This document shows, in pieces, positions 1-37,422 of a DNA stretch of 37,422 bases. The stretch's first letter is position 1. Each line of letters begins with the position of its first letter. Made by a program: the position numbers and the translations under genes. The notes under the pieces were generated by a model. That model was given only the letters and a program-made list of their open reading frames with translations, was not told where the DNA came from and did no database searches. Location of the stretch: positions 1 through 37,422 of the forward strand of contig JAAUUM010000015.1 in NCBI GenBank assembly GCA_012031565.1, written 5' to 3'. Origin of the DNA: Synechococcaceae cyanobacterium SM2_3_2. GTDB taxonomy: Bacteria; Cyanobacteriota; Cyanobacteriia; Thermostichales; Thermostichaceae.

Positions 1-111
1 GAGCCAGAAAAAGTGAGGTCGATCGGAGCTGGGGGCGATCGTCTTGACTGGGGCAACCTGAGGCTGGGGATCCCTTGGTCTCAACGATCTTTGCTTCTGA
101 GGTTAACGCAC

Positions 112-1161
112 TCATGTAGGGGGCGGCATCTCGGCCCAGATGGAGGGGGCACTTTGAGCAGACCGGCTGGAGAGCGGATCACTCAGACTATTGCGGCTGG
201 CCTTGGCCAAGGGGTTGAGCAGGGGATTTACCTCAGGTTCTGGCTCAGGGGGAGAGTGACGGGCGATGGTAAAGGTGACGCTGGTGGGCAACTGATCATT
301 GGCAGGATGGAGCATCAGGGTACCGACCAAATCCTGCTGCCAAGGCCGGACGGGGAGAGGAATCGGCAAGCTGAAAACAGCGGTACGGGCTTCCGGCGGA
401 AATTGAATCGACCGTTGGCTCTCGTAGACCACCTCACCGGCTGAATAGACCCGCGCTTCCATATCTCCAGGGCCACCAATTCGCCCCGTCAATACCACCA
501 CTTCACCGGGATCCCCTTGCAATTGACTATGAAGCAGGGTGAAAGAGATGGGTTCTAGGTTGCTGATCTGAGCCAGATCAGGGCCGGTCAAAGCTGGCTC
601 AACGGTGGCTACTCCTGATGGTGAAGGTTGAGGGGCCTCAAGATAGTCCGTCTCCCCCCAAAAGGGATCTGGGTCTGAGTTTGGCTGGGCCTCATCAAGG
701 GTCTGGTCATGTTCCCCAACCTGATCGATAGGCTGGGGATCCCTGGACATCAGAGTGGCATCTTCTTGGGCGGCATCTTCCGGGGCGACATCTTCCTGGA
801 TAGACAGGCGCAGCACATCGGAGCGGGTTTCCCCAAACAGCTCGGCGATCAGATCCGCATCATGGCAGTAAAATTCCCAGACCCCAGCCCCCAGATCCGT
901 GGCGGGCAGGATCACCCCCACCCCTTCGTCATTGGTACGAATGGAGCGACGTTCTTGCAGAGAAGGAGAGACGCCAGCGGTGGGCCGATCGGTGGGACTG
1001 GGATCCCCTGGTTGGAGATGATGGATGTCCACCGTGATGGTGAAGTGGGGCTGAGGTGAGCGGGCGATGATGGTGTAGGTGCCTGCGGTGAGGCTGCCAC
1101 CTTCGTGGGGAACGGCTTCCCATTGGTCTTGCCCGTCAGCGCGAACCCAGAAGTTCATCAT
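112..1161 (-). CDS. Hypothetical protein, surface/Ig-like, coupled to hisS
   Basis: This is a 349-residue protein of unknown function. The N-terminal part (about residues 1-115) looks like a beta-rich domain with the strand-like stretch TAGTYTIIARS. A long acidic, Asp/Glu/Pro-rich linker follows (about 120-200), then a second beta-rich region (about 210-305) with LTGRIGGPGDMEARVYS, and a Pro/Ser-rich tail ending in PPPT. I see no signal peptide, membrane segment or catalytic motif. The start ATG overlaps the hisS stop by four bases (ATGA), so translation is probably coupled to hisS. The layout would fit a cell-envelope or adaptor protein, but that is a guess. Confidence 0.6.
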   Translation of the reverse strand: MMNFWVRADGQDQWEAVPHEGGSLTAGTYTIIARSPQPHFTITVDIHHLQPGDPSPTDRPTAGVSPSLQERRSIRTNDEGVGVILPATDLGAGVWEFYCHDADLIAELFGETRSDVLRLSIQEDVAPEDAAQEDATLMSRDPQPIDQVGEHDQTLDEAQPNSDPDPFWGETDYLEAPQPSPSGVATVEPALTGPDLAQISNLEPISFTLLHSQLQGDPGEVVVLTGRIGGPGDMEARVYSAGEVVYESQRSIQFPPEARTAVFSLPIPLPVRPWQQDLVGTLMLHPANDQLPTSVTFTIARHSPPEPEPEVNPLLNPLAKASRNSLSDPLSSRSAQSAPSIWAEMPPPT

Positions 1162-2444
1162 CGTTCTATCTCCCGTTTGGCCTGTTGCAAGGTTTGAGTC
1201 AGGGTTTCGATCAGTTGCGACTGAGGCAGCGTTTCCTGCTGGCCGGTCTGTAGGTTTTTGAGCTGGACGGTTTGGGCTGCTGCTTCAGCCTCTCCCACAA
1301 TCACAGCCCACTGAGCCTGGTAGCGGTCGGCCCGTTTGAACTGTTTGCCAAACGCACTGCCACTCAAGTCCACCATCGCTGGGATCCCTTGATGACGCAG
1401 CTGATGGGCCAGTTGTAAGGCTTGGGCTTCTGCCAAGGCTCCTCTTGAGATCATATAGACCTGTGGGTCGCTCCGATCGACCGTCTGTTGAAGAGATTGC
1501 AACACCAGCACCAGCCGTTCTAATCCCATCGCCCAGCCCACTGCCGGGGTCTCGGATCCGCCCAGTTCCTGCACTAGGCCATCATAGCGGCCCCCACCAC
1601 AGACGGTGCTTTGGGCTCCCAGTTGGGCCGATTGGATTTCAAAAGCGGTGTGGGTGTAATAGTCTAGCCCCCGCACCAGGCGATGATCGATCTGAAACGG
1701 GATCCCGAGGCCGCTGAGATGGGCCTGTACCTGCTCAAACCGCTGGCGAGAGTCGGATCCCAGGTGCTCCAGCAGCTTGGGGGCCTCCACCACAATCTCT
1801 TGGGTGCGTTTGTCTTTGCTATCCAGGATGCGGAGGGGATTGCGCTGTAGTCGATCTTGAGAATCGGGATCCAGCTCTGCATGATAGGGGATAAGAAAAT
1901 CCACTAGGGCGGCTCGATAGGCTTGGCGGTCGGTGGGATCCCCGACTGAGTTGAGCAGGAGTACCAGATCTTTTAGACCCAGATCCCGCAATAACTCCCA
2001 GCCCAGGGCAATGGCTTCGGCATCGGCGCGGGGATCGGAGCTGCCCACTAGCTCTAGGCCCAATTGGTGGAACTGCCGTTGTCGGCCCGCTTGGGGGCGC
2101 TCATAGCGAAACATGGGGCCGGTGTACCACAGCCGTTGCACATCGCCTGTGGCTTGCAGGTTGTGTTGGATATACGCTCGCACCACTCCGGCGGTATTTT
2201 CGGGCCGTAGGGTGATCTCCACATCCCCTCGGGTGGTGAAGGAATACATCTCTTTGCCCACCACATCGGTGGCGGTGCCAATGCCTCGGGCGAACAGGTC
2301 TGTCACCTCAAAAATGGGGGTACGAATCTCCCGATAGCCCGCCCGCTGGAGATGATCTTGGGCCACCTGTTCGATGTGCTGCCAAAGGTCTGATTCTCCG
2401 GGCAAAATGTCTCGTGTGCCCCGTACCGCCTGAATGTTTTGCAT
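1158..2444 (-). CDS. hisS: Histidyl-tRNA synthetase
   Basis: Cytoplasmic class II aminoacyl-tRNA synthetase that charges tRNA-His with histidine using ATP. At 428 residues it has normal bacterial length. The class II motif 2 region is LRPENTAG (about 79-86) with FRYERPQAGR (112-121); the histidine-specific HisA loop is RGLDYYTHTAFE (258-269); motif 3 is AVGWAMGLERL (301-311). The C-terminal anticodon-binding domain follows (about 325-420). The start MQNIQAVRGTRDILP is typical of the family. Its stop overlaps the start of the next gene on the same strand, and an aldo/keto reductase lies just upstream in the same direction, so the three may be cotranscribed. Confidence 0.97.
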   Translation of the reverse strand: MQNIQAVRGTRDILPGESDLWQHIEQVAQDHLQRAGYREIRTPIFEVTDLFARGIGTATDVVGKEMYSFTTRGDVEITLRPENTAGVVRAYIQHNLQATGDVQRLWYTGPMFRYERPQAGRQRQFHQLGLELVGSSDPRADAEAIALGWELLRDLGLKDLVLLLNSVGDPTDRQAYRAALVDFLIPYHAELDPDSQDRLQRNPLRILDSKDKRTQEIVVEAPKLLEHLGSDSRQRFEQVQAHLSGLGIPFQIDHRLVRGLDYYTHTAFEIQSAQLGAQSTVCGGGRYDGLVQELGGSETPAVGWAMGLERLVLVLQSLQQTVDRSDPQVYMISRGALAEAQALQLAHQLRHQGIPAMVDLSGSAFGKQFKRADRYQAQWAVIVGEAEAAAQTVQLKNLQTGQQETLPQSQLIETLTQTLQQAKREIER

Positions 2445-2489
2445 AGGGTGCTAGTCAATAGAATAGAGCTTTGCTGGCCGGGATCCGGG

Positions 2490-3434
2490 CTAGAATCCGC
2501 ACTGGTCACTGATCTGATCGAGGGCACTCACTTCAGCCGAGGACAGCCGCCAGCCCAATGCCCCAGCGTTCTCCTCAGCCTGCCGCAGCGTCTTAGCTCC
2601 TGGGATCGGCAACGCCCCTTTGCAAATCACCCAGTTGAGGGCGACTTGGGCTGGGGTTTTATGGTCATGCCCTGCCCCGATCTCTCTGAGTAAGGCCACC
2701 AGCGGTTGAACGGTTTCTAGCTTGTTACGCATCGTCACCCCCCTTGCCCCCGTCGGTGGATGCTCAGGGCTGTATTTGCCCGTCAGCAAGCCCATGCCCA
2801 GCGGGCTGTAGGCGATCAGGGTGATGCCCAGATCTTGGCAGGCTTTGAGCAGGTCATTGCGTTCGGGATCCCGGCAGAGGAGGCTGTATTGCACCTGATT
2901 AGACGCTAATGGGATCCCTCGTTTGTGCAGGGTTTCGTGGCTGCGGCGCATCTGATCAGTGCTGTAGTTGGAGACCCCGACCGCTTGGGTTAATCCGGCA
3001 TTGACAGCATCGGCCAGGGCATTGGCCCAGACTTCTAATGAGATGGGGGGCAGCGGCCAATGGATTTGGTAAAGTTCTACCCGCGCCCGTCCCAAGCGGC
3101 TGAGGCTGTGGCGGAGGGCAGATTGCAGACTGCTGGATGACCAGCGCCACGGCACGGGCATGAATTTGGTGGCAATGGCCACAGGATTGTCGGCATAACC
3201 ACTGGCAAAGGATCCCAGCAGTTGTTCTGACTGACCCAGCCCGTAGATCTCGGCGGTGTCAAAGAAGTTGATCCCAGCGTCTAGACAGGTGCTAAAGACC
3301 TGGGCCAGATCGGTCTCGCCATAGCCACTGCCATAGCCCCAAAAGACTTTATCGCCCCAGGCCCAGGTGCCAATTCCCAGTGGGCTGACTTGAATATCCG
3401 TGGATCCAAGGCTGATCAGATCGGTGGGGGGCAT
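2490..3434 (-). CDS. Aldo/keto reductase
   Basis: NAD(P)H-dependent oxidoreductase of the aldo/keto reductase superfamily, predicted to reduce a small aldehyde or ketone in the cytoplasm; the substrate cannot be told from sequence. Counting from the ATG at 3434, the catalytic tetrad is visible as Asp59 and Tyr64 in FFDTAEIYG, Lys90 in IATKF and His125 in YQIHWP. The cofactor-binding region near the C terminus contains LPIPGAKT. The ORF track starts ten codons earlier (3464), but those residues (MGSGCFCTAT) do not fit the family and MPPTDLISLG does. About 45 bases separate it from hisS downstream. Confidence 0.9.
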   Translation of the reverse strand: MPPTDLISLGSTDIQVSPLGIGTWAWGDKVFWGYGSGYGETDLAQVFSTCLDAGINFFDTAEIYGLGQSEQLLGSFASGYADNPVAIATKFMPVPWRWSSSSLQSALRHSLSRLGRARVELYQIHWPLPPISLEVWANALADAVNAGLTQAVGVSNYSTDQMRRSHETLHKRGIPLASNQVQYSLLCRDPERNDLLKACQDLGITLIAYSPLGMGLLTGKYSPEHPPTGARGVTMRNKLETVQPLVALLREIGAGHDHKTPAQVALNWVICKGALPIPGAKTLRQAEENAGALGWRLSSAEVSALDQISDQCGF

Positions 3435-3547
3435 GGTAGCTGTGCAAAAACATCCGCTCCCCATTGTGGCACTTTGTTTTCTCGCTCTTGTGGCGGGATA
3501 GGTATGTCAAACTGAGGGAAATGATTTACTTTTGTTCACATTTTTTG

Positions 3548-3573
3548 TTCACCTTTTCTATTCACCTTTTCTG
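3548..3573 (+). repeat. 13-bp tandem duplication upstream of the methyltransferase
   Basis: TTCACCTTTTCT followed by A or G occurs twice in tandem (3548-3560 and 3561-3573), ending at the methyltransferase start. A related TTTTGTTCAC sequence is also doubled just upstream. It places pyrimidine-rich sequence where a ribosome binding site would be; no good Shine-Dalgarno sequence is seen. Confidence 0.6.
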
Positions 3574-4535
3574 TGATGGCTATGGATCCCCTCTCTTTGA
3601 GTCCTTGGTGGTGGCTGGCTTTGGTTCCGGTGGGGCTGGGGTTGCTCTATGTTGTGACCGCTCGTCGCTATCAGTCGGGCAGCTCGGTGGCCAATGCCTA
3701 TGACGAATGGACTCAAGACGGGATCCTGGAGTTCTATTGGGGTGAGCATATTCACTTGGGGCACTATGGTTCGCCACCGGCAGGCAAAGATTTCTTGGCG
3801 GCGAAAGCGGATTTTGTCCATGAGATGGTCAAGTGGGGTGGGCTGGAGTCTCTGCCAGCGGGGACGACTGTGCTGGATGTGGGCTGTGGGATTGGCGGGA
3901 GTAGTCGCATTCTGGCCCGCGAGTATGGCTTCGATGTGACGGGTATCACGATTAGCCCTGCTCAGGTGGCTCGGGCGCAAGCCTTGACCCCAGACGGGAT
4001 CCCGGCGCAGTTTCAGGTGGATGATGCCATGAATCTATCGTTTGAGGCGGATAGCTTTGATGTGGTCTGGTGCATTGAGGCGGGGCCACATATGCCCGAC
4101 AAGGCTGTGTTTGCTCAAGAACTGTTGCGGGTGCTGAAACCGGGTGGGATCCTGGTGGTGGCGGATTGGAATCAGCGGGATGCCCGTCAGCAGCCACTCA
4201 ATCTTTGGGAGGGCTGGGTGATGCGACAGTTGTTGGATCAGTGGGCCCATCCCGAGTTTGCCAGCATTGAGGGCTTTGCCGAATTGTTGGCGGCTACCGA
4301 ATGGGTGCAAGGGGACGTGACCACAGCCGATTGGACGCAGGAGACATTGCCCTCTTGGTTGGATTCCATCTGGCAAGGCATCATTCGGCCCCAGGGGTTG
4401 GTCAAATTCGGGATCCCTGGGTTTGTCAAGTCGCTGCGGGAGGTGCCGACATTGTTATTGATGCGGCTGGCTTTTGGGCAGGGGTTATGTCGATTTGGTA
4501 TGTTCCGAGCGGTGAAGTCGGGATCCCAGGCGTAG
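3573..4535 (+). CDS. MPBQ/MSBQ (plastoquinone/tocopherol) methyltransferase
   Basis: S-adenosylmethionine-dependent methyltransferase predicted to methylate 2-methyl-6-phytyl- or solanesyl-benzoquinol, the ring methylation step of tocopherol and plastoquinone synthesis. It resembles Synechocystis Sll0418 closely along its whole length, for example in ANAYDEWTQDGILEFYWG and VTTADWTQETLPSWLD. An N-terminal hydrophobic anchor (about 11-30, WWWLALVPVGLGLLYVV) is followed by the SAM motif LDVGCGIGGSS (101-111). Length of about 320 residues is normal. The ORF starts at GTG 3573; ATG at 3576 or 3582 are equally possible. It is divergent from the aldo/keto reductase and convergent with the response regulator. 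Confidence 0.9.
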   Translation: MMAMDPLSLSPWWWLALVPVGLGLLYVVTARRYQSGSSVANAYDEWTQDGILEFYWGEHIHLGHYGSPPAGKDFLAAKADFVHEMVKWGGLESLPAGTTVLDVGCGIGGSSRILAREYGFDVTGITISPAQVARAQALTPDGIPAQFQVDDAMNLSFEADSFDVVWCIEAGPHMPDKAVFAQELLRVLKPGGILVVADWNQRDARQQPLNLWEGWVMRQLLDQWAHPEFASIEGFAELLAATEWVQGDVTTADWTQETLPSWLDSIWQGIIRPQGLVKFGIPGFVKSLREVPTLLLMRLAFGQGLCRFGMFRAVKSGSQA

Positions 4536-4568
4536 GGAATGAAAGAGGGATCTCTGTAAGGAGCTGAT

Positions 4569-5336
4569 TTAGTCCAGTGGTTCGAGCCGATAGCGACTGA
4601 GCCAGCGATCTAGCTCCATCTCTTCTTCGTCCAAGAGTTGAGAATTGATCAAGCCCCGATGGAAGGCTAGCCGGATGGCTCGTGCCCGCAGGCTAAAGGT
4701 GGTGCCCCATTCATCGCTTTCGATTTGGTCATTGCTGACTTCTAACTTGTCGTAGAGGTTGCGAAGTCGGTTGGTCACTCCGCGGCGGGATAAAAATCGG
4801 CGGGCAGCAATGGCTTGATCGGTGAGACCCAAGGCAATATCCATCAAGACCTCATATTCGGCATCACTGAGGCCGGTGATCTTGTTTTGGGAGCGAGAAT
4901 CAACCCCTCTTACCTCTCGGTCTATTACGCATTGCTCGTCCAATACCACCGCTTGAATGGCGCTGAGCAATTTTTCATCCGAACAGTTTTTTAATAGGTA
5001 GCCATAAACCGTCTGGGGGGGCACAATTTTATGCAGTTCCCGCACATAAACTTCGTCGGCAAAATGAGACCAAAAGATAATTCGCACATTAGGACGAGCA
5101 GCCCAGACCTGCCTAGCCACGTCGATCCCGTTCATTTCGGCCATGCGAATATCGAGCAATAAAAACTCAGGTTGATATTGCGTCGAAAGATCTAGGGCTT
5201 CTGACCCGTTGGTCGCCACATAGATCGGCCCAAATTGAGGCAGTTTTTGTTCGATCAACCCCTGAATATAGTTGCGATAGAGGGCATCATCTTCGGCTAA
5301 AAGGGTACTCACTGTCGGGATAATTTTCATGGACAT
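4569..5336 (-). CDS. Response regulator, REC plus LuxR/NarL-like HTH
   Basis: Two-component response regulator of 255 residues. The receiver domain (about 9-140) has the acidic pair in LLAEDDALY, the phosphoacceptor Asp62 in LLLDIRM and the conserved Lys in YGYLLKN. A C-terminal region (about 175-225) with GLSDAEYEVLMDIALGLTD then RRGVTNRLRNLYDKLEV looks like a NarL/LuxR-type helix-turn-helix, followed by a short acidic tail. It faces the large histidine kinase at 5456 head to head, with about 120-170 bp between them, so the two probably form a cognate pair. The gene appears to lack the GGATCC motif that is dense in its neighbours. Start MSMKIIPTV is plausible; ATG two codons in is an alternative. 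Confidence 0.85.
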   Translation of the reverse strand: MSMKIIPTVSTLLAEDDALYRNYIQGLIEQKLPQFGPIYVATNGSEALDLSTQYQPEFLLLDIRMAEMNGIDVARQVWAARPNVRIIFWSHFADEVYVRELHKIVPPQTVYGYLLKNCSDEKLLSAIQAVVLDEQCVIDREVRGVDSRSQNKITGLSDAEYEVLMDIALGLTDQAIAARRFLSRRGVTNRLRNLYDKLEVSNDQIESDEWGTTFSLRARAIRLAFHRGLINSQLLDEEEMELDRWLSRYRLEPLD

Positions 5337-5455
5337 CCTTACTTTAAGAACATAATAGAACCCAAAACAAGGTATGAGTCAGTGCTTGCCACTGTGTTTT
5401 GAGGGGCTGCGGTGAAGAAAACGGTGTAGTGCGTTGACGGGATTCAACTGTATCT

Positions 5456-8403
5456 ATGCCTAGAATAGAAGTATATTACGCTTCTCTTTGTCTTGATTGG
5501 AGTCTGAGAATGGTATTCCTGGCCGATCAGCCTTTTCGAGTGGTGTTTGCTGCGGCCTTGGATGCAATGGTGGTATCTGATGCCCAGGGGCGGTTGCTGG
5601 AGGTTAATGCCGCCGCGTCTGAACTGCTGGGATCCCCGTTGGAGGCATTGGCGGGACGGGAGTGGGGATCCCTGGTGAGTTGTCCTCAACAATTATCTGG
5701 ACTATTGGGTCTTTTGGCGGTGGGGCAATCGGGCCGAGGAGCGCTGGAGCTAAATCTGACGGGTGGGGTGAGCAAGACGGTGGAGTATTCTCTCTCTGCC
5801 GCTGGTGATGGATCCCTTGGTCTGCTGATCTTGCGGGATGTGACTGAGCGGATCCAACGGGAGAGGGAACTGCTGGCGGATCAGCAAAAATTTCAGACTC
5901 TATTTCAGATCTTGCCGGCTGGGGTGGCGATTACCGATGCTGTGGGCACCTTGATTGAGGTCAATCCCGCGTTTGAGAGAATTTTTGGCCTCTCAGCTTC
6001 TCAACAGTTGGATCTCACCTACGACGTTAGTGATTGGCAGATCATCTATCCCGATGGCAGTCCCATGCCCCCGGAAGACTTTGCCAGTGTGCAGGCACTC
6101 CAACAGCAGCGTCCCATTCTTGGCAAAGAAAAAGGCATCTTGCGCCCCAATGGAGAGATCGCGTGGATTGAGGTCAACGCAGCCCCGATTCCTCTGGAGG
6201 GGTATGGGGTGGTGATCACCTATATTGATCGGACAAAGCGTAAAGCTGCTGAGCTGGCCCTCCAAAACAATGAGCTGCGTCTACGTCAGATTATCGAAGC
6301 CATTAATGTACATGTTTTTCTTAAGAGTGCTGATGACGACCAAGTTTTGTATGTGAGTCCTGCTTACGAACAGCTCTATGGGCAAACTGTTGGTGACTTT
6401 AATCAGGATCCCAATGGCTGGCTTGAGCGAGTTCACCCCGAGGATCGAGATGTTCTGAGGGCAATCGTAGAACAAGATTGGAACTTAACCTCGTTACAAT
6501 CCAAGGAATATCGCATTATCAGACCGGATGGATCCTACATTTGGGTGTTGGATTCGGTCGCTCCCATTGTTGGAGATACCGGGCAAAATCAATTTATTGC
6601 TGGTATTGCTTTCGATATTACCGACCGAAAAGAGGCGCAACTGGCCTTGGTAGAGCAGGCTGAACGGGAATGGCTATTAAGAACACTAACCCACCAGATC
6701 CGTCGGTCTCTGAATATTGATGAGATCTTGGACGAGGCAGTTGAGAATTTTCGACACTTGTTAAAGGCTGATCGGGTGGTTATCTGTCGCCTTCTGCCGA
6801 ATACAAATGGTGACATGATCACAGAATCAACTGGTGTAGACTGGCCAGCGGTGAAGGGATCCGATACAAAAAATTCTTTTTTTAGGGAAATTTGGGGTAA
6901 GCCCTACTGTCCAGAAATGTTTGTTGCCATTGACGATATTCAACAGGTTAATCTGTCAGATGCCGATCGGCAGTTATTGAAAAAGTTTAACATTCTTGCC
7001 CATTTAGAGGTTCCTATTGTCATCGATAATGCTGTGTGGGGTCTGTTATGTGTCCATTATTGTGGATCCCCTCATGGTTGGCAAGACTGGGAGATCCACC
7101 TTCTGCAAACCGTAGCGGATCAATTGGCCATTGCTATTTACCAAGCTGATTTATTTCACGACTCTCAGGTGTGGGCTGAAACTTTAGAACATCAAGTGGA
7201 GGATCGTACAGCCGATTTACAACAAGCTTTAGCGTTTGAATCTACTTTGCGATATGTCACCGATCAGGTGCGATCCAGTCTTGATGAGGCTGAGATCTTA
7301 CAGGCCGTGGTGGAGGGTTTAGGTCGGGGATTAAAAGCCGATGGCTGTTATGTCAGTCGTTATCACGAAGATAGTCTTTACTACACGGTTGATTATGAAT
7401 GGACTTTGGTTCATCCCTCCATCAAGGGACGTACCTACACCGCCAATCTAGACATCATGAAACAGTTTTTTCAACATCAGGGGATCCAATACTGCATCAA
7501 TCATCCTGATGCCAGTTGGGTCACTATCGCCGTTTTTCTAATTTCCTTTGATCCAGGGATCCAGTATGGCTTTATGACCATAGCTCGACCCAAAACATCG
7601 TTTTTTTCGCCGGGGGAGATCCGTTTGGCGGAGCAGGTGGCTATGCAGTGTTCCATCGCTATTCGACAGGCACGCCTCTACCAAAGTTCTCAATCTCAAG
7701 TGGAAAAACTTCAAGAACTCAATCGCCTCAAACAGGATTTTATCGATACGATCTCTCATGAGTTACGTACTCCTCTCACCAGCATGAAATTAGCAATTAC
7801 AATGCTGGAAAAGTTTCCACACAACCCGGCAAAACAGGAGCAATATCTCGCTATTCTCAAGTCTGAGTGGAATCGTGAGCTGAATTTGGTCAATGGCTTG
7901 TTAGAGCTACAGTCTCTAGAATCTAGCAATAGGATTTATACCCAGAGCATCGTGGATGTTGGGGCTTGGTTGTCTTCACTGGTTGAGCCTTTTCGCGTAC
8001 GATGTGAGCAACACCAGCAAGTCTTACAGATAGAATGGGATCCGAGATTGTGACCCTTAATTCTGACATTTTTGGGCTCGATCGCATTTTATCTGAGTTG
8101 CTCACTAATGCCTGTAAATATACGCCTTCTCGGCAGTTAATTCAATTGACTGTCAGCAAACTTGAGAATGGCACCCGTTTCCAAGTCACGAATACGGGAG
8201 TAACCATTCCTATCGATAAATTGAGCCATATCTTCGATAAATTCTATCGGATAGCAGATTTGGATTATTTCAATCAAGGGGGCACAGGATTAGGATTAGC
8301 CTTGGTACAAAAAATGGTTGCTTTGCTAGGGGGGAGCATTGTGGCTGAAAGCGCGAATAATATCACCACTTTTAGATTTGATCTGCCTTCTGTCAAGATC
8401 TAA
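5456..8403 (+). pseudogene. PAS-GAF sensor histidine kinase, frameshifted before the ATPase domain
   Basis: Multi-domain cytoplasmic sensor kinase split over two frames. Residues of the first frame: PAS 1 (about 27-130), PAS 2 (145-260), PAS 3 (278-395), GAF 1 (408-565), GAF 2 (595-750) and HisKA (about 760-830) with the phosphoacceptor His in ISHELRTPL. The frame stops with TGA at 8051-8053 right after EWDPRL. The histidine kinase ATPase domain continues in another frame (8035-8403): N box LTNACKYTP, then FDKFYRI and the G2 box GGTGLGLALVQK. Adding one base near 8040-8053 restores a continuous kinase, so this is a one-base deletion or a sequencing error. No signal peptide or TM segment is seen. 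An internal ATG at 5510 (MVFLADQP) is an alternative start. Confidence 0.85.
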
Positions 8404-8498
8404 AGAAAAACGTCAATAGTTTGGTTGCTCGGCCCAAAAGCTCATGAGATGTTAGAGTTCGCTTACGGTTCAAAACGCTCTTTGTTGGCAGTGGTGCT

Positions 8499-8594
8499 AT
8501 GACAAACCCGAAGCAGCTAAGGATCCTGACCAGTGGCGCGGATTGTGGCGGGCTCAATGCGGTCAGCCGAGGTGAGGTGGGATCCCGTGTCTGA
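8499..8594 (+). pseudogene. Relic of a phosphofructokinase N-terminus
   Basis: A 31-codon open frame from ATG 8499 to TGA 8592-8594 reads MTNPKQLRILTSGADC then GGLNAVSRGEV. This matches the glycine-rich ATP-binding start of 6-phosphofructokinases (ILTSGGDCxGLNAVIRxVV). No further PFK sequence follows; the frame runs into the CpcT/CpeT gene at a GGATCC. The ATG at 8499 has no clear Shine-Dalgarno sequence. I read it as the 5' end of a lost pfkA gene. It may still supply the promoter or leader for the next gene. Confidence 0.6.
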
Positions 8595-9168
8595 ACTGGC
8601 TTACAACCAAGTGATCCACTGGCTAGAGGGCACCTATAGCAATCGGGAGCAAGCCCTGAAGGATCCCGTTTGGTTTATTCCAGTCAGCCTTTGGTATGTG
8701 AAGCTGCCAAGCCTGTTTGAGCAGGGAATCGGCTTTTTTACAGAGCAGGTCAATCAACATACCCCCCAAGCTTTTTACCGCAGCCGGGTTTTGCAACTGA
8801 TGCGGGATCCCTTGCGGTTGGAGAACTACAAGCTCAAGGATCAAGCCGCCTGGGCAGGAGCTTCTCAACAAGCTGAGCGATTGGGTCAGATCACCCTCGC
8901 GGATCTGGATCATTTACCGGACTGTACCATCTACCTGACTCCAGAGACCGACCTGTTCGAGGGGAAAATGAGTCCCGGCCACCGCTGCAAGCTCAACCCC
9001 ACAGATACGGTGGCGATTGAAATCAGCTTTGAACTCTATGCTGATCGCTTCCTCACCTTAGATCGAGGCATCGACATCGCCACGGGTCAACAAACCTGGG
9101 GATCCAGACTGGGATCCTACGACTACCGCAAGCAAGGCCCTCCGCCCGTAGTGGTTGAGCCCAATTAG
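8587..9168 (+). CDS. Phycobiliprotein bilin lyase, CpcT/CpeT family
   Basis: Chromophore lyase that attaches a phycobilin to a cysteine of a phycobiliprotein; CpcT acts on Cys-153 of beta-phycocyanin. Family signs are WLEGTYSNREQALKDP near the N terminus, PLFEQ/FTEQVN-like strands, the central MSPGHRCKLNP and the C-terminal LDRGIDIATGQQTWGSRLG. From GTG 8587 the product has 193 residues, typical of the family. I prefer this start because GAGGTGAGG lies just upstream and because the 18 residues before it in the ORF track (from 8533) overlap a phosphofructokinase relic in another frame. The exact substrate (phycocyanin or another beta subunit) is not decided by sequence. Confidence 0.82.
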   Translation: MSELAYNQVIHWLEGTYSNREQALKDPVWFIPVSLWYVKLPSLFEQGIGFFTEQVNQHTPQAFYRSRVLQLMRDPLRLENYKLKDQAAWAGASQQAERLGQITLADLDHLPDCTIYLTPETDLFEGKMSPGHRCKLNPTDTVAIEISFELYADRFLTLDRGIDIATGQQTWGSRLGSYDYRKQGPPPVVVEPN

Positions 9169-9195
9169 TTGAACCCAATTAGTTGACCCTAATTA
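9154..9195 (+). repeat. Three tandem 14-bp units over the lyase stop codon
   Basis: The unit GTTGAnCCYAATTA occurs three times: 9154-9167, 9168-9181 and 9182-9195. The lyase stop TAG (9166-9168) lies across the first junction. Because 14 is not a multiple of three, the successive copies place TAG 9166, TAG 9180 and TAA 9194 in the three different frames, so no frame can be read through this segment. Confidence 0.85.
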
Positions 9196-9294
9196 ATCGG
9201 CTTACCCGTTTGCCCCGTCGCCCCATAAGTTGCACACTATACTCTTGCAGAATGCACAGCCGTTTAGGCTAGCAACGTCATCAGGAGAAATGGT

Positions 9295-10122
9295 GTGGAC
9301 GGACTCGAAGCGTTGATTTTAGGCATTGGTGGAGCGATCTCTGGCATCCTGGCCGGGATCCTCGGAATTGGGGGGGGTGTCTTGCTTAACCCCTTACTGG
9401 TGGGGGTGGGAACTACGCCGGTACAGGCAGCAGCGACCAGCAGTTTAGCCATCTTGATGACGGCAACAGCGGGCACCTTCCAGAATTGGCGGATGGGGTT
9501 TCTGCAAATCGAGAAGACCCTTTACCTCGGGATCCCGGCGATTTTGACGGCACAACTGGGGGTACTGCTGGGCAGCAATGCTCCCGACTATCTATTGGCA
9601 TTGGGCTTTGGGTTGCTGCTGATCATCAATATCTATCTGGTGGGGCTCAAGAAAAAGGCCATCACGAAAGCCCAGTCTCTTACAGGGGATCCCGAGGCTC
9701 AGGTGGACTCGCTGCCGGCTGTAACTCCACCCCAGTCCTTTTGGCGAACACCCTTGGTGGCGCGACTGACCACAGGGGGCTTAGCCGGACTTTTGGCAGG
9801 ACTATTTGGGGTTGGCGGTGGGGTTGTGATGGTGCCAATGCAAATCCTGTTGCTCAACGAGCCCATCAAAGATGCCGTTCGTACCAGCTTGAGTGTGATT
9901 GTAATTACGGGCATCTCTGCCTGTGTGGGTCACGCCTTGCGGGGCAATGTCTTGGTTCTCTATGGCCTGGTTTTGGGGTTGGCGGGCATGATCGGAGCAC
10001 AAGCTGGCACCCGCTTCTTGCCAAAACTATCCGATCGGACGATTAGCATTGCTTTTCGGCTCTTGATGGCGGTGCTCTCCACCTACATGTTTTGGAAAGC
10101 TTGGGCACTGGTAAATAGCTAG
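9295..10122 (+). CDS. TauE/SafE (sulfite exporter-type) membrane permease
   Basis: Integral inner-membrane protein of the TauE/SafE family, which export sulfite, sulfoacetate or related organic anions. The 275-residue product has two homologous halves, each starting with the family's glycine-rich helix: GILGIGGGVLLNPLL (about 20-35) and GLFGVGGGVVMVPM (about 170-184). It is hydrophobic throughout, with about eight predicted helices and a hydrophilic loop at about 120-150 between the halves. It starts with GTG 9295, 6 bases after the Shine-Dalgarno AGGAGAA. It stands alone; the substrate is not predictable. Confidence 0.9.
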   Translation: MDGLEALILGIGGAISGILAGILGIGGGVLLNPLLVGVGTTPVQAAATSSLAILMTATAGTFQNWRMGFLQIEKTLYLGIPAILTAQLGVLLGSNAPDYLLALGFGLLLIINIYLVGLKKKAITKAQSLTGDPEAQVDSLPAVTPPQSFWRTPLVARLTTGGLAGLLAGLFGVGGGVVMVPMQILLLNEPIKDAVRTSLSVIVITGISACVGHALRGNVLVLYGLVLGLAGMIGAQAGTRFLPKLSDRTISIAFRLLMAVLSTYMFWKAWALVNS

Positions 10123-10173
10123 ATAGTTTTGCAGGGCTCTGGCTGGATACGGTCAAAGCCCTCTTTATTCATC

Positions 10174-10212
10174 TATATAGTCCAGATAATTGATACTTAT
10201 CTGGACTATATA
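10174..10212. terminator. Perfect 16-bp-arm inverted repeat after the TauE gene
   Basis: TATATAGTCCAGATAA (10174-10189) is followed by a 7-base loop TTGATAC and its exact reverse complement (10197-10212). It sits about 50 bases after the TauE/SafE stop. It could be a terminator hairpin, although it is AT-rich at the base and is followed by AGCCTTTT rather than a clean T run. A palindromic protein-binding site is the alternative. Confidence 0.55.
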
Positions 10213-10537
10213 AGCCTTTTCAGCTGGCGGGAAGGCGCTTAGACTACCGTTCCAGACTCAAAAATCGTAATCTCGCTGCAATCAAGATCCGCTCAGCCTT
10301 GAGGGTGTCCCCCTGCGCCAGGAAACTTTCAATTGGATCCCTGCCCATAACTTGACTCAACGGCGGTCATCCGCACCCAAAGTCAATTGCAATTGGCTCA
10401 TCAGTTAGCTCCACCCAAGCAATCAGGTGCTGTTGCCAAAACCAATCACGAAGTCGGGTGCCACACAAAATTAGGCAATCTTGTACAGATGGAGTAGCAG
10501 TATCTTAATCCTTTAGATTGCGTTCATAAATCAGCTG
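10213..10537. other. Gene-free stretch, possible decayed coding sequence
   Basis: There is no intact gene in these 325 bases. On the minus strand a short open stretch reads LILCGTRLRDWFWQQH then LIAWVELTDEPIAIDFGCG before a stop, followed in another frame by ESFLAQGDTLKAERILIAARL. This looks protein-like and could be a degraded ORF, but I recognise no family. Confidence 0.3.
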
Positions 10538-10828
10538 TTAAGAACGGGCTTGCTTGATCATGGCAATCAGAGTGTGGTGAGCATCTTCTGAATCTTGTAG
10601 TGGGTGATCAAATGGGATCCTAATCTGGACAGGATCCGCTGCGGCCTCTGAACGGGTATTTAAGGTCATGCCATCGGCATCAATCGATATCATTTCCGCC
10701 GACAGGACCGGCTCAATCTGGCCATAGACACGAGCATAGAGGGCCACAGCCTCAGCATGATCCTCATTCATATGCTTGCAAATACGGTCGCTTACCGCAG
10801 GAGTCAAAAGGTCGGCCATACTAAGCAC
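10538..10828 (-). CDS. DUF2470 domain protein
   Basis: Small 96-residue protein (93 from the internal ATG at 10819, which begins MADLLTPAVSD). It matches DUF2470, the domain found at the C terminus of HugZ/pyridoxamine-phosphate-oxidase-like heme-degrading proteins. The diagnostic ICKHMNEDHAEAVALYA is at about 17-33, followed by IDADGMTL and the C-terminal HHTLIAMIKQA. Here the domain stands alone. Stand-alone DUF2470 proteins are common in cyanobacteria; a role in heme or tetrapyrrole metabolism is inference. It lies downstream of apcABC on the same strand but beyond a probable terminator. Confidence 0.8.
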   Translation of the reverse strand: MLSMADLLTPAVSDRICKHMNEDHAEAVALYARVYGQIEPVLSAEMISIDADGMTLNTRSEAAADPVQIRIPFDHPLQDSEDAHHTLIAMIKQARS

Positions 10829-10943
10829 TCGGTAAATTCGGTAAAGAAGGTAATGTGCCGCCCGTAGACTGGATCAAACCTTGGGCAGGCTCAATAAGGC
10901 GATTCTAACCCCCAAGCCATTCCCCCTCACAAGCCCAAAACAA

Positions 10944-10967
10944 AGGGATCCCGATATCAGGATCCCT
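10944..10967 (-). terminator. Probable apcABC terminator made of two GGATCC motifs
   Basis: On the minus strand AGGGATCC is followed by an 8-base loop and GGATCCCT, then TTTGTTTT. The 8-bp stem with a T-rich tail lies about 30 bases after the apcC stop and fits a Rho-independent terminator. Each arm is itself a copy of the genome-wide motif. Confidence 0.6.
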
Positions 10968-10994
10968 GAGCAGTCTTAAAACTGAGAATCCAAT

Positions 10995-11198
10995 TCACAG
11001 CAAGCCCACATCCATCCCAGGCTTACCGGTGGCCAATTCCACTTTGACAATGCGACCTCCAGCTTTCTGGATCCGCTGCTGCTCTTTGAACCAGTTTTCG
11101 TAAGGCACCAACTTGGTAAAGAAGGTATTTTGTAGCTCACGCTGCGTACGAATCCGGGTTTGACTCGGCACACAAGCCGTCACTTTAAACATCCGCAT
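10995..11198 (-). CDS. apcC: Phycobilisome core linker, 7.8 kDa (ApcC)
   Basis: Small core-linker polypeptide that caps allophycocyanin trimers at the ends of the phycobilisome core cylinders. From ATG 11198 the product has 67 residues and reads MRMFKVTACVPSQTRIRTQR at its start and IVKVELATGKPGMD near its end, which is nearly invariant among cyanobacteria. The ORF track extends it to 11270, but the extra 24 residues are not part of the family. It is the last gene of apcA-apcB-apcC, 185 bases after apcB, and a terminator-like hairpin follows it. Confidence 0.96.
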   Translation of the reverse strand: MRMFKVTACVPSQTRIRTQRELQNTFFTKLVPYENWFKEQQRIQKAGGRIVKVELATGKPGMDVGLL

Positions 11199-11230
11199 GG
11201 CTTTGATCTCAGTAATGTAACAGATACAAA

Positions 11231-11297
11231 ACAGGCAACCCGCCCCAGAAAGCTCGCGCACAGCACGCACACCAGATTCCCGTCACAAGCTGCCTGT
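11231..11297 (-). promoter_or_regulatory. Possible attenuator hairpin between apcB and apcC
   Basis: ACAGGCA (11231-11237) and TGCCTGT (11291-11297) are perfect 7-base inverted repeats about 53 bases apart in the apcB-apcC gap. On the minus strand the second arm is followed by TTTGT. A partial terminator here would fit the usual excess of apcAB over apcABC transcripts; the assignment is weak because the loop is long. Confidence 0.3.
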
Positions 11298-11382
11298 CGT
11301 TGGGCCATTTTTGTGAGAGGCTAGCTCAGATCTTACGAATCCCTAACCACACAATCCTGGATGGAATGGCGATCAAGTGTGA

Positions 11383-11868
11383 CTAGCTCAAGCCAGAGCA
11401 GATGTAGTCGAAGTACACGCCCATTTCTTTGCCAGCATCAGAACCCACCAAGGAGGCGGTTACTTCTTTCATGGCTTGGATGGCTTGTACGGTGGAACCC
11501 ACAGGCACGCCCAAGGAGTTGTAGGTCTCTTTGAGTCCGTTCAGCACCCGCTCATCCAGGATAGAGGCGTCACCCGCCAACATGGCATAGGTGGCATAGC
11601 GGAGATAGTAGTCCATGTCGCGGATGCAGGCAGCATAGCGACGGGTGGTGTACATATTGCCACCGGGACGGGTCAAGTCAGAATACAGCAACGCTTTAGC
11701 GGCGGCATCCTTGACGATGGTGGAGGCATTGGCGGCGATGGTGCCAGCTGCGCGCACACGGATTTCGCCGGTGGCGAAGAAGGACTTCAGTTTATCGATG
11801 GCAGAGCTATCGAGATACTTGCCCTGCACGTCGTAGCTGTTGATAACAGAGGTGACTGCGTCTTGCAT
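11383..11868 (-). CDS. apcB: Allophycocyanin beta subunit
   Basis: Light-harvesting phycobiliprotein of the phycobilisome core; it pairs with ApcA and passes excitation energy toward the terminal emitters. It has 161 residues, the exact family length. Cys81 in [15 protein letters not shown] carries phycocyanobilin, and Asn71 in GGNMYTTRR is the residue methylated in beta subunits. It begins [20 protein letters not shown], preceded by AGGA about 8 bases upstream. It lies 100 bases after apcA in the same operon and ends with TAG, showing that TAG is a working stop codon in this genome. Confidence 0.98.
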
Positions 11869-11968
11869 GGTTTTGTCCTGAAAATCGTTTTTTGTCTTTT
11901 AACTCAAATAACTCGAAGAATGCTGAGTGATTCCTAAGGATGCAACACTGAACGGGATCCCCAAAGAT

Positions 11969-12454
11969 CTAGTTCAGGCCACCGACCACGAAGTCGAAGT
12001 AGTAGCCAGCTTCGGTGGCATCGTCGCCAGACAACAAGCTCATGGCCGCAGACTTCATCTGACGAACACTTTCAGCCACCGCCGGCAAGGGGGTGCCCAA
12101 AGAGTTGTACATTTCTTTGACGCCCACCAAGCCGATCTCTTCGATGGGGGTGACATCGCCCGCGATCACACCATAGGTGACCAAACGCAGGTAATAGTCC
12201 ATATCCCGCAAGCAGGTGGCGGTCATCTCTTCACCGTAGGCATTGCCGCCGGGAGACACGACATCAGGCCGCTTTTGGAACAGAGAATCAGCAGCTTGCT
12301 TGACGATCCGTTCACGGGATTCGGTCAAAACTTGAGCAATCCGCAACCGAGCTTCACCTTTGGTAACAAAAGACTTGATCCGATCGAGTTCACCGGGGCT
12401 TAAATAACGCGCTTCCGCGTCAGCATTCACAATTGATTTTGTGACAACGCTCAT
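11969..12454 (-). CDS. apcA: Allophycocyanin alpha subunit
   Basis: Alpha partner of ApcB in the phycobilisome core. From ATG 12454 it has 161 residues, starting [20 protein letters not shown]; the ORF track starts three codons earlier (MIS), which the family does not have. Cys81 in [14 protein letters not shown] binds phycocyanobilin. It is the first gene of apcABC. The 513 bases upstream, shared with the divergent hslO gene, must contain its promoter. No apcE is adjacent. Confidence 0.98.
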
Positions 12455-12967
12455 GGATATCAATCCTCAGACGATATTTATAGGAGTGTGACAGACCTAC
12501 ACTCGCACAACATTGTCGGACAAAGGGCCAAGTTCCCGCTTAGACTCTTCATAGTTCTTAAACTTTTTGCCCCAGTTCGACCTCAGAATTTTGGCGGACG
12601 ATACTGATCTGGACAGGGATCCTAGTCTCTGGGGGCAAGGCTCTCGTCTCCTCAGAAAACTGCCCCTCAATGCCCCAAGCCCGACTTGTAGCTCTAGCTA
12701 TCTCTTTTGTTAGGAGCCAGGGATCCCTGCGGCGGAGCTGGGGCTTGTTAGCAGGGAGAAAGGTGCAGTTACAATTGTTAATAGCTGTTTAATCCCTGTT
12801 GAGAGTTTCTCATCCCTGAGCTGTGGGAGCCTGGGACGAGCCAGTGCTGAGGGGGTGCCCGATTTTGTCCTTCTTTTGTACTTTGGTCTTGTCCTTACGA
12901 TGGTTACATCGACCTTGGGCAGCTTGGGCTCTTTGCAGCTGAGATTTCCACCCGTTCTCTACCTGAA
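12455..12967. promoter_or_regulatory. Long divergent leader/promoter region of apcA and hslO
   Basis: About 510 bases without a supported gene separate apcA and hslO. A sequence GTTACAATTGTTAATAG (12768-12784) resembles a degenerate RpaB-binding HLR1 site (paired GTTACAWW boxes), but the spacing is off by one. A perfect 12-bp palindrome CAGGGATCCCTG is at 12719-12730. The ORFs in the track here (for example 12810-13034) look like noise. A long untranslated leader is common for phycobilisome operons. Confidence 0.4.
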
Positions 12968-12970
12968 TTG

Positions 12971-13897
12971 ATGATGGTTGACCTATCCCTGACCCCGGCT
13001 GTCTCCAACGACTTTGACCAACTGATCCGGGCAACCGCCGCTGATGGCTTTATCCGAGCGGTGGGGGTGGTCTCAACCCATACGGTGCAAGAGGCAAGGC
13101 AACGGCATCACCTGTCTTATGTGGCAACGGTAGCCCTGGGGCGCACCATCAGCGCTGGATTACTGCTGGCGGCTAACCTCAAGCAAGAGCAGGCCCGCAT
13201 CAATTTGCAAGTTAAAGGGGATGGCCCCTTGGGATCCCTTTGGGTGGACGCGGGATCCGATGGCACGGTGCGGGGTTATGTGGAGCATCCGGCGGTAGAA
13301 TTGCCCCTAACCGAGTCCAGCCAACTGAATGTGGGGCAGGCGGTGGGCCGTTACGGCTATCTGCATGTGATCCGCGATCAGGGCTATGGGATCCCGTTTA
13401 GCAGTTCCACCGAATTGGTCAATGGCGAGATTGGTGAGGATATCACTCGTTTTCTGGCCAGTTCTGAGCAAACACCGTCCATCATTGTCCTGGGGGTGTT
13501 GGTGGATACCCACGGGGTCAAAGCGGCTGGAGGCCTGTTGTTCCAACTCCTGCCAGATGCCCCATTGTCTTTGATTGCAGAACTAGAGGAACGGATCAGC
13601 AAGGTGGAAACCCTCAGCCCAATGTTGGCGGCGGGCAAAACCCTACCGATGATTTTGGAGGAGTTTATCGGGGATCTTGAGCTGACCATTTTGCCGGGAC
13701 TCCAGCCGGTGCGGTTTCACTGCAAATGCAGCCGGGGTCGGGTCAAGGGGGCGCTGCGGATCCTGGGAGAACAGGAGCTACGCAGCATGATTGTGGAGGA
13801 CAAGGGAGCTGAGGCCACCTGTCATTTTTGCAATGAGGTCTACCAAGTCACGGAAGCTGAGCTAGAAGAATTGGTGCAGCAGCTTCAGGCCAGCTAA
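12971..13897 (+). CDS. hslO: Redox-regulated molecular chaperone Hsp33
   Basis: Cytoplasmic holdase chaperone activated by oxidative stress. The C-terminal zinc center that acts as the redox switch is complete: CKC (about residues 251-253) and CHFC (about 284-287), the family CxC...CxxC. The N-terminal domain has the typical ATVALGRTISAGLLLAANLK and the central VVDTHG-like VLVDTHGVKAAGGLLFQLLP. The product has about 308 residues, slightly longer than many. The ORF track starts at TTG 12968; ATG 12971 or 12974 is more likely. Divergent from apcA and convergent with the GUN4 gene, with almost no gap. Confidence 0.95.
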   Translation: MMVDLSLTPAVSNDFDQLIRATAADGFIRAVGVVSTHTVQEARQRHHLSYVATVALGRTISAGLLLAANLKQEQARINLQVKGDGPLGSLWVDAGSDGTVRGYVEHPAVELPLTESSQLNVGQAVGRYGYLHVIRDQGYGIPFSSSTELVNGEIGEDITRFLASSEQTPSIIVLGVLVDTHGVKAAGGLLFQLLPDAPLSLIAELEERISKVETLSPMLAAGKTLPMILEEFIGDLELTILPGLQPVRFHCKCSRGRVKGALRILGEQELRSMIVEDKGAEATCHFCNEVYQVTEAELEELVQQLQAS

Positions 13898-13934
13898 TCA
13901 GGGGTGGGTGGCCTTTTACCCCAAGGACTTACCG

Positions 13935-14774
13935 TCAGGATCCCTGGGATGAGGACGGGAGGCAAGCCGACCACTTGGCCAACAGGTAACGATCAAATAA
14001 CAGCAAACTGGATCTCAGCCCTCCGGCATTGCCCGCCAAAAAGCCTACCGGTAGATGACCTGGGGGCGCTTCCAGCGTGTAGTTCAGCTCATGGTAGTAA
14101 AGCCAGCGGTCAGAGGGTAGCCAGCCCACGATGCGGCCCCAAGTCTCGATATCGCGGGGAGCTTTTGACCACAGGTGAAATTGGATCCCGAAGCCAAAGC
14201 GCCCCTGGCTATAGGCCATCCACATTTTGTCGATCAGCTGTAGCTCCTGCTTGGGAAAGGTTTTGATGGCATCCACATCAAAGTTGCCCCATGAACTGCG
14301 CCCCGTCATCTGAAGCAGCAAGGCGGTGGTTTGAGCATCCGCCTGTTGCCACTGCTGAGCCTTGAGCAGATCCCGAATCTGCATCAGTTCCTCCACATAG
14401 GCTTGGGCTGAGGGCAAGGAGCCGGATCCACTGGAATGTCTACCCGGTGAAGATGACAGGGCTGCCTTAGGGGATTCAAGCCTCTGACTAAGCACCTCTG
14501 TCGGTTCCACAAGTCTGGCCAGTTCTACAGTCTGGGGTTCTACAGGTTTTGGTGGTGCCGGGGAGGAGGGCAACTGGAGGGGGTCAGAGTAAGCTTTTAG
14601 GGTCTGCTCTTCGCTCTGAAAATCTGTGCTCTGAAAATCTGTGCTCTGAAAATCTGTGCTCTGAAAATCTGTTTTGCTTCGATTGGCTGGCCCAGAAAGA
14701 GATGTGTTGTCCTTATGAGCACTGTCTTTCAGTAGCTTTTCTAGATCTGACAAGTCGGTGGTGGAAAGGCCCAA
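13935..14774 (-). CDS. GUN4 domain protein (possibly the 3' part of a split kinase-GUN4 gene)
   Basis: The C-terminal half (about residues 120-270) is a GUN4 domain, a porphyrin-binding fold that in GUN4 itself stimulates magnesium chelatase. Signs are LLKAQQWQQADAQTTALLLQ, FPKQELQLIDKMWMAYSQG and RFGFGIQFHLWSK. The N-terminal half is a low-complexity linker with four perfect copies of TDFQS. The start is poor: the ORF begins with TTG, has no Shine-Dalgarno sequence, and has no ATG or GTG until well inside. The frame is open upstream to 14855 and overlaps the end of the kinase ORF, so a one-base shift would fuse the two. Kinase-GUN4 fusions are, as I recall, found in other cyanobacteria. Confidence 0.8.
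   Translation of the reverse strand: MGLSTTDLSDLEKLLKDSAHKDNTSLSGPANRSKTDFQSTDFQSTDFQSTDFQSEEQTLKAYSDPLQLPSSPAPPKPVEPQTVELARLVEPTEVLSQRLESPKAALSSSPGRHSSGSGSLPSAQAYVEELMQIRDLLKAQQWQQADAQTTALLLQMTGRSSWGNFDVDAIKTFPKQELQLIDKMWMAYSQGRFGFGIQFHLWSKAPRDIETWGRIVGWLPSDRWLYYHELNYTLEAPPGHLPVGFLAGNAGGLRSSLLLFDRYLLAKWSACLPSSSQGS
14613..14672 (-). repeat. Four perfect tandem 15-bp repeats inside the GUN4 gene
   Basis: The unit GCTCTGAAAATCTGT (plus strand) occurs four times without a mismatch and encodes the pentapeptide TDFQS four times in the linker ahead of the GUN4 domain. Perfect copies imply recent expansion by slippage, and copy number may vary between strains. Confidence 0.95.
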
Positions 14775-14835
14775 AACTGAGACTGCGGCAATCGGGGCAG
14801 AAATAGAGGGACGATAGGAGAGCAGAGGGGCTTCT

Positions 14836-15732
14836 CTAACTGCAACGGTTGGATCCTACAAAAACCCTACCGGTGGGTTCTCCAGTATCTTCCCCAGTCG
14901 AATCTAACGGTATGGGGTCAGAGGCTGAGAGCAGCTGGATCCACTCGGCGATGGACTCCGGTCGATCGTGGGCATAAAAGGCCATTCCCTGCAAAATAGC
15001 TGCTTGGGTGGCATCACTGATGGCAGGGTTGAGGGCTTGGGGCGGATCCAACTCTCGGCCCCCAACTCTGGCTGGGGCACAAAGAGGGATCTCACCAGTT
15101 AGGGCGGTATAGAGGGTGGCGGCTAACCCATAGACATCGATCCAAGCCCCGCGCCGCTGCAAAGAGTCGTATTGCTCGATGGGAGCGTAGCCATCCGTGC
15201 CAAAGCTGGTGTGGTGTTGGATCACCCCCTGAGAGAAGTCTCGAACTAGGCCAAAATCAATCAAAACCGCTTGAGCAGGATGCTCCCGCAGGATGACATT
15301 GGCGGGCTTGACATCCCGATGCAACATATCCTGCTGATGCAGCGCCGTGAGAGCGGATCCCACCTGGCGGATATAGCGCAAGGCTTCCGGCTCTGGCATG
15401 ACGCCCTGTTTTGCCACGTAGCGTTGCAGGGTCTGCCCAGGGACATATTCCATCACAATGCACCACAGCCCTGCCTCTAGGATTACCTCCTCAACCCGGA
15501 CGATGTGGGGATGGCGGCAGCGGGCTAGCCGCAGGGCCTCATTCAAAAAATCCTGCTGAAACTTCTCAAAATCGGGATCCCTTTGCAGCTCATCATTGAG
15601 GGTTTTGAGCACCACCCAATCGGCACGGCGATTATCCCAAGCCAAGTAGGTGAGGCCAAATCCACCTCGGCCCAACAGGGATTCAATGCGATAGCGACCC
15701 TCTTGCAAGCGGTCTTGGGGTGCCCAAACCAT
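14836..15732 (-). CDS. Serine/threonine protein kinase
   Basis: Hanks-type eukaryotic-like protein kinase, cytoplasmic part only. Counting from ATG 15732 (MVWAPQDRLQ): Gly-rich loop LGRGGFGLTY (20-29), catalytic Lys43 in VVLKTL, MEYVPG hinge (about 94-99), catalytic loop HRDVKPANV (138-146), DFG at 159-161 in LIDFGLV, activation loop end GYAPIEQYD. All essential residues are present. The kinase domain reaches about residue 275 and the ORF ends about 20 residues later at TAG (14836-14838). The ORF track's earlier start (15822) adds 30 residues not typical of the fold. The GUN4 frame overlaps the last codons, suggesting a split fusion gene. Confidence 0.9.
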   Translation of the reverse strand: MVWAPQDRLQEGRYRIESLLGRGGFGLTYLAWDNRRADWVVLKTLNDELQRDPDFEKFQQDFLNEALRLARCRHPHIVRVEEVILEAGLWCIVMEYVPGQTLQRYVAKQGVMPEPEALRYIRQVGSALTALHQQDMLHRDVKPANVILREHPAQAVLIDFGLVRDFSQGVIQHHTSFGTDGYAPIEQYDSLQRRGAWIDVYGLAATLYTALTGEIPLCAPARVGGRELDPPQALNPAISDATQAAILQGMAFYAHDRPESIAEWIQLLSASDPIPLDSTGEDTGEPTGRVFVGSNRCS

Positions 15733-15937
15733 GCTGAGTCTCACGGGTAGAAGCATGCCAATGAACACAGGGTAGCCCTCTGCTGAGAGCAAGTCCAGCC
15801 TTTCGACAACCTGGATCCCCACTCAGAGACTGCCGAGTATGGATCATCCAGGCTCAAACCAGCAAGAGGAGAGCAAAGCCACGTAGATGGGGATCCCTTG
15901 TCAAAATCAAAATCTTGACTTAGCAGGGTTGCGCTTA

Positions 15938-15967
15938 ATTGTGCTTAAGAAGATTGTGCTTAAGAAG
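15938..15967 (-). repeat. 15-bp tandem duplication over the ho1 stop codon
   Basis: ATTGTGCTTAAGAAG is present twice in perfect tandem (15938-15952 and 15953-15967), spanning the heme oxygenase stop codon (15960-15962). Each unit contains the palindrome CTTAAG. Confidence 0.9.
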
Positions 15968-16688
15968 ACTGAGCGGCGGCTTTGGCTGCACCAGCGGATC
16001 CCTTATTGAATTGGCTGAGCAAGGAGTTCCAGCCCAACCGAGTCATGGAGATCAACCAGTTGCCCTCTAGCTCCTTAAACAGATCCATGTTCAGCTTGAA
16101 GGCATAGTTGGCTTCCGCCACCACCCGGGCTTTGGTCTCTTCGTCTAGATCAAGAGCATCCAGAGCGGCACGGTATTGCTGCTTAAATTTGCCCTCGTGC
16201 TTGATCTGCTCAAAGTCGTAAAAGGCAGTGCCTTCCCCAGGGGTCAACCCCATCGCCCGTTGTGCCACTTTCTTGAGGATTTGGCCACCCGACAGATCGC
16301 CGATGTAGCGGGTGTAGGCATGGGCGATCAACAAAACGGGATCCGTCTCGCTCAGGGTTTGGATCCGTTCCACATAGGTGCGGCAAGCGGGCGACATCTG
16401 GACGGCGGTGCGCCACTGGGATCCACAAAAATAGTCCATATCCTGCTCTAGGCTGGGCTTACGCCACAGTTCTGGATAGTAAAGCTTGCCCACCACCTCA
16501 TGATCCCGATGGCGAGTAAAGGCTTCTTCTAAAGCTGAATAGACGAAGTAGAAATGGGTTAGATATCGGCTGTAGGAGGTTTTGTTAACAACACCCTTCA
16601 AAAAGCACTTCACAAATCCGACATTTTCCGCCATCGTGTGGGCTGTCTTGGTGCCCTCACGGAGTTGCGCCGCTAGTCCTAAGCTCAC
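15960..16688 (-). CDS. ho1: Heme oxygenase (biliverdin-producing)
   Basis: Ferredoxin-dependent heme oxygenase that opens heme to biliverdin IX-alpha, the precursor of phycocyanobilin for the phycobilisome. It has 242 residues, normal for cyanobacterial HO1. The proximal heme-ligand histidine lies in LREGTKTAHTMAEN (His17) and the distal helix in YIGDLSGGQILKK (about 128-140). The start is GTG 16688, supported by a strong Shine-Dalgarno AAGGAGG 4-5 bases upstream. dnaX lies about 150 bases upstream on the same strand. The Ala/Ser-rich tail ends in a region changed by a 15-bp duplication. Confidence 0.96.
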   Translation of the reverse strand: MSLGLAAQLREGTKTAHTMAENVGFVKCFLKGVVNKTSYSRYLTHFYFVYSALEEAFTRHRDHEVVGKLYYPELWRKPSLEQDMDYFCGSQWRTAVQMSPACRTYVERIQTLSETDPVLLIAHAYTRYIGDLSGGQILKKVAQRAMGLTPGEGTAFYDFEQIKHEGKFKQQYRAALDALDLDEETKARVVAEANYAFKLNMDLFKELEGNWLISMTRLGWNSLLSQFNKGSAGAAKAAAQSS

Positions 16689-16841
16689 AGTGCCTCCTTA
16701 AACCGTTGCAACAAACTGTTTTTAGTAGTGATCCTGAGAATAATCGACGCTAGTGTTTCTGACTGTTAATTATCCTAAAGGTAAGCCTAAGATCCTGTCC
16801 AGGCAGGGATCGTAACCCATGAGCAGTGACAGCAATCGTCA

Positions 16842-18830
16842 TCAAAAGGGGATGTCATCCTCGGGATCCCACTTGGGGTCAGGCCGGAAGTCAGATTCAG
16901 GGGGGCTGGCTTTATGGAAAACAGGCGGTAAGGGCTGGGGCTGGAGTGGCGGCAGGGATCCCTCATCGAAGTTGTCTGGGGGATCCCCAAACATCTCTGG
17001 CTCCACAGGCAAATCCCCCGGTAGGACTGCGGGATCCTCATCTGCTTGATCTGAATCTGCTTGATCTGAGATCACCGTGCCATTAAAAAAGTCAGCAAAT
17101 CGCTTCACGGCCTGCTCAAGATCGTCGGAGACCAAGCTAGCGCCTAGAGCTGGTGAGGAAAGGGGAGGTGCTTTCGGTGAACTAGTGACAGGCGAAGTAG
17201 GTGCTGGGGGGGGCGGAATTGGAGGGGGGAAGGGATCCCGGTCGATTGGGGCAGGACTGATGGGGGGCGGTGGAGAGATCTGGCTAGCTCCCGGCTTGGC
17301 CACCTCAAATCGGATCTCGACAGAACGCCCCAACAGCGCCTCAACTGCCTGTTGCACTTCCCCATGGCTGGATTTAACTTTGGTGACGAACCCGGAGGAT
17401 GGAAAGCCAATCACCACGGAGCTAGGGGTCTCTGTCATAATCTGCCCCATCCGAAGGCGAGCCGATGCCACAGGGGAGAGTCCTGCTAAGAAAGTATGCC
17501 AATGCTGGTGGAGGGTTATGGCCGGGGTGGCTGAGGGGGTAACAGTCGGTGACTCTACCGTAGGCTGGGGTGGGCTAGGTAATGGGATAGCTGGCGGGGT
17601 ACCTGGGGTTGACTGGGGGATGGATGTAGACGTAGCAGTTGCACTGGGAGTTGCACTTGGCGTTGCACTAGCAGGGGCAGGCAGGGGCTGAGGAGGGCTG
17701 GGGGTAATTCTGGCGGGAGCAGATGGAGCTGAAACCACAGCAGTCGCAGGATTTTCTAACAGCCCCATCAGGGTGATTTCTAGCCATAGCCGCGGCTGAC
17801 CGCTTTGGCGAAGCTGAGGTTCTGCCTGCCGCAAGTGCGACTGGGTGTGCAATAGATATTCAATGTCATAGTCGGGCATTCGTTGCAGGATGGCTTCCCA
17901 GGTCGGCTGGGTCAGGGCCACCATCTCCCGACGTTGGGGAGCAGTCTTGGCCAGAGCCAGATCGCGGTAGAAAGCGGCCAGATTTTGTAACACTAACAAG
18001 GGTTCCTTGCCTGCATCCATCAACTGGCGGGTTTGGCTCAACACTTGCTCGGGATCCCGGTGAGTAATGGCATCCGTCAAAGCTAGTAAATGTTGCTCTG
18101 GCACGGATCCCACCAGATCCCAGACAGCATCCACCTCGATGGTGCCATCCAACAAACTCAGCTGATCTAATAGAGCCTCGGCGTCCCGCAAGCCCCCCTG
18201 CGAGATTTGGGCGATCAGGTTAAGGGTTTCAGTCGTGGCCGGGATCCCTTCGCTGTGGGCGATATGGGCCAGATGGGCCACCATTGCTTCTAGGGGAATG
18301 CGGCGATAGTCGAACCGCTGACAGCGAGAGATCACGGTGGGCAAGACCCGCTGGGGATCCGTGGTGGCCAAGACAAACACCACCCGATCCGGCGGTTCCT
18401 CCAAGGTTTTGAGCAGAGCATTAAAAGCTGAGGTGCTGAGCATGTGGCATTCATCCACCACATAGACTTTGTAACGGCTGCTGACGGGAGAAAACTGGAC
18501 ACGCTCGATCAGCTCCCGAATGTTATCGACCCCGGTATTGCTGGCAGCATCGATCTCGATCACATCCAGGGCAGTGCCCCGTGTAATGGAGCGACATTGA
18601 TCGCAAATGCCACAGGGTTCGGGGGTGGGGCCGTTGACGCAGTTGAGGGATTTAGCCAGAATCCGGGCGCTGGAGGTTTTGCCGGTGCCACGAGGGCCAC
18701 AAAAAAGGTAAGCCGGGGCGATCCGTCCTTTGCGAATAGCATTGGACAGGGTGGCCACCACCGCCGATTGGCCCACCACATCGGCAAATCGCTGGGGACG
18801 ATATTTCAGATGAAGAGGTTCATAAGCCAT
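16842..18830 (-). CDS. dnaX: DNA polymerase III subunit gamma/tau
   Basis: Clamp-loader ATPase of the replicative polymerase. The AAA+ core (about 1-370) contains Walker A GPRGTGKTSS (45-54), four zinc-binding Cys in CVNGPTPEPCGICDQC (about 64-79), Walker B VVDECHM, sensor 1 FVLATTDPQ and sensor 2 QGGLRDAEALL. A Pro/Ser/Thr/Ala-rich linker (about 375-450) carries an ATPSATPSATATSTS run. A tau-specific region follows (about 450-530), then a second Pro-rich segment and an acidic tail. At 662 residues it is of full tau length. I see no intein and no obvious A-rich slippery site for a short gamma form. Start MAYEPLHLKYRPQRF is the family consensus. Confidence 0.96.
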   Translation of the reverse strand: MAYEPLHLKYRPQRFADVVGQSAVVATLSNAIRKGRIAPAYLFCGPRGTGKTSSARILAKSLNCVNGPTPEPCGICDQCRSITRGTALDVIEIDAASNTGVDNIRELIERVQFSPVSSRYKVYVVDECHMLSTSAFNALLKTLEEPPDRVVFVLATTDPQRVLPTVISRCQRFDYRRIPLEAMVAHLAHIAHSEGIPATTETLNLIAQISQGGLRDAEALLDQLSLLDGTIEVDAVWDLVGSVPEQHLLALTDAITHRDPEQVLSQTRQLMDAGKEPLLVLQNLAAFYRDLALAKTAPQRREMVALTQPTWEAILQRMPDYDIEYLLHTQSHLRQAEPQLRQSGQPRLWLEITLMGLLENPATAVVSAPSAPARITPSPPQPLPAPASATPSATPSATATSTSIPQSTPGTPPAIPLPSPPQPTVESPTVTPSATPAITLHQHWHTFLAGLSPVASARLRMGQIMTETPSSVVIGFPSSGFVTKVKSSHGEVQQAVEALLGRSVEIRFEVAKPGASQISPPPPISPAPIDRDPFPPPIPPPPAPTSPVTSSPKAPPLSSPALGASLVSDDLEQAVKRFADFFNGTVISDQADSDQADEDPAVLPGDLPVEPEMFGDPPDNFDEGSLPPLQPQPLPPVFHKASPPESDFRPDPKWDPEDDIPF
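17041..17070 (-). repeat. 15-bp tandem duplication in dnaX
   Basis: TCTGCTTGATCTGAA/G occurs twice in tandem (17041-17055, 17056-17070; one mismatch at the end), encoding the duplicated SDQAD-SDQAD in the acidic linker of tau. It keeps the frame. Confidence 0.9.
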
Positions 18831-19146
18831 GACGATTGCAGGGATCCAGGTGGCAAGAAAAAGGCTGTGATCGCAGATGCCTTCAGCATGACAGATGGTT
18901 TAACTCAGGGATCCCGAAGAGACGACAGGTTGGAGCCATGAGGGATCCTGCATTCAAACGCTTCTTGATTTACTCTCTGTGCCACTCGACCTTCATTTGA
19001 TCAAACCCTCAGTTACGTTGCTGATATTTCCCAACAAGATAGGATTTTCCCGTCCAGGGAAACCAGATTTGGCTAGAGCCTATCGTCAAATCAACAAAAA
19101 TGTCGTAAGGCAGGCAAAATGAGACTAGGCAGTAATCGATTTCTCC
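18831..19146. other. Intergenic region between dnaX and the CHASE kinase
   Basis: These 316 bases hold two GGATCC copies but no gene, RNA or repeat that I can support. Part must be the dnaX promoter, since dnaX starts at 18830 on the minus strand. Confidence 0.4.
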
Positions 19147-20865
19147 TTAATCTACCCTTGGAATAGTGACGATAAATGTGGTGCCAGATCCTAAAGAGGA
19201 CTCAAATGCAATGGTTCCTTGATGAAGAAACGCGCAGGTTTGAACCACCGCTAGCCCTAATCCCGTCCCTGGAATATCCCCCACATTGGATCCCCGGTAA
19301 AAAGTATTGAAAAGATGGGCTTGATCCGACTCTGGGATCCCGATACCTTGATCCCGAATTTTGATCCAGATGTGGGTCTGATCGCAGGTGAGACTGAAAA
19401 GAATGGATCCCTTTTGAGGAGAATACTTCAGCGCATTGGACACCAAATTGACCACGATTGACTGGATTAACTTGGGATCCACAAAGACTTTCTGACAGGC
19501 TTGATCTAGGCAAATATCAATATCATGGGGATCCTCCAGACTGCTTTGTACCGCTTCAATCCACTGATTACACAACACTGTCAAATTGACCAATTCGGGC
19601 GAAAAGGCCAACTTGCCTGCTTCAGCCCGATTGAGGGTGAGCAGATCATTCAACAGCTGTGTCATCAATTTGGCTGATGAACGAATCCGGCCATAGATTT
19701 TGCTCAATTGGTCTGGCGAGAGTCGATTGGATTCCAACGATTGAGCCGAAATCAAGATCGTGCTGAGGGGGGTGCGTAGCTCATGGGAGGCCATGGCAAA
19801 GATCTTCTGTTTCAGATCGCTGAGTTGGCGAGCCTGCACCAATTCTGTCTGGGCTCGCCGCAGATATTCAAAGATCATTAAAGTCAGAGCTGCCCCCATC
19901 ATCAAGGTGGCGATTGCTGCCACAGGCATGATCCACCGATCCGCAGGCGTTTGAAACTGCACCCGCCATTCTCGCCCCGCCACCTCCAACGTCTGAGTAC
20001 AGGATTGGGGGCAAAGGTAAGACTGATGCCAAGAAACAGGATCCTGTCTCTCCCTGTCCACCTGAACCCTCTTGGTGTCAGCATCATAGTGGCCCAGATA
20101 TTGCTGAGCTGCTGAGGCGGTTTGATCATAAAGGTCAAAATCAATATCAACGCTCAGATCCGTCAGGGCTTCTTGCACCACATCGGAAACCCGAAATACC
20201 CCCAGCAGATAGCCCTGAAACAGATCGCCGTTGAGCTGGGATCCATAGAGGGGTAAAAACACCAAAAAGCCAAACTGGTCAGCCGGTTCTTGCACCAAAC
20301 GAATCCGAGCTGAAGCCACAATCTGTCGGGTTTGGCGGGCGGTCTCTAGAGCTTGGCGACGGGTCAGATCGGAGGCCAAATCAAAACCCACCGCCACCTC
20401 ATTGCCCGCCAGGGGTTGCACATAGGTCACGGGCACATAGTAGGGGCGACGGGCGGCACGACTCAATTGCCCATCGAAAGAACGCTCCGTGATGCGAAAT
20501 CCTGATATGCCTAAGGTTTGCATCTCCCGCTCGAACAAATCTCGGGTGGCATCCGGCACAAAGGGAGCCCATTCCAACGCTTGGATCCCTGGGTAAGTAT
20601 CGAGGGCACGGGCCACAAACCGGGCAAACTCCTCGGGACTGACCCGCAGCTCTGCGACCTGATAAAAATCCCCCATCGCCAGCAGGACTTCGGTATAGCG
20701 GTTGAGATTGCGCTGCAAAGCGGTGGCAAGATTGTCAATCCGCTGCTGAAACTGGAGGCGATGATTGGCCACCTCACGACTGGCCACTAGCCATGTTGCT
20801 GCACTGGTGATGCCAAACCCCACCATCAAGGTCAGAGGCAACCATCGTGTTGTTTTGCTAGCCAT
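19147..20865 (-). CDS. CHASE-domain sensor histidine kinase
   Basis: Membrane-bound sensor kinase of 572 residues. A first TM helix (about 9-27) is followed by an extracytoplasmic CHASE domain (about 75-270; RALDTYPGIQALEWAPFV and FLPLYGSQ are typical), a second TM helix (about 325-346, VAAIATLMMGAALTLMIFEYL), HisKA with the phosphoacceptor His in MASHELRTPLSTIL, and an ATPase domain with N box LVSNALKYSP, G1 IRDQGIGIP and G2 GTGLGLAVVQ. All motifs are intact, unlike the other two kinase systems here. CHASE domains bind small extracellular ligands; the ligand is unknown. No response regulator is adjacent, so it is an orphan. Start MASKTTRWLPL is plausible. Confidence 0.93.
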   Translation of the reverse strand: MASKTTRWLPLTLMVGFGITSAATWLVASREVANHRLQFQQRIDNLATALQRNLNRYTEVLLAMGDFYQVAELRVSPEEFARFVARALDTYPGIQALEWAPFVPDATRDLFEREMQTLGISGFRITERSFDGQLSRAARRPYYVPVTYVQPLAGNEVAVGFDLASDLTRRQALETARQTRQIVASARIRLVQEPADQFGFLVFLPLYGSQLNGDLFQGYLLGVFRVSDVVQEALTDLSVDIDFDLYDQTASAAQQYLGHYDADTKRVQVDRERQDPVSWHQSYLCPQSCTQTLEVAGREWRVQFQTPADRWIMPVAAIATLMMGAALTLMIFEYLRRAQTELVQARQLSDLKQKIFAMASHELRTPLSTILISAQSLESNRLSPDQLSKIYGRIRSSAKLMTQLLNDLLTLNRAEAGKLAFSPELVNLTVLCNQWIEAVQSSLEDPHDIDICLDQACQKVFVDPKLIQSIVVNLVSNALKYSPQKGSILFSLTCDQTHIWIKIRDQGIGIPESDQAHLFNTFYRGSNVGDIPGTGLGLAVVQTCAFLHQGTIAFESSLGSGTTFIVTIPRVD

Positions 20866-21035
20866 GCCAACCTTAAATTTCAGGATCCCGCGTCCCTGAA
20901 TTTGTTCACCATAGACAGAAAAGTAGTTTTATTTCGTAGTGTTTGACACGGAAGTGGGTCATACTGAGAACTACACCACAGGCTCAGGATCCCTGACAAA
21001 CAAAGTTCACCATCAAAATTGATGAAATCGACGCA

Positions 21036-21057
21036 TCTTCCCGATTTCTTCCCGATT
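21036..21057 (+). repeat. 11-bp tandem duplication upstream of the ABC operon
   Basis: TCTTCCCGATT occurs twice in perfect tandem (21036-21046, 21047-21057) in the gap between the CHASE kinase and the substrate-binding protein gene. Confidence 0.8.
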
Positions 21058-21146
21058 TAGAGCCCAATTTCTTCACCCCTTTCTACTACAGTCTCAACAA
21101 GTTTTTCTCAGCCTAACGACTTGTTGCTACTCAGAAGGGACGACCG

Positions 21147-22805
21147 ATGAAACGACGGGATTTACTCAAGCAAGGCACTGTTTTTACCGCTGGGGTTTCG
21201 CTGGCCGCCCTTTTGGGATCCCGCCCTAGTGGACGCAATCGCGCCCTGGGTCAGGCTCCAGGCACAGCAACCCTGAGTGTGGTTCGGGGTGGCGGCTTCC
21301 CCAATGGTCTGGATCTGCACCAGGTGGGGGTCAATCGACCCGCCTATGGCACCTCCTGGGTGCTCTATGACCGCCTGCTCACCTTTGGCACCAAGACCCT
21401 GGCGGATGGATCCCTGTCCTATGACTACACCGTGCTGGAGCCAGAGTTGGCCGAAAGCTGGGAAGTGGCGGAGGATCAGATGTCAGCCACCTTCTTTTTG
21501 CGACAGGATGCCACCTTTCACAATGGATCCCCGGTCACAGCGCAGGATGTGAAATGGTCTTATGACCGGGCGGTCTCGGTGGGGGGGTTTGCCACCTTCC
21601 AAATGCAGGCGGGAGCCCTAATGGAACCGGAGCAGTTTGAGGTGGTGGATGACTACACCTTCAAGGTCAACTTTATCCGACCCGACAAGCTCACCTTGAT
21701 CGATATGGCGGTGCCCATCCCGGCCATCATCAACTCAGAATTAGTCAAGCCCCACCTCACCACCGAGGATCCCTGGGGATTGGCCTGGGTCAATGCCAAC
21801 GATGCTGGGGGGGGAGCCTACCAGCTCGAAACATTTGTGCCTGATGAGCGGGTGGTCTTGGTGCGGTTTGAGGACTGGAAGTCAGGGCCACTGCCGCAGA
21901 TTCAGCGGGTGATTGAATTAAATATCCCGGAGTCTGGCAACCGCCGCGCCCTGCTGGAACGGGGAGATGTGGATATCAACTTCGATGTGGCGGAGAAAGA
22001 CATCCAAGAGTTCATCGACATGGACAAGTTTACGGTGGTGGTCACCCCCATCGAAAATTGTCTCTACACCATCGATCTCAATACCCAGCCGGAATTGGCG
22101 GGCAGTCCCAACCCCTTCAGTGATGTCAAGGTGCGACAGGCGGTCTCGTTTGCGGTGCCCTACGAGGCGATCATGTCAACCGCTATGTATGGCCAAGGGG
22201 TGCCCATGTTTGGGGGTAGCAGCACCGAGCCCAGTTCAATCGAATGGCCGCAGCCTTTCCCCTACAGCACCGATATTGAAAAAGCCAAAGAACTCCTGGC
22301 AGAGTCGGGCTATCCCGATGGGTTTGAGACCACCTTGGCCTTTGATTTGGGCACACAAGAATGGGCTGAACCGATGTGCGTATTGATCCAAGAATCACTG
22401 GCTGAAATTGGTATTCAGGTCACACTTGAAAAAGTGCCCAGTTCAAATTTCCGAGCTGTTTTGGTGGAAAAAAGTCGGCCCATGATCTCCAACAACTTTG
22501 GGGGCTGGCTCAACTATCCCGATTACTTCTTTTTCTATGCCTATCACGGCAACAATGCCACGTTTAATGGCGGCGCTTATCAAAATCCTGAGATGGACGA
22601 GATGATCGATGCGGCTTTGGCTTCCTTTCCCGGGGATCCCGTCTATGAAGATAGCGTCAAAGGCTTTCTCAAAATAGCTTTTGAAGAAGCCCCCAAAGTG
22701 GTGATGGTACAGCCGGTTTTATCGGCGGTGATGCAGTCCACCATCGGCGGCTATCAATACTGGTTTCATCGCCAATTGGACTACCGCCAGCTGACCAAAG
22801 CCTAA
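21147..22805 (+). CDS. ABC importer substrate-binding protein, family 5 (peptide/nickel type)
   Basis: Periplasmic solute-binding protein of the DppA/OppA/NikA family, first gene of a complete importer operon. The N terminus MKRRDLLKQGTVFTAGVSLA is a twin-arginine (Tat) signal, so export is probably folded. Family signs are LAESWEVAEDQMSATFFLR (about 100-118), the SBP_bac_5 motif FHNGSPVTAQDVKWSYDRA (about 126-144) and VRQAVSFAVPYEAI (about 330-343). At 552 residues it has usual length. A Shine-Dalgarno-like AGAAGGGA precedes ATG 21147. The ligand could be a peptide, opine, nickel chelate or sugar derivative; sequence does not decide. Confidence 0.93.
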   Translation: MKRRDLLKQGTVFTAGVSLAALLGSRPSGRNRALGQAPGTATLSVVRGGGFPNGLDLHQVGVNRPAYGTSWVLYDRLLTFGTKTLADGSLSYDYTVLEPELAESWEVAEDQMSATFFLRQDATFHNGSPVTAQDVKWSYDRAVSVGGFATFQMQAGALMEPEQFEVVDDYTFKVNFIRPDKLTLIDMAVPIPAIINSELVKPHLTTEDPWGLAWVNANDAGGGAYQLETFVPDERVVLVRFEDWKSGPLPQIQRVIELNIPESGNRRALLERGDVDINFDVAEKDIQEFIDMDKFTVVVTPIENCLYTIDLNTQPELAGSPNPFSDVKVRQAVSFAVPYEAIMSTAMYGQGVPMFGGSSTEPSSIEWPQPFPYSTDIEKAKELLAESGYPDGFETTLAFDLGTQEWAEPMCVLIQESLAEIGIQVTLEKVPSSNFRAVLVEKSRPMISNNFGGWLNYPDYFFFYAYHGNNATFNGGAYQNPEMDEMIDAALASFPGDPVYEDSVKGFLKIAFEEAPKVVMVQPVLSAVMQSTIGGYQYWFHRQLDYRQLTKA

Positions 22806-22811
22806 AGGCAG

Positions 22812-22843
22812 CCTGAGGGGATCCCGCTTCAATCGACCTCAGG
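22812..22843 (+). terminator. Hairpin between binding-protein and permease genes
   Basis: CCTGAGG (22812-22818) and CCTCAGG (22837-22843) form a 7-bp stem in the 85-base gap after the binding protein, and two GGATCC palindromes lie inside and just after it. Such intercistronic hairpins often stabilise the abundant binding-protein mRNA or cut down read-through into the permeases. No T run follows, so it is probably a partial terminator or RNA stabiliser. Confidence 0.4.
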
Positions 22844-22890
22844 GATCCCTAGCTTTAGGGTGCCTGCCTCATCTTCAGGAGAATCTGTTT

Positions 22891-23919
22891 ATGTCTCGTC
22901 CCACCCTGGTCAAGACCGTTGCCCAACGGGTTTTGGATGCCATCCCCAGCATCATTGGGGTGATCATCATCACCTTTCTCTTGGCCCGCGCCCTACCAGG
23001 GGATCCCGCTGCCTATTTTGCCGGAGCGGCGGCTTCTCAAGAGGCCATCGACCAAATTCGCGTCACGTTGGGTCTAGATCGCAGTGTACCGGAGCAGTTT
23101 TTGATCTATATCGGCGATCTGGTGCAGGGGGACTGGGGTAACTCCCTCACCACGGGCCAGCCGGTCTTGACAGATTTATCCCGCCGTTTGCCTGCTTCAT
23201 TGGAACTGACATTGGCGGGCTTGATTCTGGCCATCGCGGTGGCCTTGCCCCTGGGGGTGCTGGCGGCGACCCGTCCGGGATCCTGGATGGATCATGCGGT
23301 GCGGGTCTTGGGCACAGCCGGGGTATCGTTGCCCACCTTCTTCACCGGGCTGCTGCTGATCTATGTGCTCTATTTTCGCCTGGGTTGGGCTCCTGCCCCG
23401 CTGGGTCGGCTGGGATTATTCGACTCTCCACCGCCTGGGGTGACGGGCCTGTATCTGATCGATAGCTTGCTGGCCAGACAGTGGGGCACTTTTGGGGCGG
23501 CTTTTCGGCAGCTGATCTTGCCCGCCGTCACCTTGGGGCTATTTGCCCTGGCTCCTTTGGCCCGCGTCACACGGGCGTCGATGCTGGGGATCCTATCGGG
23601 TGATTTCATCCGCACAGCCGTGGCCAGTGGTCTCTCTCCACGGATGATCCTGTTTGGCTATGCCTTTCGCAATGCCATGTTGCCGGTGCTGACCACCTTG
23701 GGCATCGTCTTCTCGTTTTTGTTGGGGGCCAACGTGCTGGTGGAAAAGGTCTTTGCTTGGCCCGGAATTGGATCCTATGCGGTCTCGGCTCTGGTGGCTT
23801 CAGACTATGCCCCGGTGCAGGGCTTTGTGCTGACCATGTCGTTGTTGTATATCGCCCTCAACCTCGCCTTGGATATTCTCTATACCGCCGTGGATCCCCG
23901 TGCAGGAGCAGACGCATGA
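22891..23919 (+). CDS. ABC importer permease, DppB type
   Basis: First of two inner-membrane permeases of the importer. The 342-residue protein starts with the family helix RVLDAIPSIIGVIIITFLLA (about 10-29), includes the hallmark ALPGDPAAYF and LGLDRSVPEQFLIYIGDL, and has the EAA cytoplasmic loop in GLSPRMILFGYAFRNAMLPV (about 250-269) that contacts the ATPase. Six TM helices are expected. ATG 22891 lies after AGGAGA. Its last codons overlap the next permease by four bases (ATGA). Confidence 0.93.
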   Translation: MSRPTLVKTVAQRVLDAIPSIIGVIIITFLLARALPGDPAAYFAGAAASQEAIDQIRVTLGLDRSVPEQFLIYIGDLVQGDWGNSLTTGQPVLTDLSRRLPASLELTLAGLILAIAVALPLGVLAATRPGSWMDHAVRVLGTAGVSLPTFFTGLLLIYVLYFRLGWAPAPLGRLGLFDSPPPGVTGLYLIDSLLARQWGTFGAAFRQLILPAVTLGLFALAPLARVTRASMLGILSGDFIRTAVASGLSPRMILFGYAFRNAMLPVLTTLGIVFSFLLGANVLVEKVFAWPGIGSYAVSALVASDYAPVQGFVLTMSLLYIALNLALDILYTAVDPRAGADA

Positions 23920-24761
23920 GCCTTAGCCTTACCCATGCTCGCTATGTGATGAGCGAGAACAAAGTCACGTTTGGAGCTTTTGCTCTGTTTTTCCTCTTGG
24001 TCTTGTTTGCGCTGTTTGGGAGTGCCATCGCCCCCTACAACCCCTTGGCCAGCGACGCCAGCATTGCCCTTAGCCCCCCCTCTTGGGGACACTGGTTTGG
24101 CACCGATCAGCTGGGCCGAGATGTGCTCAGCCGAGTCATGGTGGCCACCCGTCTCGATCTGGGCATCGCTCTGGCGGCGGTGCTGTTGTCCTTTGGATTG
24201 GGCAGCGCTATGGGGGTCTCAGCGGGCTATTACGGTGGCTGGTGGGATCGCATCGTCAGCCGCATCATCGACACCATCATGGCCTTCCCGTTATTCATCT
24301 TGGCGATGGGCTTGGTGGCGGCTCTGGGCAATACTGTCGAGAACATCATCTATGCCACGGCCATCATCAACCTGCCCCTCTATGCGCGGGTGATTCGCTC
24401 GGAGGTGCTGGTGCGGCGCAAAGCGGGGTATGTGGAGGCAGCTCGCCTCAGTGGCAACCGCGACTGGCGGATCATGGCCTTCCATCTGTTTCCCAATGTG
24501 CTGCCGGTGATGATGGTTCACATCTCTCTGAATATGGGGTGGGCAATTTTGAATGCGGCGGGCCTCTCCTTCATTGGACTGGGGGTACGGCCTCCCACCG
24601 CCGAGTGGGGAATCATGGTGGCCGAAGGAGCCACCTACATCATTTCGGGAGAGTGGTGGATGGCGATGTTTCCCGGCTTGGTGCTGATGATCGCGGTGTT
24701 TTGCTTCAACTTGCTGGGGGATGGCCTGCGAGATTTGATCGATCCCCGGATGAGAACCTAG
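23916..24761 (+). CDS. ABC importer permease, DppC type
   Basis: Second permease of the importer. I start it at ATG 23916 (MSLSLTHARYVMSENK), which overlaps the preceding stop in an ATGA coupling site; the ORF track's start at 23757 lies inside the DppB gene. The 281-residue protein has the typical APYNPLASDA near the N terminus, FGTDQLGRDVLSRVMVATRL (about 62-81), and the EAA loop AARLSGNRDWRIMAFHLFPN. It ends in DGLRDLIDPRMRT, the conserved C terminus of this family. Confidence 0.93.
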   Translation: MSLSLTHARYVMSENKVTFGAFALFFLLVLFALFGSAIAPYNPLASDASIALSPPSWGHWFGTDQLGRDVLSRVMVATRLDLGIALAAVLLSFGLGSAMGVSAGYYGGWWDRIVSRIIDTIMAFPLFILAMGLVAALGNTVENIIYATAIINLPLYARVIRSEVLVRRKAGYVEAARLSGNRDWRIMAFHLFPNVLPVMMVHISLNMGWAILNAAGLSFIGLGVRPPTAEWGIMVAEGATYIISGEWWMAMFPGLVLMIAVFCFNLLGDGLRDLIDPRMRT

Positions 24762-24847
24762 AGATTTTGTTGTGAACAGGTTTTCCGACATCCTCCCCCC
24801 GTTTCAAAAAGAGACCTTGGGAACACAACACTTCACAGGAGTGGATC

Positions 24848-25852
24848 ATGTCATTACTCTCGGTAGACCAGCTTTCGGTTGAGTTTCGTACCCGCAGTGG
24901 GGTGGTGAGAGCCTTGGAGGATGTCAGCTTCACGGTCAATCGGGGCGAGACGGTGGCCTTGGTGGGGGAGAGCGGCTCGGGGAAATCTGTCACCGCCTTT
25001 ACCCTGATGGGGATCCTCGATCGGGCGGGCAGAGTCACCGCTGGCCAAGCGCTGTTTCGGGCTGACGGGAGCGAGATTGATTTACTCAAAGCCCCCGAAC
25101 GGCAACTGCGGCAGTTGCGGGGCAAAGATCTCTCCATGATCTTTCAAAATCCTCGCACGGCCCTCAATCCCATCCGCAAGGTGGGCAAGCAAATTGAGGA
25201 TGTCCTGCGGGCACATGCCGGACTGCCGACAGAGCAGCTCAAACCCCGCGCCATCGAGCTATTGGCCAGTGTCAGGATCCCGGATCCCGAGCGCCGCTAC
25301 AATGCCTACCCCTATGAATTGTCAGGCGGACTGTGCCAACGGATCATGATCGCTTTGGCGCTGGCCTGTGCCCCCAAGCTGCTGATTGCCGATGAGCCGA
25401 CCACAGGCTTGGATGTCACCACCCAGGCGACGGTGATGAATCTGATCCAAGAGTTGTCTCAGCAGTTTCAGATGGCCACCGTGTTGATCACCCATGATTT
25501 GGCCTTAGCGTCGGAGTACTGCGACCGCATTGTGGTCATGCACGCGGGCCATGTGGTGGAGCGTGCCCCCACCCATCGTTTATTTCGCCATCCGGCCCAT
25601 CCTTACACCGCCAAACTGATCGCCGCCACCCCAGAACCCCACAAAGGTTTTGCAGATCTGTTGCCGATCTTGGGCAATCTGCCGGACTTACGTTCGCCAT
25701 TGCTGCCCCCCTGCCGTTTTAGCCAGCGCTGCGAGCGGTTTACCTCCCTGTGTCAACAGGATCCCTTGCAACACCTTCAGATCGAACCGGAGCATGTGGT
25801 GTCCTGCTGGCATCCACTCGATGCCCAGACCTCTCAGCCTGTGGTGGCCTGA
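24848..25852 (+). CDS. ABC importer ATPase, DppD type
   Basis: First of two cytoplasmic ATPases powering the importer; 334 residues. Walker A is [10 protein letters not shown] (about 39-48), Q loop [12 protein letters not shown], signature LSGGLCQR (about 157-164), Walker [13 protein letters not shown] and switch His in [10 protein letters not shown]. The C-terminal oligopeptide-transporter domain has the family pattern [18 protein letters not shown], whose cysteines can bind an Fe-S cluster in this family. The signature Leu-Cys in place of the usual Met-Arg is mildly unusual. An AGGAG Shine-Dalgarno sequence precedes ATG 24848. Confidence 0.95.
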
Positions 25853-25907
25853 TTCCCTTTGGTGCTACCAGTGCCCCTGGATCCCTGTCCTTTATTGGTG
25901 AACTGAC

Positions 25908-26942
25908 ATGAATGGAACCGTAAGCACCCACCCTCAGCCCAGCCTGACCACCGCCAGCTCCCCCAGGGATCTGCTTGGGGTGAGCAACTTAAGCAAGCGA
26001 TTTCCCGTGGGGCGGGGCCAACACCTCTATGCGGTTGACCAGTTGGATTTCTCCATTGGCCAAGGAGAGAGTGTGGGTTTGGTGGGTGAATCGGGCTGCG
26101 GCAAATCCACCCTGATTCGATTGATCACTCGATTATTGGATCCCAGTCAGGGGGAGATTTGGTTTGAGGGCACTCTGATCAGCGGGATCCCGGTGCGGCA
26201 GTTTGTTCAGCATCCAGTCCGGGCGCAGTTGCAGATGGTCTTTCAGGATCCCTCCGATAGTCTCAACCCCCGCTTTACAGCGTTGGACACCATCACCGAG
26301 CCGATCAAACGACTGACCCAGACCAGAGATGCTCAGGTACTCCGGCAACGAGCCGAAGAATTGGCGGATTGGGTGGGCCTGCCTACCGCCCTGTTGAGTC
26401 GCTATCCCCACCAGCTCTCGGGGGGTCAAAAGGCCAGAGTTGGCATTGCCCGCGCCATCGCCCTCAATCCCAAATTGTTAATCCTGGACGAACCGACCTC
26501 AGCTTTGGATGTGTCAGTCCAGGCGATCATCCTCCACTTACTGGCGGATCTAAAAGCTCGTTTGGGCATGAGCTATCTGTTTGTCTCGCACGATCTCAAC
26601 GTGGTGCGTCTGCTCTGCGATCGGATTATGGTCATGTATTTGGGCAAGATCGTGGAGACGGGGCCAGCGGAGCAGATCTTTAACCATCCTCAGCATCCCT
26701 ATACGCAGGCTTTGATCACGGCGATCCCCAGTTTTGAGGCGAAACCTAAGCCGATTGCATTGGCGGGAGAGCCTCGCAGCCCTATCGACCCCGATGCCAA
26801 GGTTTGTCGACTCTATGGCCGCTGCGCTCAGGCCACCGAGCGGTGTCAGCAAGAAAGTCCAGTGCTACGTGCCATCGCCCACGACCATAGTGTGGCCTGC
26901 CACTACCCGCTGTCTGAATCGGCTGGGGTGCCCTCGATGTGA
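25908..26942 (+). CDS. ABC importer ATPase, DppF type
   Basis: Second ATPase of the importer, 344 residues. Walker A GESGCGKSTLIRL (about 64-76), Q loop MVFQDPSDSLNPRF, signature LSGGQKARVGIARA, Walker B LLILDEPTSALDVS, switch His in LFVSHDLNVV. The C-terminal Cys-containing domain (CRLYGRCAQATERC then CHYPL) is complete. It closes the five-gene operon (binding protein, two permeases, two ATPases), which is convergent with the small secreted protein gene, leaving only 13 bases between stops. Confidence 0.95.
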   Translation: MNGTVSTHPQPSLTTASSPRDLLGVSNLSKRFPVGRGQHLYAVDQLDFSIGQGESVGLVGESGCGKSTLIRLITRLLDPSQGEIWFEGTLISGIPVRQFVQHPVRAQLQMVFQDPSDSLNPRFTALDTITEPIKRLTQTRDAQVLRQRAEELADWVGLPTALLSRYPHQLSGGQKARVGIARAIALNPKLLILDEPTSALDVSVQAIILHLLADLKARLGMSYLFVSHDLNVVRLLCDRIMVMYLGKIVETGPAEQIFNHPQHPYTQALITAIPSFEAKPKPIALAGEPRSPIDPDAKVCRLYGRCAQATERCQQESPVLRAIAHDHSVACHYPLSESAGVPSM

Positions 26943-26955
26943 TGTCGGCAAGATA

Positions 26956-27429
26956 TCAAAACGCACATCCGGGATGGACGGGATCCTGACTGGCCAGATC
27001 CACAGCAAAGTCTAGGGGTAGCTCCACCGTCTCAAATCCTTCCGCCACCGTTCCTTGCATCGCTTGAGTCCCATACCCATCCGGATCCAGGTGGGCGCGA
27101 ACAATCACCTCTTGCTCTGGTGAAAGAGCCACTGCTCCGCCTGAGCGGGTAAAGGGCTGCTCGTCCACATGGCTGTGAAACAGGATCCGTCGATAGAGCA
27201 GCTCTCCCTCTGGGGTCAGCACCTCCCACCAGTTGGCATACTGATCGCAGCCCGTATCAGGACTCTCAATGGTGACGGCGAACTGATAGGCCAAGGGATC
27301 CCCGCTGATCTCAACAGCGATCACCTCAGCTTGGGGAGACAAGGGTTGAGCTGTGCCGGGACTGCCCAGCAAAGAACTGGATATCATCAGGATTCCGATC
27401 CAGAGCCGTTTCATGAGTTTGATGATCAC
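26956..27429 (-). CDS. Small secreted protein, unknown function
   Basis: 157 residues (152 from the second ATG at 27414, MKRLWIG). A Sec-type signal peptide is clear: basic start, hydrophobic core LWIGILMISSSLLG and a likely cleavage after GTAQ (about residue 28). The mature part is a beta-rich domain with VIAVEISGDPLAYQFAVTIE, two cysteines (TGCDQYANWWEV and the C-terminal PGCAF) that could form a disulfide, and ILFHSHVDEQPF. It begins 15 bases after the response regulator stop, so it is probably the third gene of the kinase-regulator operon. I do not recognise a family. Confidence 0.7.
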   Translation of the reverse strand: MIIKLMKRLWIGILMISSSLLGSPGTAQPLSPQAEVIAVEISGDPLAYQFAVTIESPDTGCDQYANWWEVLTPEGELLYRRILFHSHVDEQPFTRSGGAVALSPEQEVIVRAHLDPDGYGTQAMQGTVAEGFETVELPLDFAVDLASQDPVHPGCAF

Positions 27430-27443
27430 TCTCCAACAGTATT

Positions 27444-28087
27444 CTAGGAAAATTTAGTCTGTTGCAAAACGGTCAAAACTGCCTGGGTGCGATCCCGAAC
27501 TCCCAGCTTGTGCAGGATGGAATGGACATGAACCCTGACAGTGCCCGTGCTGATGAACAAGTCTGTGGCGATCTCTTGGTTGCTTTTGCCCTGAGCCATG
27601 AGCAGCAGAATTTCTTGCGGGGGGTAAGGGTATCCCATTGGGCAGGCTGTAAAGGGGGGGTGAGACCCTGGCGCAGGGAAGCAGTGGCGGTGGGATCCCA
27701 CCAAGAGGCCCCGGCCACAATAGAGCGAATGGCCAGTAAAAGAGAGTCTGCCGGGATCCCTTTGAGACAGTAACCTGCGGATCCGGCTTGGATCAATTGG
27801 GCGATCAGGCTGGGGCGAGAGTGGGATGTGAGGATGAGGATGGGCAGTTGGGGATGGCTGTTTTGGAGTTGACGGCAGGTTTCCAGGCCGCCTAAGCCGG
27901 GTAAGCCAATGTCGAGAATCACAGCATCGAGAGGTTGCGATTGGGCGATATCGAGAGCAGTCTCGCCGTCTTCAGCCTCCAAAAGAGATAGAACATCCGG
28001 CTCTTGGCGCAAGCGGGTGGCAAGTCCGAGACGGAATAGTTCATCATCCTCGACCAGTAGTAAATGTAAGGGCTGACTCATCGTCAT
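27444..28087 (-). pseudogene. NarL/LuxR-type response regulator, frameshifted before the HTH
   Basis: The receiver domain (about 1-125) is intact: LLVEDDELF, phosphoacceptor Asp in AVILDIGLPG, and Lys in AGYCLKGIP. The LuxR-type DNA-binding domain should follow DTLTPR, but the frame slips at about 27615-27625. The correct continuation is in another frame: EILLLMAQGKSNQEIATDLF then TGTVRVHVHSILHKLGV, ending at 27444. The usual LTPRExEIL consensus suggests a loss of four bases (or one). As written, the receiver frame ends in nonsense residues, so DNA binding would be lost. Its start ATG overlaps the kinase stop by one base (TGATG). Confidence 0.85.
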
Positions 28088-29157
28088 CAGGGGTAAAAGG
28101 GGATCCTTACTTCCAATTTTGCGCCTCGGTGGGGGCGATTTTCGGCCCAGATTTTGCCGTGGTGGGCTTCGATGATTTGGCGACTGAGATAAAGTCCTAA
28201 CCCGGTGCCTGTGGTTTGTCGCTGATTTTCTCCTTGATAAAAACGCTCGAAGAGATGGGGCAGTTCGGGGGGAGGGATCCCTTGCCCTTGATCCAATACT
28301 TGCAGACTACAGTGATGGCCGTCGGATCCCAGCTTCAGATCCACTCGTCCGCCACGGGGGGAATGTTGGATGGCATTGATCAGCAGGTTGGAGAGGACGC
28401 GCCGCAGTTGGAGGGGATCCCCCTGCAGGAGAAGGGTGGGGCGAAATTCGGAGTGGAGGGGGCTAACCCGTAGGGTGATGCGGCGATGGGTGGCTAGATC
28501 TGTCAGGCTGGCAGCGGTGTCTTCGGCCAGGGCAAAGATATCGACGGTTTCGGGGTGCAGATGTAAGCCTTCTAGGTCGATGCGATAGACATCGACCAGG
28601 GTTTCCACCAGTTGCAGGGTGGTGCGTTGACTGCGGGCCATGATACTGAGCACCTGTTTTTGGGCGGGACTCAGGGATCCGAAGTGTCCTTGGAGAAGCA
28701 GAGATAGGGTTTCTAGGGATCCCAGCAGGGGGGTTTTTAGGTCGTGGGTGAGGGTGGCGTCAAAGTCCTCTCTAATTTGGACAAGGTGTTGGGCGGCTTG
28801 CAGTTGGGCTTGTTGTTGAAGCAAGGTCTGTTGGCGCTCTTGATTGATGGCCGCCAGGATCCCGGTGACCGCAAGGGCTAGACAGGCGATCAGGCGGTTC
28901 AAAAGATCGACACTGGAGTAAGCAGAAGGATCGGGGATCCACAGGTTGGAGAGGGTGAGGAGGATGGAGAGAGGAATGGTGAGACGGATCCAGTCTTTGC
29001 CGCTGAGCAGGATAGGGCCTGTGTAGAGATAGCCAAAGACATAGGGAACAGGGGTCAGATATTCCAGCATCAAAATAATGACAAAGAGTGCCACCAAGCG
29101 CAGTCTGTGGGGGGATGACAAAGGCATAGCGAGTATGGAGCTGCAAAGTGTTGTCAT
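28087..29157 (-). CDS. Membrane sensor histidine kinase next to the kdp operon
   Basis: 356-residue kinase with an N-terminal membrane domain of about four helices (residues about 18-115, for example LVALFVIILMLEYLTPVPYV and LIACLALAVTGILAAI) and almost no extracytoplasmic sensor domain, a coiled coil rich in Gln (QQQAQLQAAQ), HisKA with THDLKTPLLGSLE, and an ATPase domain with N box LLINAIQHSP, G1 VLDQGQGIPP and G2 GTGLGLYLSRQ. A kinase without periplasmic domain usually senses the membrane or the cytoplasm. It is followed by its response regulator and is divergent from the kdp operon. An alternative start is ATG 29127. Confidence 0.93.
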   Translation of the reverse strand: MTTLCSSILAMPLSSPHRLRLVALFVIILMLEYLTPVPYVFGYLYTGPILLSGKDWIRLTIPLSILLTLSNLWIPDPSAYSSVDLLNRLIACLALAVTGILAAINQERQQTLLQQQAQLQAAQHLVQIREDFDATLTHDLKTPLLGSLETLSLLLQGHFGSLSPAQKQVLSIMARSQRTTLQLVETLVDVYRIDLEGLHLHPETVDIFALAEDTAASLTDLATHRRITLRVSPLHSEFRPTLLLQGDPLQLRRVLSNLLINAIQHSPRGGRVDLKLGSDGHHCSLQVLDQGQGIPPPELPHLFERFYQGENQRQTTGTGLGLYLSRQIIEAHHGKIWAENRPHRGAKLEVRIPFYP

Positions 29158-29206
29158 AGCGCAAAAGGGTCAGGGTTGAGAAGAGATCCTGTGGCAAGAG
29201 TCGGGA

Positions 29207-29237
29207 TCTATATCTCAGGGTATAGAAGGTCTATATC
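29207..29237 (+). promoter_or_regulatory. Direct repeat TCTATATC, candidate operator of the kdp/kinase intergenic region
   Basis: TCTATATC occurs at 29207-29214 and 29230-29237, 23 bases apart (about two helix turns), with the reverse-oriented TATAGA between them. It lies in the 218-base divergent gap between the histidine kinase and the first RCK_C gene and could be a binding site for a regulator; nothing more is seen. Confidence 0.3.
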
Positions 29238-29349
29238 CAGACGTATGTTTTGACGTTCAAATGAGCGTCAGAGCATTTTTAGGGGGACATTTTCCTTCAT
29301 GATTGAACTGTGCCTAAGTTGAACTAACCCGCAGGCAGACCTTTTTAGG

Positions 29350-29367
29350 TTAGATGCTCCCATCTAA
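29350..29367 (+). promoter_or_regulatory. Hairpin just before the first RCK_C start codon
   Basis: TTAGATG-CTCC-CATCTAA is a perfect 7-bp stem with a 4-base loop ending 8 bases before ATG 29376. It occupies the ribosome-binding region, which has no Shine-Dalgarno sequence. CTAACC (29323-29328) and GGTTAG (29348-29353) could form an alternative pairing, so the leader may switch. Confidence 0.4.
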
Positions 29368-29375
29368 AACGAATT

Positions 29376-29645
29376 ATGAAAGACATTGCACCTGTAACCA
29401 TGCAGGTCTGGATTCAACCTCATAGTCTTTATGCTGGTAAACGGCTGAGCGATATTCCTCTGCCAGAGGGTTGTTACCTACTAGGATTGGTCAGAGATCA
29501 TCGACTGCTTGAAGATAATTCAGATCTTGAAATTGAGATTAATGATTACATTTTGGCCGTAGCTTTGGATCCCACTCATACCGCTCATCTTGACTCAGTT
29601 TTGAAGCGAATTGAGAAGCATATTGAGATGACTGGTGCAGAATAA
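29376..29645 (+). CDS. Stand-alone RCK_C (TrkA-C)-like protein 1 of the kdp operon
   Basis: 89-residue soluble protein with the pattern of an RCK_C/TrkA-C domain: [46 protein letters not shown], then a helix HLDSVLKRIEKHI. RCK_C domains sit at the C terminus of K+ channel and transporter regulators and bind small ligands; c-di-AMP is bound by some (KtrA, CpaA). Here the domain is a free protein with no RCK_N (NAD-binding) part and no membrane segment. It is 38 bases upstream of a paralogue and in line with kdpA, so a role in regulating K+ uptake is likely. The assignment to RCK_C rests on pattern only. Confidence 0.7.
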   Translation: MKDIAPVTMQVWIQPHSLYAGKRLSDIPLPEGCYLLGLVRDHRLLEDNSDLEIEINDYILAVALDPTHTAHLDSVLKRIEKHIEMTGAE

Positions 29646-29683
29646 AACATCTGAGATAGTCAGCGTTTCCTCAGAGATCAATT

Positions 29684-29992
29684 ATGAATGGCATGTCTCC
29701 ATTACCCATAAAATCATGGATTCAACCTTTGAGTTGCTATCGAGGCCAATGTTTAAGTCAGATTCCCATGCCTGAATCCTGTCAGATTTTGGGCATAGTG
29801 CGAGAACGGTTGGGGGACATGTCTTTATCAACTCAGCCCGATAGATCCCGGTACTTAATTTGGGCTGAGCAGGATCCAGAAATTCAGTTCAATGATTACA
29901 TTTTAGCAGTGGCGCTGAATCCAATGTATGCCCCCAAACTGGAACTGGTTTTGGGCCGGTTTGAGACTCAAGATCGTTGTTTATTGAGCTAA
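29684..29992 (+). CDS. Stand-alone RCK_C (TrkA-C)-like protein 2 of the kdp operon
   Basis: 102-residue paralogue of the preceding protein. Shared positions include [20 protein letters not shown], the LGIVRERL strand, the [12 protein letters not shown] core and a final helix [10 protein letters not shown]. It has an insertion (about 47-62, [15 protein letters not shown]) that the first copy lacks. Its stop is only 5 bases before the kdpA start codon, so translation is probably coupled. The pair could form a heterodimer, since RCK_C domains dimerise. No transmembrane segment. An alternative start is the second Met (MSPLPIKS). Confidence 0.7.
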
Positions 29993-29997
29993 TTACA

Positions 29998-31693
29998 ATG
30001 CTTATCCAAGGTTTTCTCCAAATTGGGATCACGCTTTTATTGATGATTCCGACCGTCTTCTTACTCGGGCCGTATATGGCAAGAGTGTTTCTCAAAGAAA
30101 AAACAATCTTAGATCCCATTGGGATCCCGGTTGAGAGACTCATTTACGGAGTTTGCGGGATCTGGATCCATCCTGAGCTATCGATGACCGGATGGGGGTA
30201 TCTCAGGGCGGTGCTATATTCCAATCTTTGGATGACATTGTCAGTATTTTTGATCATCATGTTTCAGTGGGCGTTGCCCTTTAATCCCACAGGCTTAGAT
30301 GCCCCGAACTGGGATCTGGCCCTGCATACGGCACTTTCATTTGTCACCAATACCAATCAACAGCACTATTCTGGAGAAAATACTTACACCTATTTCACCC
30401 AAATCGGCGCGCTCGGATTCATGATGTTTACCTCGGCGGCTTCAGGAATTGCGGTGGCGATTGCCTTTATCCGTGGTCTGACAGGGCGACCTTTGGGCAA
30501 TTTTTATGAGGATTTAATTCGGGCGATCACTCGCATTTTATTGCCTATCTCCCTTGTGGGCGGGATCCTTTTGTTGATATTGGGGGTGCCGGAAACCTTG
30601 GCGGGGCCAGCAGTGGTGACCACATTAGAGGGATCCAGGCAAGCAATTGCCAGAGGCCCAGTGGCACACTTTGAGATCATCAAAGAATTGGGAGAAAATG
30701 GGGGTGGCTTTTTTGGGATTAATTCCGCCCATCCCTACGAAAATCCCACTACATTGACCAACTTGATTGAAACATTGATCATGTTGGCGATTCCGTCCAG
30801 CTTGATTGTGACCTATGAGATTTTTGCTAATAATATCAAGCAAGCCTGGTTACTATTTGGCATGGTCTTTGCCATCTTTGCATTACTGATTGGTGCGACA
30901 GCGGTTGGGGAGTTTTGGGGCAATCCGCTAGTAAATGAACGACTGGGATCCCAGTGGCCCAATATGGAGGGGAAAGAGGTTCGCTTTGGCTGGGCGCAGA
31001 CAGCTTTTTGGGCAGTTTCCACAACAGCTACTATGTGTGGGGCAATCAATGGACTGCATGATTCCCTGATGCCGCCTGGAGGATTTTCCACCCTGTTGAA
31101 TATGTTTTTGCAAATTATTTGGGGGGGGACAAGGCACAGGAACCGCCTATCTGTTCATTTTCCTAATTCTCACCGTCTTCTTGACAGGATTGATGGTGGG
31201 CCGAACGCCAGAGTTTTTAGGACGGAAAATTGAAAAACAGGAGATTGTTTTAGCCAGCGTCATCTTGTTAGTTCACCCAATCCTGATCTTGATTCCCAGT
31301 GCAATCTCGATTGGGATCCCCGATCTATCCGGCATCAGCAACCCAGGATCCCATGGGATCTCTCAGGTGGTCTATGAGTATGCTTCTGCTGCCGCCAATA
31401 ATGGATCCGGGTTTGAGGGATTGGGGGATGGCAGCTTGTGGTGGAATCTCAGCGCGGTAGGGGTGATAGCAGTGGGACGATATGTGCCCATTATGGCTTT
31501 GTTGCTGTTGGCGGATGGCATGAGTCGTAAGCAACCCGTGCCTGAAACTGCTGGAACCTTGCGGACAGACAGCGGATTATTTACCGGAGTGACGGCAGGA
31601 ACCATCTTGATTTTGGGCTTGCTGACTTTTCTACCCGTATTAGCGTTAGGGCCAATTGCCGAAGGTTTTCAACTTGCAAGTGGATTGAGATAG
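29998..31693 (+). pseudogene. kdpA: K+-transporting ATPase subunit A, frameshifted at a G8 run
   Basis: Membrane subunit of the KdpFABC pump that selects and translocates K+. ATG 29998 ([16 protein letters not shown]) fits the family better than the TTG at 29977. Selectivity-filter segments are visible: [11 protein letters not shown] (first), [15 protein letters not shown] (second), [14 protein letters not shown] (third), and [12 protein letters not shown] (fourth). The first three are in the first frame (to 31233); the fourth is in the second frame (31181-31693). The shift is at the G8 run 31121-31128: seven Gs would read [14 protein letters not shown], the family sequence. The restored protein would have about 564 residues, normal length. 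One extra G, by real mutation or by sequencing error, breaks the gene. Confidence 0.9.
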
Positions 31694-31791
31694 CCCAGGG
31701 CCATCTATTCAGTTAGTCGGGCCTAAAAAACACCCATTAGTTGGCACTTATCCAGTTATTTATCTCAGTTTTTGTAGGAGTGACTTCAATC

Positions 31792-33879
31792 ATGCTGTCA
31801 TTTGTAAATCCTCGCCAACCACGCGGCCCTAGAGGGCTACGTCGCCATACCCCCAAAGTCAATACTCAGGGCATCTATCGTAGAGCTATCAAAGAGGCTT
31901 TTCGCAAGTTGGATCCCCGTGTTATGGTTCGCAACCCCGTCATGTTTATTGTCTGGGTCGGGACAGTTATCACATTTTTTCTCACCTTGGATCCCAATTT
32001 ATTCGGCACCGGATCTGAAGAGAATCTACGCTTATTTAACGGATTGATTACGTTTATCTTGTTTTTTACACTTGTCTTTGCCAACTTTGCAGAATCAGTA
32101 GCGGAAGGACGGGGTAAAGCTCAGGCAGATTCTCTGAAAACTATCCAATCTGACACCCTTGCCCACAAGATTTTATCTGACGGATCCCTGCAAGATATCA
32201 GCTCTACCCAACTGCGAAAAGGGGATCTGATCAAAGTGATTGGGGGTGAAATGATCCCTGCCGATGGAGAAGTTGTGCAAGGGGTTGCCTCAGTGGATGA
32301 ATCTGCCATCACAGGTGAATCAGCTCCAGTTCTCAAAGAGCCGGGATCCGATGTGGCTAGCTCAGTCACGGGAGGCACACGGATCCTGTCGGATGAGTTG
32401 TCGATTCGGGTGACGGCAGATCCTGGAAAGGGTTTTATTGATCGGATGATCGCTTTGGTGGAAGGGGCGGAACGGGCTAAAACTCCCAATGAAATTGCCC
32501 TGACAGTTTTATTAGCCGTATTGACGCAAGTATTTCTGGTGGTAGTGGCTACACTTTTACCTTTAGCGAGCTACATAGAAAACCCAGTTAGCATTGCTGT
32601 CTTGGTGGCTCTTTTGGTAGCGCTAATCCCTACAACGATTGGCGGCTTACTCAGTGCTATTGGCATTGCTGGTATGGATCGAGTGTCATAGTTTAATGTG
32701 ATTGCCACTTCAGGACGCGCAGTAGAAGCCTGTGGTGATATCAATACTTTGATTCTGGATAAAACTGGAACGATTACACTGGGTAATCGTTTAGCAGAAG
32801 AGTTTATTCCTGTTAATGGTCACACAGAGATGGAGGTGGCAGAAGTTGCCCTCAAATCTAGTCACTTTGATGAAACACCGGAGGGTAAATCCATTGTCAA
32901 ATTGGCAATTACTATGGGGATCCGCCGATCTGGCGATCTCCAATCAGCGGAAGGGATAGAATTCTCTGCCAAGACCCGCATGAGTGGCACCAATTTTCCA
33001 GATGGCACAGAATATCGTAAAGGAGCAGTGGATTCCATCAAGGGTTTTGTCCGCTCTCGTGGGGGATCCTTATCTCCTGATTTGGACAAAGCCTATGAAG
33101 ATATTTCACTTGTGGGCGGCACACCTTTGGCTGTCTGTAAAGGGGGAGAATTGTATGGGGTGATTTATCTCAAAGACATCATTAAACCGGGGATCCGGGA
33201 GCGATTTGATCAACTGCGTCGCATGGGCATCCGTACCATTATGTTGACTGGAGATAACCGGATTACAGCCCAAGTCATTGCCCGTGAAGCAGGTGTCGAT
33301 GACTATATTGCTGAAGCAACCCCCGAAGATAAAATTCGTGTCATCCAGGAAGAACAAGCTCGGGGAAAATTGGTAGCCATGACCGGAGATGGGACTAATG
33401 ATGCCCCAGCGTTAGCCCAAGCCAATGTGGGAGTGGCCATGAATTCTGGCACACAAGCTGCCAAAGAAGCAGCCAATATGGTGGACTTAGATTCGGATCC
33501 CACCAAGCTCATTGATATCGTCACGATTGGGAAACAACTTTTGATCACGAGAGGAGCTTTGACAACCTTCTCTCTGGCTAACGATATTGCCAAATACTTT
33601 GCTATCATCCCAGCCTTATTTGCGGGCATTGGGCTTGAGAGATTGAATGTGATGGGACTAGCCAGTCCAAATTCAGCTATTCTTTCAGCATTAATTTACA
33701 ATGCTTTGATCATTCCTGCCTTGATTCCATTAGCTCTAAAAGGTGTTGAGTTTCGCCCTTTGACCGCCAATGAATTATTGAGGAGAAATATCTTTATTTT
33801 TGGACTGGGCGGTGTTGTGGCCCCTTTTGTGGCGATTAAAGTGATTGATATTGTTATCGATGGGATCGGGCTTGCTTAA
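31792..33879 (+). pseudogene. kdpB: K+-transporting ATPase ATP-binding subunit B, interrupted by in-frame TAG
   Basis: P-type ATPase subunit that energises K+ uptake. I start it at ATG 31792, 10 bases after TAGGAG; the ORF track starts at TTG 31741. The actuator motif TGESAPV (about 173-179) and the membrane helix IPTTIGGLLSAIGIAGMDR are in the first part. A TAG at 32689-32691 (codon 300) follows MDRVS; the same frame goes on with [27 protein letters not shown] (phosphorylated Asp), [21 protein letters not shown] and [14 protein letters not shown] to 33879. Family members have Gln at this point (CAG to TAG by one transition). Restored length is about 695 residues, normal. The downstream GTG at 32698 has no ribosome binding site. 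Confidence 0.9.
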
Positions 33880-33926
33880 TGGATTATTCTCAGTAACGAC
33901 TTGTTGAGCTAGATATAGGTGCCAAA

Positions 33927-34187
33927 ATGAAGTCTTTCAAACATTTCTCGCGTATACCACCCGCGCTGTCCTTGACCTTCTCTGTGGGAGTTGCTCGAAA
34001 TTGGCGGCTATTGACTCAATTGCTGGTGGTCTTAATTATTTCAGATCTGTTAGTGATTACTCCCGCTGTTTGGGCACAGGGATCCCTATCCCTTCTACAA
34101 GCCTGGGCATTAGGGGTTTTGGGATTGGTAGCTGTTGGTTTATCGATCTATTTGTTTATGGTGATTTTTCAGCCAGAACGTTTTTGA
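33927..34187 (+). CDS. KdpF-like small subunit with extra N-terminal helix (KdpG position)
   Basis: 86-residue membrane peptide between kdpB and kdpC. It has two hydrophobic helices: LLVVLIISDLLVITPAVW (about 33-50) and ALGVLGLVAVGLSIYLFMVI (about 61-80), and ends in FQPERF. The end YLFMVIFQPERF is the signature of KdpF, the single-helix stabilising subunit of the Kdp complex, which is only about 30 residues in most bacteria. The extra N-terminal helix and the place between B and C agree with kdpG of the Anabaena kdpABGCD operons. 47 bases separate it from kdpB and 11 from kdpC. Confidence 0.7.
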   Translation: MKSFKHFSRIPPALSLTFSVGVARNWRLLTQLLVVLIISDLLVITPAVWAQGSLSLLQAWALGVLGLVAVGLSIYLFMVIFQPERF

Positions 34188-34198
34188 GGATTTTGGTC

Positions 34199-34822
34199 AT
34201 GTTGATGCGCGAAATGAAAGCTGCAATTTTCTCTACCTTGAGTCTATTTATTTTGACAGCTGTCATCTATCCCGCTCTTTTATTGGGGATTGGATTGATT
34301 TTTCCGGTGCAAGCCACGGGTAGTTTGCTTGATGCCCAAGGCAACTTCACCACGGATCCCAATCAAGCCATTGGCTCTGCACTAATTGGACAGCCCTTTA
34401 GCCAACCCCAGTATTTTTGGAGCCGTCCCAGCGTTGTCGACCACAGCACAGCGGATCCCAATGATGATCCCAACGGGATCCTGCAAACGGGCCTATCGGG
34501 TGGCAGTAATTTGGCTCCTTCTAATCCTACCTTGCTAGAATTTGTAGATTCTCAAATTCAATCTTTGCAAGATGCCGGACAAGAGGATATTCCTGGAGAT
34601 CTGGTTTACACATCTGGATCAGGATTGGATCCCCATGTTTCTCCCCAAGGGATCCTGTTACAAGTTGAGCGAGTTGCCCAAGCACGAAATATCAGCCCTG
34701 ATCAGATTTAGCCCCTAATTAACCAAGCCACTGACCATCGTTTTTTAAGACTTTTTGGGGATCCCGGTGTCAATGTTTTGCGTCTAAATATTGCTCTCGA
34801 CCAAAACTATCCAGCAGGTTAA
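34199..34822 (+). pseudogene. kdpC: K+-transporting ATPase subunit C, interrupted by in-frame TAG
   Basis: KdpC is the single-helix periplasmic subunit that raises the affinity of KdpB for ATP. ATG 34199 gives MLMREMKAAIFSTLSLFIL with one TM helix (about 8-30), then the typical GSALIGQPFSQPQYFWSRPS and ASGLDPH-like GSGLDPHVSPQGILLQ. A TAG at 34709-34711 ends the ORF after ARNISPDQI. The frame continues for 36 codons, PLINQATDHRFLRLFGDPG then VNVLRLNIALDQ, which is the conserved KdpC C terminus, to TAA 34820-34822. The full protein would have about 207 residues. The ORF track's start at 34001 is out of the family. Confidence 0.9.
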
Positions 34823-34827
34823 GGGAT

Positions 34828-35985
34828 ATGTATAATCCTGATCATGATCTGGCAAAAAATTCCTCTTCTCCTGAGACACCTCCCCTCAATAACGGCATTT
34901 ATCCCTATCGACGTGGCAAACATAAAATCTTCATCGGCATGGCACCTGGGGTGGGTAAAACCTATCGAATGTTGAGTGAAGCCCGCCAACTCAAAGCTGA
35001 TGGCATTGATGTGGTGGTTGGTGTGTTAGAGACCCACGGTAGAGCTGAGACTGCTTTTCAGGCCGAGGGATTGAAGATTATCCCCCGCAAGCAGGTCACT
35101 TGGCACGGTGTCACGTTGACCGAAATGGATCCCGATGCCATCATCGCTCGGCAACCTCAATTAGTCTTGGTGGATGAGCTTGCCCATACCAATGCACCGG
35201 GATCCTTTCATCAAAAACGCTATCAAGATGTAGAACAAATCCTCGCAGCAGGCATTGATGTTCACTCAACTGTCAATATCCAACATTTAGAAAGCCTCAA
35301 TGATTTAGTCGCTCGCATCACAGGTGTCATTGTCCGAGAACGGATTCCAGACAAACTATTTGAAGATGCCGATGAAGTCTTAGTTGTCGATGTCACACCT
35401 GAAACCCTTGAAGAAAGGCTGAGGTATGGCAAGATTTATGCACTCAACAAAGTTGATCAAGCCCTAACTCATTTTTTCCAACGCCGCAATCTCATAGCCC
35501 TACGGGAGCTAGCCCTACGAGAAGTTGCCGATAATATCGAAGAAGATATAGCAGACACATCTTCCCTAACGGTGCAGGAACGATTGATAGTTTGCGTCTC
35601 CACTTATCCTAATTCCCTTCAACTGATTCGCCGGGGATCCAGGTTAGCCAGCTATCTCAATGCTAAACTTTATGGCTTGTTTGTTGCCAATCTAGATCGC
35701 TTTCTCTCCAAAGACGAAACCCTCCATATCGAAACCTGTGAACGATTGATTCAGGAATTTGGTGGCGAGTTTGTCAAAATAGCGGGATCCAATGTGGCTG
35801 AAGCCATAGCTAGAACTGCCGAGCAATGCAAAATCACCCAGGTGGTCATTGGTGAAAGCCCAAAAAAGGTTTCTTGGACATCGTTTCTTGATCTAAGAAC
35901 ATCGATGATCCGCAAACTCATTCAAAGGCTTAATGGGGTTGATATTCATATTATTTCTGTAGACAAGTCTCCCCCCAATTCATAA
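34828..35985 (+). CDS. kdpD: Short KdpD (N-terminal sensor domain only)
   Basis: 385-residue cytoplasmic protein equal to the N-terminal part of E. coli KdpD. The KdpD domain (about 27-235) has a P-loop-like GMAPGVGKTYRMLSEARQL and the motif VDELAHTNAPGS; a universal-stress-protein-like domain follows (about 250-375), including VCVSTYPNSLQLIRRGSRLA. The four-helix membrane part and the histidine kinase of full KdpD are absent. This short form is known in cyanobacteria such as Anabaena, so it is not a truncation. No kdpE is present. It lies 5 bases after the restored kdpC stop, with AAGG before ATG 34828. Confidence 0.93.
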   Translation: MYNPDHDLAKNSSSPETPPLNNGIYPYRRGKHKIFIGMAPGVGKTYRMLSEARQLKADGIDVVVGVLETHGRAETAFQAEGLKIIPRKQVTWHGVTLTEMDPDAIIARQPQLVLVDELAHTNAPGSFHQKRYQDVEQILAAGIDVHSTVNIQHLESLNDLVARITGVIVRERIPDKLFEDADEVLVVDVTPETLEERLRYGKIYALNKVDQALTHFFQRRNLIALRELALREVADNIEEDIADTSSLTVQERLIVCVSTYPNSLQLIRRGSRLASYLNAKLYGLFVANLDRFLSKDETLHIETCERLIQEFGGEFVKIAGSNVAEAIARTAEQCKITQVVIGESPKKVSWTSFLDLRTSMIRKLIQRLNGVDIHIISVDKSPPNS

Positions 35986-36065
35986 GTGTGCCATGTCAAT
36001 CTACCAACTACGACCAAGGGGCTTTTGCATCTTGCCAAAGCTGCTCAAAAGGAGAAAATTAAACC

Positions 36066-36263
36066 TTTGGGATCCCGCCAAGTATAGAAAGCTTTGAATT
36101 CCTCTTCCCTGATGCCCAGATATGCTGTTTGACGGCTGACCGAGAGTTTGTCAGCCAAGAGTAGTCTTGCTTTTTGCTGTTGCCCAATGCTATTGCTTTC
36201 CGCCTCCGACTACGCCACAGTGACCGCATCAGCTCTCGCAGGACTAAACGGCACGAGAAGGAG
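36066..36263 (+). pseudogene. IS4-like transposase fragment with an internal TAG
   Basis: The frame from 36066 reads SIESFEFLFPDAQICCLTAD then REFVSQE, a TAG at 36162-36164, and SCFLLLPNAIAFRLRLRHSD. The pattern LTADREF followed by a Trp position (here TAG) and IxFRLRLR is that of DDE transposases of the IS4 group around the second catalytic Asp. Both ends are missing. It is read on without a stop into the CSLREA fragment, which explains the odd first 50 residues of the ORF at 36174. Confidence 0.5.
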
Positions 36264-36347
36264 AACCGGGGCCAATCTGAAAATGCCAACATCCCTACGT
36301 CTAGCTTCGATTTGAAATGCGAAGGCTTGGCAGTGCCCTTGAGGAAT

Positions 36348-36825
36348 TTGGTGAATACTGCTGCTGACGATGATTCAACGGGCGCTGATACGACTACCTG
36401 CACCTTCAGAGAAGCGATTGAGCCAGTTAACAATGTCCCCACCAACATCTTCGGGGGTTGCGAGATTACGGGTGGCACCATTCAGTTTGCCCCCGCTTTG
36501 GCAAATGAGACGATTACGATTGCCAATTCTCCTTTGCCTGCCATCACCGCTAATGTGACGATTAGTGGCCCTGGGGCCGATACTCTGATCATCAGCGGCG
36601 AAGACCAATTCCGGATCTTTGAGATTGCCTCAATCAACAATCCGGAGGTAACGATTGAGAAGCTGACCTTAACTAAGGGGCTAGCAACGAATGTCAATAG
36701 TGGAGCCATCCTCAGTGTGAGCTATCAACTGCTGGCGATTGATAGTGTCACGATCTCTAACAGCACAGCTACTGGTGCCACTTATGGAGTAGGTCAGGGT
36801 GGCGGGATCTTTTCCAGCACAGCGA
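36348..36825 (+). pseudogene. Fragment of a CSLREA-type beta-helix surface protein
   Basis: About 160 residues with the CSLREA-domain pattern VNTAADDDSTGADTTTCTFR then EAIEPVNN, followed by beta-helix-like repeats (TITIANSPLPAITANVTISG, TISNSTATGATYGVGQGGGI). Such proteins are exported parallel beta-helix adhesins or enzymes, usually hundreds of residues longer and with a signal peptide. The 5' part is replaced by the transposase fragment and the 3' end is cut at about 36825 by an unrelated sequence, so it is only a relic. Confidence 0.6.
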
Positions 36826-37130
36826 TTTGGCGTAGGCTGTCTCATCTTTCCCCAGCACGGTCCCAGCTTTACGCACCATTTTCAAAGCATGGAGCCGTGC
36901 CTGCACCACCGAGGATTCTTCGTCTGCTGAATCCAACTTCACGACCCGGCTCGTATCTAGCTCAAAATCTACTGTCCTCAAGGCGTCTTGACTCAAGGTG
37001 GCACTCATAAACAATGAATGAGTGAGTCCATAGGTAGAGAAGCCCTGCCGCATTCCTTGCAATTGAGCCGCAGTAAAGACCCCAACCCCCCATCAACTGC
37101 GTCTCATCAAATACCCATAAGCAATCGTTA
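36826..37130 (-). pseudogene. Fragment of a CRISPR-associated Cas3-type helicase
   Basis: On the minus strand CLWVFDETQLMG (DEVQ-type DEAH box) starts at about 37123, and after a frame change the sequence goes on with FTAAQLQGMRQGFSTYGLTH, SLFMSATLSQDALRTVDF and VVQARLHALKMV, to a junction at about 36826. DExQ-LMG and SATL are helicase motifs II and III of Cas3 (the variant with I-G/I-U systems is most similar from memory). The frames meet at a C6 run (37086-37091): five would read LMGVGVFTAAQLQ. No cas gene, spacer array or cas3 nuclease part is nearby, so this is a stranded relic. Confidence 0.5.
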
Positions 37131-37139
37131 TAGCCTATT

Positions 37140-37196
37140 CACTTATTAACTGTTACAGTTACAGCCTGTCCACTTATTAGCTGTCACAGTAGCAGC
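37140..37196. repeat. Imperfect 26-bp direct repeat at the IS630 end
   Basis: CACTTATTAACTGTTACAGT plus 6 bases (37140-37165) is repeated at 37171-37196 with 4 mismatches. It lies between the cas3 fragment and the transposase stop codon and fits the end of an IS630-type element, where such repeats bind the transposase. Confidence 0.55.
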
Positions 37197-37422
37197 ACTT
37201 AGCAAACCAGTTACTGAAGGATGAAGTCTCAATCAAATACAAGCCTATTTCTACCAGCTTCTCCAATGCTGCCATCCCTCGTGTGCAATAGAGGTGAACA
37301 AAAGCTTTGATGACTGACCACATCATCTCAATAGGATTAAAGTCTGGTGAGTATGGCGGCAGATATTCAATCCTTGCCCCTTTCTCTTCAACTAGTTCTT
37401 TGATTCCTTCCATTTTGTGACT
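37177..37422 (-). mobile_element. IS630-family transposase, C-terminal part (runs off the window)
   Basis: The open frame runs to the right edge of the window; the visible part has about 80 residues and includes the DDE_3 end pattern GARIEYLPPYSPDFNPIEMM then WSVIKAFV, with the third catalytic acid in NPIE. The ATG at 37413 in the ORF track is internal (SHKMEGIKEL precedes it in frame). The C terminus, SNWFAKCCYCDS, runs into the end repeats. IS630 elements insert at TA. Whether the whole element is intact cannot be seen here. Confidence 0.85.

Follow-up and report, generated by a model that had tools for sequence, protein, structure and literature searches.

A cyanobacterial kinase-GUN4 gene read in two overlapping frames, most likely through an assembly error

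On the minus strand of a 37,422-nucleotide stretch of DNA from Synechococcaceae cyanobacterium SM2_3_2 (the whole stretch analysed, hereafter the window; contig C80 of a draft genome that comprises 323 contigs and is 89.8% complete), the open frame of a Ser/Thr protein kinase runs into a second open frame that encodes a GUN4-like domain. This raises the question of whether the locus is one gene or two and, if one, whether its product could sense porphyrin or heme, as a preliminary description had proposed. The features that bear on this question are as follows.

14836 to 15732, minus strand: Ser/Thr protein kinase open reading frame (Pfam PF00069), from ATG 15732 to the TAG stop at 14836-14838.
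13935 to 14855, minus strand: frame of the linker and GUN4-like domain (PF05419, E 4.2e-33, residues 157-273).
14836 to 14855, minus strand: overlap of the two open frames, 20 bases (stop-to-stop open reading frames in a three-frame view).
About 14728 to 14774, minus strand: linker motif LGLSTTDLSDLEKLLK, encoded in the GUN4 frame ahead of every ATG or GTG (by-eye comparison).
14613 to 14672, minus strand: perfect tandem repeat of four 15-bp units, encoding the TDFQS repeats.
14037 to 14387, minus strand: GUN4-like domain, apparently of paralogue type (Phe196 position occupied by Leu, Asn of LxNxLR absent).
15960 to 16688: heme oxygenase gene beside the kinase-GUN4 gene.

We found both frames on the minus strand where the preliminary description had placed them, each with its Pfam domain. 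The kinase frame matches the Pkinase profile (PF00069, E 2.2e-38) and could open as early as GTG 15822, while ATG 15732 is the start that matches the Met of the relatives' MAWAVGE... Its motifs GRGGFG, VVLK, HRDVKPAN, DFG and APIEQ are intact, and the kinase part carries every motif that an active enzyme should have. The Hanks-type kinase domain and the catalytic motifs of the cbSTKII-GUN4 class are both present in this frame, and the C-terminal GUN4 domain of that class is provided by the PF05419 match (E 4.2e-33) in the other. The reported overlap at the kinase tail was likewise seen, with 14836-14855 shared by the two open frames. Relative to the kinase frame, the GUN4 frame is shifted by +1 base, and a single +1 change would fall inside this interval. 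The earlier explanation by one extra base was right in its net count of +1, but the loss of one base at each of two sites accounts for the shift just as well; codon usage did not separate the two, as the one-gain and two-loss paths lie ~3 log units apart, with far more two-loss paths tried. As worded, the claim of a GUN4 frame lacking ATG and GTG does not hold, since three GTG codons (14510, 14495, 14396) and one ATG (14384) are in frame, all 3' of the repeat linker and the last two immediately before the GUN4 domain; it does hold for the opening 345 bases, and the first TTG is at 14774.

To establish what the intact gene would look like, we turned to its relatives. The kinase-GUN4 orthologue is a single uninterrupted frame of 473-557 aa in all seven same-family genomes, the best kinase match in each ending with a GUN4 domain, and fused kinase-GUN4 frames occur in many other cyanobacteria too. 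The two domains that stand in two frames in this assembly are thus in one polypeptide in 7/7 family orthologues. Separate orthologous genes with starts of their own, named beforehand as the refuting case, were looked for in these seven genomes and none was found; therefore the proposed one-piece form stands. The linker points the same way. Straight after the break, with no ATG or GTG before it, the GUN4 frame encodes LGLSTTDLSDLEKLL, which is like the relatives' IQTRDLQELQQIL, and LGLSTTDLSDLEKLLK resembles the same motif (translations compared by eye in both cases); because this motif just after the break is common to the one-piece relatives, the gene was in one piece, and a one-piece ancestral gene is supported by these comparisons. 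The expectation of one-piece orthologues sharing the same linker was borne out only in its first half: the TDFQS repeats are indeed encoded by the perfect 15-bp array, but they were not found in the linkers of the seven same-family relatives and are private to the window sequence. The linker is poorly conserved among family orthologues, and the linker and C-terminal domain together are about 37-57% identical to family members. As a separate observation, the array at 14613-14672 is a possible length-variable site.

Neither the architecture nor the sensor idea is new; both are already published. Kinases with GUN4 were listed for several cyanobacteria in 2007, including CYA_2756 of Synechococcus JA-3-3Ab and CYB_0637 of JA-2-3B'a (PMC2176072). 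These two cbSTKII proteins, from related hot-spring strains, have the same domain order as the window gene and are apparently its direct orthologues, but unlike it they are in one piece and lack TDFQS repeats; the best matches in genomes G001 and G006 are 63-64% identical in the kinase. A more distant relative, likened by architecture, is the Nostoc PCC 7120 kinase with a C-terminal GUN4 (gi 17134087), for which a role in chlorophyll control was suggested in 2005 (PMC1262709), and GUN4 was proposed as a tetrapyrrole sensor of fused enzymes in 2020 (PMC7159879).

We compared ~100 orthologues (114 kb) from this draft with G001, a single-contig and apparently complete relative. Clear frame breaks were seen in ChlH, canonical GUN4, a Uma2-like gene, a Cas10/Cmr2 gene and kinase-GUN4, plus two unclear cases (L173 and L174, set down as ambiguous). 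Two of these breaks, in kinase-GUN4 and canonical GUN4, had already been noticed before the sample was drawn; the unbiased count is therefore 3 in ~98 genes. The reverse comparison, used as a control (118 kb), gave at most one similar break. By DNA alignment, ChlH, canonical GUN4 and the Uma2-like gene have one-base homopolymer losses and Cas10/Cmr2 a one-base gain in an A-run. The breaks outside the window are located as follows.

L175, contig C15, about 8951: ChlH (Mg-chelatase H), the only copy found in the assembly; base missing from a short T-run.
L083, contig C123, about 4888: canonical GUN4, the only copy found in the assembly; base missing from an A-run.
L171, about 8620: Uma2-like gene (named by resemblance, with no family match); C-run loss.
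L076, about 2200: Cas10/Cmr2 gene; A-run gain.
L174, about 17300: SIMPL-type gene; ambiguous frame break.

Three further flagged breaks were false and were set aside: that at window 11383-12325 is the antisense of a phycobiliprotein gene pair, that at L070 reflects two tandem copies, and that at L180 overlapping low-complexity matches.

Because ChlH, GUN4, the Uma2-like gene and Cas10 are also broken by one-base homopolymer changes, the kinase-GUN4 split is most likely another of this assembly's one-base errors. It is well established that ChlH is indispensable to any chlorophyll-making organism. We therefore favour, with a probability of about 0.82, a cyanobacterial kinase-GUN4 gene of the ordinary kind (class cbSTKII, GUN4 at the C terminus) that makes one protein in vivo and was split by an assembly or sequencing error. 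The living organism would then make a single protein in which a fast-evolving linker joins the Ser/Thr kinase at the N terminus to a GUN4-like domain at the C terminus; this domain probably gives the kinase its regulatory or adaptor end. The frame break near 14836-14855 would be a one-base (net +1) error. A point against an error is that the position of the break in a homopolymer, seen in the other genes, is not certain here. A real and recent frameshift of this lineage would leave a complete 298-aa kinase still made and the GUN4 part lost or poorly translated, as an early pseudogene or a truncated kinase. Such a kinase would be viable, since the Pkinase domain spans residues 44-248 of 328 and ends well before the break; selection on the poorly conserved linker is weak, and early decay would likewise be compatible with the 37-57% identity to family members. 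We nevertheless consider a real frameshift improbable, as the GUN4 frame runs uninterrupted over 306 aa, scores strongly for its domain and uses codons in a coding-like way, and essential genes are broken by the same one-base pattern in the same assembly.

Far less probable still, in our view, is that the two frames are used as they stand, either through programmed +1 frameshifting or as a true two-gene operon that re-initiates at TTG 14774 or at a later GTG or ATG. The 20-base overlap and the presence of possible late starts would allow it, but these starts fall within sequence equivalent to the orthologues' linker or domain, and no +1 slip motif was recognised by eye at the kinase stop (AGT TAG). 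With single frames in 7/7 family orthologues a conserved slip site is not expected, and on this ground we rejected programmed frameshifting. As a caution, because the same assembly also breaks ChlH and GUN4, split genes in this draft should not be taken as biology.

The heme oxygenase gene, whose adjacency had been offered as a hint of function, does adjoin the kinase-GUN4 gene in the window, but the arrangement is not conserved: no heme oxygenase was found near the kinase-GUN4 gene in G001-G005, and the two genes are at 2.53 Mb (heme oxygenase) and 0.65 Mb (kinase-GUN4) in G001. We therefore rejected a functional link to heme oxygenase. Elsewhere in the window, a phycobiliprotein gene pair (11383-12463) is followed by Hsp33/hslO (12968-13897), with homologues also adjacent in G001 (L162); this block looks syntenic with G001, where the kinase-GUN4 gene lies outside it. 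We also observed that GGGATCCC, already described as the HIP derivative found in thermophilic Synechococcus (PMC4390886), is the commonest octamer in the sampled sequence of this genome and of G001.

Could tetrapyrrole bound to the GUN4 domain switch the kinase, making the fused protein a porphyrin or heme sensor? This proposal, which is compatible with every reading of the split, has points in its favour: Krupa 2005 and Kaur 2020 put forward the general idea, homology of the window domain to GUN4 is strong (E 2e-15 against T. elongatus 1z3x, by sequence), and the GHLP core motif is kept, in common with canonical GUN4 (Synechocystis sll0558, PDB 1y6i; T. elongatus 1z3x). Canonical GUN4, however, has no kinase fusion and carries Phe196 (Synechocystis numbering) and the LxNxLR motif, both of which are missing from the window domain. 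In our alignment, Phe196 together with Asn211 of LxNxLR was present in 31/33 canonical rows, whereas among the 11 kinase-fused GUN4 domains, the window's included, neither residue was found in any (Leu replaces Phe196 in 10/11, as in the window, and Arg in the other). As to Arg214, the window domain contains a GGLRS stretch whose register varies with the alignment. In Chlamydomonas GUN4, Asn211/219 is required for bilin binding and its loss leaves porphyrin binding, the N219G variant still binding porphyrin (PMC10156173), so that loss of the Asn alone would be no bar to porphyrin sensing. The affinity of GUN4 for porphyrin depends in part on Phe191/196 and Arg211/214 (PMC8967248). The fused domain looks like a paralogue type, akin to the cyanobacterial paralogues of the sll1380 type that also lack the LxNxLR Asn; the report on those paralogues does not discuss kinase fusions, and the word 'kinase' is absent from it (PMC10156173).

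Porphyrin sensing by this fusion is therefore possible but not supported by the binding-site residues, and with the bilin-linked Asn and the affinity-linked Phe both missing and the heme oxygenase neighbour not conserved, a sensor kinase appears to us doubtful. It is no less likely that the domain works as a regulatory or adaptor terminus of the kinase than that it senses tetrapyrroles. More plausible than a sensor, though still tentative and short of even odds, is that the kinase-fused GUN4 domains form a class that has lost both the Asn needed for bilin binding and the Phe of the pocket, has a different ligand or none, and lets the kinase bind other proteins through this end. As the fused domains lack the residues linked to bilin and porphyrin binding, the proposed sensor role is in need of a binding test; if the ligand is indeed different or absent, the published tetrapyrrole-sensor proposals for kinase-GUN4 proteins would need revision.
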